This document shows positions 1-64,000 of a stretch of DNA of 64,000 nucleotides, piece after piece. Source of the stretch: Xanthomonas sacchari (GTDB lineage: Bacteria; Pseudomonadota; Gammaproteobacteria; Xanthomonadales; Xanthomonadaceae); assembly GCF_040529065.1 (NCBI RefSeq), contig NZ_CP132343.1:1488001-1552000 (forward strand), in the 5' to 3' direction. Numbering within the stretch: position 1 is the first letter of the stretch; every line of letters begins with the position of its first letter. The position numbers were made by a program, and so were the translations under genes. The notes below the pieces were generated by a model. The model did no database searches, was not told where the DNA came from, and was given only the letters and a program-made list of their open reading frames with translations.

Positions 1-1475
1 GCAACGGCGACATCGAGACCGCCTTCGACAGCATCACCTACCGCAAGGGCGCCGCGGTGCTGGGCATGTTCGAGCAGTTCGTCGGCGAGGACACCTTCCG
101 CAGCGGCATGCGCGCCTACATCCGTGCGCACCGTTTCGGCAACGCCACCGCCGACGACCTGGTCGATGCCATCGCCGCCGCGGCCGGCAAGGACGAGGAG
201 TTCAAGGCCGCGTTCCGCAGCTTCCTCGACCAGCCCGGGGTGCCCTATCTGCAAGCGCAGCTGCAGCCCGAGGCGGGCGGCGCGGTGCTGCACCTGCACC
301 AGCAGCGCTTCCTGCCGCTGGGCTCGCGCGGCAACGCCGCACAGACCTGGGGCGTGCCGGTGTGCGTCAAGTACGGCACGCGCCAGGGCGTGCGCCGTGC
401 CTGCCAGATGCTGTCTTCCAGCGACGGCCGCCTCACGCTCGCCGGCGCCGATGCGAACAGTTGGGTGATGCCCAACGCCGGCGGCACCGGCTACTACCGC
501 TTCGCCCTGCCCAAGCCGCAACTGGCCGCGCTCGGCCGCCATCTCGATGCGCTCGACGATGCCGAGAAGCTGGCCTATGCCGACGCCATCGACAGCGCGT
601 TCCGCACCGGCGAGGCTGACACCGCGGACGTGATCGCGGCCATGCAGCAGCTGGCGCCGGCCAAGGCCACGGCCGTGGCCACCGCGTTGAACGACCGCAT
701 CGGCTGGATCTGGCGGGTGCTGGCGGGCGACGACGCGCAGCGCGCCAGGCTGCGCCAGGCGACCGAGGCCGCGTTCGGCGCACGCCTGCAGGCGCTGGGC
801 TATCAGCGCCGTGCCGGCGACAGCGACGACGACGTGGCGCTGCGCTCGCACCTGGCCGACCTGCTCGGGGTGACCATGGGCGTGCCGGCGGTGCGGCAGG
901 CGCTGCTGGCCCAGGGCGATGCGGTGCTGGCCGGCAAGGGCGGCGCGCTGGACTTCGCCGCCGCCAACCCGGACCTGCTCGGCACGGCGCTCACCGTGGC
1001 GGTGCAGACGCGTGGTGCGCCGGCCGTGGACGCGTTGATCGCCGCCCTGCGCGGCCATGGCGAACCGGCCCAGCGCAACGCGATGATCGAGGCGCTCGGC
1101 GCCGTTCGCGACCCGCAGCAGCTGCAGAAGGTGCGCGATTTCGCGTTGACCGATGCGATCAAGGTCGGCGAGATGAAAAGCCTGCTGATGGGCGCGCACG
1201 CCGAGCCGGCCACGCATGCCTCGATGTGGCCCTGGTACACCGCCAATTTCGATCGCATCGTGGCGCGCTCCGGGTCCTTTGACGGCGGTCGCCTGCCGGC
1301 GCTGGCCGCCAGCGGTGGCTGCGATGCCGCCGAAGCGGACCGGCTGGAAGCATTCTTCACCCCGCGCCTGAAGGCGCTCAGTGGCGCCGACCGCGGCCTG
1401 GCGCAGACCGCCGAAACCATTCGCCTGTGCAGCGCGCTGCAGGCGCGGCAGCGTGCCGCGTTTCCGCCGCACTGA
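1..1475 (+). CDS. M1 family aminopeptidase, C-terminal part (cut by window start)
   Basis: The reading frame is already open at the window edge, so this is the last 490 or so residues of a larger protein. The visible N-terminal stretch ITYRKGAAVLGMFEQFVG matches the segment after the zinc site in M1 (gluzincin) aminopeptidases, where a Tyr-x-Lys-Gly-Ala block leads into the alpha-helical C-terminal domain. The rest is the long helical ERAP1-like C-terminal domain, rich in Ala and Leu and ending near LCSALQARQR. The HExxH and GAMEN motifs would lie upstream and cannot be checked. Family knowledge predicts removal of N-terminal residues from peptides. An ATG at 57 is internal, because homologous sequence continues before it. 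The identification is fairly secure; substrate preference and location are unknown. Confidence 0.88.
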   Translation, partial: NGDIETAFDSITYRKGAAVLGMFEQFVGEDTFRSGMRAYIRAHRFGNATADDLVDAIAAAAGKDEEFKAAFRSFLDQPGVPYLQAQLQPEAGGAVLHLHQQRFLPLGSRGNAAQTWGVPVCVKYGTRQGVRRACQMLSSSDGRLTLAGADANSWVMPNAGGTGYYRFALPKPQLAALGRHLDALDDAEKLAYADAIDSAFRTGEADTADVIAAMQQLAPAKATAVATALNDRIGWIWRVLAGDDAQRARLRQATEAAFGARLQALGYQRRAGDSDDDVALRSHLADLLGVTMGVPAVRQALLAQGDAVLAGKGGALDFAAANPDLLGTALTVAVQTRGAPAVDALIAALRGHGEPAQRNAMIEALGAVRDPQQLQKVRDFALTDAIKVGEMKSLLMGAHAEPATHASMWPWYTANFDRIVARSGSFDGGRLPALAASGGCDAAEADRLEAFFTPRLKALSGADRGLAQTAETIRLCSALQARQRAAFPPH

Positions 1476-1615
1476 TCGCAGTTGCCAGGCCCCTGCGCCG
1501 CCCGCATGCTACGCGGCACGCACTCGCGCGCCTGGCGCAGGGATGGCGGATCCGGTGGCGGACGACGCTGCCGGGCAACGTTCAGGGGGAACGCATTGAT
1601 CCGAAGCTGCATGAC

Positions 1616-2017
1616 GTGCTGGCCAGAACCAATGTGGCCGAACTGGTCCAACCGGCGTGCGCCGAACAGGTGACGCATCAGCCGGTGCAGCCGGAGCCAG
1701 CGCCGCCACCGCCGCCCAGGTACGCCACCTCCGATCCGTTTCAGTACCACCTGGCCAGCACCGAGATCGTCGGCAAGTTGGCCGAGGGGCGTACGTCGCC
1801 GGCGTTGCGCTTTTTCGGCTGGCTGGTGTTCGGACTGCCGATGGCCTCGTTCGGATTGATGATGCTGCACGCGATCTGGTATGACGCCTCGGCGCATGCC
1901 CTGTATGTGCCGCACACCCTGGGGCAAGCGGTGCGCATGCTGCTGGGGACCGCATCGGCGCTCGCCTTCGTGGTGGCCTATCCGTACTTCACCCGGCGTC
2001 GTGCCGCCAAGGATTGA
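1616..2017 (+). CDS. Small hypothetical membrane protein
   Basis: About 133 residues. A proline-rich stretch near the N-terminus (PVQPEPAPPPPPR) is followed by two hydrophobic segments, one around FFGWLVFGLPMASFGLMMLHAIW and one around GQAVRMLLGTASALAFVVAYPYF, with a basic C-terminus (TRRRAAKD). This looks like a two-span inner-membrane protein. The start is uncertain. The GTG given has no clear ribosome site; an in-frame ATT at 1595 sits 4 bases after an AGGGGGA run and would add seven residues. The open frame extends further upstream only without a conventional start. It lies between the aminopeptidase and the efflux genes on the same strand. I recognise no family. Confidence 0.55.
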   Translation: MLARTNVAELVQPACAEQVTHQPVQPEPAPPPPPRYATSDPFQYHLASTEIVGKLAEGRTSPALRFFGWLVFGLPMASFGLMMLHAIWYDASAHALYVPHTLGQAVRMLLGTASALAFVVAYPYFTRRRAAKD

Positions 2018-2169
2018 GTGAGCGCCCAAGGGCGCGCCACGCGTGCGCTGCGTCTCATCGCGCAGCGCCTCCCCGCGCCGGCAAGGGTCGTCGGTCATGC
2101 CCGAACTGTCTCAACGCCGGTCACGCCGGGCCGTTAGACTGGGCCGAACTCCACGCGTCCGGGATTTCC

Positions 2170-3267
2170 ATGCCGCACCGACCACGCGCCGGCGTCCGCC
2201 TGGTGTATCTCCTGTTGTCGTCGATCGCGCTTGTCGGGTGCGGCAAGCCCGCGGCGCCGGCCAAGGCCAATGCCGCGGTTCCGGTGACGCTGCAGACGGT
2301 GCAGCTGCGCGACTGGAACGACAGCCTGTCCTCGCTGGGCACGGTCAAGGCGCGCGAGTCGGTGACGCTGACCGCCAAGGTCAGCGAGATCGTCGAGCGT
2401 GTGCATTTCGAGAGCGGCCAGGAAGTGGCGGCCGGCGCGCCGCTGGTGACGCTGCGCGGGCAGGGCCAGCAGGCGGCGCTGCGCGAGGCCGAGGCCACCT
2501 ACACCGAGGCCGAGCAACTGTACCGGCGGCAGAGCGAGCTGGTCGGCCGGCAACTGGTGTCGCGCGCGCAACTGGACACGCAACGCGCCCTGCGCGACGC
2601 CGCGCAGGCGCGGGTGCTGCAGATGCGTGCGGAGATCGGCGACCGCAGCGTGCGCGCGCCGTTCGCCGGCGTCCTCGGCCTGCGCCAGGTCAGCCCCGGC
2701 GCACTGCTGACGCCGGACGCGACAATCGCCACGCTCGACGACGTGGCCCAGGTCTATGTGGATTTCCAGGTGCCGGAGGCGGCGCTGTCGACGGTGAAGC
2801 CCGGCGACGTGGTCGGCGGCCGCAGCGTGGCCTACCCGGGGCGCGCCTTCGAAGGCAAGGTCGCCACGGTGGATGCGCGCGTGGACAGCGCCACCCGCGC
2901 GGTCACCGTGCGCGCCGCGTTCGACAACGCCGACCGCGCGCTGCGCCCGGGCATGCTGATGGACGTGCGCCTGTACCGGCCCGCGCGACAGGCGCTGGTG
3001 ATCCCGGAGATCGCGGTGGTGCAGGTGGGACGCGATGCGTTCGTGTACCGGGTCGGTGCCGATGCCACCGTGGCCCGCGCCGACGTGCGCACCGGCACGC
3101 GCCGCGACGGCCTGGTCGAGATCGTGGAGGGCCTGCAGCCCGGCCAGCGCATTGTGGTCGAGGGCACCGGCAAGCTGCGCCCGGGCGTGGCCGTGGTCGA
3201 TGCCGCCGCCGGCGTCGACGGCGGTGGCGCGCGCAGCGGCAGCGCCGCGGCGGACCTGGCGCGATGA
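2170..3267 (+). CDS. RND efflux periplasmic adaptor lipoprotein (MFP/HlyD-like)
   Basis: 365 residues. The N-terminus has a short basic stretch, a hydrophobic core and the lipobox LVGC, predicting lipidation at Cys24 and anchoring in the periplasmic leaflet of the inner membrane. The body follows the usual adaptor order: a lipoyl half-motif (VTLTAKVSEIVERVHFESGQEVAAGAPLVTL), a coiled-coil hairpin around residues 105–150, the second lipoyl half (RAPFAGVLGLRQVSPGALL), a beta-barrel and a membrane-proximal domain. It bridges the inner-membrane pump to an outer-membrane channel. Its stop overlaps the pump start as ATGA, so the two are translationally coupled. No TolC-like gene or TetR regulator is adjacent, so the outer channel and control are probably encoded elsewhere. 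The ATG chosen gives the complete lipoprotein signal. Confidence 0.93.
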   Translation: MPHRPRAGVRLVYLLLSSIALVGCGKPAAPAKANAAVPVTLQTVQLRDWNDSLSSLGTVKARESVTLTAKVSEIVERVHFESGQEVAAGAPLVTLRGQGQQAALREAEATYTEAEQLYRRQSELVGRQLVSRAQLDTQRALRDAAQARVLQMRAEIGDRSVRAPFAGVLGLRQVSPGALLTPDATIATLDDVAQVYVDFQVPEAALSTVKPGDVVGGRSVAYPGRAFEGKVATVDARVDSATRAVTVRAAFDNADRALRPGMLMDVRLYRPARQALVIPEIAVVQVGRDAFVYRVGADATVARADVRTGTRRDGLVEIVEGLQPGQRIVVEGTGKLRPGVAVVDAAAGVDGGGARSGSAAADLAR

Positions 3268-6200
3268 AGCTGTCCGACGTTTCCATCACCCGGCCGGTAT
3301 TCGCCGCGGTGATGAGCCTGTTGCTGGTGGTGCTGGGGGTGATGGCGTACAGCCGGCTGACCCTGCGCGAATTGCCGGCGATCGATCCGCCGATCGTGTC
3401 GGTGGATGTGCGCTATCCCGGCGCCTCGGCGGCGGTGGTGGAAAGCCGCATCACCCAGGTGCTGGAAGACGCGCTGGCCGGCATCGAAGGCATCGAGACG
3501 ATCCAGGCGCGCAGTTCCAACGGCGTGGCCGACATCAGCCTGGAGTTCCGCGCCACCCGCGACATCGAGGCCGCCGCCAACGACGTGCGCGATGCGGTCA
3601 GCCGCGTGCTCGACCGCCTGCCCGACGAGGCCGACGCGCCGGAGATCGCCAAGGTCGAGTCCGATGCCGACGCCATCCTGTGGCTCAACATGAGCTCCAG
3701 CACGATGGACGCGCTGCAGCTGTCCGATTACGCCGAGCGCTACGTGGTGGATCGCCTGTCCAGCATCGACGGCGTGGCGCAGGTGATGCTGGGCGGGCGG
3801 CAGCGCTACGCCATGCGGATCTGGCTGGACCGCGACCAGTTGGCCGCGCGCGCGCTCACCGTGGCCGACGTCGAGAACGCCCTGGCCCGCGAGAACGTGG
3901 AACTGCCGGCCGGCCGCCTGGAATCGGCCGATCGCGACTTCACCCTGCGCGTAGAGCGCAACTACCGCACTCCCGCGGACTTCGCCGCCATTCCGCTGGG
4001 CAAGGGCCGCGACGGCTACGTGGTGCGACTGGGCGACGTGGCCAAGGTGGAACTGGCCTCGGCCGAGCGCCGCGCCTACTTCCGCAGCAACGGCGTGCCC
4101 AACGTCGGCCTGGGCATCGTCAAGACCTCCACCGCCAACAGCCTGGACGTGGCCCGCGCCGCACGCGCAGCCGCGCAGCAGATCCAGCAGACCCTGCCCA
4201 AGGGCACGCAGATCTTCGTCGCCTTCGATTCCACCGTGTTCATCGATGCCTCGGTGGAGCGCGTCTACCACACCCTGATCGAGGCGGTGGTGCTGGTGCT
4301 GGTGGTGATCTGGCTGTTCCTGGGCAGCTTGCGCGCGGCGCTGATTCCGGCGGTGACGGTGCCGGTGTGCCTGGTGGCCGCGTTCATCGCGCTGTATGCG
4401 TTCGGCTTCTCGATCAACCTGCTGACCCTGCTCGCCTTGGTGCTGTGCATCGGCCTGGTGGTGGACGATGCGATCGTGGTGGTGGAGAACATTCAGCGCC
4501 GCGTCGATCTGGGCGAACCGGCGCTGGTGGCGGCGCGGCGCGGCACCGCGCAGGTCGCCTTCGCGGTGATCGCCACCACCGCGGTGCTGGTGGCGGTGTT
4601 CCTGCCGGTCGGCTTCCTCGAAGGCAACACCGGGCGCCTGTTCCGTGAACTGGCGGTGGCGCTGGCCGCGGCGGTGGCGATCTCCGCCTTCGTCGCGCTG
4701 ACCCTGACCCCGATGATGTCGTCCAAGCTGCTCAAGGCGCACGCGCGCGAGCAGCCCAACCGCGTGCATGGCTGGGTCGAGGCGCGGCTGCAGGGGCTGA
4801 GCGCGCGCTACCGGCGCGTGCTCGAGCGCCATGTCGGCCGCGCCTGGCTGTTCGGCGCGCTGCTGCTGGCCGCGCTGGCGGCCAGTGCGCTGCTGGCGCG
4901 GATGATTCCCTCGGAACTGGCACCGGCCGAGGACCGCGGCTCGTTCCAGGTGATGATCGATGCGCCGGAAGGCGCCGGCTTCGACTACACCGTGGGGCAG
5001 ATGCACCAGGTCGAGGCCATCCTCGACCGCCACCGCGGCGACGGCCAGCCGATCGCGCGCGCCAATCCGCGCGTGCCCGGCAGTTTCGGTGCCAGCGAGG
5101 AGATGCACACCGGCCGGGTCAGCGTGTTCCTGCGCGACTGGAGCGAGCGCGACGTGGCCACCGCCGACGTCGCCGCCCAGTTGCAGGACGAACTGCGCGC
5201 GCTGCCTGGCGTGCGGGCGCGCACTCAGGTCGGCGGCGGCCTGGTCAACAGCCGCGGGCAGCCGTTCCAGATCGTGCTTGGCGGCCCCGACTACGCCGAG
5301 ATCGCGCAATGGCGCGACCGCCTGCTCGCGCGCATCGCCGACAACCCCGGCCTGGTCGGGGCGGACTCGGACTACAAGGAAACCCGGCCGCAGATGCGCG
5401 TGGAGATCGACCGCCAGCGCGCGGCCGACCTCGGCGTGCCGGTGACCGAGATCGGCCGCGCGCTGGAGACGCTGATGGGCTCGCGCCAGGTCACCACCTT
5501 CGTCGACAACGGCGAGGAGTACGACGTGATGCTGCAGGCCAGTCGCGACGGCCGCGCCAATCCCGACGACCTGGCGGCGATCCGGGTGCGCGCCGACAAC
5601 GGCCAGCTGATCCCGCTGTCGAACCTGGTGACCCTGCGCGAAGTCGCCGAGCCGGGCAACCTGCATCGCTTCAATCGCCTGCGTGCGATCACCATCAACG
5701 CCGGCCTGGCCCCGGGCTATCCGCTCGGCGAGGCGATCGCCTGGGCGCAGCAGGTGGCGCGCGAGGAACTGCCCGACTACGCGCAGCTCGACTGGAAGGG
5801 CGAATCGCGCGAGTACCAGAAGGCCGGCGGCGCGGTGCTGCTGACCTTCGCCCTGGCGCTGCTGATCGTGTACCTGGTGCTGGCGGCGCAGTTCGAGAGC
5901 TTCATCCACCCGCTGGTGATCATGCTGACCGTGCCCCTGGGCGTGCTCGGCGCGCTGATCGGCCTGGCGATCAGCGGCGGCACCCTCAACCTGTTCAGCC
6001 AGATCGGCATCGTCATGCTGGTCGGGTTGGCGGCCAAGAACGGCATCCTGATCGTCGAGTTCGCCAACCAGTTGCGCGATGCCGGGCGCAGCGTGCGAGA
6101 GGCCATCGTCGAAGCGGCGGCGGTGCGCCTGCGCCCGATCCTGATGACCTCGCTGGCCACCGTGGTCGGCGCCATCCCCCTGGTGGTCGCCGGCGGCCCC

Positions 6201-6389
6201 GGGTCGGCCAGCCGCGCCACCATCGGCATCGTGGTGATCTTCGGCGTGTCGGTGTCCACGCTGCTGTCGCTGTTCGTGGTGCCGGCGTTCTATGCGCTGC
6301 TGGCGCCGTACACACGGTCGCCGGATGCGGTGCAGCAGCGCCTGCAGCAACTGGAGGCGCAGACGCCGTCGGTCGGCGGCCACGCCTGA
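3264..6389 (+). CDS. RND multidrug efflux permease (HAE1 type)
   Basis: 1041 residues, the normal size for AcrB/MexB-type pumps. It begins MKLSDVSITRPVFAAVMSLLLVVLGV, the typical first transmembrane helix after the cytoplasmic ITRP motif. The fourth-helix proton-relay motif GLVVDDAIVVVENIQRR is present with both aspartates. The two large periplasmic loops and the second helix bundle (from about GGAVLLTFALALLIVYLVLAAQF onward) are intact, and LVGLAAKNGILIVEFANQLR is the matching second-half motif. It uses the proton gradient to export hydrophobic or amphiphilic compounds; substrate cannot be read from sequence. It is coupled to the adaptor by a 4-base overlap. A very long antisense frame over this gene is a codon-bias shadow. 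Confidence 0.95.
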   Translation: MKLSDVSITRPVFAAVMSLLLVVLGVMAYSRLTLRELPAIDPPIVSVDVRYPGASAAVVESRITQVLEDALAGIEGIETIQARSSNGVADISLEFRATRDIEAAANDVRDAVSRVLDRLPDEADAPEIAKVESDADAILWLNMSSSTMDALQLSDYAERYVVDRLSSIDGVAQVMLGGRQRYAMRIWLDRDQLAARALTVADVENALARENVELPAGRLESADRDFTLRVERNYRTPADFAAIPLGKGRDGYVVRLGDVAKVELASAERRAYFRSNGVPNVGLGIVKTSTANSLDVARAARAAAQQIQQTLPKGTQIFVAFDSTVFIDASVERVYHTLIEAVVLVLVVIWLFLGSLRAALIPAVTVPVCLVAAFIALYAFGFSINLLTLLALVLCIGLVVDDAIVVVENIQRRVDLGEPALVAARRGTAQVAFAVIATTAVLVAVFLPVGFLEGNTGRLFRELAVALAAAVAISAFVALTLTPMMSSKLLKAHAREQPNRVHGWVEARLQGLSARYRRVLERHVGRAWLFGALLLAALAASALLARMIPSELAPAEDRGSFQVMIDAPEGAGFDYTVGQMHQVEAILDRHRGDGQPIARANPRVPGSFGASEEMHTGRVSVFLRDWSERDVATADVAAQLQDELRALPGVRARTQVGGGLVNSRGQPFQIVLGGPDYAEIAQWRDRLLARIADNPGLVGADSDYKETRPQMRVEIDRQRAADLGVPVTEIGRALETLMGSRQVTTFVDNGEEYDVMLQASRDGRANPDDLAAIRVRADNGQLIPLSNLVTLREVAEPGNLHRFNRLRAITINAGLAPGYPLGEAIAWAQQVAREELPDYAQLDWKGESREYQKAGGAVLLTFALALLIVYLVLAAQFESFIHPLVIMLTVPLGVLGALIGLAISGGTLNLFSQIGIVMLVGLAAKNGILIVEFANQLRDAGRSVREAIVEAAAVRLRPILMTSLATVVGAIPLVVAGGPGSASRATIGIVVIFGVSVSTLLSLFVVPAFYALLAPYTRSPDAVQQRLQQLEAQTPSVGGHA

Positions 6390-6414
6390 GCGGGAGCGCT
6401 CGGGCCGGCTTGCT

Positions 6415-7536
6415 TCAGGCCGGATCGACCCGCGACGACGCCAGCGGCCGCGGCGCGCAGCGCGGCTGCTGTAGCAGGTGCACGAACTGCGCGGCGATCA
6501 CCGCGCCGCCGAAATGGCGTTGCACGAAGTCGCGCCCGGCCTGGCCCATGCGCTGGCGGCGTTCGCTGTCGCACAGGCGCAGGATCGCGTCGCGCCAGTC
6601 AGCGATGTCCCCGGGCGTGAGCAGTTCGCCGCTGACGCCGGGGTCCAGCGTCTCCGCGGTGCCGCCGACGTGGCTGGCCAGCACCGGCACGCCGCTGGCC
6701 TGCGCTTCCACCGAGACCCGGCCGAAGGTTTCCGGCGCCAGCGACGGAAACGCCAGCATCGACATCGCGTTGTAGTACGGGGTGGTGTCGTTGACCCAGC
6801 CGACGAAGCGGTGGCGTTCGCCGTGCGGCTGCGCCGCGGCCTGCGCCTGCAGTTGCGCCGCGTCCGGGCCGTCGCCCAGCCACAGGCAGTGCAGGCGCGG
6901 TTCCTGCGCCATCGCCGCTCCTGCAGCCCCCAGCAACGGGAAAATGCCCTTTCCGGCATGCATGCGCCCGCTGTAGCCAAGCACGATCGCATCCTCGGGC
7001 AAGCCCTGCGCGGCGCGGATGGCACGGCCACGTTCCGGATCCGGGCGCAGCCGCTCCATGGTCACCGGGTTGTACAGCACCTGCACCAGCGCCTCGGGCA
7101 CGCCGCGCTCCAGGTAGGCCTGGCGCGCGTAGTGCGACACCGCGAAGAAGCGCGCGGCCAGGCGCGGGATCGCATAGCCGGACAGCGCGCTCATCGCCGG
7201 GGTGCGGTGACGGAACAGCGCCACGGGGATGCCCAGCGCACGTCCGGCCAGCAGCAGCGGCCAGTATTCCTTGCCGAAGTTGCCGACCAGCCAGTCCGGC
7301 CGGCTGCGCCGCGCCACCCGCAGCAACGGCCCGTAGCCGTCCGGGTCCAGCACGTTGCGGAAGTGCCCGACATGCACGGTGATGCCGCTGCGGCGCAACT
7401 CGTCGGCGATCAGGCCGCCTTCGCAGGCGATGACCTCGACCTGGTGGCCGACGCCGGCCAGCGCCTGCGCCAGCGCCACGAAATGCGTGGCCGCGCCGGT
7501 GTTTTCGGGATTGGTGCCGACGAACAGGAATTTCAT
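6415..7536 (-). CDS. Glycosyltransferase family 4 protein
   Basis: 373 residues starting MKFLFVGTNPENTGAATHFVALAQALAGVGHQVEVIACEGG, a GT-B N-terminal Rossmann domain with acceptor-binding loops. The C-terminal donor domain carries YSGRMHAGKGIFPLL and the GT4 E-x7-E motif (ETFGRVSVE) followed by GVPVLASHVGG. It would transfer a sugar from a nucleotide donor to a growing glycan, probably at the cytoplasmic membrane face. The start overlaps the stop of the polysaccharide deacetylase gene by 4 bases (ATGA), so the two are made together. This suggests a small lipopolysaccharide or exopolysaccharide modification unit. Sugar and acceptor are unknown. The longer open frame upstream belongs to the neighbouring gene in another frame. 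Confidence 0.9.
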   Translation of the reverse strand: MKFLFVGTNPENTGAATHFVALAQALAGVGHQVEVIACEGGLIADELRRSGITVHVGHFRNVLDPDGYGPLLRVARRSRPDWLVGNFGKEYWPLLLAGRALGIPVALFRHRTPAMSALSGYAIPRLAARFFAVSHYARQAYLERGVPEALVQVLYNPVTMERLRPDPERGRAIRAAQGLPEDAIVLGYSGRMHAGKGIFPLLGAAGAAMAQEPRLHCLWLGDGPDAAQLQAQAAAQPHGERHRFVGWVNDTTPYYNAMSMLAFPSLAPETFGRVSVEAQASGVPVLASHVGGTAETLDPGVSGELLTPGDIADWRDAILRLCDSERRQRMGQAGRDFVQRHFGGAVIAAQFVHLLQQPRCAPRPLASSRVDPA

Positions 7537-8276
7537 CCGCGCCGGTCCTCGTAGGCGGTGAAGGCGCGCAGCGCGAACTGCGGCAGCAGGTGGTGGCGCG
7601 CGACCTGGATGCGCGGATAGCGCATCGGGTCCGAGCCGGCCGGGGCGCGGCCGCGGCGGGTGCTGGTGGCGGCGGTGTAGCCGGCCTCGCGCACCACGTC
7701 GGCGACGCGGTCGTCGACATCGCCGTAGGGGTAGCAGAACTGCGGCACCGCCTCGCCGAGCAGGTCCTCCAGTTCGCGCTTGCAGCCGCCGATCTCCTCG
7801 CGCAGCGCCGCATCGCTGCAGCCGGTCAGGTGCGGGTGCGAGCGGGTATGCGCGCCGATCTCCATGCCGCCGGCGCGCCACTGGCGCAGCTCGGCGAGGT
7901 TCATCAGCGGCTTTTCGATGCCCAGCTTCTGCGCATCCCACACGTTGTGGCGGCCGATGCAGCCGCTGACCATGTACACGGTGGCGGTGAAGCCCAGCCG
8001 CTGCAGCACCGGCAGCGCCGCGTGCAGGTTGTCCAGGTAGCCGTCGTCCAGGGTGACAACCGCGACCTTGCCCTGGCGCTCGCCGCGCAGGTACGGCATG
8101 GCGTCGGACATGGACACGCCGCGGTAGCCCAGCCGCTGCAGCAGGCGCATCTGCCGGGCGAAGCGGCCCGGGCTCACGTACAGGCTGCGGTACACCTGCA
8201 GGTGGCGCGGCGCCTCGGCCACGTTGTGGTACATGAAGATTGGAATGCGGGCCGTGGCGGCGGTGTCGGAGGGCAT
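7533..8276 (-). CDS. Polysaccharide deacetylase (NodB homology, CE4 type)
   Basis: 247 residues. IPIFMYHNVAE near the N-terminus, VVTLDDGYLDN (metal and catalytic Asp pair), and GAHTRSHPHLTG (His-x3-His metal ligands) are the standard NodB-fold motifs in order, followed by FCYPYGDVDDRV. The family removes N- or O-acetyl groups from polysaccharides with a divalent metal. There is no signal peptide, so the enzyme is probably cytoplasmic or membrane-associated and may act on a lipid-linked or nucleotide-linked precursor. The stop codon overlaps the start of the glycosyltransferase, making a two-gene operon. Similar pairs occur in surface-glycan loci; the exact glycan is an inference I cannot make. 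Confidence 0.92.
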   Translation of the reverse strand: MPSDTAATARIPIFMYHNVAEAPRHLQVYRSLYVSPGRFARQMRLLQRLGYRGVSMSDAMPYLRGERQGKVAVVTLDDGYLDNLHAALPVLQRLGFTATVYMVSGCIGRHNVWDAQKLGIEKPLMNLAELRQWRAGGMEIGAHTRSHPHLTGCSDAALREEIGGCKRELEDLLGEAVPQFCYPYGDVDDRVADVVREAGYTAATSTRRGRAPAGSDPMRYPRIQVARHHLLPQFALRAFTAYEDRRG

Positions 8277-8442
8277 CGGGAACGGCTCTTGGGACGGAAG
8301 GGCGAGGTGCGGCGCGGGAGTCTACCGGCGCTGGCTTTCGCTGGTCTGTCGGGTAAAACCCTCAGCCGTAGACGCTTGCGCGACCCGGCGGACGGCCCGG
8401 CCGGCGGCTATGCTGGGCGTCCCGTTGCCGCAGGAGCCGCCG

Positions 8443-9000
8443 ATGTCCGAGACCGCCGTGGCCGGCCGCTGGCACGACCTGCGGCTGCAACTGGACGGGA
8501 TCGCGCTGCGTCGCTGGCGCGCCAGCGACCTGGACGCATTGGTCCGCCACGCCGACGACGCCCAGGTGGCGCGCGGGCTCAGCCGGCGTTTTCCGCATCC
8601 CTACACGCGCGCCGACGGCGCCGCGTTTCTGGACGGGCAGGTCATCGACCTGCGCGACCCGGTGCTGGCGATCGAGATCGGCGGCGAGGCCTGCGGCGGC
8701 ATCGGCCTGCACGCCGCGGCGCAGCCGGCGCCTGGGCTGGCCGAGCTCGGCTACTGGCTCGGCAGTGCGCATTGGGGTCAGGGGCGGATGACCCGCATCG
8801 TCGCCGCCTACCTGGATTGGGCGGTGCCGGCGCTAGGCCTGCAGCGGATCGAGGCGCTGACGCTGCCGGACAATCACGGCTCGGCGCGGGTGCTGCAGAA
8901 GAACGGTTTCGCCGAGATCGGCGTGCGTCCTGAGGTCTCGGTACGCGACGGGCAACGACGCGCGCTGCGGCTGTTCGCGCGCAGTTGGCCCGGCGCCTGA
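8443..9000 (+). CDS. GNAT family N-acetyltransferase (RimJ/RimL-like)
   Basis: 185 residues. The N-terminal part LDGIALRRWRASDLDALVRHADDAQVARGLSRRFPHPYTRADG is the usual RimL-type beginning. ELGYWLGSAHWGQGRMTRIVAAYLDWA contains the acetyl-CoA binding loop (xGQGxx), and LTLPDNHGSARVLQKNGFAEIG is the C-terminal motif. It should transfer acetyl from acetyl-CoA to an amine, either a protein N-terminus or a small molecule. The start is supported by CAGGAG about 6 bases upstream. It is followed by a strong hairpin and converges with the secreted-protein gene. The natural acceptor is unknown. Confidence 0.9.
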   Translation: MSETAVAGRWHDLRLQLDGIALRRWRASDLDALVRHADDAQVARGLSRRFPHPYTRADGAAFLDGQVIDLRDPVLAIEIGGEACGGIGLHAAAQPAPGLAELGYWLGSAHWGQGRMTRIVAAYLDWAVPALGLQRIEALTLPDNHGSARVLQKNGFAEIGVRPEVSVRDGQRRALRLFARSWPGA

Positions 9001-9001
9001 G

Positions 9002-9034
9002 CCGCGTCGCTGCCACGGTCGGGCAGCGACGCGG
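9002..9034. terminator. Strong hairpin between convergent genes
   Basis: A perfect 13-bp stem (9002–9014 with 9022–9034) and 7-base loop lies between the stop of the acetyltransferase gene and the stop of the convergent secreted-protein gene. There is no U-tract on either side, so it may be a bidirectional or factor-assisted stop. Confidence 0.6.
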
Positions 9035-9055
9035 GGCTCAGGCGATCATGCGGCC

Positions 9056-10117
9056 TCAGTAGGAAATGGTCGCCGAGGTGGCGGTGGTATCCACCGCGTA
9101 ATCGCACTGCACGTCCAGGCCGGAACTGTCGTTGTAGGACACCCATGCCGGCGATGCCACCTGTTGCATGCGGTAGTCGTAGACGCCGATCGCCTCGAAG
9201 GTGATGCGGCGGTCGGGCGGATACTGGTCGCAACTGTCCACCGCATACACTTCCAGCGCACCGCCCACCACCAGGTGCGTCCGGGAATTGATGTCGTAGG
9301 TGGTGCTGAGCCGCACGCTCTGGCCGGTGGTGACGTTGCGCGTATCGACGTTCCAATTGGCGCAGGGGCTGCCGTTGTTGCAGGTGGCATAGGTGTCGCC
9401 GACGATCCGGTCGCCGGCCTTGGCCGGGATGAAATCGCTGTACCAGACCATGCCGTCCTGGCAGCAATTCCAACTGCTCAGATCCCAGGTATTGCTGTCG
9501 CCGCGGTAGCCCAGCACCGGTTGCAGGATGGTCGGATCGTCGCTCTGCATGCCGGGGAAGAAATACACCGTCTGCTGCGCCACGTTGGTCGGGTTCTGCG
9601 GCACCGTCCAGCTGGCCACGATGCGGCCCATCTTGTTGCCGGTCACGTCGATGGCCGACTGCACCCAGTCGTGGGTGATCGGCGGCGGCACCGCGCGGCG
9701 TGCGCTGGAGGCCGCCAGTGCGGCGTTGCCGCGGACTTGCTGGCCATCCACGCCGCGTCCGTCAGGTCGTACCCGGATGCCGCTGGGCGTGAAGTTGTCC
9801 TGGGTGCAGGCCTGCGCCTGTTCGCGCACACCGTTGGCGCGCTGCAGGCCGCCGTCGCCGAGGACGCGTTCGTTGCGATGCACCTGGCGCACGCAGGCCG
9901 GCGCGAAGTAGCCGTAGGGGGTCTGGATGTAGTCGTCGGGAACCTCGGCGGGTTTGTGTGCGGCGCGCAGGGCGCCGGCCCGGGCCAGGCGCGCATCGGG
10001 TGCGGCGGTCTGCGCCAGCGCGCTGGCGCTGAGGCCGAACAGCGCCAGCATCAGCAGCAATGCGGTGCAGGCACGGTGACGCGAGGTCCAGGAAGAAGTG
10101 CGGAAGTCGGAGTGCAT
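9056..10117 (-). CDS. Secreted protein of unknown family
   Basis: 353 residues with a clear signal peptide (basic start, hydrophobic ALLLMLALFGLSASALAQ, cleavage after about residue 36). Residues 37–140 look like a pro-region. The remaining part is rich in beta-type, aromatic and polar segments with many Cys, Trp and Asn residues (ITHDWVQSAIDVTG, TVYFFPGMQSDDPTILQPVLGY, WNCCQDGMVWYSDF), suggesting a secreted beta-sandwich domain stabilised by disulfides. I do not recognise a named family or a catalytic motif; a beta-sandwich hydrolase or glutamic-peptidase-like fold is one guess only. It stands alone, transcribed away from the RNA methyltransferase gene. Upstream sequence to about 10500 carries no other gene. 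Confidence 0.75.
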   Translation of the reverse strand: MHSDFRTSSWTSRHRACTALLLMLALFGLSASALAQTAAPDARLARAGALRAAHKPAEVPDDYIQTPYGYFAPACVRQVHRNERVLGDGGLQRANGVREQAQACTQDNFTPSGIRVRPDGRGVDGQQVRGNAALAASSARRAVPPPITHDWVQSAIDVTGNKMGRIVASWTVPQNPTNVAQQTVYFFPGMQSDDPTILQPVLGYRGDSNTWDLSSWNCCQDGMVWYSDFIPAKAGDRIVGDTYATCNNGSPCANWNVDTRNVTTGQSVRLSTTYDINSRTHLVVGGALEVYAVDSCDQYPPDRRITFEAIGVYDYRMQQVASPAWVSYNDSSGLDVQCDYAVDTTATSATISY

Positions 10118-10539
10118 GGGAGTTCGCCTTGTCGTGAGAATGCGGAATGCGTTCTCGGGAGGCCATGCGGCGGCGCGGCGCGTTGCGGCGCCCTACGGTC
10201 GCGGCGTGCCTCCCGTCTGCGAAGCGAGTGGGATGGGACGTGGCTGTGCTCGATAGAGGCCTGCGTGGTCGCTGAGGAAGCGGCGACGATGGACCCAACA
10301 CGCAGCGCGCGCTTGTCGGATTTCCGCATGCCTCCCCGCGAATCCCGCATGGTGTGGGCGAGGGTGAACTGCTTCTCGGTCGCCGCCGCGATCTGGTTTG
10401 CGCTTCGTGTCCCGCGATGTAGACAAGTGCCGGCGCCGCGCTGGACCACGCCGGGGCAGCCGGCGGCGCGCGGATGAGCGAAAATGCCCGCAGCCCGCCG
10501 TTCCCGACGAGCGGCCCGCGCTTTTTTCAGGAGATTGCC
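10118..10539. other. Divergent intergenic region without a supported gene
   Basis: This 420-base stretch separates the divergent secreted-protein and methyltransferase genes. Frames cross it on both strands but none has a credible start, ribosome site or recognisable protein. It must hold both promoters; I could not place them confidently. Confidence 0.6.
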
Positions 10540-10587
10540 ATGCGTCATGCCCTTCGTTCCCGCTGCGCCACGGGCGTGCGCCGATGA
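10540..10587 (+). CDS. Short upstream ORF overlapping the rRNA/tRNA methyltransferase start
   Basis: A 15-codon frame (MRHALRSRCATGVRR) has a good ribosome site, CAGGAG, 6 bases before its ATG. Its TGA overlaps the ATG of the methyltransferase gene as ATGA. The downstream start has no ribosome site of its own, so translation could be coupled through this leader. The leader start is nearly identical to the start of the DUF4142 gene at 53441 (22 of 24 bases from the ribosome site through codon 5), so it could instead be a leftover gene fragment. No function is implied by the peptide itself. Confidence 0.4.
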   Translation: MRHALRSRCATGVRR

Positions 10588-11426
10588 CCTCGCCCTGGGG
10601 CAACCGCCCGCGCGGTGGAAATCCCCCCTCTCCCCCCGCGAGAGGGGCCGGGGGTGAGGGTCCGGCGGCCGCCACACCCCGCAACGAGCTGCGCCTCTAC
10701 GGCCTCAACGCAGTGCGCGCGGTGTACGCGCGGCGGCCGGAGGCGATCCGCAAGCTGTACCTGAGCGAGGCGCGGATCCCGGCGCTGCAGCCGCTGCTGA
10801 AGTGGTGCGTGGCCAATCGGGTCGGCTACCGCGTGGTGGACGAGGCCGACCTGCACAAGCTCGCCGCCAGCAGCCACCACGAGGGTGTGGTCGCCGACGT
10901 GCTGCGCGTCGCGCCGCTGGGCTTGGCCGACTGGCTGCAGACGCTGGCGCCGGGACCGGCAGTGGCGCTGTGGCTGGACGGCGTCGGCAATCCGCACAAC
11001 TTCGGCGCGATTTTGCGCTCGGCGGCGCATTTCGGCGTGGGCGCGATCCTGTTGCCGGAGCAGGCCGCACTGGCGCTGTCCGGTGCCGCCGCGCGCGTGG
11101 CCGAGGGCGGCGCCGAGGCGGTGCCGCTGGTGCGGCTGCCGCCGTCGGCGCAGGCAGTGGCGCAGGTGCGGGGCGCGGGCTTCGCCCTGGCGGCGACGCT
11201 GGTGGCCGGCGGCGACGATCTGTTCGCCGGCGCCTTGCCGCAACGCCTGGTCTACGTCATGGGCGCCGAGAGCGACGGCATGGATCGCGACTTCGCGCAG
11301 GCCTGCGACCTGCGCCTGTCGATCCCGGGCAGCGGCGCGGTGGAAAGCCTCAATGTCGCCGCCGCCACCGCGGTGTTGCTGGGCACCTGGCGCAGCCGGC
11401 ATCCACACCAACACGCTACGCGCTGA
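10584..11426 (+). CDS. TrmH/SpoU-family RNA 2'-O-methyltransferase
   Basis: 280 residues. After a low-complexity N-terminus, the substrate-binding domain begins at about residue 35 (LRLYGLNAVRAVYARRPEAIRKLYLSE). The SPOUT catalytic domain carries the three knot motifs: LDGVGNPHNFGAILRSAAHFGVGAIL, VYVMGAESDGMDRDF and LRLSIPGSGAVESLNVAAATAVLLGTW. It methylates a ribose in rRNA or tRNA using S-adenosylmethionine; RlmB-type 23S rRNA modification is the nearest idea. Residues 13–27 are encoded by a copy of the dispersed 'cccctctccc…gagagggg' repeat. No other in-frame ATG or GTG lies between the repeat and the conserved domain except within the domain itself, so the repeat appears to be translated. 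Confidence 0.9.
   Translation: MTSPWGNRPRGGNPPSPPARGAGGEGPAAATPRNELRLYGLNAVRAVYARRPEAIRKLYLSEARIPALQPLLKWCVANRVGYRVVDEADLHKLAASSHHEGVVADVLRVAPLGLADWLQTLAPGPAVALWLDGVGNPHNFGAILRSAAHFGVGAILLPEQAALALSGAAARVAEGGAEAVPLVRLPPSAQAVAQVRGAGFALAATLVAGGDDLFAGALPQRLVYVMGAESDGMDRDFAQACDLRLSIPGSGAVESLNVAAATAVLLGTWRSRHPHQHATR
10623..10664. repeat. Dispersed palindromic repeat inside a gene start
   Basis: The segment contains a 'cccctctcccc' arm, a 'gagaggggc' arm and the trailing 'gggtgagggtccg', the same pattern as the ends of the units in the array at 38745–39352, here in partial form. It lies inside the beginning of the methyltransferase reading frame and contributes a Pro/Gly/Ala-rich segment. Confidence 0.75.
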
Positions 11427-11620
11427 ACACCGCGGCCGGCTGCATTTGGCTACGAAATAGTGTGCGCGTCTGCCGGTTTCGGGTTTGCGGGGCGCGTGTC
11501 GGCGGCGTAGCGTGCAGGCGCGCCTCGTCGATGCGATCGCGCGCCGCGCGATGCGTGCCAGCGAGACCGCGCAGTTCCCCCTCCCGAAAGGGCCATCGTC
11601 ACTCCTGCGGAGATGTCGCT

Positions 11621-11701
11621 ATGAAGCTGCTGTTCTCCATCAAGCACCTGCTGTCGTCGAAGAAGCCGCTGAAGTCCTACGCCTGGTACATCTGGTACTG
11701 A
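11621..11701 (+). CDS. Putative RiPP precursor peptide (26 aa, aromatic C-terminal core)
   Basis: A 26-codon gene with a good ribosome site (GGAG at 11609–11612, 8 bases before ATG). Residues 1–18 form a basic, amphipathic leader with Lys at 2, 8, 14, 15 and 18 and Pro at 16. The last eight residues are SYAWYIWY, with five aromatics and no trailing sequence. The next gene, 91 bases downstream on the same strand, is a cytochrome P450. In cittilin and biarylitide systems a very short precursor with a C-terminal aromatic core sits directly before a P450 that joins the aromatic side chains; the cittilin core is YIYY, and this peptide ends YIWY. From this I infer a cross-linked Tyr/Trp peptide. 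Leader cleavage, ring topology and activity are unknown, and chance cannot be fully excluded without homologues. Confidence 0.8.
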   Translation: MKLLFSIKHLLSSKKPLKSYAWYIWY

Positions 11702-11738
11702 GCGCCCCGTGCGTTGCCGCGCGCTGTCGCGTGCGGCC

Positions 11739-11772
11739 GGTGCCCGGCGGCGACGACGCTGCGCCGGGCGCC
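11739..11772 (+). promoter_or_regulatory. Hairpin between precursor and P450 genes (possible attenuator)
   Basis: A 10-bp stem with one G·T pair (11739–11748 with 11763–11772) and a 14-base loop lies in the 91-base gap, just before the P450 ribosome site. A weak, T-containing tail (gttccttc) follows. Such a structure could lower downstream transcription or protect the short upstream message, giving more peptide than enzyme. Confidence 0.45.
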
Positions 11773-11792
11773 GTTCCTTCAGGAGACTCGCG

Positions 11793-12842
11793 ATGTCCAC
11801 CACCCTGGCCGATCGCCACGCGCGCGCCACGGTCTTCGCGCCGCGTCTGCAGGACTTGTTGCGCACGCATGTGGGGCAGGAGGCGTTCCGCCTGGATGCC
11901 GACACGGTCGGCGTTGCCGGGCCGACGTTGACCGACCGCCTGCTCGCGGCCCGGCCCGCGACCGAACACGAACGCCCGACCTTCAAACCGCTGCACGGCC
12001 GCTCGATCGCGCGCAGCGAAGCGGCCAAGCTGATGCAGGCGATCGGCCGCGACGTGCGCGAGGCGCTGAAGCGCCCGGTCCCCGCGACGCTCGACCTGTC
12101 CGGCCCCTGGCCGCATGTCGGCCATGTCTATCTGCGCGACCTGCTGCTCGGCGGCGATCCCTGGCGGCTGCGCCTGCTGATGGACCGCACCCTGGAACTG
12201 ACGCCGCGCCTGACCTGGGCGGTGATCGCCGCCGGTGCGCTCGCACCGCTGGCGCCGCGCGCGGACGCCTCGGCACTGGCCACGTTGCTGTCCGCGGCCG
12301 ACGGCTACCGCGAACGCCGCGACGCCATGGGGCTGTACCGGCGCACCGCCGCGCCGGTGTGCTTCACCATTTCCACCCTGGTCGCCAACGCGCTGTGGCT
12401 GGGCTCGCCGTTCGACCCGGATGTCTCCAACCGCAACATCCTCTACGAAACCCTGCGCCTGCTGCCGCCGTCCTGGAACATCCTGCGCAACGCCTCGCCC
12501 GAGTACGGCGCGCTGGATCCGCGCATCGGCGCCGGCGACGACGTGCTGGTACTGCCCTTGCTCAGCCATCGCGATCCGGCGCTGTGGGAGGAACCGGACG
12601 CGTTCCGGCCCGAGCGCTGGGACGGCCTGGACCCGGATGCGTTGCCCGGCTACCTGCCGTTCGGCCATGCCTCCGAGCGCTGCTGGGGCCGGCACATGGT
12701 GATGCCGCTGGCGGAACGGTTGCTGGACCTGCTGCGCAACCAGGGGTTGGTCGCCGACCCGCGGCAACGCCGCGCCGAGGTGCCGTTGACCGGCCTGCTG
12801 GGCGTCGCCCAGGTCGACGTGGTCCGGCACACGCGCGCCTGA
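11793..12842 (+). CDS. Cytochrome P450, putative peptide aromatic cross-linking enzyme
   Basis: 349 residues, shorter than the usual 390–410 of bacterial P450s. The K-helix motif E219-T-L-R222, the PERW-type region (FRPERWDGLDP, 271–281) and the heme-binding loop F290-GHASER-C297-WG are all present, with Cys297 as the heme thiolate ligand. The canonical second Gly of FGxG is Ala293. The expected I-helix acid/Thr oxygen-activation motif is not obvious around residues 188–203 (PVCFTISTLVANALWL), which is unusual and fits P450s that couple phenols rather than hydroxylate. The ribosome site is AGGAG at 11781–11785. It follows the 26-codon aromatic peptide gene, so I infer that it ties the peptide's Tyr/Trp side chains together. 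No ferredoxin or reductase is adjacent. A stand-alone P450 acting on a small molecule is the alternative. Confidence 0.88.
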   Translation: MSTTLADRHARATVFAPRLQDLLRTHVGQEAFRLDADTVGVAGPTLTDRLLAARPATEHERPTFKPLHGRSIARSEAAKLMQAIGRDVREALKRPVPATLDLSGPWPHVGHVYLRDLLLGGDPWRLRLLMDRTLELTPRLTWAVIAAGALAPLAPRADASALATLLSAADGYRERRDAMGLYRRTAAPVCFTISTLVANALWLGSPFDPDVSNRNILYETLRLLPPSWNILRNASPEYGALDPRIGAGDDVLVLPLLSHRDPALWEEPDAFRPERWDGLDPDALPGYLPFGHASERCWGRHMVMPLAERLLDLLRNQGLVADPRQRRAEVPLTGLLGVAQVDVVRHTRA

Positions 12843-12876
12843 GCGGCAGCGCACGCCGCACGCGACGCCGTAGCGA

Positions 12877-13926
12877 TCAGCTCGCTGCAGGCGGCGCGGT
12901 GGAGGCGCGGGTGACCAGGGTGTAGTCCAGCACCTGATGGATGCCGCGGCTGGGCAGGCCGTCGCGGCGCTGGCGGATCTCGCCGAGCAGCAGCGTCACC
13001 GCCGCCCCGCCCATCGCCGTGACCGGCTGGTGGATGGTGGTCAGCTCCGGCCAGATCGTCGTTGCCACCGGGGTGTCGTCGAAGCCGGCGATCGACAGAT
13101 CCTCGGGCACGCGCAGGCGCAGGCCGTGGGCGATCGCCAGCGCCGCCGCGGCCATGTCGTCGTTGCTGCACAGGATCGCGCTGGGGCGCGGCGCGGCCTG
13201 CAGCAGCGCGGTGGCCGCGAGCAGGCCGGAGCGGTAGGTGAACAGGCCTTCGGCCACGCGCTCCGGCGCCACCGTCAGCCCGGCCCGCGCCATGGTGTCG
13301 AAGAAGCCGCGGCTGCGCAGCGCGCTGGGCGTGTGGCCGGGATCGCCGCTGACGAAGCCGATGTCGCGGTGGCCCAGATCGAGCAGGTGCTGGGTGAGCG
13401 CGCATGCGGCCGCGTAGTCGTCGATGCGCACCGAACTGACCCCGGGCAGCGGCGCGCCGGTGGCCACCGCCACCAGCGGGATGCCGCGCGCCTCCAGTTC
13501 GGCGATGGTCTGCCGCGCATCGCACAGCGGCGGCGGCAGGATCAGGCCATCGGCGCCGGCATCGAGCAGGCGCTCGGTGGCGGCGCGCTGGCTGTCGCTG
13601 TCCTCGCTCTTCTCCACCAGCACCTGGCAGCCTTCCAGGCTACTGCGTTCGAGCACGCCGAGCATGAACTGGTTGAGGTAGGCCGCGCTGGGGTTGCTGT
13701 ACAGCACGCCGATGCGGGCCAGTCCTGCAGTGCGCAGCGAGCGGCCGGCGAGGTTGGGGCGGTAGCCGAGCGCCTGGATCGACGCCTCGACGCGCTCGCG
13801 CATGGTCGCGCTCACGCGCGGGTGGCGGTTGATCACGCGCGAAGCAGTCATCGGCGACACGCCCGCATGGCGGGCCACATCCAGCAACGTCACCGCTGAG
13901 CCCGCGCGACGTTGCCGTATGCCCAT
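12877..13926 (-). CDS. LacI-family transcriptional regulator
   Basis: 349 residues. An N-terminal helix-turn-helix and hinge are seen in VTLLDVARHAGVSPMTASRVINRHPRVSATMRERVEASIQALGYRPNLAGRSLRT. A periplasmic-binding-protein-like sensor domain follows (RIGVLYSNPSAAYLNQFMLGVLE … LCSNDDMAAAALAIAHGLRLRVPEDLSIAGFDDTP). It should bind a small ligand, usually a sugar, and control nearby transcription. It converges with the P450 gene and has the same direction as the M28 peptidase upstream. Neither neighbour is sugar-related, so its target is unclear; it could be remote, or it could control the peptide operon. The start gives the complete HTH. Confidence 0.94.
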   Translation of the reverse strand: MGIRQRRAGSAVTLLDVARHAGVSPMTASRVINRHPRVSATMRERVEASIQALGYRPNLAGRSLRTAGLARIGVLYSNPSAAYLNQFMLGVLERSSLEGCQVLVEKSEDSDSQRAATERLLDAGADGLILPPPLCDARQTIAELEARGIPLVAVATGAPLPGVSSVRIDDYAAACALTQHLLDLGHRDIGFVSGDPGHTPSALRSRGFFDTMARAGLTVAPERVAEGLFTYRSGLLAATALLQAAPRPSAILCSNDDMAAAALAIAHGLRLRVPEDLSIAGFDDTPVATTIWPELTTIHQPVTAMGGAAVTLLLGEIRQRRDGLPSRGIHQVLDYTLVTRASTAPPAAS

Positions 13927-13991
13927 CAAAGGTCCTGGCGCAGCTGCGGAAGGGAAGCCCCTGCGCGCGTCCTGCGCAGGTCCGGTGCACT

Positions 13992-15407
13992 TTACTCCCT
14001 GGGCGGTTCCACTGTCTTGGCCTGGCTGCCGAACCCGCCGTCGGCCTGCGCCGCCAGATACGCGAACACCGCATACGCGGCCACGTTCTGCGCCAGCGCC
14101 TTCGGGTCGATCTTGTCCAGGGTGTCGTCGGCGGTGTGATGCAGATCGAAGTAATCGCTGCCGTCCTGCGCCAGCCAGGCCCAGGCGCCGCCCTTGGCGG
14201 CGAGCGGGCCGACATCCGGGCCGGGGCCGCCGGCGTCCGGCGCGTAGGCGATGCCGAGCGGCGCCAGCGCCTCGGCGATCTGCCGAGTTGCTTCGCGCGA
14301 GCCGGCGGCGTCGCCGGAGCCGGTGTTGAAGGCGTAGATGCGGCCGGCGCCGAAATCGCTCTCGGCGGCGATCTGGTGCCGCGCCACGTCCTTGGCATGC
14401 GCCTGCGCGTACGCCTTGCCGCCGTACAGCCCCTGCTCCTCGTTGGCGAAGGCGATCACGCGGATGCTGCGCTTGGGCGCTTGCTTGAGCTGGCCGATCA
14501 GATGCCCGGCGGCCATGCTGATCGCCACGCCGGCGCCGTCGTCGATCGCGCCGGTGCCCAGATCCCACGAATCCAGGTGCCCGCCGATCAGCACGACTTC
14601 GTTCGGCAACGTGCGCCCGGTGATCTGCCCTATCACGTTGTAGGAGGTGGCGGTGCCGTCCCAGCCGCAGTCCAGCGCCAGGCGCAGGCGCACCGGGCCG
14701 CGCGCGAGCAGGCGCGCCAGCTGGTTGGCATCGGGCACCGACAGCGCCGCCGACGGCACCGGGGTCAGACCATCATCGAAGCGGGTGATGCCGGTATGCG
14801 GCACGCGGTGCGAATCGGTGCCGGCCGAGCGCATCACGAAACCGATCGCGCCCTTGCGGATCGCTTCGGACGGCCCCTTGCTGCGCACTGCGCCGCCATT
14901 GCCGTAGTCCTTGCCGTCGCGGGTGCGCAGCATCTGGTAGTCGACGAAGGCGATCTTGCCGCGTAGCGCATCGGCCGGCGCCGCCTGCAACGCGGCCAGG
15001 TCGGCGAAGCGCACCACCTCGGCCTCGACCGTGCCGCCGGGGCTGCCGCCCAGCGCGGTGACGGTCAGCGGTTGCGCATGCGCGCCGAGCACCTGCGCAT
15101 GTTCGCTGCGCCGCTCCCACTTCGGGAACGTCACCGGCTCGGTCCACACCTTGTCGAAGCCCAGCGCCTTGAATTTCGCCGTGGCCCAGGCCACCGCGCG
15201 TGCATCGGCCTCGCTGCCGGCCATGCGCGGGCCAATCTCGGTGGTCAGCGATTCGACCACCTTCCAGCCGGTGTCGTCGGCCAGCGCGCGTTCGCGCAGG
15301 GTCGCTGCATCGCGCAGCGCCGCCTCTGGAATGCGCGTGGCCTCGGCCGCGTCGGCGGTGGAGGACAGGCTCAGGACGGCAGCGATGAGGACAGCGAGAC
15401 GGCGCAT
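13992..15407 (-). CDS. Secreted M28-family metallopeptidase with PA domain
   Basis: 471 residues. A signal peptide (MRRLAVLIAAVLSLSSTADAAEA) points to export. The start is chosen because GGAG lies 6 bases before this ATG; an in-frame GTG six codons upstream lacks a site. A protease-associated domain occupies the middle. The zinc residues of the M28 fold follow in order: GGHLDSWDLG (His, then the Asp that supports catalysis), AIDDGAGVA (bridging Asp), ANEEQGLYGG (catalytic and ligand Glu), SDFGAG (Asp) and DLHHTADDTLD (His). The family removes N-terminal residues or acts as a carboxypeptidase on peptides outside the cytoplasm. It lies about 1.1 kb from the P450 cassette; a role in trimming that peptide is possible but unsupported. 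Confidence 0.93.
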   Translation of the reverse strand: MRRLAVLIAAVLSLSSTADAAEATRIPEAALRDAATLRERALADDTGWKVVESLTTEIGPRMAGSEADARAVAWATAKFKALGFDKVWTEPVTFPKWERRSEHAQVLGAHAQPLTVTALGGSPGGTVEAEVVRFADLAALQAAPADALRGKIAFVDYQMLRTRDGKDYGNGGAVRSKGPSEAIRKGAIGFVMRSAGTDSHRVPHTGITRFDDGLTPVPSAALSVPDANQLARLLARGPVRLRLALDCGWDGTATSYNVIGQITGRTLPNEVVLIGGHLDSWDLGTGAIDDGAGVAISMAAGHLIGQLKQAPKRSIRVIAFANEEQGLYGGKAYAQAHAKDVARHQIAAESDFGAGRIYAFNTGSGDAAGSREATRQIAEALAPLGIAYAPDAGGPGPDVGPLAAKGGAWAWLAQDGSDYFDLHHTADDTLDKIDPKALAQNVAAYAVFAYLAAQADGGFGSQAKTVEPPRE

Positions 15408-15464
15408 GGAGAACTCCGCGAACACAGGAACGAGGAGCTTAACAGTGCCTTGCCGCCGTGCACG

Positions 15465-15491
15465 GCGCGGCCTCCATGGAAGAGGCCGCGC
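15465..15491 (-). terminator. Hairpin downstream of mscL
   Basis: A perfect 10-bp stem (15465–15474 with 15482–15491) and 7-base loop lie just after the mscL stop codon on the minus strand. No run of T follows, so its role as an intrinsic terminator is only probable. Confidence 0.5.
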
Positions 15492-15503
15492 GCACCGTCG
15501 CGC

Positions 15504-15923
15504 TTACTCCGCGCGCGGCTCGTGCTTGAGCGAATCGCGGATCTCGCGCAGCAGCAGCACTTCCTCGGTCGGGGACTTCGGCGCCGGCGGTTCCTTGCGT
15601 GCGATGCGGTTGATCGCCTTGACCAGCATGAAGATGGCGAAGGCCACGATCACGAACTGGATGATGGTGTTGAGGAAATCGCCGATGCCGATCACCACGG
15701 CCGGCACCGGCTTGCCCGCCGCGTCCACCGTGGCCGCCTTCAGCGTCCACGCCCAGCGCGAGAAGTCCACGCCGCCGACGAGCAACCCGATCGGCGGCAT
15801 GATGATCTTCTCCACCAGCGCGGTGACGATCTTGCCGAACGCGGCACCGAGCACCACGCCGACCGCCAGGTCCAGCACGTTGCCGCGCATGGCGAATTCC
15901 TTGAATTCGCGGATCATGCTCAT
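15504..15923 (-). CDS. mscL: Large-conductance mechanosensitive channel MscL
   Basis: 139 residues, the usual family length. It starts [48 protein letters not shown], the highly conserved N-terminal amphipathic helix and first pore-lining transmembrane helix. A periplasmic loop ([27 protein letters not shown]) follows, then the second helix ([25 protein letters not shown]) and the C-terminal cytoplasmic helix with the LLREIRDSL bundle motif. As a homopentamer in the inner membrane it opens under tension to release solutes after osmotic downshock. AGGAGT precedes the start. It appears to be a single-gene unit with a hairpin behind it. Confidence 0.97.
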
Positions 15924-16047
15924 CGGAACTCCTCTCTTGTCAGTGCGGGCCTGTCGCCGCGGCGCTAGCCTAGCGCAGCGATTGTGGTCGTCGGGTCACA
16001 GGCCTGCGTCCGCCGCGCGACCGCGCGGGTGTCCTCGGCCGACCAAC

Positions 16048-16755
16048 TCAGCCGACGATGCGTCCATGCCGTTCGGCCACGTTCTCCAGGCGCGCGCTGA
16101 AGCGGTCGCCCGGACGCAGCGCGGCCACGCCGGCCGGCGTGCCCATGAACACCAGGTCGCCGGCGCGCAGCGCGAACAGCTTGGACAGCTCGTGCAGGAT
16201 CTCCGGCACGTTCCAGATCATCTGCTCCAGCAGCGACTGCTGACGGACTTCGCCGTTGACCTCCAGCGACAGGTTCAGCGCTTCCAGCGCACCGACCTCG
16301 CCGGCCGGGATCAGCTCGCTGATCGGCGCGGACGCGTCGAAGCCCTTGGCGATGTCCCACGGCAGGCCCTTGGCCTTGGCCGCGGCCTGCAGGTCGCGAC
16401 GGGTCAGGTCCAGGCCCACGCCGTAGGCCAGGATCAGCGACTCGGCGGCGTCCACCGGCAGCACGCCGGCCGGCGCGTCCTGGCCCAGCGCCACCACCAG
16501 TTCCACCTCGTGGTGCAGGTCCTGGGTCGCGGACGGGTAGGGGATGGCCTCCTCGCCGATCACCAGCGCATCGGCCGGTTTCATGAAGAAGGTCGGCTGG
16601 CCGCGCTCGGCCTTCGACGCCGGCGCACTGGCGCCCATCTCCCGCGCATGGTCGGCGAAGTTGCGGCCCACGCAATAGATGCGATGCACCGGAAACAGGC
16701 CCTGCCCACGCACGGGAACGCGCGGAGCCTCGGCAGCAGCGAACAGGTCTTTCAT
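16048..16755 (-). CDS. Fumarylacetoacetate hydrolase (FAH) family protein
   Basis: 235 residues. IYCVGRNFADHAREMG, PTFFMKPADALV, DLHHEVELVVALG (metal-binding Glu residues), YGVGLDLTRRDLQ and VFMGTPAGVAALRPGD are the family motifs in order, corresponding to the YcgM/FAHD1-type shorter form. Members hydrolyse or decarboxylate acylpyruvates and related 2-oxo acids with Mg or Mn; oxaloacetate decarboxylase or acylpyruvase activity is likely. It has no signal peptide and appears cytoplasmic. It sits between mscL and a small membrane protein, all on the minus strand, without a clear pathway link. Substrate cannot be decided here. Confidence 0.92.
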   Translation of the reverse strand: MKDLFAAAEAPRVPVRGQGLFPVHRIYCVGRNFADHAREMGASAPASKAERGQPTFFMKPADALVIGEEAIPYPSATQDLHHEVELVVALGQDAPAGVLPVDAAESLILAYGVGLDLTRRDLQAAAKAKGLPWDIAKGFDASAPISELIPAGEVGALEALNLSLEVNGEVRQQSLLEQMIWNVPEILHELSKLFALRAGDLVFMGTPAGVAALRPGDRFSARLENVAERHGRIVG

Positions 16756-16837
16756 GAGCGTGCATCCAACGAACGGGGGATGCAGCAGTTTAGCGCGTCG
16801 GGTTCAACCCGATTCCAACAGGGAAGCGGATGTCGCT

Positions 16838-16872
16838 CTCGCGATTCCCCAATCCCGACTCCCCAATCCCCG
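16838..16872. repeat. Short 'gattccccaatcccgac' microrepeat
   Basis: A C-rich tract contains two 'ccccaatccc'-type blocks. It matches the inverted pair of tracts at 19598–19626 and 19684–19717. Such microrepeats are scattered between genes here. Confidence 0.6.
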
Positions 16873-16874
16873 CC

Positions 16875-17147
16875 TTACAACGGCAACGCCGGCTTGCGCA
16901 CCACCCGGTATTCGCCATCGACGACATGCCGGCGCGCGGTGGCCGGGCGCTTGCCGCGCTGGCTCAGCAGCTTCATGGCGATGCCGCCCAGGATCATCGC
17001 CGCGCCCACGAACACGCTGACGAACACCAGCCCGGCCAGGATCGCCAGGCCGAGCAGGCCCACGGCCAGCTTCACCAGCGGATGGCGCGGCTTGCGCGGC
17101 GCGAACAGGTGCCGGAATTGGTCGAAATTGAAGAGGCGAGCGCGCAT
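16875..17147 (-). CDS. Small inner-membrane protein, function unknown
   Basis: 90 residues. A basic N-terminal segment (MRARLFNFDQFRHLFAPRKPRHPLVK) leads into one long hydrophobic stretch (LAVGLLGLAILAGLVFVSVFVGAAMILGGIAMKLL, about residues 27–61) that could make one or two spans, and a basic tail (RHVVDGEYRVVRKPALPL). It looks like a real small membrane protein because the hydrophobic and charged parts are cleanly divided. I recognise no family. It is transcribed away from the Rieske-type gene, and the shared intergenic region (17148–17350) is noticeably AT-richer, as expected for promoters. Confidence 0.7.
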   Translation of the reverse strand: MRARLFNFDQFRHLFAPRKPRHPLVKLAVGLLGLAILAGLVFVSVFVGAAMILGGIAMKLLSQRGKRPATARRHVVDGEYRVVRKPALPL

Positions 17148-17350
17148 GGCAGAACTCTGTTTCAGTTTGAACCGAAGGCGCGCAGTATCGACGCTGTTTT
17201 ATGTGACGGAGTGAAAACTTCGTTAAGCGAAAAATTAACACTTTCCGTTCAACCGCTTGCATGTCCTCGCGGAGTGAAGCCGCACGCCGGCGCGGGCCAC
17301 GCGCGTCCGTGCCAGAATTGCGGCCCCATCGCCGTGCGTGTCCGTAAGCC

Positions 17351-17689
17351 ATGACCGAATCTTCCGCCGTGCTGGCGTCGCTGCACGCCCTCGTTTCCGG
17401 CGAACTGGCCGAGGCCGAGGCGCTGATCGGCGGCGAGTCCGAGTCGCTGCTGCTGTACCGCGAGGGCGACAGCGTGCGCGCGTGGTTGAACGTGTGCCCG
17501 CACGCCGGGCGCCGCCTGGACTGGGCGCCGGGCCAGTTCCTGAAGAGCCGCGAGGGCCATGTGGTGTGCGCCGCGCATGGCGCCGCGTTCGAGCTGCAGG
17601 GTGGCGAGTGCGTGTCCGGCCCCTGCCGCGGCCAGAGCCTGCATGCGGTGCCGGTGGACGTGCGCGACGGGCAGGTGGTGCTGGTTTAG
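17351..17689 (+). CDS. Rieske [2Fe-2S] domain protein
   Basis: 112 residues, essentially one Rieske domain. The cluster ligands are Cys49-Pro-His51 (CPHAGRRL) and Cys73-x2-His76 (CAAHGAAF). ECVSGPCRGQSLHAVPVDVRDGQVVL completes the fold. It binds a two-iron cluster and should act as a small electron carrier or ferredoxin subunit. No partner oxygenase is adjacent; it converges with the SLC13 permease. A role with a distant oxygenase, or even with a redox enzyme such as the P450 at 11793, is speculation. Confidence 0.9.
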   Translation: MTESSAVLASLHALVSGELAEAEALIGGESESLLLYREGDSVRAWLNVCPHAGRRLDWAPGQFLKSREGHVVCAAHGAAFELQGGECVSGPCRGQSLHAVPVDVRDGQVVLV

Positions 17690-17720
17690 CGCGCAGCGCA
17701 GGTGCTTGCGATGGGGCGCG

Positions 17721-19589
17721 CTACAGCGCGTGCCACCAGCCCATCGACATCAGGTTGACCATCAGCACCACCACCAGGGTGTAGACCAGCGACAGCGGGC
17801 CGCCGACGCGCCACAGTTCGCGCGGCTGGTAGTTGGCCGGGCCGGTGATCATCGAGATCACCGGATTGGACGCGGTCATCAGGTTGTTGGACGCCGACAG
17901 CGCCACGATCAGCGCGAACGCGGTGGGATTGCCGCCGGCCGCCAGCGCCAGGTTGACCGCGATCGGCACCATCACGATGGTCGCGCCGACATGGCTGATC
18001 ACCAGCGAGAACGCCGTGGTCAGCAGGCCCAGCGCGATCTCCAGCGCCCACACCGGCATGCCCTCGGGCAAGCGCGCGATGGTATGGCCGGCGACCCAGG
18101 CGGCGGCGCCGCTGCTGTCCATCGCCCAGCCCAGCGGGATCAGCCCGGCCATCAGGAACACGGTCTTCCAGTTGATCGCCGCGTAGGCCTCGTCCATGCG
18201 CAGCACGCCGGTGAGCAGCATGCCGGCCACGCCGGTCATCAGGGTCAGCGCCACCGGCAGCCTGGAGGTCAGTGCGATCAGGATGGTCAGGGCGAAGATC
18301 GTCATCGCGATCTTGAACTTGTGCGGGCGGTGCTCGCCCTTGGGGTAGTCGGTGACCACCACGAAATCGCGGCTTTCCGAGGCCTGCGCCAGGTCCTGCC
18401 AGATGCTGTGGAATACCAGCATGTCGCCGGCGCGAAGCGGCACCTTGCGCACGTCCTCGCGGATCACCTGCTTGTCGCGGTTGATCGCCAGCAGGCTGAT
18501 CCCGGCCTGCTTGCGCAGGCGCAGCTCGGCCGCGCTCTTGCCGATGAAGCGCGAGGTCGGCGGGATCACCGCCTCGGAGATGCCGGCGCGGCTGGGGTTG
18601 AACAGGTCGCCGAGGTTGCGCAGGCGCGAGGACAGGCGCAGGAACTGGTTCTGCGCGAAATCGGCGACCTGCTGGCGCGCGCCCATCACCCCGAGCACGC
18701 TGCCGACCCAGATGCGCATGTCCGCTGGCGGCGCCAGGCGGGTGTCGTTGCCGGTCTTCAGCGCCAGCAGCAGCGGCGCGTTGTGCACGGTCTCGGCCTC
18801 GCCCAGGGTCATGCCGACCAGCGGGCTGTCGGCGCTGACGATCAGCTCGAACACGTCGCCTTCGATGCCGTAGGTACGGGCGAAATAGCTCTCGGTGCGC
18901 GCCGGGGTGACGCCGTCGTTGATCAGCCGCTCTTCCTCGGCCAGCGCCTTGTCGCCACGCACGCGGAAATAGATCAGCGATGCCGCCAGCAGCGCCACGC
19001 CGATCGGCAGCGGCGCGAACATGCGCAGCGGCTCGATGGTGGCCATGCCCGAGGGCAGGTTGTTGTTGGCCGACTGCAGCAGGTCGTTGAGCAGGATCAG
19101 CGGCGAGTTGCCGACCATGGTCAGCGCGCCGCCCATCACGATGGCCGCGGCGATCGGCAGCAGCAGCCGCTGCAGGGTCAGCCCGGTGCGCCCGGCCAGG
19201 CGCGAGGCCACCGGCAGGTACAGCGCCATCACCGAGGGGTTCTGCATGAACGAGGAATTGAGCCCGGCGATGGCGGTGGTCAGCAGCATCAGCCGTTCCT
19301 CGACCCCGCGCGCCCGGCGCAGCAGCCACGACGCCAGCCGGTTCAGCGCGCCGGTGCGCTCCAGCCCGGCGCCGAGGATGGTGGTGGCGATGATGCTCAT
19401 CACCGCGTTACCGGAGAAGCCGCTGAACAGCTCCTCCGGCGCGATCAGGCCGGTCACCCCGAGCACCACCAGCACCACCAGCGCCACCACGTCGGCGCGG
19501 ATCCGCTCGAACACGAACATCGCCATGGTGAAGCCGACCAGCCCGAGCACGAGCTTCATATCGGTGGTCAGCGTCAGCGCGGTATCCAT
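17721..19589 (-). CDS. SLC13-family anion permease with TrkA-C domains
   Basis: 622 residues. The N-terminal half has repeated hydrophobic helices (MKLVLGLVGFTMAMFVF, VVALVVLVVLGVTGLI) and the motif GLNSSFMQNPSVMALYLPVA. Two soluble TrkA-C/RCK-like regions lie in the middle (about residues 210–390, e.g. ELIVSADSPLVGMTLGEAE and LRKQAGISLLAINRDKQVIREDVRKVPLRAGDMLVF). The second helix bundle ends with ALSASNNLMTASNPVISMITGPANYQPREL. This is the layout of sodium:anion symporters such as SAC1/YfbS-type proteins, which carry sulfate or dicarboxylates. The substrate is not readable. It is the last gene of a thiS–thiG–trmB–permease run, 66 bases behind trmB. Confidence 0.92.
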   Translation of the reverse strand: MDTALTLTTDMKLVLGLVGFTMAMFVFERIRADVVALVVLVVLGVTGLIAPEELFSGFSGNAVMSIIATTILGAGLERTGALNRLASWLLRRARGVEERLMLLTTAIAGLNSSFMQNPSVMALYLPVASRLAGRTGLTLQRLLLPIAAAIVMGGALTMVGNSPLILLNDLLQSANNNLPSGMATIEPLRMFAPLPIGVALLAASLIYFRVRGDKALAEEERLINDGVTPARTESYFARTYGIEGDVFELIVSADSPLVGMTLGEAETVHNAPLLLALKTGNDTRLAPPADMRIWVGSVLGVMGARQQVADFAQNQFLRLSSRLRNLGDLFNPSRAGISEAVIPPTSRFIGKSAAELRLRKQAGISLLAINRDKQVIREDVRKVPLRAGDMLVFHSIWQDLAQASESRDFVVVTDYPKGEHRPHKFKIAMTIFALTILIALTSRLPVALTLMTGVAGMLLTGVLRMDEAYAAINWKTVFLMAGLIPLGWAMDSSGAAAWVAGHTIARLPEGMPVWALEIALGLLTTAFSLVISHVGATIVMVPIAVNLALAAGGNPTAFALIVALSASNNLMTASNPVISMITGPANYQPRELWRVGGPLSLVYTLVVVLMVNLMSMGWWHAL

Positions 19590-19597
19590 GCGAGGCC

Positions 19598-19717
19598 GGG
19601 AATGGGGAATCGGGAATGGAGAATGGCAGAAGCGGCCGGTCGTCGCAGGTCGTCGCTAGCGGGGGGCGGCAGACGAGCCCGCTTCCGATTCCCGATTCCC
19701 CGTTCCCGATTCCCGGT
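19598..19717. repeat. Inverted pair of 'gggaatcggg' microrepeats
   Basis: A G-rich tract (19598–19626) and a C-rich tract (19684–19717) are imperfect inverted copies of the same 'gggaatggggaatcgggaat' sequence. The right-hand tract lies inside the 3' end of trmB and codes for its unusual tail; the left-hand tract lies in the gap before the permease start. Together they could fold into a hairpin in the message. Confidence 0.6.
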
Positions 19718-20441
19718 CATACAACAAATCCCACACCCCATGCCCCAGATTCTGGCCACGGGTCTCGAAGTGGGTCTGCGGGCGCCAGTCCGGGCGCGGC
19801 ACGTGGCCGCGCGGGCCGGCGCGGTTGACCAGGCCGGGGGTGGCGTCGAGCACGTCCCACATCTGTTCGGCGTAGTCGGCCCAGTCGGTGGCGCAGTGCA
19901 GGCGGCCGCCGGCGCGCAGCTTGCGCACCAGCAGCGCGGCGAACGCTGGCTGCAGCAGGCGCCGCTTGTTGTGGCGCTTCTTGTGCCAGGGGTCGGGGAA
20001 GTAGATGCGCACCTCGTCCAGGCTGCCGTCGGCGATCTCGTGCTGCAGCACCTCCACCGCATCGTGGTGGTACAGGCGCACGTGGTCGGCGCCGTCCTCG
20101 ACCAGGGCGTTGAGCAGACGGCCCACGCCCGGCGCATGCACCTCGATGCCGATGTAGTCGCGGCTGGGGTCGTGCTGTGCGGCGTGGCGCAAGGCCGCGC
20201 CGTTGCCGAAGCCGATTTCCAGCACCTTGGGCGCGTTGCGACCGAAGGTGGCGTCCAGGTCGCGCGGCTGGCCGCGGTAGTCCAGTCCGAAGCGCGGCCA
20301 CAGCGCGTCGAACGCGCGCTGCTGGGCCGGGGTGAAGCGGCCCTGGCGCAGCACGAAGCTGCGCACCTGGCGATGGCCTTCCTCGACGGTGAAGGGTTTC
20401 GGCGGGGTCTTGGCGCCGGCGCTGGAGAACGGATCGGTCAT
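19656..20441 (-). CDS. trmB: tRNA (guanine-N7-)-methyltransferase TrmB
   Basis: 261 residues. [29 protein letters not shown] is the standard N-terminus. [17 protein letters not shown] is the S-adenosylmethionine loop, and [21 protein letters not shown] contains the catalytic Asp and tRNA-contact basic residues. [19 protein letters not shown] matches the normal end of the family. It makes 7-methylguanosine at tRNA position 46. The final 20 or so residues ([12 protein letters not shown]…) are not typical; they are encoded by an inserted microrepeat, so the natural stop was apparently lost. It sits 10 bases behind thiG in the same direction. Confidence 0.95.
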
Positions 20442-20451
20442 GCCTGCGGCC

Positions 20452-21246
20452 TCACCCGATCAGCCCGTCGACCGGCGAGGAGGCGCTGGCGTAGCGCTTG
20501 CGCGGGATGCGCCCGGCCAGGAACGCCTCGCGGCCGGCTTCCACCGCCTTGCGCATGGCGCTGGCCATCAGCACGGGGTTGCGCGCGCCGGCGATGGCGG
20601 TATTCATCAGCACGCCGTCGCAGCCCAGCTCCATCGCGATCGCCGCGTCCGAGGCGGTGCCGACGCCCGCGTCGACGATGATCGGCACCTTGGCGTTGTC
20701 GATGATCTCCAGCAGGTTGTAACGGTTCTGGATGCCCAGGCCGGAGCCGATCGGCGCGGCCAGCGGCATCACCGCCACGCAGCCGATCTCCTCCAGGCGC
20801 TTGGCCAGGATCGGGTCGTCGCTGGTATAGACCATCACCTCGAAACCGTCGGCGACCAGGATTTCCGCGGCCTTGAGGGTTTGCACCACGTCCGGGAACA
20901 GGGTGCGCTGGTCGCCCAGCACTTCCAGCTTGGTCAGGTTGTGGCCGTCGAGCAGTTCGCGCGCCAGCCGGCAGGTGCGCACCGCGTCCTCGGCGGTGTA
21001 GCAGCCGGCGGTGTTGGGCAGGATGGTGTACTGCTCCGGCGGCAGCACGTCGAGCAGGTTGGGCTCGCCCGGGTTCTGGCCGATGTTGCTGCGGCGGATC
21101 GCCACGGTGACGATCTGCGCGGCGGCGGCCTCGGTGGCCAGGCGGGTCTGTTCGAGATCGGCGAACTTGCCGGTGCCGGTGAGCAGGCGCGAACAATAGG
21201 GTTTGCCGGCGATCACCAGCGCATCGTGGGGGGCGGGAGCGTTCAT
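20452..21246 (-). CDS. thiG: Thiazole synthase ThiG
   Basis: 264 residues from the chosen ATG; another in-frame ATG six codons earlier is possible. [22 protein letters not shown] opens the (beta/alpha)8 barrel. [29 protein letters not shown] carries the Lys that forms the Schiff base with deoxyxylulose phosphate. [16 protein letters not shown] and [29 protein letters not shown] form the phosphate-binding sites. It builds the thiazole ring of vitamin B1 from deoxyxylulose phosphate, the sulfur of ThiS-thiocarboxylate and dehydroglycine. It lies directly behind thiS. I see no TPP riboswitch in the short upstream region. Confidence 0.97.
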
Positions 21247-21310
21247 CGGCGGATTATCGCCCATCGCACCGGCCCTGCCGAGTCCGCGCCGCGGCGCGCA
21301 TCCGCCCGAT

Positions 21311-21511
21311 TCAGCCCCCGCCGAGCGCGTGCACGATCTCGACCCGGTCGCCGGCGTGCAGCTCGTGCGTGGCGTGTGCGCCGCGCGGCACGATCTCGCC
21401 GTTGACCTCGACCGCGACCCGACGCTGCCCCAGCCCTTCGGCCTGCAGCAGCGCGGCCACCGTGGTGGCCGGCGCCAGCGTGCATTGTCTGCCGTTCAAT
21501 TCGATGTTCAT
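21311..21511 (-). CDS. thiS: Sulfur carrier protein ThiS
   Basis: 66 residues, a typical ubiquitin-like ThiS size. [44 protein letters not shown] matches the family, and it ends [18 protein letters not shown] with the C-terminal glycines that are adenylated and converted to a thiocarboxylate. It hands sulfur to ThiG. The end has three Gly rather than the common two, a small variation. It is first in the thiS–thiG–trmB–permease run. Confidence 0.95.
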
Positions 21512-21682
21512 GCCATCATTGTGCAATGCGTGCCACTGGCGCGCGAGTCGTGTCATTTGCGGCAGTGCAACGTGAGCGTGTCCGGCAGAGGTGGAATGAT
21601 GTCGGCCATGCGGCAACGTATGGTGCGGCCGCACCCCAGTTTCGCTCCACTTCGTGTTCCATTTTTGCCCGGGAGGGCTTCC

Positions 21683-23506
21683 ATGACGTCGTCTATCCGT
21701 CCGCTCCGCTCGCTGCTCGCCGCCGCGATCGTGCTCGCCGCCGCGCCTGCGTTCGCGCAGTCCACCACCTACAGCCGCACCGTGTTCTTCGGCGACAGCC
21801 TGACCGACGCCGGCTACTACCGTCCGCTGCTGCCGGCCTCGGTGCGTGCGGTGACCGGCCAGTTCACCACCAACCCGGACTTCGTGTGGGCGCAGTACGT
21901 GGCCGAGTACTACGGCACCAACGCCGCCGCCAACGGCAATGGCCAGATCGGCGACGACTATGCCGCCGGCAACGCCCGCGTCGGCGTGGCCAACCCGAGC
22001 GCGCTGGGCGTGGCGCCGTCGCTGGCGACCCAGGCCAGCAACTACCTGGCCGCCAACGGCGGCAAGGCCGATCCGAATGCGCTGTACTCGGTGTGGGGCG
22101 GTGCCAACGACCTGTTCGCCATCGCCGGCGGTGCGCCGGTGCAGACCACCATCGGCAACGCCGTGACCGCCGAAGTCGGCATCGTCGCCAGCCTGCAGAA
22201 CGCCGGCGCGCGCTATGTCATGGTCAACAACCTGCCCGACGTCGGCATCACCCCGCGCTTCCGCGCCGGCGGCGCCGCGGCGATGGCGCAGGGCACCGCC
22301 CTGGCCACCGCGTACAACACCGCCCTGTTCTCCGGCCTCAAGAGCGCCGGGCTGCGCGTGATCCCGGTCGACACCTTCCACCTGCTGCAGGAAGTGGTGG
22401 CCAACCCGGGCACCTACGGCTTCACCAACGTCACCGGCACCGCCTGCCAGCCGCAGATCACCGCGCAGTCGCTGACCTGCAACCCGACCAGCTACGTCAG
22501 CGCCGATGCCGCCGATACCTATGTGTTCGCCGACGGCGTGCACCCGACCGGCCGCACCCATGAACTGCTGGCGCAGTACGCGCTGTCGATCCTGGAAGGC
22601 CCGCGCACCCAGCAGATCCTGACCCACTCGGCGCAGATGGTCGGCCGCTCGCGCGCCGACCAGGTTGCCTGGCACATCGACGGCCGCCCGGAAGCGGATG
22701 GCGTGCGCTGGTGGGGCAACCTGCGCGGCGACATGCAGCGCTACCAGCACGGCGACCTGTACGACGGTCTGGCCCCGGCCGGCCTGTTCGGCGTGGACTG
22801 GTCGCGTGGCGAGTGGGTGTTCGGCGGCTTCGGCGGCTTCGGTCGCACCGATGCCGATTTCGGCAACCGCGGCGGCGACTACACCCAGGACGACAGCACC
22901 CTCGGCGGCTTCGCCGGCTGGTACGGCGAGCATGCCTGGGTCAACGCCCAGGTCAGCTACACCTGGCTGAGCTACGACGTCACCCGCAAGGTCAACCTCG
23001 GCCCGGCCACCATCGAGCACAAGGGCTCGCCGGACGGCAGCAACCTGACCGCGGCGCTGCAGGGCGGCTACGAGTTCGGCGAAGGCAGCTTCAGGCACGG
23101 CCCGGTGGCCGCGGCGATCTGGCAGAAGGTCAAGCTCGACGGCTACGCCGAGAGCAACCCGAACTCCAGCGCGCTGGGCTACAGCGACCGCGACGTCGAG
23201 TCGATGGTCGGCCGCATCGGCTGGAAGGCCAGCATCGACGCCGGTATGGTCAAGCCGTACCTGCAGGCCACCTACGACCACGAGTTCAAGAAGAACCAGG
23301 AAGCCACCGCGTACCTGCAGACCATGTCCGACCTGGGCGAGTACGCGGTGCCGGGCATCAACTTCGACCGCAACTACGCCTCGGTGGTGCTGGGCGCGCG
23401 GACCAAGATGTGGGGCCTGGAGAGCAACGTCGGCATCGCCGCCACCACTGGCCAGTCGCGTGCGCACGACACCTCGCTGTTCGTGAACTTCGGCGGCAGC
23501 TTCTAA
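21683..23506 (+). CDS. GDSL-type autotransporter esterase/lipase (EstA-like)
   Basis: 607 residues. Residues 1–26 are a signal peptide. The passenger is an SGNH hydrolase with the nucleophile Ser39 in FFGDSLTDAGYY, the Asn block WGGANDLFAIAGG, and the Asp/His pair DGVHPTGRTHE near residue 290. From roughly residue 340 on, the protein is an autotransporter beta-barrel (WGNLRGDMQRYQHG … SVVLGARTKMWGLESNVGIAATTGQSRAHDTSLFVNFGGSF) ending in Phe. It is exported by Sec, inserts in the outer membrane and exposes the esterase outside, where it hydrolyses lipid or ester substrates. GGGAGG precedes the start. It stands alone and is followed by a dyad repeat. Confidence 0.95.
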   Translation: MTSSIRPLRSLLAAAIVLAAAPAFAQSTTYSRTVFFGDSLTDAGYYRPLLPASVRAVTGQFTTNPDFVWAQYVAEYYGTNAAANGNGQIGDDYAAGNARVGVANPSALGVAPSLATQASNYLAANGGKADPNALYSVWGGANDLFAIAGGAPVQTTIGNAVTAEVGIVASLQNAGARYVMVNNLPDVGITPRFRAGGAAAMAQGTALATAYNTALFSGLKSAGLRVIPVDTFHLLQEVVANPGTYGFTNVTGTACQPQITAQSLTCNPTSYVSADAADTYVFADGVHPTGRTHELLAQYALSILEGPRTQQILTHSAQMVGRSRADQVAWHIDGRPEADGVRWWGNLRGDMQRYQHGDLYDGLAPAGLFGVDWSRGEWVFGGFGGFGRTDADFGNRGGDYTQDDSTLGGFAGWYGEHAWVNAQVSYTWLSYDVTRKVNLGPATIEHKGSPDGSNLTAALQGGYEFGEGSFRHGPVAAAIWQKVKLDGYAESNPNSSALGYSDRDVESMVGRIGWKASIDAGMVKPYLQATYDHEFKKNQEATAYLQTMSDLGEYAVPGINFDRNYASVVLGARTKMWGLESNVGIAATTGQSRAHDTSLFVNFGGSF

Positions 23507-23597
23507 GCAACGCCGAGTTCGCCCGCCTTGCCCGGCTGCGCGCCGGGCAGGGTAGTACGGGCGACGTGCCGTACCAGGGCAGCCATGCCTGTTATGG

Positions 23598-23652
23598 AAG
23601 GGGCTTCAGCCCCGACGCTCGGAATGCGAGCCGTCGGGACTGAAGCCCCTTT
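23598..23652. repeat. Large dyad repeat behind the esterase gene
   Basis: The arms 'aaggggcttcagccccgacg' and 'cgtcgggactgaagcccctt' face each other across about 15 bases, giving a long, slightly imperfect hairpin. It resembles a dispersed palindromic element and probably also ends the esterase transcript. Confidence 0.75.
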
Positions 23653-23763
23653 CGCATTTGCCGGATCATGATCGCCGGCCGCTTCGGAACATGGCGCGCT
23701 GCAGCCGCATCGCGCCGATTTCTTGCGCAACCCCCGGCCCAGCGCATAGACTGCACCGGCAAC

Positions 23764-23837
23764 GCGGGCGTAGCTCAATGGTAGAGCTGTAGCTTCCCAA
23801 GCTACTGACGTGGGTTCGATTCCCATCGCCCGCTCCA
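23764..23837 (+). tRNA. tRNA-Gly (anticodon CCC)
   Basis: The 74-base segment folds as a tRNA. The acceptor stem gcgggcg pairs with cgcccgc, the discriminator T is followed by an encoded CCA, the D-arm region is tagctcaatggtagagct, and the T-arm is gtgggttcgattcccat. The anticodon stem gtagc/gctac encloses the loop ttcccaa, giving anticodon CCC, which reads the glycine codon GGG. Confidence 0.95.
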
Positions 23838-24062
23838 TCCACTTCAATCGATGTGGCATTGTTGCGATCGCTGAGATCCACTCTGCTGAGTGATTCATCT
23901 CTTCGTGTGGTCTAAAGAACTTCTCAATCTTTTCGCTTTGATTCAGTCGTGATGACTGATGAGTATGTAGATTGATGGATTGTATTGTAGTGTGCTGATT
24001 ATATCGGCCTTGCCTTGGGTGGCTCTCAATCAAAGGGGGCGGCGATTTGGAAAATCGCCTCC
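23838..24062. other. AT-rich stretch directly after the tRNA, no clear gene
   Basis: Composition changes sharply after the tRNA, with runs of A/T not seen elsewhere in the window. There is a small hairpin (ggcgattt/aaatcgcc, 24041–24059) just before the short frame at 24063. I found no integrase fragment and no second copy of the tRNA 3' end. Confidence 0.6.
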
Positions 24063-24143
24063 ATGCTGATTATCTGGTTTCTGGCAGAATTTGGCGTGGA
24101 TCCTTATGCTGCGAGCTTATTAATTTGGACTGTGGGGGACTAG
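24063..24143 (+). CDS. Possible small hydrophobic peptide
   Basis: A 26-codon frame starting MLIIWFLAEFGVDPYAASLL that is strongly hydrophobic and could span a membrane. Its stop lies four bases before the ATG of the next gene, which has no strong ribosome site, so translational coupling is possible. No good ribosome site precedes it. It may be a real membrane peptide or just a leader; no family is recognisable. Confidence 0.3.
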   Translation: MLIIWFLAEFGVDPYAASLLIWTVGD

Positions 24144-24147
24144 GGCT

Positions 24148-24705
24148 ATGGATGGTGAATTTGCGAGTTGGAAAGTCATGGATTGGCTGCAGGCTGGAGT
24201 TCACATAGTTGGTTTGGTTGGTGGTCTTGCCGGGGGCTGTATCTTTGTTGCAAAAAAATTCAAGAGATTTTCCCGATTCAAATATCCTTCACAAGGTGAG
24301 GTTGGACCTAATATTTTGGCTCCGGATGTAGAGCGCGTGAGGGCTGGGGAGCATGTTTCCATGAGTGCTGTGGTTCCCGAAGGAGCAGAGCTCTTAGTGT
24401 CAATTAGCAGCGATCCTGAGCTCACTTCGTCCAATGGTTCGATCAGTATTCCCCTCGCGTCGAGCATGGGCGGTGCTTGGTTTTACAGCTTGGCGCCAGC
24501 GCCACTAAATTGGCGGTCTGGCCATTATCGTCATGCTACTTCTGAGATTGGCGCGCAACAAAATTTTAAGGCAAGAAGTGGTCCTGCTGAGCTTGATATT
24601 CATTTTAAGAGGATTGGTCCAATCTCTATTGCTGTATATGAGCGGGGTGCCCAAGTCCCTACCTGGACTAAGTCGATTCAGGTAATGCCAAGTGAGTCTG
24701 TGTGA
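24148..24705 (+). CDS. Orphan membrane-anchored protein in AT-rich island
   Basis: 185 residues. One hydrophobic segment near the N-terminus (VHIVGLVGGLAGGCIFVAKKF, about residues 18–38) is followed by basic residues, then a soluble beta-rich part (NILAPDVERVRAGEHVSMSAVVPEGAELLVSISSDPEL … ELDIHFKRIGPISIAVYERGAQVPTWTKSIQVMP). Codon use is far richer in A/T-ending codons than in neighbouring genes. Together with the position right behind a tRNA gene, this suggests horizontal acquisition. I recognise no family; the tail could be an Ig-like or stalk domain. It could be cargo left from an integrated element whose recombination genes are gone. Confidence 0.65.
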   Translation: MDGEFASWKVMDWLQAGVHIVGLVGGLAGGCIFVAKKFKRFSRFKYPSQGEVGPNILAPDVERVRAGEHVSMSAVVPEGAELLVSISSDPELTSSNGSISIPLASSMGGAWFYSLAPAPLNWRSGHYRHATSEIGAQQNFKARSGPAELDIHFKRIGPISIAVYERGAQVPTWTKSIQVMPSESV

Positions 24706-24850
24706 TATTGCTGGTCAGCAATCGTAGATTTTTTGTAATTTATATGTTTTGCGAAGCGAGCGTGAAGCGAGCGTTTTTTAAAAATATAAAGTCTGTCAAA
24801 TGCTTTTAATTTCCCAGCGCTAGGCTAGCCGACGCCTGAGCGTTCGCTCG

Positions 24851-26959
24851 TTGTCGGTGCTGCTTCCCGTGGTCGATCACAGCCGTCGTCGTTTTCTCGC
24901 CCGCACGTCCGTGGCTCTCGGCGCCGGTGCGGCCATGCCGCTGCTGCCGGGCGTCATCCGCAGCGCGCTGGCGGTGCCGCCGGCGCGGGTCACCGGCACG
25001 CTGCAGGACGTGCAGCACGTGGTGATCCTGATGCAGGAGAACCGCTCCTTCGATCATTACTTCGGCTGCCTGCGCGGGGTGCGCGGCTATGGCGATCCGC
25101 GGCCGTTGCGGCTGCCAAGCGGCAAGTCGGTCTGGTACCAGCCCGAGCGCAAGGGCGGCGATCGCTATGTGCTGCCGTTCCGGCTCAACAGCCAGACCAG
25201 CAGCGCGCAGTGGATGAAGGATCTCAACCACGACTGGAAGGGCTCGCACGAGACTTGGAAGCATCACGACGCCTGGATCGCGCAGAAAAGTGCGATGAGC
25301 ATGGGCCACTTCCAGCGCGAGGACCTGCCGTTCTACTACGCGCTGGCCGACGCCTTCACCATCTGCGACGGCTACCACGCCTCGCTGTTCGGCCCGACCA
25401 ATCCCAACCGCATGTACATGTTCACCGGCACCAGCGGCCTGAGCGTCGGCAACGATGGCGAGCAGGCGGTGAACAACCGCGACGACGGCAACTGGACCGC
25501 GGACATGGCGCGCGACAATCCGCGCTTTCCCGGTTACACCTGGAGCACCTATTCCGAGCGCCTGCAGGCCGCGGGCATCAGTTGGCAGGTGTATCAGGAG
25601 TTCGACAACTACGGCGACAACAGCCATCCGTACTTCGCCAACTTTCGCAAGCTGGACCGCGCCTCACCGCTGTACCGCCGTGGTCGCGCGATCGTGCCGG
25701 GTTCCACCGCCGACAATGCCAAGGCCTCGCGTGGCGAGCGCCTGGTCGCGGCGTTCGCGCGCGACGTGCGCGCCGGCACGCTGCCGCAGGTGTCGTGGAT
25801 CGTCGCGCCATACCTGCTCAGCGAGCATCCCGAGGCCACCCCGGCCTATGGCGAATCCTTGAGCGCACGCCTGCTGGAAGTGCTGGCGGCCTCGCCGGAG
25901 GTCTGGTCGAAGACGGTGTTCCTGATCAACTACGACGAGAACGACGGCTTCTTCGACCACGTGCCGCCGGCGTTGCCGGCGATCCGGCCGGAGCTGGGCG
26001 CCAGCAACGTGGACCTGCATGGCGAGGACTATCACGGCGTGCCGGTCGGCCTGGGGCCGCGGGTGCCGATGCTGGTGGTATCGCCATGGAGCCGCGGTGG
26101 CTGGGTGAACTCGCAGGTGTTCGACCACACCTCGGTGCTGCGCTTCCTCGAACGCCGTTTCGGCGTGATGGAGCCGAACATCAATCCCTGGCGCCGCGCC
26201 GTCGCCGGCGATCTGACCTCCACGCTGGATTTCGTCGGCCACGATCCGGCACCGGTGGCGTTGCCGGACACCCGCGACTACATCGCCCGTATCGACGCCA
26301 CCGCGACGCTGCCGCCGCCGCAGCGTCCCGCGCAGCAGGCGCTGCCGGTGCAGGAGCCCGGCCAGCGCCCGGCGCGTGCGTTGCCCTACGATTTCGACGT
26401 GCGGCTGCAGGTGCAGGCGGATGCGCGGGTGTTGCGCATGCGCAATCGCGGCGACGCTGGCGTGGCGTTCAATGCCTATGCCGACGGTGGCATGGCCGGG
26501 CCGTGGTTCTACACGCTCGCCGCCGGCAGCGAGTTGCAGGATGTGCGCGCGTGGCGCGGCGATGCCGCCGATGCCGGCTACGCGTTGTGCGTGCACGGGC
26601 CCAACGGGTTCCTGCGCGAGTTCCATGGCGACGGGATCGGCGATGCCGGGCTGCACGCGGAGGCCGACTACGATGCCGCCGCGCAGTGCCTGCTGCTGAC
26701 GCTCGGCAATGCCGGCACGCAGCCGTGCACGCTGCGGGTGCACGACGGGTATCGTGGCGATGGCGGCGAGCAGGCGCTCACGCTGGCCGCCGGCGCTCGC
26801 ACCGTGCTGCGTCTGCCGTTGCAGGCGCAGCACCACTGGTACGACCTGACCATCGACAGCGAGGCGTTTCCGCAATGGCGGCGGCGCCTGGCCGGGCATA
26901 TCGAAACCGGCCGTCCGAGCATGAGCGACCCGGCGATCGGCCGCGCGGTCGACGCGTAG
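24851..26959 (+). CDS. Tat-exported phospholipase C (non-haemolytic type, phosphoesterase family)
   Basis: 702 residues from a TTG start; an in-frame GTG at 24869 is an alternative. SRRRFLARTSVALGAGAAMPLLPG is a twin-arginine signal. VQHVVILMQENRSFDHYFGCLRGVRGYGD is the hallmark N-terminal motif of bacterial phosphocholine-preferring phospholipase C and acid phosphatase AcpA relatives. INYDENDGFFDHVPP, FDHTSVLRFLERRFGV and the two C-terminal beta domains (from about residue 500) complete the layout. It should hydrolyse phospholipid head groups outside the cytoplasm, releasing phosphorylated alcohol. It stands alone behind the AT-rich island and before an IS110 element. Confidence 0.93.
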   Translation: MSVLLPVVDHSRRRFLARTSVALGAGAAMPLLPGVIRSALAVPPARVTGTLQDVQHVVILMQENRSFDHYFGCLRGVRGYGDPRPLRLPSGKSVWYQPERKGGDRYVLPFRLNSQTSSAQWMKDLNHDWKGSHETWKHHDAWIAQKSAMSMGHFQREDLPFYYALADAFTICDGYHASLFGPTNPNRMYMFTGTSGLSVGNDGEQAVNNRDDGNWTADMARDNPRFPGYTWSTYSERLQAAGISWQVYQEFDNYGDNSHPYFANFRKLDRASPLYRRGRAIVPGSTADNAKASRGERLVAAFARDVRAGTLPQVSWIVAPYLLSEHPEATPAYGESLSARLLEVLAASPEVWSKTVFLINYDENDGFFDHVPPALPAIRPELGASNVDLHGEDYHGVPVGLGPRVPMLVVSPWSRGGWVNSQVFDHTSVLRFLERRFGVMEPNINPWRRAVAGDLTSTLDFVGHDPAPVALPDTRDYIARIDATATLPPPQRPAQQALPVQEPGQRPARALPYDFDVRLQVQADARVLRMRNRGDAGVAFNAYADGGMAGPWFYTLAAGSELQDVRAWRGDAADAGYALCVHGPNGFLREFHGDGIGDAGLHAEADYDAAAQCLLLTLGNAGTQPCTLRVHDGYRGDGGEQALTLAAGARTVLRLPLQAQHHWYDLTIDSEAFPQWRRRLAGHIETGRPSMSDPAIGRAVDA

Positions 26960-27004
26960 CACGCGCGGCGTTCCAGCACGGGCGCGCGATTTCTAGCTGT
27001 ATCC

Positions 27005-27028
27005 GGTCGCGGCTGAAGCCGCTCCTAC
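27005..27028. repeat. REP-like palindrome (left flank of IS110 element)
   Basis: The sequence 'ggtcgcggctgaagccgctc' plus 'ctac' contains the near-palindrome gcggctgaagccgc. The same sequence occurs at 57059–57082, and an inverted copy is at 28280–28300. Confidence 0.8.
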
Positions 27029-27042
27029 GGGCCGTGCGGCTG

Positions 27043-28179
27043 TCGTAGATACCGTCTTACCCCCTAGCAGGCAAGGCCCCTTTTCGGATCGAACGCGGTG
27101 CCCGATTTGAGAACCCCGTAGGCCAGGTGCAGGAGCTTGCGCATAGCGGCGCACACGATCTGCTTGCCGGCTTTGCCGCGTTCGCTCAGCCGCTGTTTCA
27201 GCGTCCGGATGATCGGGTTGTGGGTCATGGCCACCAGGGCCGGCATGAACAGGCCCGCGCGCAGGCGGGGCGAGCCGGTGCGCGAGATGCAGACGTGGCC
27301 TTTGCGCTCGCCCGACTCCTGCAGGCACGGATTCAGGCCCGCGAAGGCGGTAACCGCCGAGGCATCGGCGAAGCGCCTCACATCGCCAAGCTCGGCCAGC
27401 ATCAAGGCCGCGCTGGTGTCGGCAATGCCCTGGATGCTCACCAGCAGCTCGCGCTGCCCACGCAAGGTCGGATCCTGGTCGATATGGTCATCGATGGCCT
27501 GCTCGATCTGGGCGATGTGGTGTTGCAGATCGGCCAGATGGACCTGGATCGAGTCCTTCACCTGGGCCGGAGCGACCTCCAGCCGGTTGCGCTCCATCTG
27601 CAGCATCTGTTGCAGATCCTGGCGCCGGCGCACCAGCGCTTTGAGCTGCTTGAGCGCCGGCGGATCAGGGTGCCAACGGCGCAACTGCTCGCGGTGACGC
27701 AGGGCATAACTGGCGATCAGCTTGGCATCGCTGCGATCGGTCTTGACCCGGCTAAGCTGGCTGCGTGCGTACGCGGCCGTCTGCGCCGGGTTGAGCACGC
27801 ACACCCGATAGCCGCGTGCGTGGAGGAACTCGGCCAGCGCCTGGTGGTAGGTGCCGGTGGCCTCCATGGCGATCCAGCTATCGGGCTGCGCATGCGTCTG
27901 CAGCCATGCCTGCAGAGCCTGGAAGCCCTTGGCGTCGTTGGACAACTTGGCCTTGGTACGGTGCTTGCCATTGGTCAGATCGATGGCCACATCGAAACTG
28001 CGTTTGGCGACGTCGATGCCGATGACGGGAGACATACGCGATTCCTCCATCGTGTCAGGGTCATGATCGGCGCTGGGCCCGGTCCTGCCTTGTCGATGCG
28101 AGTTCACGCCCGGGGGCGGACTCTGGATACCGTTCGGACACACAAAGGCCAGCATGTGGAGGGCGGAGCCGATCTACGA
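27043..28179 (-). mobile_element. IS110-family insertion sequence (ends approximate)
   Basis: A single transposase gene of IS110 type with short non-coding ends. I propose the bounds from an 8-bp inverted match (tcgtagat at 27043–27050 and atctacga at 28172–28179). A direct repeat gataccgt (27048–27055 and 28126–28133) is an alternative pair of ends. IS110 elements often have no terminal inverted repeats, so neither is proven. The non-coding part upstream of the transposase (28036–28179 or beyond) is where this family encodes its bridge RNA. Confidence 0.6.
27064..28035 (-). CDS. IS110-family transposase (DEDD recombinase)
   Basis: 323 residues. It begins MSPVIGIDVAKRSFDVAIDL with the first catalytic Asp at residue 8. 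IAMEATGTYHQALAEFL and VKTDRSDAKLIASYA supply the remaining RuvC-like acidic residues, and the C-terminal Tnp20 domain ends with IQGIADTSAALMLAELGDVRRFADASAVTAFAGLNP and a Ser-containing segment (ISRTGSPRLRAGLF). It cuts and joins DNA guided, in this family, by a bridge RNA. AGGAGG-like sequence lies before this ATG; a longer in-frame extension upstream has no such site and overlaps the non-coding end. The frame is intact, so the element may be active. Confidence 0.95.
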   Translation of the reverse strand: MSPVIGIDVAKRSFDVAIDLTNGKHRTKAKLSNDAKGFQALQAWLQTHAQPDSWIAMEATGTYHQALAEFLHARGYRVCVLNPAQTAAYARSQLSRVKTDRSDAKLIASYALRHREQLRRWHPDPPALKQLKALVRRRQDLQQMLQMERNRLEVAPAQVKDSIQVHLADLQHHIAQIEQAIDDHIDQDPTLRGQRELLVSIQGIADTSAALMLAELGDVRRFADASAVTAFAGLNPCLQESGERKGHVCISRTGSPRLRAGLFMPALVAMTHNPIIRTLKQRLSERGKAGKQIVCAAMRKLLHLAYGVLKSGTAFDPKRGLAC

Positions 28180-28279
28180 TGCAAGCTCGAAGCTTTAGGA
28201 GCGACTGGACCTCCCACACCTCCTCCGATGATCAGTCGGAAGACATGACGCCTGTCTAGGGGCGACATGTCCAGATACA

Positions 28280-28300
28280 AGGAGCGGCTTCAGCCGCGAC
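28280..28300. repeat. REP-like palindrome (right flank, inverted)
   Basis: 'aggagcggcttcagccgcga' followed by c is the reverse complement of the copy at 27005, so the insertion sequence lies between facing REP copies. Confidence 0.8.
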
Positions 28301-28375
28301 GGCTCCGAACGCATGCGATCGCAACGCCGGTCCATCCTGCTTGACTGCCTATCGCACGACACATGGTTGCCTGGC

Positions 28376-28416
28376 CCCAAAAAGCAAACGCCGCCGCTGC
28401 ATGAGCAGCGGCGGCG
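28376..28416 (-). terminator. Intrinsic terminator behind TonB receptor gene
   Basis: A perfect 12-bp stem (28389–28400 with 28405–28416) and a 4-base loop are followed on the minus strand by a T-rich run (tttgcttttt). It lies about 30 bases after the receptor stop codon. Confidence 0.85.
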
Positions 28417-28448
28417 CGTGATGCCTTCCCTGGCCGTGTCGCGTCGGC

Positions 28449-30758
28449 TCAGAACTTGCCGCTGAAGGTGACGAAGAACTGGCGCGGCGCGCCGGCCATC
28501 AGCGTCTGGTTGTAGCCGTTGGGGTCGGAGATGACATAGCCGTTGGTGCCGACGGTGGCGAAGTAGCGCTTGTCGAACAGGTTGGTGACGTTCGCGCTCA
28601 GGCCCAGGTTCTGGAACATGCCGACCTGGCCGAAGTCGTAGCCGGCGCTCAGGTCGAAGCGCCAGTAGCTGGGCACCGACGAGTCGTTGAGGTAGCTGAT
28701 GTAGCGGCGGCCGGTGTACTTGCCGTCCAGCGAGGCGTGCCAGCCGGCGTTCTCGTATGCCAGGCTGCTGGAGAACATCCACTCGGGGATGCCGACCACG
28801 CGCTTGCCGGAGGTCGCCACCACGCCGCCGTTGAGGTAGTCGTCCTGGTAGGTCGAGTCGTCGTAGGACAGCGAGTTCAGCCAGCGCAGCTGTTCGATCG
28901 GGCGCCAGATCACTGCCAGGTCGGCACCCTGGCTACGCACCGAACCGACGTTGTTGAGCGTGGCCGAGCAGGTCTGGATCGCGCTGCACGGCGAGGTCAC
29001 CAGCAGGCGGTCGTCGAAGGTGGTGTGGTACAGCGCCAGCGACGCTTCCACGCCGGCACCGCGCACGCGGTAGCCCAGTTCGTAGGTCTGCGCGGTCTCC
29101 GGCTCCAGCGAGCCCTTGATCGCGTTGAACGCGGCCTGCGATTCCTGGAACGGGGTAAACCCGAAGCCGGCCATGTTCTTGTTGTAGGAGGCGTAGACCT
29201 CCTGGTGCTCGTCGATCTTGAAGTTCACGCCCACCTGCGGCAGCAGGTCCGAGTCGGCCTTGATCTCGCCGGCGGCGTTGGACGCGGACGGCACCTGCGA
29301 CTGCGCGGTGGTGTCGACGATCAGCTTCTTGGCGCCGAAGTTCAGGGTCAGACGCTCGTCCATCAGGCGCAGCGTGTCCTGCGCGTAGACCATGGTGGTA
29401 TCGGTGTCGTAGTGCTGGGCGAAGCCGCGCGCGAACAGGGTGCCGTTCTTGTTGAAGTAGTACAGATCGGTGAACGGGCCATCGAGCAGGAAGTAGTTGC
29501 GCTCCTGCACGGTCTTGGCGTTCTGGTACCAGCCGCCGACCTCGATCTCGTTGCCGGCCACGGTGAAGTTCAGCGAGCCGGTGACGCCATGGCGGTTGAG
29601 GCGATAGTCGGTGGTGCGCATCGACAGCGGCACGCTGGCCGAGGACGCGACGTACGGCGTGGTCCACTGCCCTTCGCCGTTGTTGTCGTGGTAGTAGCCG
29701 GTCAGGTTCAGCGTGGCGCTGCCGCCGAGGTTGAACGTGCCGCTGAGCGCGGCCAGGTTGTCGCGGCGCAGGCCGGCGCCGGAGTAGTAGGACGCGTCGG
29801 CCTTGTCGTAGTCGGCCGGCAGGCCGTTGAGGCTGGCCGGGTAGCTGCCCTTGCCGTTGAGCGCGTTGGCGATCTGCACCGCGCTGTTCCAGTCCGGCAT
29901 CAGGTAGTCCCAATCCCAGCCGAGGACCCGCTGCGAGGTCAGCGACAGGTCCATGATGTCGTATTCCTTGCGGTGCGAGCTGTCCAGGTACAGGCTGACC
30001 CGGTTGCCGTCGCCCCACTGGTACAGCGCCTTGGCGTTGGCCTGGTTGTACTCGTTGTTGCCGTAGCCCTTCCACTTGTCCATTTCGCCGTGCACCAGCG
30101 AGGTGTACAGCGAGAAGCCGTGGATGTCGCCGGTGTCGCCGCGCAGGTAGGTGCGGCGGGTGCTGTCGGAGCCGAGGGTCTGGCTGAAGCGGAAGCCGGC
30201 GTCGGCATCCGGATCGGCCGAGTAGTAGCGCACGGTGCCGCCGAGGTTGCTGCTCGACGGCGTGCCCAGGCCGCCGGCGCCCTGCGCCAGTTCCACCGAG
30301 GCCACGTTCTCGGAAATGATCGCGCGGGTCACCTGCAGGCCGTCGGTGACGCCGTAGCTCATGTTGCCCAGCGGCACGCCGTCCAGGGTGAAGCCGAGGC
30401 GGCTCTGGTCGAACCCGTGCAGGCTGATCGCGGTGGACCATTCGTAGGCGCCGAACGGGTCGGCCGACTGGAACTGCACGCCCGGCAGCTTGTCCAGGAC
30501 CTTCAGCGCGCTGGTGCCGGGGGCGGCGATTCCGATGTCCTCACGGGTGATGCGCTGCACCTGGCGGGTGGTGCCGCTGGACACGACGGTGATCGCGTCG
30601 AGCATGGTGGCATCGTTGCCGCTCGCGCTGGCCGCCGCATCGGCGGTTGCGGTGGCGTCGGCCGGCGCGGTCTCGGCCAGCGCGGCGAAGGCCGGCAGGG
30701 CGGACACGACGGCGAGCACCAGCGCGTGCGGGCGCAAGGATCTGGAAGTGGGGGTCAT
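28449..30758 (-). CDS. TonB-dependent outer-membrane receptor
   Basis: 769 residues. A signal peptide ends near residue 29 (…[11 protein letters not shown]). The plug domain includes [53 protein letters not shown] and [27 protein letters not shown]. The barrel runs to the C-terminal [20 protein letters not shown] … FFVTFSGKF, ending in Phe as outer-membrane proteins do. It uses TonB energy to take up a scarce ligand, such as a ferric siderophore or an organic nutrient; sequence gives no clear ligand. No FecI/FecR-type regulators are adjacent. It ends in a strong intrinsic terminator and is transcribed away from rimK. The ligand could be sought by comparing its close relatives. Confidence 0.94.
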
Positions 30759-31039
30759 CGAAAGTCACCAATCATGAGGGGGAGACGTTCCGGTCCTGCC
30801 GCGCGGGGCGCGGGCAGCCGGCACCGGGCCGGTACGCGGCCCGCCCGCCACGATGCAACGGTTTTGTGAACGTTTCGGGGCGGTCCGATGTCGGCTGTGG
30901 GACAGCACGCGGAACGTGGGTGATGGCGATCACCGCCGATCCCGGCCTTGCCGCGCGGGCGACGGCGGCGGCGACGCGCGGCATCGCAGTGCCGGTGGCG
31001 CGACGTATGATGCCGGGCCTGCCACCGCCGCCGCCTTCG

Positions 31040-31933
31040 ATGAAGCTCGCCATCCTGTCCCGCAACACCAAGCTGTACTCGACCCGGCGCCTGGTCGAGG
31101 CCGGCCGCGAACGCGGGCACACGGTACGCGTGCTGGACCCGCTGCGCTGCTACATGCGCATCGCCGCCGGCGCCTTCACCATGCATTACAAGGGCAAGCC
31201 GATCACCGGCTACGACGCGGTGATCCCGCGCATCGGCAATTCGGTGACCCGCTACGGCACCGCGGTGCTGCGGCAGCTGGAGATGATGGGCGTGTGCACG
31301 CCCAACCCGTCCGACGCGATCCTGCGCGCGCGCGACAAGCTGCGTGCGCACCAGCTGCTGGCGGCCAAGGGCATCGACATGCCGATGACCGTGTTCGGCG
31401 ACAACCCGGACGACACCGGCGATCTGCTGTCCATGCTCGGCCCGCCGCCGCACGTGGTGAAGTTGAACGAGGGCACCCAGGGCACCGGGGTGATCCTGAC
31501 CGAGAAGGCCAGCGCCTCGCGCGGCGTGGTCGAGGCGCTGCGCGGGCTGTACGCCAATTTCCTGGTACAGGAATTCATCGGCGAGGCCGAGGGCGCCGAC
31601 CTGCGCTGCTTCGTGGTCGGCAACCAGGTGGTGGCGGCGATGCGCCGCACCGCGCCCGAGGGCGACTTCCGCTCCAACCTGCATCTGGGCGGCACCGCCG
31701 AGAAGACTGCGGCCAGCCGTGGCGAGCAGGAGGTGGCGGTACGCTCGGCCAAGGCGCTGGGCCTGGGCGTGGCCGGCGTCGACCTGATCCGCTCGCGACG
31801 CGGTCCGCTGGTCCTGGAGGTCAATTCCACGCCGGGCCTGGAAGGGATCGAGACGGTCTGCGGGCTGGATATCGCCGGCAAGGTCATCGAACACCTCGAA
31901 GCCTGCCTGAAGCGAAAGAAATCAGTGGCTTAG
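31040..31933 (+). CDS. rimK: Ribosomal protein S6 glutamate ligase RimK (ATP-grasp)
   Basis: 297 residues starting [27 protein letters not shown], the RimK N-terminus. The middle has [24 protein letters not shown]. The ATP-grasp core includes [41 protein letters not shown] and [29 protein letters not shown], with the metal-binding Glu and Asn. It adds glutamate residues to the C-terminus of ribosomal protein S6. A longer start (ATG at 31007, adding [11 protein letters not shown]) is possible, since no ribosome site clearly favours either. It ends with a good intrinsic terminator further downstream. Confidence 0.94.
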
Positions 31934-32053
31934 CCGAATCTGTGGCCGCGGGTTCTGGCTTAACACCGGTTTAATTCCGCCCTGCGTAAGCTTCATCGGA
32001 CCGCAGCTCTGCCCTCCTCAGCAGGAACGGTAATCGGGATAGAAAACTTTCGG

Positions 32054-32083
32054 CCCAGGCAGCCCCGCTGCCTGGGTCTTTTT
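32054..32083 (+). terminator. Intrinsic terminator downstream of rimK
   Basis: A 9-bp stem cccaggcag/ctgcctggg with loop ccccg is followed by tctttttg. It ends the rimK transcript and insulates the next operon. Confidence 0.9.
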
Positions 32084-32183
32084 GTTGGCGATCGCTCACC
32101 GGGCCGCGCAGCGGGTGCTGCTTGCCGCGGCGTTTGGGCGGGGGCTACATTGCCGGCTGGGTCCAGTCTGCAAGGGGAAGGGG

Positions 32184-32642
32184 ATGAAACGGTCGATGGC
32201 ATTGGTGTTGGGCATGCTCCTGGCGAGCGCGGCGGTGGCAGCGCCCAAAGGTGAGGCGCCCATGAACGTGAAGAAAGCGTTCGCGCAGCAACTCAGTACA
32301 ATCCGGCAGCAATTGAACGACGGCAAGACCTATTCCGAAATCAATGCTGACGATCGCAGCAAGGTCGAAGCTGCATTGGCGCGAATGGCTGCGATACTCG
32401 ATGCCCACCAGGACGTGGGCACCTTGAAAGAGGAGCAGAAGGTCGCGTTGTTCAACGATCAGGAAACGGTGAATACGCTGCTGACCAAGGCGGCGGCGGA
32501 CAGCCGGATGGTATGCAGGCGCGAGGCCGTCACCGGTTCGCTGCGCACCACCACGCAATGCAAGACCGTGGCGGAACGCCGCCGCGACAACGAGGATGCG
32601 CAGGAACTGATGCGGCGCAATCCAACTGGCAAGTACGACTGA
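32184..32642 (+). CDS. Small exported protein linked to a two-component system
   Basis: 152 residues. A signal peptide MKRSMALVLGMLLASAAVAAPKG predicts export. The mature part is helical and charged (VKKAFAQQLSTIRQQLNDGKTYSEINADDRSKVEAALARMAAILDAHQDVGTLKEEQKVALFNDQETVNTLLTKAA), followed by two Cys in a short segment (MVCRREAVTGSLRTTTQCKTVAERRRD) that may form a disulfide. An 'aaggggaagggg' tract precedes the start. Its stop is eight bases before the response regulator start, so it is probably co-transcribed with the sensor pair and could be a target or periplasmic modulator of the kinase. I recognise no named family. Confidence 0.8.
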   Translation: MKRSMALVLGMLLASAAVAAPKGEAPMNVKKAFAQQLSTIRQQLNDGKTYSEINADDRSKVEAALARMAAILDAHQDVGTLKEEQKVALFNDQETVNTLLTKAAADSRMVCRREAVTGSLRTTTQCKTVAERRRDNEDAQELMRRNPTGKYD

Positions 32643-32650
32643 CGGGGTAA

Positions 32651-33334
32651 ATGTTGGTGCGAATTCTAGTGATCGAAGACAACAGCGATATCGCTGCCAA
32701 TCTGGGCGACTACCTCGAGGATCGCGGCCACACCGTCGATTTCGCCGCCGACGGCGTCACTGGCCTGCACCTGGCGGTGGTGCACGAGTTCGATGCGATC
32801 GTGCTCGATCTCAACCTGCCGGGCATGGACGGCATCGAGGTGTGTCGCAAGTTGCGCAACGAAGCGCGCAAGCAGACCCCGGTGCTGATGCTCACCGCGC
32901 GCGATTCGCTGGACAACAAGCTCGCCGGCTTCGATTCCGGCGCCGACGACTACCTGATCAAGCCGTTCGCGCTGCAGGAAGTGGAAGTGCGGCTCAACGC
33001 GCTGTCGCGCCGCGGCAAGGGCGTGCACACCCGGGTGCTGGAGACCGGCGACCTGGAATACAACCTGGACACGCTGGAAGTGCGCCGCCAGGGCAAGCTG
33101 CTGCAGCTCAATCCCACCGCGCTGAAGATCCTGCAGGCGCTGATGGAAGCCGCGCCGGCGGTGGTGACCCGGCAGGAACTGGAGACCCGCGTGTGGGGCG
33201 AGGAATTGCCCGACTCCGACTCCCTGCGCGTGCACATCCATGGCCTGCGCGCGGTGGTGGACAAGCCGTTCGACGTGCCGATGATCCAGACCCGCCACGG
33301 CATCGGCTACCGCATCGCCGCGCCCGATGCCTGA
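32651..33334 (+). CDS. OmpR/PhoB-family response regulator
   Basis: 227 residues. The receiver domain has the acidic pair in LVIEDNSDIAANLGDYLEDRGH, the phosphoacceptor Asp53 in DAIVLDLNLPGMDG, the Thr in VLMLTARDS and the Lys in DDYLIKPFAL. The winged-helix effector domain follows (LNPTALKILQALMEAAPAVVTRQELETRVWGEELPDSDSLRVHIHGLRAVVDKPFDVPMIQTRHGIGYRIA). Phosphorylation by the adjoining kinase should alter DNA binding. It resembles ColR/VgrR-type regulators of Xanthomonas, but I cannot confirm this without a comparison, so no symbol is given. The kinase gene starts inside its last codons. Confidence 0.95.
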   Translation: MLVRILVIEDNSDIAANLGDYLEDRGHTVDFAADGVTGLHLAVVHEFDAIVLDLNLPGMDGIEVCRKLRNEARKQTPVLMLTARDSLDNKLAGFDSGADDYLIKPFALQEVEVRLNALSRRGKGVHTRVLETGDLEYNLDTLEVRRQGKLLQLNPTALKILQALMEAAPAVVTRQELETRVWGEELPDSDSLRVHIHGLRAVVDKPFDVPMIQTRHGIGYRIAAPDA

Positions 33335-34661
33335 AACGCCGGCGTTGCCGCGGGTCGTGCGGCGGCGCGGGCGCTACCGCCGCCGTCTCCGCAGCCGCAT
33401 CATCCTCTCGTTCGTGCTGTTGGGCTTCGGCCTGACCGCGCTGTTCGCGTTCGCCACCAACTGGGCGCGCGCGCGCGTGGAGAACCAGCTGGTCGAGGTG
33501 GTGCTGAACCGCAACATCGACGAATACTCGCACCGGTTCTTCTCCGATCCGTCGAAGAATCCGGATCTGCCGGTGCAGCAGATGGTCGGGCGGGTGGTGA
33601 AGAGCGACCGCTTTGAAGCGCTGCGACGTGAGCAGCCGGAGTGGTACAACTTCTCCGACGGCATCCACAACGTGTCCGGTCGCGATGAAACCGGCAAGCC
33701 GTTCTCCTACAAGGTGGCGGTGCGCAAGACCCCGAATGTCTGGTTCTTCCTCGCCTACGACATGACCCAGACCATGCAGGGCGAGGTGCAGCTCAAGCGC
33801 ACCCTGATCCTGTCGGTGCTGGTGTTCAGCGCGTTGTCGCTGGTGATCGGCTGGTGGTCGGCGTCGCGGGTGATGCGGCCGGTGTCGGACCTGGCCGCGC
33901 GTCTGCGCGCCTATCGCGGCAGCAGCGATCCCAAGCCGCTGGCGCCGCATTTTCCCGATGACGAGGTCGGCCAGCTGGCCGAGGCGCTGGACGACTACTC
34001 GGCGCGCCTGACCGAAGTGGTGCAGCGCGATCGCGAGTTCAATGCCGACGTCAGCCACGAGTTGCGCACGCCGCTGGCGGTGATCCGTGGCGCCACCGAA
34101 CTGCTGCTGACCCGGCCCAATCTCGACGACAAGGTGCTGCAGCGCCTGCAGCGCATCCAGCGCGCCGAACAGCAGTGCAGCGACCTGATCGGATCGCTGC
34201 TGCTGCTGTCGCGCAACGAGCGCGGCCAGGGCCACAGCAACGTCGCCAAGGTCGCCGAGCAGTTGATCGAGTCGCATCGCGCGCAGCTGGGCGGCAAGCC
34301 CCTGCAGTTGCTGCTGGAAGGCGAGCGCAACCTCACCATCGACGCGCCGGAAGCGGCGCTGTCGGTGGCGCTGGGCAATCTGATCGGCAATGCGGTCAAG
34401 TACACCCAGGAAGGGCAGGTGGTGGTGCGGGTGCTGAGCGATGCGGTGCAGGTGATCGATTCCGGCCCCGGCCTGAGCGAGGAGGATGCGGCCAAGCTGT
34501 TCCAGCGCGGCTATCGCGGCACCCATGCCGGGCATTCGCAGGGCGGCGGCATCGGCCTGTCGATCGTCAGCCGGCTGTGCGATCTCTATGGTTGGCAGGT
34601 CAACGTGCGCCCGGGCGCCACCAAGGGCGTCGTGGCGACGCTGTGGTTCAAGCCGGCCTGA
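33327..34661 (+). CDS. Sensor histidine kinase (partner of the OmpR-type regulator)
   Basis: 444 residues. Transmembrane helix 1 is about residues 24–44, an extracytoplasmic sensor of roughly 110 residues follows (rich in aromatic and charged residues), and helix 2 is about 158–177. A HAMP domain (179–232) leads to the H-box [23 protein letters not shown] with phosphoacceptor His244. The ATPase lobe has the N-box ([12 protein letters not shown]), DSGPGLS and GGGIGLSIV. The start overlaps the regulator gene by 8 bases, so the two are tightly coupled. The signal is unknown; iron or another cation is a possibility because of the similarity to ColS/VgrS systems. Confidence 0.95.
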
Positions 34662-34746
34662 GGCGGGCGACCACGCCTCCGCCGCATCGGCGCACGCTGC
34701 TGTTCCGCCATGCGGTCGCAGCATGGCGATTGCCCGCCGCAGAAAC

Positions 34747-34775
34747 GACAACGCCCCGGCGAGCGGGGCGTTGTC
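34747..34775 (-). terminator. Terminator between kinase and katG (convergent)
   Basis: A perfect 12-bp stem (34747–34758 with 34764–34775) and 5-base loop lies just after the katG stop. On the minus strand it is followed by gtttctgc, a weak T-rich tail. It may serve both convergent transcripts. Confidence 0.75.
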
Positions 34776-34794
34776 GCGACGCGCGCTGCGGCCG

Positions 34795-37146
<2,352 letters not shown>

Positions 37147-37176
37147 CTATAGAATTCGAATTCTTCTAATCAATCG

Positions 37177-37191
37177 ATAGCGATTGGCTAT
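37177..37191. promoter_or_regulatory. Possible OxyR site upstream of katG
   Basis: The sequence atag-cgattgg-ctat fits the ATAG-N7-CTAT dyad expected for one OxyR dimer contact and lies about 130 bases before the katG start. A second good dyad at the expected spacing is not seen. Just beside it is a 14-bp perfect palindrome (37151–37164) that may be another contact. Confidence 0.4.
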
Positions 37192-37292
37192 CGCTGCATT
37201 CGATGGAATGGCTGGCCGCTTGAACCCCCGGGCACGTGTCGCTGTATCCGGCCCGTGTGCGCTGGGTCGGCTGCGCTCGCTATCCTGTCGTG

Positions 37293-37988
37293 ATGACCCA
37301 ACGCGCCACCCGCCTGCTGCGCCTGCTCGATGCCCTGCGCGGGCGCCGCCGGCCCGTGGCCGGGGCGCAACTCGCCGCCGACCTGGGGGTGAGCCTGCGC
37401 ACGCTGTATCGCGACATCGCCAGCCTGCGCGGGCAGGGCGCCGACATCCTCGGCGATCCCGGCGTGGGCTACGTGCTGCGCCCCGGCTTCCTGCTGCCGG
37501 AACTGAACTTCAGCGAGGACGAACTGGAAGCGCTGACCCTGGGCGCGCGCTGGGTGGCGAGTCAGGCCGACCCGGAACTGGCGCAGGCCGCGCAGCGCGC
37601 CATCGCCCGGATCGGCGCGACGCTGCCGGCGCCGTTGCGGCTGGCGCTGGAGACCAGCGGGCTGCTGGTGCCCGCGGCCACGCCAGCGCAGCCGGCGGCG
37701 CCGTGGCTGCCGGTCCTGCGCCGCGGCATCCGCCTGGAACACGTGCTGCACATGGACTATGCCGACGCCGGCGGCAGCGCCTCGCAACGGCGCGTCTGGC
37801 CGTTCGCGATGGCCTTCCTGGGCGGCTACGGCATGATCGCGGCGTGGTGCGAACTGCGCGGCGATTTCCGCCACTTCCGTGCCGACCGGGTGCTGGCGCT
37901 GCGCGACGACGGCGAGCGCTACCCGACGCGGCGGCATCAGCTGATCCGTCGTTGGCGCGCCGCCACCGGATACGGCGTCGGCTCCTGA
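37293..37988 (+). CDS. YafY-like transcriptional regulator (HTH + WYL)
   Basis: 231 residues. The N-terminal HTH is RATRLLRLLDALRGRRRPVAGAQLAADLGVSLRTLYRDIASLRGQGADI. GDPGVGYVLRPGFLLPELNFSEDELEALTLGARWVA is the linker, and a WYL-type effector domain follows (VLHMDYADAGGSASQRRVWPFAMAFLGGYGMIAAWCELRGDFRHFRADRV). WYL regulators sense small ligands or nucleic acids. It is followed 57 bases later by a glutathione S-transferase gene on the same strand, as is common for stress-responsive YafY/GST pairs, so it may control it. A gene 5' of it is katG in the opposite direction. Confidence 0.93.
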   Translation: MTQRATRLLRLLDALRGRRRPVAGAQLAADLGVSLRTLYRDIASLRGQGADILGDPGVGYVLRPGFLLPELNFSEDELEALTLGARWVASQADPELAQAAQRAIARIGATLPAPLRLALETSGLLVPAATPAQPAAPWLPVLRRGIRLEHVLHMDYADAGGSASQRRVWPFAMAFLGGYGMIAAWCELRGDFRHFRADRVLALRDDGERYPTRRHQLIRRWRAATGYGVGS

Positions 37989-38045
37989 CAGCAGGTGTCA
38001 GCAGGGTCCGCGCAGACTGTGCGGCGTCCACCACGGAGTCCGACC

Positions 38046-38705
38046 ATGTCCCACGATCTTGTGCTCTACACCCACCCCATGTCGCGCGGCCGCATCGCGC
38101 GCTGGATGCTCGAAGAAACCGGCCTGGCGTACCGCGCGCAGATCCTCGACTACGGCACCGGCATGAAGGCGCCGGCGTATCTGGCGATCAACCCGATGGG
38201 CAAGGTGCCGGCGCTGGTCCACGGCACCACGGTCGTCACCGAGAACGCGGCGATCTGCGCCTACCTGGCCGACCTGGTGCCGGAACGGCAACTGGCGCCG
38301 CCGCCGGGATCGCCGGCGCGGGGCGATTACTATCGCTGGCTGTTCCTGCTGGCCGGACCGGCCGAAGCCTTCCTGACCGCCAAGCAGCACGGCACGCTGG
38401 CACCGGCGCACAGTGCCGGCTACGGCCATGGCGAGGATCTGCTGGACATGCTGGAGCAGGGCGTCGCCGGTCGCGAGTACTTGGCCGGCGACCGCTTCAG
38501 TGCGGCCGACCTGTATGCCGCCGCGTTCCTCGGCTTCTACACGCGCATCGGCGTGCTGCAGGCGCGGCCGGCGTTCGTCGCGTTCGCGCAGCGGCACATG
38601 GCGCGGCCGGCGGCGCAGCGGGCGGCGGCCATCGACGATGCGCTGCTGGCGGCGCATCCGAATCCGTTCATGCCGCGTCCGAGCGCCGTGCCGGCGAGCG
38701 CCTAG
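38046..38705 (+). CDS. Glutathione S-transferase
   Basis: 219 residues. The thioredoxin-like N-domain starts MSHDLVLYTHPMSRGRIARWMLEETGLAYRAQILDYG, and NPMGKVPALVHGTTVVTENAAICAYLADLVPE contains the cis-Pro and the Glu/Asn pair that hold glutathione. The helical C-domain includes LEQGVAGREYLAGDRFSAADLYAAAFLGF. It should conjugate glutathione to electrophiles or act on peroxides in the cytoplasm. Placement behind a YafY-like regulator suggests an inducible detoxification unit. The natural substrate is unknown. Confidence 0.93.
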   Translation: MSHDLVLYTHPMSRGRIARWMLEETGLAYRAQILDYGTGMKAPAYLAINPMGKVPALVHGTTVVTENAAICAYLADLVPERQLAPPPGSPARGDYYRWLFLLAGPAEAFLTAKQHGTLAPAHSAGYGHGEDLLDMLEQGVAGREYLAGDRFSAADLYAAAFLGFYTRIGVLQARPAFVAFAQRHMARPAAQRAAAIDDALLAAHPNPFMPRPSAVPASA

Positions 38706-38744
38706 CGGATTTGGATTACTGGCAGTTAGGTGTGCCGTGTGGGC

Positions 38745-39352
38745 GGACCCTCACCCCAACCCCTCTCCCGAGGGGAGAGGGGCTTCGGCGCTTCCCTTCT
38801 CCCCTCGGGAGAAGGTGCCCCGAAGGGGCGGATGAGGGTACGGGCGCAGCCTCGTGCGTCCTGACCCCGCGAGACGCTTCGCGCCGGACCCTCGCCCCAA
38901 CCCCTCTCCCGGGGGGAGAGGGGCTTTGGCGTTTCCCTTCTCCCATTGGGAGAAGGTGCCCCGAAGGGGCGGATGAGGGTGCGGGCGCAGCCTCGTGTGT
39001 CCTGACGCTGCGAAGCGCTTCGCGCCGTACCCTCAACCCAACCCCTCTCCCGGGGGGAGAGGGGCTTTGGCGCTTCCCTTCTACCATTGGGAGAAGGTGC
39101 CCCGAAGGGGCGGATGAGGGTGCGAGCGCAGCCTCGTGTGTCCTGACGCTGCGAGACGCTTCGCGACGTACCCTCACCCCAACCCCTCTCCCGAGGGGAG
39201 AGGGGCTTTGGCGCTTCCCTTTCTCCCATCGGGAGAAGGTGCCCGAAGGGGCGGATGAGGGTGCGGGCGCAGCCTCATGGGTCCTAATGCTGCGAGACGC
39301 TTCGCGCCGGACCCTCACCCCAACCCCTCTCCCGGGGGGAGAGGGGCTAAAG
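38745..39352. repeat. Tandem array of 141-bp units (about 4.3 copies)
   Basis: Four full units begin at 38745, 38886, 39027 and 39168, each exactly 141 bases apart, followed by a partial unit at 39309–39352. Each unit has two palindromes, 'cccctctcccg…ggggagaggggc' and 'cttctccc…gggagaagg', plus a conserved end with 'ggggcggatgagggt'. A few substitutions separate the copies. Frames crossing the array are periodic artefacts because 141 is divisible by three. The array fills the gap between the GST gene and the end of mutS. Confidence 0.95.
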
Positions 39353-39363
39353 CCGCAGGCCGC

Positions 39364-41976
39364 CTACAGCAGCGACTTGAGCCGGTACAGTGCTTCCAGC
39401 GCCTGCTTGGGCGTGAGTTCGTCCGGATCCAGTGCGGCCAGCGCTTCCTGCGCGGCGGACGGCGTGGCCGCGAACAGGCCGAACTGCTGCGGTGCGTCCA
39501 GCGCCTGTGGCGCCATCTGCGAGGCGTGGCTCTCGCCGCCGCGTTGTTCCAGTTCCGCCAGGCGTCGCCGCGCCTGCGCCACGGTGGTCCGGGGCATGCC
39601 GGCCAGCGCCGCCACCTGCAGGCCGAAGCTGCGGTTGGCCGGGCCGTCCTTGACCGCATGCATGAACACCAGGCGGTCGCCGTGTTCGACCGCGTCCAGG
39701 TGCACGTTGGCGATGCCGCTGGGGCCGCCCTCGACCGATTCGTCGGCCAGCGCGGTCAGTTCGAAATAGTGCGTGGCGAACAGCGTGTAGCAGCGGTTGT
39801 GGTGGGCGAGGTGACGCGCCACCGCGTCGGCCAGGGCCAGACCATCGTAGGTGGAGGTGCCGCGGCCGATCTCGTCCATCAGCACCAGCGACTGCGCGGT
39901 GGCGTGATGCAGGATGTAGCTGGTCTCGGCCATCTCGACCATGAAGGTGGACTGGCCGCGCGCCAGGTCGTCGCCGGCGCCGATGCGGGTGAGGATGCGG
40001 TCGATCGGGCCGATCACCGCGCGCCGCGCCGGCACGTAGCTGCCGATGTGCGCGAGCAGCACGATCAGCGCGTTCTGGCGCATGTAGGTCGATTTACCGC
40101 CCATGTTCGGGCCGGTGATCACCAGCATGCGTCGATCCGGGTGCAGGTCCAGGTCGTTGGGTTCGAACGGCTGCTCGCGCACCGCTTCCACCACCGGGTG
40201 GCGGCCGCGTTCGATGCGCAGGCAGGCGCCGGTCTCGAGTTCCGGCTGGGTCCAGTCCAGCGCCTGTGCGCGTTCGGCGAAGCCGGCCAGCACGTCCAGC
40301 TCGCTGAGCGCGGCGGCGGCGCGCTTGAGCGGCTCCAGGCGCTCGCCCAATGTATCCAGCAACCCTTCGTAGAGCAGTTTCTCGCGCGACAGCGCGCGCT
40401 CGCGCGCCGACAGCACCTTGTCCTCGAAGTTCTTCAGTTCCTCGGTGATGTAGCGCTCGGCGTTGGTCAGGGTCTGGCGCCGGCTGTAGTGCACCGGTGC
40501 CTTGTCGGCCTGGCCCTTGCTGATCTCGATGTAGTAGCCATGCACGCGGTTGTAGCCGACCTTCAGCGTGGCGATGCCGCTGTTGGCGCGTTCGCGCGCT
40601 TCCAGGTCGATCAGGAACTGGTCGGCGTTGGTGCTGAGCCGGCGCAGCTCGTCCAGTTCGGCGTCGTAGTCGGCGGCGATGACGCCGCCGTCGCTGAGCT
40701 TGAGCGGCGGCTGTTCGGCGATCGCCGCCGCCAGCAGGTGCGCGATCTCGTCGTGCTGGCCCAGTTCCGCCGCCAACGCTGCCAGCCGCGGCGAATCCAG
40801 CGGGGCGAGGATCGCGCGCACCTTCGGCAGCAGGCCCAGGCCGTCGCGCAGGGTGGAGAAGTCGCGCGGGCGCGCCGAACGCAGCGCGACGCGGGTGAGG
40901 ATGCGCTCGACGTCGCCAAGCGCGCGGAATGCCTCGCGCAGGTCGGCGTCGGCGCCGCGGTCGATCAGCGTGCCAACCGCGTGGTGGCGCTGCACCAGCA
41001 CCTCGCGCAGGCGCAGCGGACGGTGCAGCCAACGCCGCAGCAGGCGCCCGCCCATCGGCGTGACCGTGCTGTCGAGCACGCCGAGCAGGGTGTTGCGGGT
41101 GTCGCCGTCCACGCGCGTGTCCAGTTCCAGGTGGCGTCGCGTGGCCGCGTTCATCGCGATCGCCTCGCCGGCGGTCTCCATCGCGATCGCGGTCAGGTGC
41201 GGCAGGCGCTGTTTCTGGGTTTCCTCCACGTAGCCGAGCAGGGCACCGGCGGCGGCGGTGGCGCGTGGCTTGTCGTCGATGCCGAAGCCGCTCAGATCGT
41301 GCAACTGGAAGAACGCCAGCAACTGGCGACGGCCGCTGTCGGCATCGAACAGCCACGGCGGCCGGCGGCGCACGCCGCGGCGCTCGCGCAGGAATTCCGG
41401 CCACTGGTCCTCGTCGGGCACCAGCAGTTCGGCCGGCTCCAGCCGCGCCAGTTCCGCTTCCAGCGCGTCCTCGCTGTCGACCTCGTTGACCAGGAAGCGG
41501 CCGCCGGCCAGGTCGGCCCAGGCCAGGCCGTAGCCGTGCTTGTTGCGTGCGATCGCCATCAGCAGGGTGTCGCGGCGCTCGTCCAGCAGGGCCTCGTCGG
41601 TCACCGTGCCGGGGGTGACGATGCGCACCACCTTGCGCTCGACCAGGCCCTTAGCCAGCGCCGGATCGCCGATCTGCTCGCAGATCGCCACCGACTCGCC
41701 CAACGCCACCAGCCGCGCCAGATAGCCCTCGTAGGCATGCACCGGCACCCCGGCCATCGGAATCGGTGCACCGCCGGAACTGCCGCGCTGGGTCAGGGTG
41801 ATGTCCAGCAGCCGCGCGGCCTTGCGCGCGTCGTCGTAGAACAGTTCGTAGAAATCGCCCATGCGGAAGAACAGCAGCAGGTCCGGGTACTCGGACTTTG
41901 CGGCGAAGAACTGTTTCATCAGCGGGGTGTGCTCCGCTGCGCTTCCAGGAGCTTGGGTTTTTTCTCGATTCTGCAT
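39364..41976 (-). CDS. mutS: DNA mismatch repair protein MutS
   Basis: 870 residues. The mismatch-sensing Phe-x-Glu motif lies in [25 protein letters not shown]. The connector and clamp domains follow, and the ATPase has Walker [19 protein letters not shown], Walker [21 protein letters not shown] and [10 protein letters not shown]. It recognises mismatched bases and recruits MutL. The start ([23 protein letters not shown]) is the usual place; a much longer frame upstream is not conserved-looking. The tail ends at the 141-bp repeat array. It is divergent from the fucosidase gene. Confidence 0.97.
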
Positions 41977-42421
41977 CTGATTCAGTGGCTTAATGAATTT
42001 CGGGGTGGCTTTCCGTGGACAAGTATGGACGGGTGCCCGCAGCAAATGACAGCGTGGCGCGGCGCCAGCCCGGTGCATGGTTCGATGCGCCACCTGCCGA
42101 TCAACGGTGCAACGCCGGGGTCGCACCGTTGCCACGGGCAACGGCAGGAAGGTCAATCGCGAGACAGCGAATGTCCGGTGCGCACGCAGCACGTGCAATG
42201 CCGAGTCCGCAGCAGCCGCGTGCGAGTCGTCTCGGCGCCAGCTGCAATTGTCCGTAAAAAAGTGGATCGGCGACAGTGCGCAGTGCAATTCCCGAGCATG
42301 CGGCGGAGGATCGGCCACACGGTGACGTTGTGTCCTTTGAATGCCTGTGTGTCGCTTCGGGCAGGACTGTTTCGCCGTTGGAAAAGCTAAGATCCGGGCT
42401 TGTGTAGAGCCGGAGGCGTCC
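41977..42421. other. Divergent intergenic region between mutS and fucosidase
   Basis: This 445-base region must hold two promoters. I find no credible gene, RNA or strong repeat in it; open frames that cross it are extensions of the neighbours. Confidence 0.6.
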
Positions 42422-44350
42422 ATGATCGATCGTCGTACCTTTCTTGCCACGGGTGTCGTGGCCGTCGCCGCGGGCTTCAGCGCATCCGCCGCCCAGATCG
42501 TGGCCGCGCCGCGCCCGAAAGGGCCGGCACCGTGGGGCGCCGTGCCAAGCGCGCGGCAGCTGCGGTGGCACCGGTGGGAGCAATACGCCTTCGTGCATTT
42601 TGCGATGAACACCTTCACCGACAAGGAATGGGGCTACGGCGACGAAGACCCGCGCAGATTCGATCCCAGCGATTTCTCCGCCGATCAGATCGTCGCCGCG
42701 GCCAAGGCCGGCAACCTCAAAGGGATCATCTTCACCGCCAAGCACCACGATGGCTTCTGCCTGTGGCCGACGCGCCTGACCGAGCATTGCATTCGCAATT
42801 CGCCCTACAAGAACGGCAAGGGCGACATCGTCGGCGAAATGGCCGCGGCGTGCCGGCGTGCCGGTCTGGCCTTCGGCATCTATCTCTCGCCCTGGGATCG
42901 CAACCACGCCGAGTATGGCCGTCCCGGCTATCTCGACTATTTCCGCAAGCAGATCGTCGAGCTGTGCACGGGTTATGGCGACCTGTTCGAGTTCTGGTTC
43001 GACGGCGCCAATGGTGGCGACGGTTACTACGGTGGAGCGCGCGAAACCCGCAAGATCGATGCCCCCGCCTACTACAACTGGCCGCGGATGATCGAGCTGG
43101 TGCACCAACACCAGCCGATGGCCTGCACCTTCGACCCGCTGGGCGCAGATATCCGTTGGGTCGGCAACGAGGAGGGCGTGGCCGGCGATCCGTGCTGGCC
43201 GACCATGCCCAATGCGCCTTACACGCAGGAAAACGGCAACGCCGGCGTGCGTGGCGGGGCCCTGTGGTGGCCTGCGGAAACCAACACCTCGATCCGCCCG
43301 GGCTGGTTCTACCATACCGACGAAGACGGCAAGGTGCGCAGCCCGGAGAATCTGGTGCGCTACTTCGATACCTCGGTCGCGCGCGGCACCAACATGAACC
43401 TCAATCTTCCGCCGGACCGACGCGGCCGCATCGCCGACCACGACGTCGCGGTGTTGAAGAGCTTCGGCGACGCGATCCGCGCCAGCTTCGCCATCGATCT
43501 GGCCAAGGGCGCCAAGGCCAGCGCCAGCGCGTCGCGCGGTTCGGGGTTCGAGCCGGAGCGTGTGCTTGACCGCCAGCCGGACAGCTACTGGTCCACGCCG
43601 GACGACGTCACCACGCCGACGCTGACGCTGGAATTGTCGGCGGCGCATAGCTTCGACCTGATCCGGCTGCGCGAATACCTGCCGCTGGGCGTGCGCGTCA
43701 CCCGCTTCGCGGTCGACGCCGAGGTGGATGGGCAATGGCAGCGCTTGGCCGAAGCGCAATGCATCGGCGCGCAGCGGATCCTGCGGCTCGATCGTCCGGT
43801 CGCCGCGCGCCGTGTGCGCCTGCGTGTGCTTGAGGCACCGGTCTGTCCGGCGATCAGCGAATTCGCGCTGTTCCGCGCGGTGGCGCCCGTTGCGGTCGCG
43901 CGGCCCGCGACGAACGCGCCGGACGTGCTGTCCACCGCGGGTTGGCGCATCGTCGCGGCCAGCGCGCCGGGAGCGGAGAAGTTGCTCGACGACGATGCCG
44001 GCACGATCTGGGTCGTGCCCGCTCCCACGCCGGGCCATCCCGTGCAGGTGACCATCGACCTCGGTGCGCTGCGCCAGGTCGCCGGCTTCAGCCTCACCCC
44101 CTCGCGCACGGTGATGAACGGTGCGGCGCCGCCGAAGGGCTATCGCGCCGAAAGCAGCGAGGATGGCCAGCACTGGCAGCCGGCCGGCGGCGGCGAGTTG
44201 TCCAATATCGCCTACGCGCTCTCGACCCAGCGGCTGAATTTCCCCGAGGTCCGGCAGATCCGTTACCTGCGGCTGTCGTTCGCCGAAACGGCGCTGCCCG
44301 CCGAGCGGCTGGCGATCGCCGGGATCGGTGCCTTCTCGCGCTTGCGGTGA
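42422..44350 (+). CDS. Exported alpha-L-fucosidase (GH29) with galactose-binding-like domains
   Basis: 642 residues. A twin-arginine-like signal begins [25 protein letters not shown]. The GH29 barrel includes [41 protein letters not shown] and [15 protein letters not shown], in which the Asp is the expected catalytic nucleophile. From about residue 365 onward there are two F5/8 type C-like domains ([25 protein letters not shown] and [36 protein letters not shown]). It should release fucose from plant or host glycans in the periplasm. It lies opposite the galactan operon and may help with fucosylated galactans; direct co-regulation is not shown. Confidence 0.94.
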
Positions 44351-44536
44351 GGCCTGGCGCTCCCTCGCCGCGATGCGCGGTGGGGGAGCGCGCATCGCCG
44401 GGGCGATGCAGCGTCGTGGCTGCGGCGATGCTGGCGAGGCGTCGTAGATCGGCTTCGGAATGAAGAGTCGTAGGAGCACCGAGTCGGGCGCGCATGACGA
44501 TGGCGCCGCGCAGCGCCTCGAAAGCGCGCGCCCGCC

Positions 44537-47098
44537 TCAGGCCACGAACGGCCGCGGCCTGGTGCGCACACTCTTCAGCGCCAGCCGCGCAGGCGCCAAT
44601 CCGGGCGCGGTCGCTTCCAGTGTCAGCGTGCCGGCATCGCGCGTGGTCTGCAGCAAGGCCATGCACAGACCGTTGAAGGCGCGGCGCTGGTCGGCCTTGT
44701 CGGGTTCGTGGCTGGACGGGTCGCCGTTGCCCACGCCGATCAGGCGGCCAGGGCCGCGGACCGCAAAGCGCACGGCGTCGCTGGCGGTCGGGACGACGCG
44801 GCCCTTGGCGTCGACGATCTCCACCGCGACCACGGCCACGTCCTCGGCGTCGGCCAGCAGATTCGCCCGTTCGCAGCGCAGGCGCACCGCGGCCGGGGCG
44901 CCCACGGTCTCGCGCAGCTGCGTCAGCACCTGCTTGCCGCCGCGGTAGCCGCGCGCTTCGATGCGGCCCGGTGCGTAGCGCACGCGCCACTCGACGTGCC
45001 CGTAGGCCGGCACCTGCTGCAGGCCCTGGCTGACGCCATTGACCAGCAGTTCCACCGCGTCCAGGTTGCTGTGGCACCACACGTCGACCATGCCGTTGTC
45101 GCGCTCGTCCAGCAGGCCGTCCCAGTTCCAGTGCGGGAACAGGTGCAGCACCGGCGCGGCGGTCCATTGCGCGCGGTAGTACCAGTAGTTGTCCTTAGGG
45201 AAACCGCAACTGTCGAGGATGCCGAACTGCGAGGCCACGTTCGGCCAGCGGTTGTACGGGGTCGGCTCGCCGCGGTAGTCGAAGCCGGTCCAGACGAAGC
45301 CGCCGGCGATGTACGGGCGCTGCGCGACGTAGCTCCACCAGGCTTCGGCGCTGCTGGCCCACCAGGGGTAGTCGAGGTCGTAGGCACGGGCATAGCCGCG
45401 CACGTCGTCGGTGCGGTAGTTGCCGCGCACGCCGACGGTGCTGCCGGTCTCGCTGCCGTAGACCGGAATCTGCGGATGGCGCGCATGGAAGGCGTCCATC
45501 TGCGTGGTGCGGTAGTTGAAGCCGACCACGTCCACGACCTGGCCGACGCCGTCGTCGAAGCCCTTGTCCATGGCGAAGGTGGTGGGGCGACTCGGGTCCA
45601 GGCGCCGCACCAGGCGCTGCATGCGCGCGACGATGCGTGCGCCGCGCGCGGTGACCATCTGCGGCTCTTCGTTGCCCAGCGACCACAGCATCACGCAGGG
45701 ATGGTTGCGGCCGCGCCGCACCATCGACGTGAGTTCGGCCATGGCCTCGTCGTCGGAGGACATGCGCCGGGTCTCGTCGATCAGCAGCAGGCCCAGCCGG
45801 TCGCACAGTTCCAGCACCGCCGGCGAGGCCGGGTTGTGCGCGCTGCGGTAGGCGTTGCAGCCCATCGACTTGAGCTGGCGCAGGCGCCATTCGTGCAGGC
45901 GGTCGGGAATGGCGGTGCCGACGCCGGCATGGTCCTGGTGGTTGTTGGTGCCGTGCAGCTTGTAGGCCGCGCCATTGAGCAGCAGGCCGCGCTGCGGATC
46001 GAACTGCAGGCGGCGCACGCCGAAGCGGGTGGTGGTCGCGTCGCAGGGACGGCCGTCGCCGAGCAGGCGCGTGGACAGCGTGTAGCGTTGCGGGTGTTCC
46101 GGCGACCACGTCGCGGGCGTGCCCAGGTCCAGGGTCTGCTGCACGCGTTGCACCACGCCGGGCTCGACCGTGATCGGCGCGGAGCTGGCCTGGGCGACGA
46201 TGCGCCCGTCCGGCGCGCGGATCACCGAGACCACGCTGCACTGCCGCGGCGTCGCGCCGTGGTTGCCGAGTTCGGTCTCCACCAGCGCCTGCGCGTCGCC
46301 GCCGTCCCAGACGCTGCGCACGTACACGCCGTCCATCGGCACGTGCAGCGCGTCGGTGGTGCGCAGCCAGACGTGGCGGTAGATGCCGGCGCCTTCGTAG
46401 AACCAGCCTTCGCCGAGCGTGGCGTCCACGCGCACGGCGATGATGTTGCTGGCGCCGTAGTCGAGCACATCGCTGAGGTCGACTTCGAAGCCGCAGTAGC
46501 CGCTGCCGTTGCGGCCGACGATGTGGCCGTTGCAGAACACGATGCAGTCGCGGAACACGCCGTCGAATTCCAGGCTGATCCGCTTGCCCAGATGCTCCGC
46601 CGGAATCTCCAGCACGCGCCGGTACCAGCCGATGCTGGTCTGCGGATCGGTGCGGCCCAGCGGCTTGTAGCCGTGCGCGGCGGCCGGGTCTTCGCCGTCG
46701 ATCAGGGTGGAGGTCGGATCCTGGCGCGGCGGCAGTGCCACCGCCCAGTCGTGCGGCAGGTCGATGCGCTCCCATGCGCTGTCGTCGAAGCCGAGCAGGG
46801 CCGCATCGGCGGTGTCCTTGCCGGCCTTGGCGTAGGTGCGCTGGAAGGTGCCGAAATTGAAGTCGCGTGCCGGGTCGTCGGCGTGGCCGAGATGGAAGCG
46901 CCAGCCGCCGTCGCACAGCAGGCGCTGGCGCGGAGCATCGTCGTCCAGATCCAGCGAGAGTGGCGCAATGGCATTGCTGCCGGTGGGCGTGGCCGCCAGC
47001 GCGGCCGGCGCCAGCGCCGCGGCGGCGCCGGGCACCGCCACCTGCACGCCGCCGGCGACCAGCGAGCGCAGCAGGTCACGGCGGCTCAGTTCGATCAT
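44537..47098 (-). CDS. Glycoside hydrolase family 2 beta-galactosidase (galactan operon)
   Basis: 853 residues. An N-terminal Tat-like signal (MIELSRRDLLRSLVAGGVQVAVPGAAAAL) is present. The sugar-binding domain has WRFHLGHADDPARDFN and IDLPHDWAVALP. The Ig-like domain is followed by the TIM barrel with LLLNGAAYKLHGTNNHQDHAGVG, the acid/base Glu in CVMLWSLGNEEPQ and the nucleophile Glu in PVYGSETGSTVG. C-terminal beta domains follow. It removes beta-linked galactose from oligosaccharides released by the neighbouring galactanase. Its start overlaps the stop of the galactanase by 4 bases (ATGA). Other GH2 activities cannot be fully excluded. Confidence 0.94.
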   Translation of the reverse strand: MIELSRRDLLRSLVAGGVQVAVPGAAAALAPAALAATPTGSNAIAPLSLDLDDDAPRQRLLCDGGWRFHLGHADDPARDFNFGTFQRTYAKAGKDTADAALLGFDDSAWERIDLPHDWAVALPPRQDPTSTLIDGEDPAAAHGYKPLGRTDPQTSIGWYRRVLEIPAEHLGKRISLEFDGVFRDCIVFCNGHIVGRNGSGYCGFEVDLSDVLDYGASNIIAVRVDATLGEGWFYEGAGIYRHVWLRTTDALHVPMDGVYVRSVWDGGDAQALVETELGNHGATPRQCSVVSVIRAPDGRIVAQASSAPITVEPGVVQRVQQTLDLGTPATWSPEHPQRYTLSTRLLGDGRPCDATTTRFGVRRLQFDPQRGLLLNGAAYKLHGTNNHQDHAGVGTAIPDRLHEWRLRQLKSMGCNAYRSAHNPASPAVLELCDRLGLLLIDETRRMSSDDEAMAELTSMVRRGRNHPCVMLWSLGNEEPQMVTARGARIVARMQRLVRRLDPSRPTTFAMDKGFDDGVGQVVDVVGFNYRTTQMDAFHARHPQIPVYGSETGSTVGVRGNYRTDDVRGYARAYDLDYPWWASSAEAWWSYVAQRPYIAGGFVWTGFDYRGEPTPYNRWPNVASQFGILDSCGFPKDNYWYYRAQWTAAPVLHLFPHWNWDGLLDERDNGMVDVWCHSNLDAVELLVNGVSQGLQQVPAYGHVEWRVRYAPGRIEARGYRGGKQVLTQLRETVGAPAAVRLRCERANLLADAEDVAVVAVEIVDAKGRVVPTASDAVRFAVRGPGRLIGVGNGDPSSHEPDKADQRRAFNGLCMALLQTTRDAGTLTLEATAPGLAPARLALKSVRTRPRPFVA

Positions 47099-48270
47099 GG
47101 CTGCGCGTCCTGCGCCGGCGCGGCACTCTTGCCGGCCGTCGTCGCCGGCGCCGGTCGGTAGGCGTGCTGCATGAAACCGATGCCGGGCAGCAGTTCGTTG
47201 CCGTGGCGGAAATCGAAGAAGCTGGCGTTCTCCCACGAGGAGCCGACGCCCCAGCGGGTCTTGCAGGTGTTGCTGGTCCAGGCCGGCTCCCAATACACGA
47301 CGCCGCTGCCGCCGTTGTCGACCACCAGTTGGGTGAGGTCGACCAGGTAGTTCAACTGGCCCTGCGGGGTGGCCGGGTAGCCCTTGATCAGCGAGTCGGC
47401 GCCGAGCAGGTTGGGCGAGGGGTCGCCGCTTTCCAGCGTCCACGGATAGGCGGTCTCCACCACCATCACTTCGGCCGGATAGCGCTGGCGCAGGCGCTTG
47501 ATGGTGGCGCCAAGCTGGTCCATGGTCTCGCGCGACCACTTGCGGTAGTAGCTGATGCCGATGAAGTCGAAGTCGCGCACGCCGGCCTTTGCGGCGTCGG
47601 CGAACCACGGCTCCACGTTCTCCGGCTGGGCGATATGCAGCATCACCTTGGGCTTGATCGACGAGCGCGCGCCGGCGTCGCGCACCGCCTTGATGCCGGC
47701 GTTGAACAGCTTGGCGTTGCGAGTCCAGTCGATCGGCCGGCGCTTGTCCCAGGGCTGGCTGTCCATCAGGTCTGAATTGCTTTCGTTGCCCACCTGCACC
47801 AGTTCCGGCATCAGCCCGGCGCGGTCCAGCGCGCTGAGCGTGTCGTAGGTGAAGCCGTACAGCGTGCGCGCCAGTTCGTCCTGGTCGGTGATGTTGGCCC
47901 AGGCCTTGGGGATCAGTTGCTTCTCGCCGTCGGCCCAGTCGTCGGAGTAGTGGAAGTCCAGCAGCACCTGCATGCCCTGTGCGCGCGCGCGGCGGATGGT
48001 CTTCTTGACGTCGCTCAGGTCGCTGTAGCGGGTCCAGCGCGCATCGTTCCACAGGCGCACGCGCACCAGATTGGCGCCGTGCGCGTGGAACAGCTCGAAC
48101 GGGTCGCGCACCGCGCCGTGGTCGCGGTACTGCACGCCGCAATCCTCCATCTCGTTGACGTAGGACAGGTCGGCGCCGAGGTACAGCGTGCCGGCGCCGG
48201 CCAGGGGCGCGGCGAGGGCGGTGGCGAGGGCCAGCGCGAGCGCCGGCAGCCAGGTGCGTCTGGATCGCAT
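47095..48270 (-). CDS. Arabinogalactan endo-beta-1,4-galactanase (GH53)
   Basis: 391 residues. MRSRRTWLPALALALATALAAPLAGAG is a signal peptide. The mature enzyme starts TLYLGADLSYVNEMEDCGVQYRDHG, typical of GH53. NLVRVRLWNDARWTRYSDLSDVKKTIRRARAQGMQVLLDFHYSDDWADG, ELVQVGNESNSDLM (acid/base Glu) and AEVMVVETAYPWTLE (nucleophile Glu) cover the active site. It cuts beta-1,4-galactan side chains of plant pectin into short oligosaccharides. It is translationally coupled to the GH2 gene and lies behind the TonB receptor gene, defining a galactan-utilisation operon. Confidence 0.95.
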   Translation of the reverse strand: MRSRRTWLPALALALATALAAPLAGAGTLYLGADLSYVNEMEDCGVQYRDHGAVRDPFELFHAHGANLVRVRLWNDARWTRYSDLSDVKKTIRRARAQGMQVLLDFHYSDDWADGEKQLIPKAWANITDQDELARTLYGFTYDTLSALDRAGLMPELVQVGNESNSDLMDSQPWDKRRPIDWTRNAKLFNAGIKAVRDAGARSSIKPKVMLHIAQPENVEPWFADAAKAGVRDFDFIGISYYRKWSRETMDQLGATIKRLRQRYPAEVMVVETAYPWTLESGDPSPNLLGADSLIKGYPATPQGQLNYLVDLTQLVVDNGGSGVVYWEPAWTSNTCKTRWGVGSSWENASFFDFRHGNELLPGIGFMQHAYRPAPATTAGKSAAPAQDAQP

Positions 48271-48286
48271 GCGGGTCTCCACCGGC

Positions 48287-50989
48287 TCAGAACGTGTAGG
48301 TCGCTTCCAGGGCGAAGCGGCGGCCGAACAGCTGGTAGCCGCCATCGTCCTGGTTGGCGAGCCGGTTGCGCTTGTTGTCGCTGTAGGCGCGCAGCGGTTC
48401 GTTGGTCAGGTTGCCGACCTGGAACTTGAAGCCCAGGTGCTCGCTGTAGCGCCAGGCCAGGCTCAGGTCCACCGTGCCTTCGCTTTCCAGTCGCGCCAGT
48501 CGCGCCGCGTTCCAGCCGTACACCACGGTGTAGGGGCTGTGGTACTTGTAGCCGATCCGCGCTTCGAACTTGCTGTTGTTGTACCAGAGGTCCAGCGTGC
48601 CGGTGTTGCGCGCCAGGCCGCTGAGCGGCAGCGGATTGTCCGCCGGCGAGAACTCGTGCAGGTTGGATTCCACGTACGAGTAGTTCGAGTAGATGCCGAA
48701 GTTCTCCATGTGCGGGATGAAGAAGAACGGGGTCTGGAAGGTCAGCTCGGCACCGTTGATGTAGCCGCCGCCGCCATTGAACGGGCCGCTGATCAGGTAG
48801 TCGCGGCCGTCGATGGTCTCGTGCTGGGTCTTGTAGCCGATGCTCGAATCCACCCACTTGCGGTACAGCGCCAGCGCCGCCAGCGCTTCCTTGTGGAAGT
48901 ACCACTCGTAGGACAGGTCGAGCTGGGTGGCGCGGAACGGATTGAGTTGCGGGTTGCCGCCGCTGCCGGTGAGCTGGCCGACGGTGGTGTTGGGGTCGTC
49001 GAGCGCGCGCCCGGTGCGCAGTTCGTCCAGCGGCGGCCGCGCCATCACCTTGGCTACCGACACACGCAGGATGCGCTCGGGATCGATCAGGAAGTTGACC
49101 GTGGCGCTGGGCAGCACGTCGGTGTAGGTCTTGCCGGCGCTGCTCGGCTGCACCACGCCGCCGACGGTGTCGTAGCCATGGCTGTCGGTGTCGGTATGGA
49201 CCACGCGCACGCCGGCGTTGCCGGTGACGTCGACGCCGAACCACTGCGAACTGAACACCGCCTTGGCGAAGGCCTCGCGCACGTTCTCCTCGACATTCCA
49301 GTGATCCAGGCGCTGCTCGGTGGCCAGGCTCGGATCGAAACCGCCGAAGCCGAGCTTGGCGATCGCGTCCAGGTCGCCGCCGGTCAGGGTCGGCACGTTG
49401 AGGTCCGGCATCGTCACCGGATAGATCAGGTCCTGGTAGGCCGAGATCGGCTGGCTGTAGCCGGACTGGAAGCTGGTGAAGTGGCGGTTCTGCTTCTCGC
49501 GGCGTGAGGCGCGCGCGCCGAATTCCAGCGCGGTGACCGGCGAGTTCTCGATCGCGCGGCTGGCGCTCAGCGCCAGCGCGGCGATGCGGTCGCGCAGCGC
49601 CTGCGGCTCGGTCTGGCCGCTGATGCCCCATTCCGGCGCGTCGGAACTGGTGCTGATGGTGGGGGTGACGCCATGACGGAAGTCGAACGACACCGTGTCC
49701 GGGTTGCTGCCGAAACGCACCGCGCGCCAGTCGTTGTCGCGCTTGGCCTGCGAGAACGACAGGTCGCTGCCCAGCGTCCACACGTCGCCGCTCCACTTGG
49801 CGTTGAGGCCGCCGGCCGCCAGCGTCTTGACCTCGTTGTAGTTGGCGATGACGTGGTCCACCTGGAGGTTGGAATTGGCCAGGGTGCCGGCGACGACGTC
49901 GCCGTCGACGATGGTGTAGGACGAGCCCGGGGTGGTGTACGGATTGCTGGCCGAGTAGATGCTGTAGCCGAGGTTGTTGAACCAGTTCTGGCGCTGGTCC
50001 TCGTCGATGCGGATGCGCGAGTACAGGCCGTCGAGCTTGAGTTCCAGGTTGCCCGAGCGCCACTGCACGGTGCCCATGGCGCCGGTGCGGGTCTGCTCGG
50101 TCAGCTTGAGCTGGTCGGCCGCGCCCCAGGGGGTGTAGTCGACCTTGCCGTCGCCATCCACATCGCGTGCGTTGCTGTCGTCGGTGTAGCCCCAGCTGCC
50201 GATCGAGACGCCGGCGTTCTTCTGCTTCTGGTAGGTGGCGCCGAGCGCGACCGCCAGGTTGTCGTTGATGCGGTGGATCCAGCTCGCGCCCAGGCGCTGG
50301 CCCCACGGCGAGTAGTCGCGCGCGTCCTTGGCCTCGTCGTAGTAGACCGGACCGGCGGTGGCGACGAAGGTCGGGCCGGTGTGATCGAGCGGGTTGATCG
50401 TGGAGATGTCCACGGTGGCGGCGATGCCGCCGGCGATCAGGTCCGCCGACGGGGTCTTGTAGACCTTGACGGTGGAGACGATCTCGGTGGGGAAGACTTC
50501 CCAGCGCACCGCGCGGTTGGGTTCGGAGGAGGCGATCTCGCGGCCGTTGACCGTACCCATGGTCATGCGCGGGCCCAGGCCGCGCACGGTGGCCAGGCTT
50601 TCGTTGCCGCGGTCGCGGGTGCCGTTGACGCCGGGCAGGCGCACCAGCGCCTCGGCCACGGTGACGTTGGGCATCTGCCCCATGTTGTCGGCGGAGATGA
50701 CTTCCACCACGTGGTCGTCGAGCTGCTTGGCCTGCACGGCCTGTTCCAGGCTGGCGCGCTGGCCGACCACCATCACGTTGTCCAGGGTGACCGGCTGCTG
50801 GCCGGTCTTGGCGTCGGTCGTGGCATCGGGCTTGGCAGGTGGCGTGGCCGCGGGATCGGCGCTGGTGCTCTGCGCGTGCGCGGCGAAGCTGCCGGACAGG
50901 GCCAGGACGATGGCCGCGCCCAGTAGGGTGCGGGCGGCAGGGCGGTGCGCGCGCCGGCCGAGCGGGCGACGGGACTGTTCCAAAGGCAT
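48287..50989 (-). CDS. TonB-dependent receptor, probable galacto-oligosaccharide transporter
   Basis: 900 residues. A signal peptide ends near residue 40 (LLGAAIVLALSGSFAAHAQ). QPVTLDNVMVVGQRASLEQAVQAKQ looks like a TonB box and the start of the plug, which continues VTVAEALVRLPGVNGTRDRGNESLATVRGLGPRMTMGTVNGREIASSEPNRAVRWEVFPTEIVSTVKVYKTPSADLIAGGIAATVDI. The barrel ends NLTNEPLRAYSDNKRNRLANQDDGGYQLFGRRFALEATYTF with C-terminal Phe. This plug type is common in carbohydrate-uptake receptors of Xanthomonas. With GH53 and GH2 genes behind it, galactan fragments are the likely ligand. GGGAGG precedes the start; upstream is a 10-bp inverted repeat overlapping a possible promoter. Confidence 0.95.
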   Translation of the reverse strand: MPLEQSRRPLGRRAHRPAARTLLGAAIVLALSGSFAAHAQSTSADPAATPPAKPDATTDAKTGQQPVTLDNVMVVGQRASLEQAVQAKQLDDHVVEVISADNMGQMPNVTVAEALVRLPGVNGTRDRGNESLATVRGLGPRMTMGTVNGREIASSEPNRAVRWEVFPTEIVSTVKVYKTPSADLIAGGIAATVDISTINPLDHTGPTFVATAGPVYYDEAKDARDYSPWGQRLGASWIHRINDNLAVALGATYQKQKNAGVSIGSWGYTDDSNARDVDGDGKVDYTPWGAADQLKLTEQTRTGAMGTVQWRSGNLELKLDGLYSRIRIDEDQRQNWFNNLGYSIYSASNPYTTPGSSYTIVDGDVVAGTLANSNLQVDHVIANYNEVKTLAAGGLNAKWSGDVWTLGSDLSFSQAKRDNDWRAVRFGSNPDTVSFDFRHGVTPTISTSSDAPEWGISGQTEPQALRDRIAALALSASRAIENSPVTALEFGARASRREKQNRHFTSFQSGYSQPISAYQDLIYPVTMPDLNVPTLTGGDLDAIAKLGFGGFDPSLATEQRLDHWNVEENVREAFAKAVFSSQWFGVDVTGNAGVRVVHTDTDSHGYDTVGGVVQPSSAGKTYTDVLPSATVNFLIDPERILRVSVAKVMARPPLDELRTGRALDDPNTTVGQLTGSGGNPQLNPFRATQLDLSYEWYFHKEALAALALYRKWVDSSIGYKTQHETIDGRDYLISGPFNGGGGYINGAELTFQTPFFFIPHMENFGIYSNYSYVESNLHEFSPADNPLPLSGLARNTGTLDLWYNNSKFEARIGYKYHSPYTVVYGWNAARLARLESEGTVDLSLAWRYSEHLGFKFQVGNLTNEPLRAYSDNKRNRLANQDDGGYQLFGRRFALEATYTF

Positions 50990-51231
50990 TTTTGTTCCCT
51001 CCCAGGACAAAAAGTGACCGAGCAAGTTGGCGTGGGCCGGAGGCGTCCGGCCCGGGAGGCATCGGCAGGGCGCCGTGCATGTCTGCGGGCTGTCCCGATC
51101 GCTGTCCTCGATGGCGTGTCCGTCGACACGGCGGGGCGTGCGCGGCATGTCCGGCGGCGGCGCCGTGGACATCCCCTTTCCGCTGCCCTGGCGCGCGAGA
51201 GACCGGAAGCGAGGATAGAAGCGACAGGCAT

Positions 51232-51279
51232 TCCATTCCAATGAAGCATTTGCCGAGGGCTATCTCGTTTTGGAATGGA
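51232..51279 (-). promoter_or_regulatory. Inverted repeat at the TonB receptor promoter (possible operator)
   Basis: Two 10-base arms, tccattccaa (51232–51241) and ttggaatgga (51270–51279), face each other 38 bases apart, centre to centre. On the minus strand a possible promoter (ttggaa, 18 bases, tatcct) starts in the left arm. A regulator bound here could loop or block the promoter of the galactan operon. Confidence 0.45.
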
Positions 51280-51316
51280 TGTCGCGCGCCGCGTCGCGCT
51301 CCTCGCCCCGCCACGC

Positions 51317-52210
51317 TCAGGCCACGGTGGGCTGCGCCTGCAAGTCGAGCAGGGCGGCGGCGGCCGCGCCCAGGCCGCGTTCGCGGTGGCGCAGGACATG
51401 GAAGGTGCGTTCGGCCAGCGTCACCTCGATGCCCTGCAGGCGGCCGCTCTCCAGCCACGGCGCCGCGGCCAGTTGCGAGATCGCCGCCAGGCTGCGCCCG
51501 GCCTGGACCGCCGACAGCACCGCTTCGTTGGAGGGCAGGGACAGGGCCACGCGCAGGCGTTCCGGGGCGATGCCGGCATCGCGCAGCGCCGCCTCGAACG
51601 CCGAGCGCGTGCCCGAGCCAGGCTCGCGCATGATCCAGGTGCTGTCGGCGACCAGCCGCGCCAGCCCGGGGCGGCGGCGCCCGGCCAGCGGGTGGTCCGG
51701 TGCGGCCACCACGCGCAGCCGGTCGTGGTCCAGCGCCGAACTCAGCAGTTCGGGAGCCTGCACGCGGCCTTCGACGAAGCCCAGCTCGGCGCGTCCCTCG
51801 CGCACCGCGCGCGCCACGCTGTCGGTGTTGCCCACGCTCAGGCGGATCTCGATCTGCGGATAGCGCGCATGGAAGGCCATCAGCCGGGTCGGCAGCCAAT
51901 AGCTGGCCACGGTCTGGCTGGCGTGCAGGTCGAGGGTGCCGCGCAGCACGCCGCGCCACTCGCTCAGCGCCAGTTCGGCCGCACGGCTGCGCGCCAGGAT
52001 CGCCTTGGCGTCCTCGCAGAACGCCGCACCGGCCGCGGTCAGCGCCAGGCCGCGGCCGACCCGGTCGAACAGCGCCACCCCGTACTGCTGCTCCAATGCC
52101 TTGATTGCGGCACTGGCGGCCGACGGCGTGCGATGCGCGGCCTGCGCTCCCAGGGTCAGGTGCTGGCGCTCGGCCACCGCCACGAACAGGGCGAGTTGTT
52201 CCAGGGTCAT
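51317..52210 (-). CDS. LysR-family transcriptional regulator
   Basis: 297 residues. The winged HTH is MTLEQLALFVAVAERQHLTLGAQAAHRTPSAASAAIKALEQQYGVALFDRVGRGLALTAAG. The co-inducer domain is seen in LRGTLDLHASQTVASYWLPTRLMAFHARYPQIEIRLSVGNTDSVARAVREGRAELGFVEG. It is divergent from the YeiH-type membrane protein gene with 102 bases between starts, the normal arrangement for a LysR protein and its target. It is similar in layout to CysB/CbbR-like sulfur or carbon regulators. The gene also lies behind the galactan operon promoter, but orientation points to the YeiH gene as the target. Confidence 0.94.
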   Translation of the reverse strand: MTLEQLALFVAVAERQHLTLGAQAAHRTPSAASAAIKALEQQYGVALFDRVGRGLALTAAGAAFCEDAKAILARSRAAELALSEWRGVLRGTLDLHASQTVASYWLPTRLMAFHARYPQIEIRLSVGNTDSVARAVREGRAELGFVEGRVQAPELLSSALDHDRLRVVAAPDHPLAGRRRPGLARLVADSTWIMREPGSGTRSAFEAALRDAGIAPERLRVALSLPSNEAVLSAVQAGRSLAAISQLAAAPWLESGRLQGIEVTLAERTFHVLRHRERGLGAAAAALLDLQAQPTVA

Positions 52211-52312
52211 GGGCAACCGTTCGGAGTGAGCGAATGAAGTGTGCGAAATTATGCGATGGATCGGAACGGTCTGCGGGCGCAGCCTGTCGCTACTTCGATC
52301 CGGATCGCGCCC

Positions 52313-53320
52313 ATGCACGTACCACTGCACCGACCTTCGGCCTTGCTGCCCGGGCTGGCCCTGGCCATCGGCGTGGCGGCCTTGGCCTGGCTGGCCGAGC
52401 GCGTGCAACTGCAGTGGCTGGGCCGGCGCTGGATCGATGCGCTGGTGTTCGCGATCGTGCTCGGCACCTTGCTGCGCACGGCGTGGCGCCTGCCGCCGTC
52501 CACGCATGCCGGCATCGCCTTCGCCGCCAAGCTGCCGCTGGAACTGGCCATCGCGCTGCTCGGCGCCTCGGTCGGGATCGGCGCCATCGGCGCGGCCGGC
52601 GGCCTGTTGCTGGGTGCCATTGCCGCGGTGGTACTGCTGGCGATCGCCATCGGCTACGGCATCGGCCGCGCGCTGGGCCTGCCGTCGCGGCTGGCCACGC
52701 TGGTCGCGTGCGGCAATGCGATCTGCGGCAATTCGGCGATCGTGGCGGCGGCGCCGGTGATCGATGCCGACTCCGAGGATGTCGCTGCAGCGATCGCCTT
52801 CACCGCGGCGCTGGGCGTGCTGGTGGTGTTGCTGCTGCCGTTGGCGGTGCCCGTGCTGGGCCTGGACCAGCGCCATTACGGCATCCTCGCCGGCCTGACC
52901 GTGTACGCGGTGCCGCAGGTGCTGGCGGCGACCGTGCCGGTGGGCGCGCTGAGCGCGCAGGTGGGTGCGTTGGTCAAGCTGATGCGGGTGCTGATGCTGG
53001 GGCCGGTGATGCTGCTGCTGGGGCTGGTGCGTGGTGGATCATCGACGCAGCGGCGCCCGGCGCACGCGCTGGTGCCGTGGTTCGTGTTCGGCTTCGTCGG
53101 CATGATGGGCCTGCGCGCGCTGGGCGTGCTGCCGGCGCCAGTGATCGAAGCGGCGCAGTCGCTGTCGCTGCTGTTCACCCTGGTGGCGATGGCCGCGTTG
53201 GGACTGTCGGTGAATCTGCGCACGGTGCTTGCGTCCGGCGGCCGCGTCTTGGCGGCCGGCACGCTCTCGCTGCTGGCGCTGGCCAGCCTCAGCGTATTGC
53301 TGCTGCGCTGGTTGCCGTAG
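52313..53320 (+). CDS. YeiH/UPF0324-family membrane protein
   Basis: 335 residues with about ten hydrophobic helices. ALVFAIVLGTLLRTAWRLPPSTHAGIAFAAKLPLELAIALLGASVGIGAIG matches the family start, and ATLVACGNAICGNSAIVAAAPVIDADSEDVAAAIAF is the conserved motif region. GLTVYAVPQVLAATVPVG and LSLLFTLVAMAALGLSVNLRTVLASGG end the fold. Family members are inner-membrane proteins proposed to export sulfonates or sulfur compounds, often controlled by the adjacent divergent LysR gene. Substrate is unproven here. The ATG chosen gives the usual short N-terminus; a GTG further upstream is possible. Confidence 0.9.
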   Translation: MHVPLHRPSALLPGLALAIGVAALAWLAERVQLQWLGRRWIDALVFAIVLGTLLRTAWRLPPSTHAGIAFAAKLPLELAIALLGASVGIGAIGAAGGLLLGAIAAVVLLAIAIGYGIGRALGLPSRLATLVACGNAICGNSAIVAAAPVIDADSEDVAAAIAFTAALGVLVVLLLPLAVPVLGLDQRHYGILAGLTVYAVPQVLAATVPVGALSAQVGALVKLMRVLMLGPVMLLLGLVRGGSSTQRRPAHALVPWFVFGFVGMMGLRALGVLPAPVIEAAQSLSLLFTLVAMAALGLSVNLRTVLASGGRVLAAGTLSLLALASLSVLLLRWLP

Positions 53321-53440
53321 GCGCGGGCACCGCAGTCCACGTGCATCTGCAGCATTTCGCATCGCCTGCACCCACGTTCAACCAAGCGCTCACGAAAGGC
53401 CGCGGAGCATGGCGATACCTGCCATGCAAAGGAGATTGTC

Positions 53441-54088
53441 ATGCGTCATTCCCGTTCCGCTTTCTCTCTGGCGCTGATGTCGGTTCTCGGCGTCGGTCTA
53501 GCGCATGCGCAGACCGATACGTCCGGCCAGGCCGGCAGTGCCGATCCCGGCGCGATGCAGCAGCAAACGCCGTCGACGTCCGCCGCGCAGACCTCGACCG
53601 GCATGCAGGGCGCGCAAGGCGCGCGCGCGTCCGCGCTCAACGAAAAGCAGGCGCTTGGCGTGCTGTCGGCGATCAACACCAGCGAGATCAACGCCGGCAA
53701 CCTGGCCTTGCAGAAGCAGGTCAAGGGCCCGGTGCGCGACTACGCCATGCAGATGGTCAAGGAGCACTCGGACAACAACGCCAAGATCGCGCCGTGGGGT
53801 CCTGATGCGAAGGCCGCGCCGGCGCAGCAGCAGATGCAGAAGGCCAAGGCGGAGGCCGGCAAGCTGCAGGCCCTGGACGGTGATCGCTTCGAACAGGCCT
53901 ATGTCATGGCGATGGTCAAGGATCACCAGGCCGCCCTGCAGATGCTCGACAGCACCCTGATCCCCGCAGCGAAGACCCCGGATGTGGCCGCGCATCTGCG
54001 CACCACACGCACCCACGTGGCCGAGCACTTGGCCAAGGCGCAGCAGCTGCAGAGCGCCGGCGCGTCGCCGGCCGGTTCCACCCGCTGA
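53441..54088 (+). CDS. DUF4142-domain exported protein
   Basis: 215 residues. A signal peptide MRHSRSAFSLALMSVLGVGLAHAQ is followed by a Gln/Ser/Thr-rich linker. The DUF4142 domain is helical: EKQALGVLSAINTSEINAGNLALQKQVKGPVRDYAMQMVKEHSDNNAKIA … DGDRFEQAYVMAMVKDHQAALQMLDSTLIPAAKTPDVAAHLRTTRTHVAEHLAKAQQL. These ferritin-like helical bundles are found in periplasmic stress proteins, often with metals. AGGAG precedes the start. It is the first gene of a three-gene run with an SRPBCC-like protein and a zinc dehydrogenase, suggesting a stress-response set. Confidence 0.92.
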   Translation: MRHSRSAFSLALMSVLGVGLAHAQTDTSGQAGSADPGAMQQQTPSTSAAQTSTGMQGAQGARASALNEKQALGVLSAINTSEINAGNLALQKQVKGPVRDYAMQMVKEHSDNNAKIAPWGPDAKAAPAQQQMQKAKAEAGKLQALDGDRFEQAYVMAMVKDHQAALQMLDSTLIPAAKTPDVAAHLRTTRTHVAEHLAKAQQLQSAGASPAGSTR

Positions 54089-54164
54089 GCCGCGCTGCGG
54101 GTCGCGGCCGAGGCGCCGTGACCCGCTCCGCGAACGAACATTCCGGTCCTGCCAGGAGCTTCCC

Positions 54165-54698
54165 ATGAGCGAATCTTCGGCGACCGACGCGCCCGTCACT
54201 CTGGACGGTACGCGCCTGGTGCGCACTCTCAGCATTCTCGGCGAACCCCACCAGATCCTCGATGCCTGGTGCGACATGGGCGTCCAGCAGCAGGTGCTGG
54301 CAGGCCTGGCCGACCTGCAATCCGGCGACGGCTACGCCTCGCAATGGCGCCTGCGCCTGCCGCTGGAGCGCCATCTCGACGTGGATTACCGGCGCGGCGA
54401 AGTCCACCTCGGCGAATCGGTCAGCTATGCCGGCAGCGGCGAGCATGGACTGCAGCTGCAGACCACGCTGAGCGTGCGTGCCGCGCCGGATGGCTTCGGC
54501 TGCGAAACCACCTTGGCGCTGGAGTATCGCGTCGAGGGCGATCTCCTCGCGCAGGCCGTGGCCAAGCTGGTCGGTGCGGCCCCGGATGCGCTGATCGGCA
54601 AGGTACTGCACCGGTTCAAGGCCTGGATCGAGTGCGGCGAAGTGCCGACGTTGCGCGACAACCCGTCCGCGCGCGGCCGCGATCACCACGAACACTAG
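54165..54698 (+). CDS. SRPBCC-like (polyketide cyclase/coenzyme-binding fold) protein
   Basis: 177 residues. RLVRTLSILGEPHQILDAWCDMGVQQQVLAGLADLQSGDGYASQWRLRLPLERHLDVDYRRGEVHLGESVSYAGSGEHGLQLQTTLSVRAAPDGFGCETTLALEYRVEGDLLAQAVAKLVGAAPDALIGKVLHRFKAWIECGEVPTLRDNPSARGRDHHEH has the strand-rich start, long C-terminal helix and helix-grip pattern of START-like proteins. AGGAG precedes the start. It sits between the DUF4142 gene and a zinc-dependent dehydrogenase, with only nine bases to the latter. The binding partner is unknown; assignment rests on fold pattern rather than a sequence motif. Confidence 0.75.
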   Translation: MSESSATDAPVTLDGTRLVRTLSILGEPHQILDAWCDMGVQQQVLAGLADLQSGDGYASQWRLRLPLERHLDVDYRRGEVHLGESVSYAGSGEHGLQLQTTLSVRAAPDGFGCETTLALEYRVEGDLLAQAVAKLVGAAPDALIGKVLHRFKAWIECGEVPTLRDNPSARGRDHHEH

Positions 54699-54707
54699 GA
54701 GTCCGCC

Positions 54708-55901
54708 ATGCGCGCACTGTGCTGGAACGGCGTCAACGATCTGCGGGTGGAAACGGTTCCCGATCCGCGCATCGTCAATCCACGCGATGTCATCCTCAAG
54801 GTGGGCCTCAGCACAACCTGCGGTTCGGACCTGCATTTCATCGACGGCTATCTGCCGACGATGCGCGAAGGCGACATCATCGGCCACGAATTCATGGGCG
54901 AAGTGGTCGAGATCGGACCGAACGTGCGTAACCTGCGCGTCGGCCAACGCGTGGTCGTGCCCTCGTTCATTTCCTGCGGCGAATGCTGGCACTGCGGGCG
55001 CCAGGAATTCTCGCTGTGCGACAACACCAACCCCCACTGGGAGATGCAGGAGCCGCTGCTCGGCTATCCGACCGCCGGCATCTATGGCTACACACACGCC
55101 TTCGGCGGTTACGCCGGCTCGCACGCGGACTTCATCCGCGTGCCGCATGCCGACGTCGGTTGCTTCGCCATCCCGGAAGAGGTGGACGACGAGGATGCGT
55201 TGTTCCTGTCCGACGCCGGTCCCACCGGCTTCATGGGCGCCGACTTCTGCGACATCCAGCCCGGCGCCACCGTGGCGGTGTGGGGCTGCGGCGGCGTGGG
55301 ACTGATGGCGCAGCAGAGCGCGCGGCTGCTGGGTGCCGAGCGGGTCATCGCCATCGACCGCCTGCCCGAGCGCCTGGCGCTGGCGCGCGACGTGTTGGGC
55401 AACGAAGTGATCGACTACAGCGCGGTCGACAGCGTGGTCGAGATGCTGCGCGAAATGACCGGTGGACGCGGCCCCGATGCCTGCATAGATGCGGTCGGCA
55501 TGGAAGCGCACGGCACCGGCCTCGGTCATGCCTACGACCGGGTCAAGCAGGCGCTGCATCTGCACACCGATCGCGGCCAGGCGTTGCGCGAGGCGATCCT
55601 GGCCTGTCGCAAGGGCGGTACGTTGTCGATCCTCGGTGTCTACGGCCTGATGGACAAGTTCCCGCTGGGCGCGGTGATGAACAAGGGCCTGACCGTGCGC
55701 ACCGCGCAGCAGCATGGCCAGCGCTACGTGCCGCGCCTGCTCGAACTGGCCCGCAGCGGTGCGTTCAAGACCCGCTTCCTGGCCACGCACCGCATGCCGC
55801 TGGACGACGCGGCGCGCGGCTACGAGATGTTCAAGCACAAGCAGGACGGCTGCGTGCGCGCGGTGTTCGTTCCGGGGCAGGCGGCCGTACCTGCGGTGTA
55901 A
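54708..55901 (+). CDS. Zinc-dependent alcohol dehydrogenase (formaldehyde dehydrogenase-like MDR)
   Basis: 397 residues. Catalytic zinc ligands are Cys38 (TTCGSDLHF), His60 region (GHEFMGEV) and a later acidic/Cys residue; the structural zinc loop is SCGECWHCGRQEFSLCDN. The NAD-binding motif VAVWGCGGVGLMAQQSARLLGA follows. DACIDAVGMEAHGTGLGHAYDRVKQ matches the extended form found in glutathione-independent formaldehyde dehydrogenase relatives. It oxidises an alcohol or aldehyde using NAD(P). It follows the SRPBCC-like gene by nine bases, so both are probably co-translated. The natural substrate is unknown. Confidence 0.94.
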   Translation: MRALCWNGVNDLRVETVPDPRIVNPRDVILKVGLSTTCGSDLHFIDGYLPTMREGDIIGHEFMGEVVEIGPNVRNLRVGQRVVVPSFISCGECWHCGRQEFSLCDNTNPHWEMQEPLLGYPTAGIYGYTHAFGGYAGSHADFIRVPHADVGCFAIPEEVDDEDALFLSDAGPTGFMGADFCDIQPGATVAVWGCGGVGLMAQQSARLLGAERVIAIDRLPERLALARDVLGNEVIDYSAVDSVVEMLREMTGGRGPDACIDAVGMEAHGTGLGHAYDRVKQALHLHTDRGQALREAILACRKGGTLSILGVYGLMDKFPLGAVMNKGLTVRTAQQHGQRYVPRLLELARSGAFKTRFLATHRMPLDDAARGYEMFKHKQDGCVRAVFVPGQAAVPAV

Positions 55902-55968
55902 TAGTCTCCGCGCAGGCGGCGGCCTAAGGTAGCGGCCATCTTCCTCCGCATCGCCGCCGGGTCGCCCC

Positions 55969-56973
55969 ATGGGCCACGATCACAGCCACGCCCCTACCGA
56001 AATCCGCCACGAGCGTCCCCTGTGGTGGGCGCTCGGCCTCACCGCGCTGTTCCTGGTGGTGGAGGTCGCCGGCGCCTTCCTCACCAACAGCCTGGCGCTG
56101 CTGTCCGACGCCGCGCACATGGCGACCGACACGCTGGCGCTGATGATCGCGCTGATCGCAGTGCGGCTGAGCCGGCGCCCGCCCGATGCCAAGCGCAGCT
56201 ACGGTTACGCGCGGCTGGAGGCGCTGGGCGCGCTGGTCAACGGCGCGCTGCTGTTCGTGGTCGCCGGCTACATCCTGTGGGAGGCGGTGCAGCGCTTCCG
56301 CCAGCCGCAGGAGATCGCCACCGTCGGCATGCTCGGCATCGCCGCGTTCGGCCTGCTGATCAACCTGATCTCGATGCGCCTGCTCAAGGCCGGCAGCGGC
56401 GAGAGCCTCAACATGAAGGGCGCCTACCTGGAAGTGTGGAGCGACATGCTCGGCTCGGTCGCGGTGATCGTCGGCGCGCTGGCGATCCGCGTCACCGGCT
56501 GGAAGCTGATCGATCCGATCCTGGCGGTGCTGATCGGCCTGTGGGTGCTGCCGCGGACCTGGGTGCTGCTGCGCGAAGCGGTCAACGTGCTGCTGGAAGG
56601 CGTGCCCAAGGGCGTGGACCTGGATGCGGTGCGCGTTTACCTGCAGGCCGCGCCGGGCGTGGCCAGCGTGCACGACCTGCACGTGTGGGCGCTGGCCTCC
56701 AGCACCCCGGCGCTGACAGCGCACGTGGTGGTGGCCGAGGGCGGCGATGCCGAGGCAGTGCGCGCCGCGCTCTGCGATGGCCTGCACGCGCAGTTCGATA
56801 TCGACCACATCACCCTGCAGATGGAAGCCGGCCATTGCGGCGCCACGCCGTGCGGCGCGCCGGCGGCGGGCGAGGGTGGTGGCCACGAGCATCACGGGCA
56901 TGATCATGACGATCATGCACAGGCGCATGGGCAGCGCACACATGGGCATGCGCACGGGCATCCGCAGCCGTAA
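55969..56973 (+). CDS. CDF-family zinc/cation exporter (CzcD/ZitB-like)
   Basis: 334 residues. Six transmembrane helices start at LWWALGLTALFLVVEVAGAFLTNSLALLSDAAHMATDTLAL, with the metal-site HxxxD (DAAHMATD) in helix 2 and the matching GAYLEVWSDMLGSVAVIVGAL in helix 5. A cytoplasmic ferredoxin-like domain (VDLDAVRVYLQAAPGVASVHDLHVWALASSTPALTAHVVV) follows. The final 40 residues are very rich in His (GHEHHGHDHDDH…HGHAHGHP), as is the extreme N-terminus (MGHDHSHAP). It exports zinc, or related cations, from the cytoplasm by proton exchange. It is a single gene followed by a REP copy and convergent with the fatty-acid gene. Confidence 0.95.
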   Translation: MGHDHSHAPTEIRHERPLWWALGLTALFLVVEVAGAFLTNSLALLSDAAHMATDTLALMIALIAVRLSRRPPDAKRSYGYARLEALGALVNGALLFVVAGYILWEAVQRFRQPQEIATVGMLGIAAFGLLINLISMRLLKAGSGESLNMKGAYLEVWSDMLGSVAVIVGALAIRVTGWKLIDPILAVLIGLWVLPRTWVLLREAVNVLLEGVPKGVDLDAVRVYLQAAPGVASVHDLHVWALASSTPALTAHVVVAEGGDAEAVRAALCDGLHAQFDIDHITLQMEAGHCGATPCGAPAAGEGGGHEHHGHDHDDHAQAHGQRTHGHAHGHPQP

Positions 56974-57058
56974 CTGGCGCTGCTGCGCGATGACGTTCGT
57001 GCAGGCGCAGCACGCGTTTTTCGTTGGGCGTTGGTCGCCGGCGTTTACCGGGGATGTC

Positions 57059-57082
57059 GGTCGCGGCTGAAGCCGCTCCTAC
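57059..57082. repeat. REP-like palindrome
   Basis: 'ggtcgcggctgaagccgctc' plus 'ctac', identical to the copy at 27005. It lies between two convergent genes, where it may also help end transcription. Confidence 0.8.
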
Positions 57083-57101
57083 AAGTAGTCGCCTGAGCGC
57101 C

Positions 57102-59165
57102 TCAGACCACCGGTTCGCGCAACGCCGGCGACTCCCAACCCGGGCGCGGCGCGAAACGCTCGCCGTAGCGCGTGTGCAGGGCGCGCAGGCGCGCCAGCAG
57201 CACGTCGGCGCCGGCGGCGCGGATGTGCTGGATCGGGCCGCCGCGGAACGGGGCGAAGCCGGTGCCGAAGATCACGCCGGCATCGAGCAGGTCGGCATCG
57301 GCGACCACGCCCTCGTGCAGGCAGGCGACCGCTTCGTTGAGCAGCGGCAGGATCAGGCGGTCTTCGAGGTCGTCCGGCGCGCGGTAGTCCTTCGGCAGTT
57401 CGGGCTTCTTGGCACGGCCGTTCTCCCACGCGTACAGGCCCTGGCCGTCCTTCTTGCCGCGCTTGCCCGGCTCCACCGTCTGCAGTGCCGCCGGAATCGG
57501 CAGGCCCAGGAACGGTGCCAGTTCGGCGCCCACGCCCGCGGCCACGTCCAGGCCCACGGTGTCGATCAGTTCGATCGGCCCCATCGGCATGCCGAACTTG
57601 ACCGCGGCCTTGTCGATCGCCGGGCCGGGAATGCCCTCGGCATAGGCGGTGGCTGCTTCCAGCATGTACGGGAACAGCACGCGGTTGACCAGGAAGCCGG
57701 GGGTGCCGGCCACCGGCACCGGCAGCTTGTCGATCGCCTTGCAGAAGGCGGCCAGCCGCTTCTGGTTCTCCGGCGCCAGGCCGTCGTGGCAGACGATCTC
57801 CACCAGCGGCATCTGCGCCACCGGGTTGAAATAGTGCAGGCCGCCGAATTGCGCCGGGCGCTGGATGTGCTCGCGCAGTTCGGTCAGCGGGATCGAGGAG
57901 GTGTTGGTGCTGAGCAACGCATTCGGCTGCATGCGCGGTTCCAGGGACTGATACAGCTCGCGCTTGGCCTGCGGGTTCTCGATGATCGCCTCGATCACCA
58001 GGTCGGCGCTCGGCACGCCGTCGCCGGCCAGGTCGCCCTTCAGCCGTGCCGCCACCGCCGGGCGCTTGCTGTCGTCCTTGACCCGCTTGGCGAACAGTTC
58101 GCCGGCGCGGCTCAGCGCCCCTTCGATGAAGCGCTGCTCGCGGTCCTGCAGGGTCACCTCGAAGCCCTTGTAGGCCGACCAGGCGGCGATGTCGCCGCCC
58201 ATCACCCCGGCGCCGACCACGTGCACGTGGCGGATGCCGTGCTCCTTGCCGCCCAGCGCCTTGAGCCGCTCGGTGAGGAAGAAGATGCGGATCAGGTTGC
58301 GCGCGGTCGGCGTGCTGGCGAGCTTGACCACGGCCTTGCGCTCGGCGTCCAGGCGCGCCTGGATGCCGCTGCCGCCGCTGCGTTCCCACACCCCGATCAG
58401 CGCGTACGGCGCCGGGTAGTGTTCCTTGCGCGCCTTGCGCGCCACCTGCTTGCGCATCTGCGGCGCCAGCAGCTTGCGCGCCGGCCAGGTGTTGGTGGCC
58501 CAGGCGGTGGCGCGCTGCTTGAAGGGACGGGCGGTGCCGGACAGCGCCAGCGCCACCGCGGTATCGGTGAGCACGGCGGGCGCGGCGACCTTGTCGACCA
58601 GGCCCATCGCGCGTGCTGCCGAGGCCGACACGGTGCGCCCGGTGAGCATCAGGTCCATCGCCGCCGGCGCGCCGATCAGCCGCGGCAGGCGCGCGCTGCC
58701 GCCCCAGCCGGGGAAGATGCCGAGCTTGGTCTCGGGCAGGCCGATGCGGGTGGCCGCATCGCTGGAGGCGACGCGGTAGCGGCAGGCCAGGGCGATCTCG
58801 GTGCCGCCGCCCATGCAGAAGCCGTGGATCGCCGCGACCGTGGGGCAGGGCAGCTCGGCCAGTTTCTGGAAGGTGGCCTGGCCGCGGCGGATGGCGTCGT
58901 TGACGGTGCCGCGGCGGTCGAATTCCTGGAATTCCTTGAGGTCGGCGCCGGCGATGAAGCCATTGTCCTTGGCCGAGCGGATCACCACGCCCTTGGGCGG
59001 ATCGATGGCGATGCGCTCGAGCAGATTGCCCAGCTCCAGCAGCACGTCCTGCGACAGCGCATTGACGGGCGCGTCCTGGCGGTCGAGGCTGAGCACGACG
59101 ATGCCGTCGCCGCGGATGTCCGCTTGCCAGTGACTGAATCGGAGCCCGTCGAAGCCTGAAAGCAT
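57102..59165 (-). CDS. Fatty-acid oxidation multifunctional protein (enoyl-CoA hydratase/3-hydroxyacyl-CoA dehydrogenase, FadB/FadJ-like)
   Basis: 687 residues. The N-terminal crotonase fold has KDNGFIAGADLKEFQEFDRRG and IHGFCMGGGTEIALACRYRVAS, with GLPETKLGIFPGWGGSARLPRLIG as the catalytic region. The dehydrogenase half has HVHVVGAGVMGGDIAAWSAYKGFEV (NAD site), LSTNTSSIPLTEL, GLHYFNPVAQMPLVEIV and GTPGFLVNRVLFPYMLEAATAYAEG. It converts enoyl-CoA to 3-ketoacyl-CoA in beta-oxidation. The start is uncertain: the ATG used (MLSGFDGLRF) lies behind sequence with no good ribosome site, and in-frame ATGs at 59177 and 59207 are alternatives. The thiolase partner is not in the window. Confidence 0.94.
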   Translation of the reverse strand: MLSGFDGLRFSHWQADIRGDGIVVLSLDRQDAPVNALSQDVLLELGNLLERIAIDPPKGVVIRSAKDNGFIAGADLKEFQEFDRRGTVNDAIRRGQATFQKLAELPCPTVAAIHGFCMGGGTEIALACRYRVASSDAATRIGLPETKLGIFPGWGGSARLPRLIGAPAAMDLMLTGRTVSASAARAMGLVDKVAAPAVLTDTAVALALSGTARPFKQRATAWATNTWPARKLLAPQMRKQVARKARKEHYPAPYALIGVWERSGGSGIQARLDAERKAVVKLASTPTARNLIRIFFLTERLKALGGKEHGIRHVHVVGAGVMGGDIAAWSAYKGFEVTLQDREQRFIEGALSRAGELFAKRVKDDSKRPAVAARLKGDLAGDGVPSADLVIEAIIENPQAKRELYQSLEPRMQPNALLSTNTSSIPLTELREHIQRPAQFGGLHYFNPVAQMPLVEIVCHDGLAPENQKRLAAFCKAIDKLPVPVAGTPGFLVNRVLFPYMLEAATAYAEGIPGPAIDKAAVKFGMPMGPIELIDTVGLDVAAGVGAELAPFLGLPIPAALQTVEPGKRGKKDGQGLYAWENGRAKKPELPKDYRAPDDLEDRLILPLLNEAVACLHEGVVADADLLDAGVIFGTGFAPFRGGPIQHIRAAGADVLLARLRALHTRYGERFAPRPGWESPALREPVV

Positions 59166-59337
59166 GGGGAGGACCATCCGCTTGTGTATGGAGAAGATCG
59201 TTATCATCCAGAGGTTGTTTCCGTCGCGTCAAATCCCAATGCAGGGGAATTGAGGCGCGTCCCGCGACCGCTGGCCTTGCGCCAGCCTAACGGAACGCCG
59301 GTTAACGTCGTGGGGCGGCGATCCGCTGAGGGGCGCT

Positions 59338-59364
59338 GAACTTTTTTCCGAATTGGCGGTCAGA
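59338..59364 (+). promoter_or_regulatory. Sigma-E-type promoter for rpoE
   Basis: gaactt (59338–59343) is followed after 14 bases by ggtcaga (59358–59364), close to the sigma-E consensus pair GAACTT and TCAGA/TCTGA at the normal distance. It lies about 40 bases before the rpoE start and implies self-activation. Confidence 0.65.
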
Positions 59365-59404
59365 GGGTCCGACGTAGGTTGGGCTGACAGGAGTGCGGCC
59401 CGCT

Positions 59405-60025
59405 ATGGCCGATGTCGAAACACCCCAGGAGCTGGACCTGGAACTGGTCCGGCGTGTGCAGCGCGGCGAGAGCGCGGCGTTCGATGTGCTGGTGCGCAAG
59501 TACCAGCACCGGATCGTTGGGCTGATCGGGCGCTACATCGCCGACTGGAGCGAATGTCAGGACGTGGCCCAGGACACTTTCATCCGCGCCTACCGCGCGA
59601 TCGGGAGTTTCCGCGGCGACGCCCAGTTCTCCACATGGTTGCACCGGATCGCCGTGAACACCGCCAAGAACTACCTGGTCGCGCACAACCGCAGGCCGCC
59701 CACCGACGATGTCGACGTGCTCGATGCCGAGCAGTTCGACAGCGGCACCCGGCTGCGCGACACCGACACGCCCGAGCGCGAGCTGATGCGCCAGGAACTG
59801 GAGCGCACGGTGATGAAGGCGGTCGACGCCTTGCCGGAAGAGTTGCGCACCGCCATCACCCTGCGCGAGGTGGAGGGCATGAGCTACGAGGACATCGCGC
59901 AGAAGATGGGCTGCCCGATCGGCACCGTGCGTTCGCGGATCTTCCGCGCCCGCGAGGCCATCGACGCCGAACTCCGTCCCCTGCTGGATACCGACAGCGC
60001 CACCCGTGAGCGACACCGCGTATGA
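59405..60025 (+). CDS. rpoE: RNA polymerase sigma-E factor (AlgU/RpoE)
   Basis: 206 residues. Region 2 is LVRRVQRGESAAFDVLVRKYQHRIVGLIGRYIADWSECQDVAQDTFIRAYRAIGSFRGDAQFSTWLHRIAVNTAKNYL, and region 4 is VDALPEELRTAITLREVEGMSYEDIAQKMGCPIGTVRSRIFRAREAIDAEL, both typical of the envelope-stress ECF sigma factor. It directs transcription of periplasmic repair genes and itself. A sigma-E-like promoter lies upstream. Its stop overlaps the anti-sigma gene as ATGA. The start used gives MADVETPQELDLELV, with an in-frame ATG four codons earlier less likely. Confidence 0.96.
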   Translation: MADVETPQELDLELVRRVQRGESAAFDVLVRKYQHRIVGLIGRYIADWSECQDVAQDTFIRAYRAIGSFRGDAQFSTWLHRIAVNTAKNYLVAHNRRPPTDDVDVLDAEQFDSGTRLRDTDTPERELMRQELERTVMKAVDALPEELRTAITLREVEGMSYEDIAQKMGCPIGTVRSRIFRAREAIDAELRPLLDTDSATRERHRV

Positions 60026-60981
60026 CCGATAGCACGCCCTTTCCCAAGCCAGTGCCGGCGCCCGACAGCGCAGCGCCGGACAAGTTCGAGCTGCACTACC
60101 GGCAGCAACTGTCCGCGCTGATCGACGGCGAACTGCCGGCCGACGAAGCGCGCTTCGTGCTGCGCCGGCTGCAGCACGACGAGGAGTTGTCCGGCTGCCA
60201 TGAGCGCTGGCAGCTGTGCGGCGACATTTTGCGCGGCCGTGTCAGCGTGCCGGCGCCCAGCGATTTCAGTGCCCGCGTGCGCCAGGCGGTGGCCGCCGAA
60301 GCGCAGCAGGCTGCGCGTGCCGATGCGGCCAGCGCCGCCGGCAAACGCCGCAACTGGCGCTGGGGCGGCAGTGCGGCCCTGGCTGCTTCGGTCGCGGTGC
60401 TTGCGTTGTTCGTGACCCAACGCCTGCCGCAGACGCCCGAGGCGTTGCCGCCGGCGCAGGTCGCCGATGCTACCGCGCCCACGCCGGCGCCGGCCGCCGC
60501 CACGCCGCAGGTCCCGACGCCCGCGCCGGCGCCCGCCGATCCGCAGGGCGATCTCGCCGCCGCCGTCGCCGCCGCGCCGGCAATGGCGATCGCCGCCAAT
60601 CGTCGCCAGGAGGCGGCCGCGGCGGCGCGGCGCGAGACCACCCGTAGCGAACAGGCGGTACGCACCCGTAACGCCCCGGCCGAGCGCGCCTACGCCGCCG
60701 CGGCCCCCGCCAGGCCGCAGGCCAAGGCGTCCGCACAGCCCCCGTTCGTGGCGCCGGTCGCCGCGCCGACCATGGTCGCGCAACGCGCCAACGATCCGTT
60801 CGGGCACCCCGCCGCGCCGTTGCAGGCCCGGCCGTGGCCGCGCTCGACCCTGCCGGCCGCCGACGGCGGTGAATTCACCGCCAGCTTCCCGCGCAGCGGC
60901 GCGGACCCGGCGGCGTTCTATCCGTTCGAACCCCGTTTGCCTGCCGACGCGGCGACCAACCCGCCGCCGCAGCAGCCCTGA
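60022..60981 (+). CDS. rseA: Anti-sigma-E factor RseA-like membrane protein
   Basis: 319 residues. Residues 23–72 (ELHYRQQLSALIDGELPADEARFVLRRLQHDEELSGCHERWQLCGDILRG) match the RseA N-terminal sigma-binding domain. A transmembrane helix spans about 114–132 (WGGSAALAASVAVLALFVT). The rest is a Pro/Ala-rich periplasmic domain with low complexity, longer than in E. coli RseA. It holds the sigma factor inactive until regulated proteolysis in response to envelope stress. It is coupled to rpoE by a 4-base overlap and followed by mucD. The symbol rests on position and the N-terminal domain. Confidence 0.9.
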   Translation: MTDSTPFPKPVPAPDSAAPDKFELHYRQQLSALIDGELPADEARFVLRRLQHDEELSGCHERWQLCGDILRGRVSVPAPSDFSARVRQAVAAEAQQAARADAASAAGKRRNWRWGGSAALAASVAVLALFVTQRLPQTPEALPPAQVADATAPTPAPAAATPQVPTPAPAPADPQGDLAAAVAAAPAMAIAANRRQEAAAAARRETTRSEQAVRTRNAPAERAYAAAAPARPQAKASAQPPFVAPVAAPTMVAQRANDPFGHPAAPLQARPWPRSTLPAADGGEFTASFPRSGADPAAFYPFEPRLPADAATNPPPQQP

Positions 60982-61071
60982 ACCCCGCGCGCCGGTCTCT
61001 CGTCCCGGCGCGTGGTCCCCGTTGCTTCGTCCCCTCGTTGTTCCCCTTCCCGAACCGGAGGCTCGCGTCCG

Positions 61072-62604
61072 ATGACTCACCGTATCCGCCACCATCTGTT
61101 GGGCCTGCTGGCGCTGACCGTGCCGCTGGCTGCCTGTGCGCAGCAGCCCAGCCCCAGTGCCGCCAGCGCCCCGCCGCCGGCCGCGCAGTCCGCGCCGGCG
61201 CCGCAGCTGGTCGGCAACCTTCCCGACTTCACCCGGCTGGTCGAGCAGGTCGGCCCGGGCGTGGTCAATGTCGAGACCACCATCAGCCGCCGCGCCGCGG
61301 CCGCGCGCTCCGGCGGCGGCATGCCCGACGACGACCAGATGCCCGAGTTCTTCCGCCGCTTCTTCGGGCCGGACGGCATGCCGGGCATGCCCGGGCAGCC
61401 GCGCGGCGGCACGCCGGACGACGACGGCCCCGCGGGCCGCTCGATGGGCTCGGGCTTCATCATCTCGCCCGATGGCTACGTGCTGACCAACCACCACGTG
61501 GTCGACGGCGCCAGCGAGGTCAAGGTCAAGCTCACCGACCGCCGCGAGTTCACCGCCAAGGTGGTCGGCAGCGACCAGCAGTACGACGTCGCGCTGCTGA
61601 AGATCGACGGCAAGAACCTGCCGACGGTGCGCATCGGCGACTCCAACCTGCTCAAGCCCGGCCAGTGGGTGGTGGCGATCGGCTCGCCGTTCGGCCTGGA
61701 TCACTCGGTCACCGCCGGCATCGTCAGCGCCACCGGCCGCAGCAATCCCTACGCCGACCAGCGCTACGTGCCGTTCATCCAGACCGACGTGGCGATAAAC
61801 CAGGGCAATTCCGGCGGCCCGCTACTCAACACTCGCGGCGAGGTGGTCGGCATCAACTCGCAGATCTTCTCCGCCTCCGGCGGCTACATGGGCATCAGCT
61901 TCGCGATCCCGATCGACCTGGCGATGAGCGCGGTCGAGCAGATCAAGAAGACCGGCAAGGTCACCCGCGCCCAGCTCGGGGTCATGGTCGGCGCCATCGA
62001 TTCGCTGAAGGCGCAGGGCCTGGGCCTGCCGGATACCCGCGGCGCCCTGGTCAACCAGTTGGTCCAGGGTAGCCCGGCGGCCAAGGCCGGGCTGGAAGTG
62101 GGCGACGTGATCCGCACGGTCAACGGCACCGAGATCGGCGCCTCCAGCGACCTGCCGCCGATGATCGGCGCGATGCAGCCGGGCGCCAAGGTGCGCCTGG
62201 GCATCCTGCGCGACGGCAAGCCGCGCGAGCTGACCGTGCAGTTGACCGCGCTGGCCGACGACGCCCAGCCCAATGCCGGCCCGGCGGTCGGCGACAACGC
62301 CGCCCCGGCCACCGGTGCCAATGCGCTGCTCGGCATCGAAGTGGCCGACCTGGATGCCGCCACCCGCCAGCAGCTGGGGGTGGAGCCGGGCAAGGGCGTG
62401 CGCATCACCGCGGTGACCGGCCGCGCCGCGCGCGACGCGCAGCTGGTGCCGGGCATGGTCATTCTGCAGGTCGGGCGCACCCCGGTCGGCAGCGTGGCGG
62501 CCCTGAACCAGCAGCTGAGCGCCTACAAGAAGGGCGACGTGGTGATGCTGCTGATCCGCGTGCGCGACACCACCAGCTTCGTCGCGGTGCGCGCCGGCGG
62601 CTGA
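61072..62604 (+). CDS. mucD: Periplasmic serine protease DegP/MucD (HtrA family)
   Basis: 510 residues. The catalytic triad is His142 in VLTNHHVVDG, Asp172 in QQYDVALLKI and Ser247 in INQGNSGGPLLN. Two PDZ domains follow, one near residues 290–390 (VTRAQLGVMVGAIDSL … GSPAAKAGLEVGDVIRTVNG) and a second at the C-terminus (LLGIEVADLDAATRQQLGVEPGKGVRITAVTG). The signal region has LAAC (residues 19–22), so it may be a lipoprotein anchored in the membrane rather than a free periplasmic protein. It degrades misfolded envelope proteins and belongs to the sigma-E module. GGAGG lies 11 bases before the start. Confidence 0.94.
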   Translation: MTHRIRHHLLGLLALTVPLAACAQQPSPSAASAPPPAAQSAPAPQLVGNLPDFTRLVEQVGPGVVNVETTISRRAAAARSGGGMPDDDQMPEFFRRFFGPDGMPGMPGQPRGGTPDDDGPAGRSMGSGFIISPDGYVLTNHHVVDGASEVKVKLTDRREFTAKVVGSDQQYDVALLKIDGKNLPTVRIGDSNLLKPGQWVVAIGSPFGLDHSVTAGIVSATGRSNPYADQRYVPFIQTDVAINQGNSGGPLLNTRGEVVGINSQIFSASGGYMGISFAIPIDLAMSAVEQIKKTGKVTRAQLGVMVGAIDSLKAQGLGLPDTRGALVNQLVQGSPAAKAGLEVGDVIRTVNGTEIGASSDLPPMIGAMQPGAKVRLGILRDGKPRELTVQLTALADDAQPNAGPAVGDNAAPATGANALLGIEVADLDAATRQQLGVEPGKGVRITAVTGRAARDAQLVPGMVILQVGRTPVGSVAALNQQLSAYKKGDVVMLLIRVRDTTSFVAVRAGG

Positions 62605-62763
62605 TCCCGCGCGCCCGGCGGAGGCTGGGCGCCATCCCGGGCGCCGATCCGGACGGGTCGGCACCCCGGGGCCAGGGGCGAACCCGGCGGCCGTCACCAG
62701 CGGCCGCCGGCCATGCGATAATGGCCCGTTATCCTGACGACGGTCCTGGCCGCCGCCCACCTC

Positions 62764-64000
62764 ATGTCCTCTGATTCGATGCGGAACATCCGCAACTTCT
62801 CCATCATCGCCCACGTCGACCACGGCAAATCGACCCTGGCCGATCGCATCATCCAACTCTGCGGCGGCCTGCAGGCGCGCGAGATGGAAGCGCAGGTGCT
62901 CGACTCCAACCCGATCGAGCGCGAACGCGGCATCACCATCAAGGCCCAGTCCGTGTCGCTGCCGTACACCGCGCAGGACGGGCAGGTCTACCACCTGAAC
63001 TTCATCGATACCCCCGGCCACGTCGACTTCTCCTACGAGGTCAGCCGCTCGCTGGCCGCCTGCGAGGGCGCGCTGCTGGTGGTGGACGCGGCGCAGGGCG
63101 TGGAGGCGCAGTCGGTGGCCAACTGCTACACCGCGGTGGAGCAGGGGCTGGAAGTGGTGCCGGTGCTGAACAAGATCGACCTGCCCACCGCCGACATCGA
63201 CCGCGCCAAGGCCGAGATCGAGGCGGTGATCGGCATCGACGCCACCGACGCGGTGCCGGTCAGCGCCAAGACCGGGCTGAACGTGCGCGACGTGCTGGAG
63301 GCGATCGTGCACCGCATCCCGCCGCCGGTGCCGCGCGACACCGACAAGCTGCAGGCGCTGATCATCGATTCCTGGTTCGACAACTACCTGGGCGTGGTCT
63401 CGCTGGTGCGGGTGATGCAGGGCGAGATCAAGGCTGGCGACAAGCTGCTGGTGATGTCCACCGGCCGCACCCACCAGGTCGACAACGTCGGCGTGTTCAC
63501 GCCCAAGCGCAAGGTGCTGGCGGCGCTGCGCGCGGGCGAGGTGGGCTGGGTCACCGCCAGCATCAAGGACGTGCACGGCGCGCCGGTCGGCGACACCCTG
63601 ACCCTGGCCGGCGACCCGGCGAGCAAGCCGCTGCCGGGCTTCCAGGAAATGCAGCCGCGCGTGTTCGCCGGCCTGTTCCCGGTCGATGCAGAGGACTACA
63701 CCAACCTGCGCGAGGCGCTGGACAAGCTGCGCCTGAACGACGCGGCGCTGCGCTTCGAACCGGAAAGCTCCGAGGCCATGGGCTTCGGCTTCCGCTGCGG
63801 CTTCCTCGGCATGCTGCACATGGAGATCGTGCAGGAGCGCCTGGAGCGCGAGTACAACCTGGACCTGATCAGCACCGCGCCGACCGTGGTCTACGAGGTG
63901 CTGAAGACCGACGGCAGCATCATCAGCATGGACAACCCGGCCAAGCTGCCGCCGGTGAACATGGTCGAGGAGATCCGCGAGCCGATCATCCGCGCCAACA
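62764..64000 (+). CDS. lepA: Elongation factor 4 LepA, N-terminal part (cut by window end)
   Basis: The first 412 residues are visible. The GTPase starts [29 protein letters not shown] (G1), with ERERGITI (G2), [37 protein letters not shown] (G3) and VLNKIDLP (G4), followed by the barrel domain and part of domain 3. LepA back-translocates stalled ribosomes and aids assembly. It lies behind mucD with about 160 bases between and continues past the window. A weak hairpin (ggcggccg/cggccgcc, near 62687–62709) lies in the gap. Confidence 0.97.

Follow-up and report, generated by a model that had tools for sequence, protein, structure and literature searches.

The window analysed here is a stretch of 64,000 nucleotides from Xanthomonas sacchari. 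Between a SpoU/TrmH-type RNA methyltransferase gene and a gene for a LacI-type regulator it carries a 26-codon gene, followed on the same strand by a gene for a cytochrome P450. The features of the site are listed below (positions are those of the window; PMC11450843, PMC12352619, PMC13417212 and PMC13192836 are cited throughout for excerpts of their text).

10398..11426, plus strand: SpoU/TrmH-type RNA methyltransferase gene (start codon provisional; Pfam, 108 bits), one edge of the site
11609..11620, plus strand: ribosome binding site (GGAG) and spacer of the precursor gene, from reading of the sequence
11621..11701, plus strand: atropopeptide (tryptorubin-family) precursor gene, 26 residues and stop (translation; NF038372.1)
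11621..11680, plus strand: leader MKLLFSIKHLLSSKKPLKSY, with a KPLK motif at residues 15-18 (translation; motif list of PMC11450843)
11681..11698, plus strand: core AWYIWY, identical in letters to tryptorubin A (translation)
11793..12842, plus strand: atropopeptide-class cytochrome P450 gene, 349 residues, predicted cross-linker (Pfam p450, 49.1 bits; identity to relatives)
12877..13875, minus strand: LacI-type regulator gene (stretch used, start codon provisional), the other edge of the site and outside the cassette; matched in 20/20 genus genomes, partially in one (G001)
13992..15425, minus strand: M28 peptidase gene, a neighbour

Translation of the small gene gives MKLLFSIKHLLSSKKPLKSYAWYIWY, then a stop. 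Its GGAG (11609-11612) lies 8 bases upstream of the ATG and is common to six close relatives, in all of which the spacer is 1 base longer. In the window genome the same reading frame stays open a long way upstream of this ATG. Since the six relatives have the extra spacer base and two of them lack the upstream ATG, we take the ATG at 11621 as the shared start. The border between leader and core was placed at 11680/11681, as inferred from the tryptorubin product. The P450 gene starts 91 bases after the end of the precursor gene and has AGGAG at 11781-11785 upstream of its own ATG; its product carries the ExxR motif as ETLR (residues 219-222) and the haem motif as FGHASERCWG (residues 290-299). 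The initial annotation of this DNA had described a 26-codon gene with a ribosome binding site, an aromatic C-terminal end SYAWYIWY and a P450 with both motifs, all of which translation confirmed. A promoter scan at the locus found 0 sites (0.0 expected), and terminator and Rfam scans gave no match.

The peptide scores 54.7 bits against NF038372.1, the NCBIfam model of the tryptorubin family RiPP precursor (cut-off 33), with positions 1-26 of 26 aligned. In the 4.96-Mb genome this site is the sole match to the model (E 6.7e-13), and none was found in 14 control genomes; the peptide is thus more than a chance reading frame. Atropopeptides are recognized by Trp at core position 2 (PMC11450843), which is the residue found here (A-W-Y-I-W-Y), and by a leader motif; KPLK is on the published list of such motifs, which stand at residues 17-20 of the precursors in that paper. 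With the precursor above the curated cut-off and a P450 of the class adjoining it, the locus is by its sequence a member of the atropopeptide family. The Trp had been taken in the initial annotation for a new variant; this is not supported, as xWxxWx is the ordinary atropopeptide core pattern (PMC11450843) and AWYIWY is the core of tryptorubin A. Tryptorubin B is Trp-Tyr-Ile-Trp-Tyr, and the hexapeptide carries one further N-terminal Ala (PMC11450843).

Assignment of the P450 to the class rests on its identity of 60-94% to P450s that adjoin tryptorubin-type precursors (60-81% outside the closest group), in a comparison set that did not include WP_007820080.1 (TryB), the enzyme proven for tryptorubin A. 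Among the P450s in the 60-81% range are those of Embleya scabrispora (L118) and Amycolatopsis xylanica (L115), the sources of scabrirubin and of the amyxirubins, respectively (PMC11450843). The top NCBIfam model for the enzyme, that of the aminopyruvatide P450 ApyO, gives 67 bits (cut-off 525) over residues 215-322 only. A PDB sequence search had a best E-value of 1.4e-8, and the best 60 of its 159 matches bear general P450 names, one of them being entry 9ulw (376 residues), named only Cytochrome P450. The motif [AG]Gx[DE]T, usual in P450s, is absent from all 91 P450 rows that we compared (the window and 90 others, some of them near-copies).

To place the pair among its relatives, genome contigs were searched with an alignment of 11 P450s, and the best 80 of 101 relatives were taken. 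They come from Xanthomonas, Collimonas, Dyella, Luteibacter, Burkholderia multivorans and many Streptomyces and other actinomycetes. In 78 of these 80 loci a precursor ends 64-266 bases upstream of the matched P450 stretch, by a pattern that itself requires a KSLK-like motif and a Trp; the other two (L081 and L116) have no precursor by this pattern. The commonest core among the 78 loci is AWYIWY (23), followed by AWYLWY (20) and AWYFWY (14). AWYIWY occurs in Xanthomonas, Collimonas, Dyella, Streptomyces, Kitasatospora and Streptacidiphilus.

A tree was made from 89 of the 91 P450 rows, L042 being left out for an internal stop and L002 because it was taken as the same record as L041. In this tree the 20 Pseudomonadota rows form one side of a branch (98/99) and the 69 actinomycete rows the other; the window P450 groups with its Xanthomonas kin. 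AWYIWY cores go with P450s on both sides of the branch, and on the actinomycete side they turn up at several separate points. Tryptorubin A cores in several clusters have been described, and their repeated origin suggested (PMC11450843).

Within the genus, an intact P450 of atropopeptide kind was found in 8 of 20 Xanthomonas genomes, and these eight are also the ones that match the precursor model. The pair is absent in 11, and one further genome (G018, locus L032) has a P450 remnant, corresponding to query residues 217-346 only, with no precursor match. Five of six close relatives of the same genus have an identical peptide, and the sixth carries the replacement I7L; the seven close sequences, window included, have silent variation at three codons and a replacement at one. 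For the precursor gene pN is 0-0.017 and pS 0.06-0.12 in the six close relatives, 0.03-0.13 and 0.36-0.71 in five more distant Xanthomonas, and 0.16-0.22 and 0.33-0.90 in four loci of other genera. Silent change per site thus exceeds replacement in 15/15 comparisons, a set that left out X. vasicola (L047) and G017, the two with the most divergent cores. With no more than about 2.3 silent sites in the core, the case for its conservation comes chiefly from the lack of replacements. The core is not fixed in the genus, since some Xanthomonas relatives have others: SWYIWY, AWYLWY, SWGLYM and, in G017, the pair SWPHWY and AWEGYISY.

A minimal precursor and P450 unit of RiPP type had been claimed for this DNA; this is supported, and the unit is conserved and under selection. 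The outcome that the annotation had held against its reading, a lack of conservation of the peptide beside this P450, did not occur, although the pair is lacking in more than half of the genus genomes. In the wider order the precursor was above cut-off in 15 of 397 genomes.

Genome G017 (L031) has a P450 that is 76% identical to that of the window and two tandem precursors with the cores given above, one of which is above the NF038372.1 cut-off and one below it. In X. cucurbitae (L042) the P450 reads with one internal stop.

The Xanthomonas loci share a gene order in which the cassette lies beside the LacI gene, followed by M28 peptidase, MscL and FAH genes. The M28 gene was found in L033-L035, L040-L045, L047 and L113; in G018 it reads in four pieces. 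Proteases are often linked to these P450s in Xanthomonas, and a cleavage role has been suggested for them (PMC11450843). For the M28 peptidase such a role in leader removal is unlikely, as its gene lies beside LacI in 10 of the 11 cassette-free genomes (L148-L154 and L156-L158, the exception being L155) and no match to it was found in L031, the locus of G017, which keeps the cassette. Because M28 is retained in these 10 genomes, we read its linkage to the cassette as probably inherited gene order only. This result weakens the published suggestion of a pathway role for nearby Xanthomonas proteases, but for M28 alone, since the cited passages do not name the proteases counted.

The gap between the trmH-type and LacI genes (window 11427-12876) is a variable site in the genus, holding the atropopeptide pair, a carboxylesterase-like frame or 157-311 bases. 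Among the cassette-free loci the carboxylesterase-like frame, named by eye, is seen in L148, L151, L152, L153 and L156, and 157-311 bases only in L149, L154 and L158. In L150, L155 and L157 the stretch examined gave no trmH match; L150 and L157 have other frames beside LacI, again by eye. A 353-residue protein encoded at window 9056-10117 (minus strand), secreted-looking by eye and with zero Pfam matches, is also found in several relatives, close to the trmH-type gene.

Weak P450 matches in three genomes of the same family, G031 (L159), G026 (L160) and G033 (L161), belong to a different RiPP-like unit, located at 4526-8997 of L159, 4141-8188 of L160 and about 3791-8596 of L161. This unit comprises a P450 of 379 residues, between one and three small frames with the ending WRW-x2-YHNI, another P450-like frame and a frame resembling a MatE transporter; Pfam confirmed P450 or MatE for each of three L159 and two L160 frames. 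Of three typed WRW-x2-YHNI precursors, two gave 17.8 and 21.1 bits with the hyalucidin A model (cut-off 35) and the third did not match it. A match to one of these precursors was found in 8 of 198 family genomes, that in G224 being weak and containing a stop.

The gene pair and its conservation are observed directly. We have little doubt that the locus is a minimal tryptorubin-type atropopeptide gene pair, as to both family and route. The route can be drawn by comparison with the characterised pairs of PMC11450843 and PMC12352619. The leader, with its KPLK motif, would bring the precursor to the P450 and dock it there, with the core threaded in, and the P450 would then oxidise aromatic side chains of AWYIWY. 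Three bonds, those of tryptorubin, would most likely result: a Trp-Trp C-C bond, a Trp-Tyr C-N bond and a Trp-to-backbone C-N bond that gives a pyrroloindoline. Proteases encoded elsewhere in the genome would free the hexapeptide, and trimming to WYIWY may follow. By analogy with these pairs, it is probable that exactly this bond set is made here. The computed [M+H]+ expected for AWYIWY after loss of 4 H is 897.393, and that for WYIWY after the same loss 826.356; with a loss of 2 H the values would be 899.409 and 828.372. The loss of 4 H for three bonds follows from laurentirubin B, reported at 824.340 with one more bond than tryptorubin B has (PMC11450843).

Within this tryptorubin-type reading the P450 might cross-link AWYIWY in another pattern, through a single Trp-Trp bond for instance, and so yield a new compound. 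The separation of the 20 Pseudomonadota P450s from the actinomycete ones would agree with this, and precedents exist: one P450 can give non-overlapping products from one core, ScaB sets only one bond on WYIWY (PMC11450843, PMC12352619), and one core can yield different bond patterns, as in the varsorubins (PMC11450843). However, P450s merely 59% identical yielded the same amyxirubin B (PMC11450843), which makes distance between the enzymes a poor predictor of new bonds, and we regard a different pattern as possible, with the chances clearly against it. It is improbable that the cassette is a decaying relic that has no product in the window strain. The patchy occurrence in the genus, where 11 of 20 genomes lack such a P450 and another keeps a remnant, and the internal stop in X. 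cucurbitae would suit a relic, but both window genes are intact with ribosome sites and silent change is in excess.

The least likely reading, for which we see hardly any chance, is the one first proposed, a unit of cittilin or biarylitide type with a small basic leader, a YIWY core and bridges of Tyr-Tyr or Tyr-Trp kind. That the product is a RiPP cross-linked by a P450 holds, in that aromatic cross-links are expected here; the kind was misjudged, the locus being of the atropopeptide family. The likeness to cittilins and biarylitides is real enough: these are short peptides with P450-made aryl cross-links, a small gene is followed by a P450 gene in the same order, and the core end is one residue away from the cittilin core, YIYY. 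But biarylitide precursors have five residues (PMC13417212), as against 26 here, and cittilin bridges lie between tyrosines (PMC11450843), while the present core has two Trp and is of the xWxxWx class. The NF038372 match, the KPLK motif and the Trp at position 2 all point to atropopeptides. Precursor length, model match and core pattern together speak against both types.

With tryptorubin-type atropopeptides as the preferred reading, the locus belongs to an already described family and is not of a new kind. Atropopeptide clusters in Xanthomonas are already in print (PMC11450843, the one open-licence paper found on them), and the present one may be among the 683 clusters reported by AtropoFinder. 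What is added here is the single Pseudomonadota P450 clade (98/99) and the finding that 10 of 11 cassette-free genomes retain M28. According to the excerpt of PMC12352619, the Pseudomonadota had, as of August 2025, yielded no reported atropopeptide product. We lean towards the view that a Xanthomonas uses its own P450 to make tryptorubin A or an isomer with different bonds, which would be the first Gram-negative atropopeptide; if so, the same core of six letters would either have persisted across two phyla or been arrived at anew.

Among characterised systems, the aminopyruvatide P450 ApyO is likewise a RiPP cross-linker and its model is the one nearest to the window P450, below cut-off as given above; it differs in forming a bond in a YLY motif (PMC13192836). 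XaaA (core WALYISY) is also from Pseudomonadota and belongs to the same precursor family, whereas its product is of the WxxY type and was matured by a foreign P450, and the window core is of the WxxW type. The tryptorubin A/B pair of Streptomyces shares with the window the arrangement of precursor and P450, the AWYIWY core, a leader motif of the KSLK class and the tryptorubin model of NCBIfam, whose cut-off the window precursor exceeds. It differs in that the host here is a member of the Pseudomonadota and the P450 branches separately from the actinomycete rows compared, TryB not being among them.
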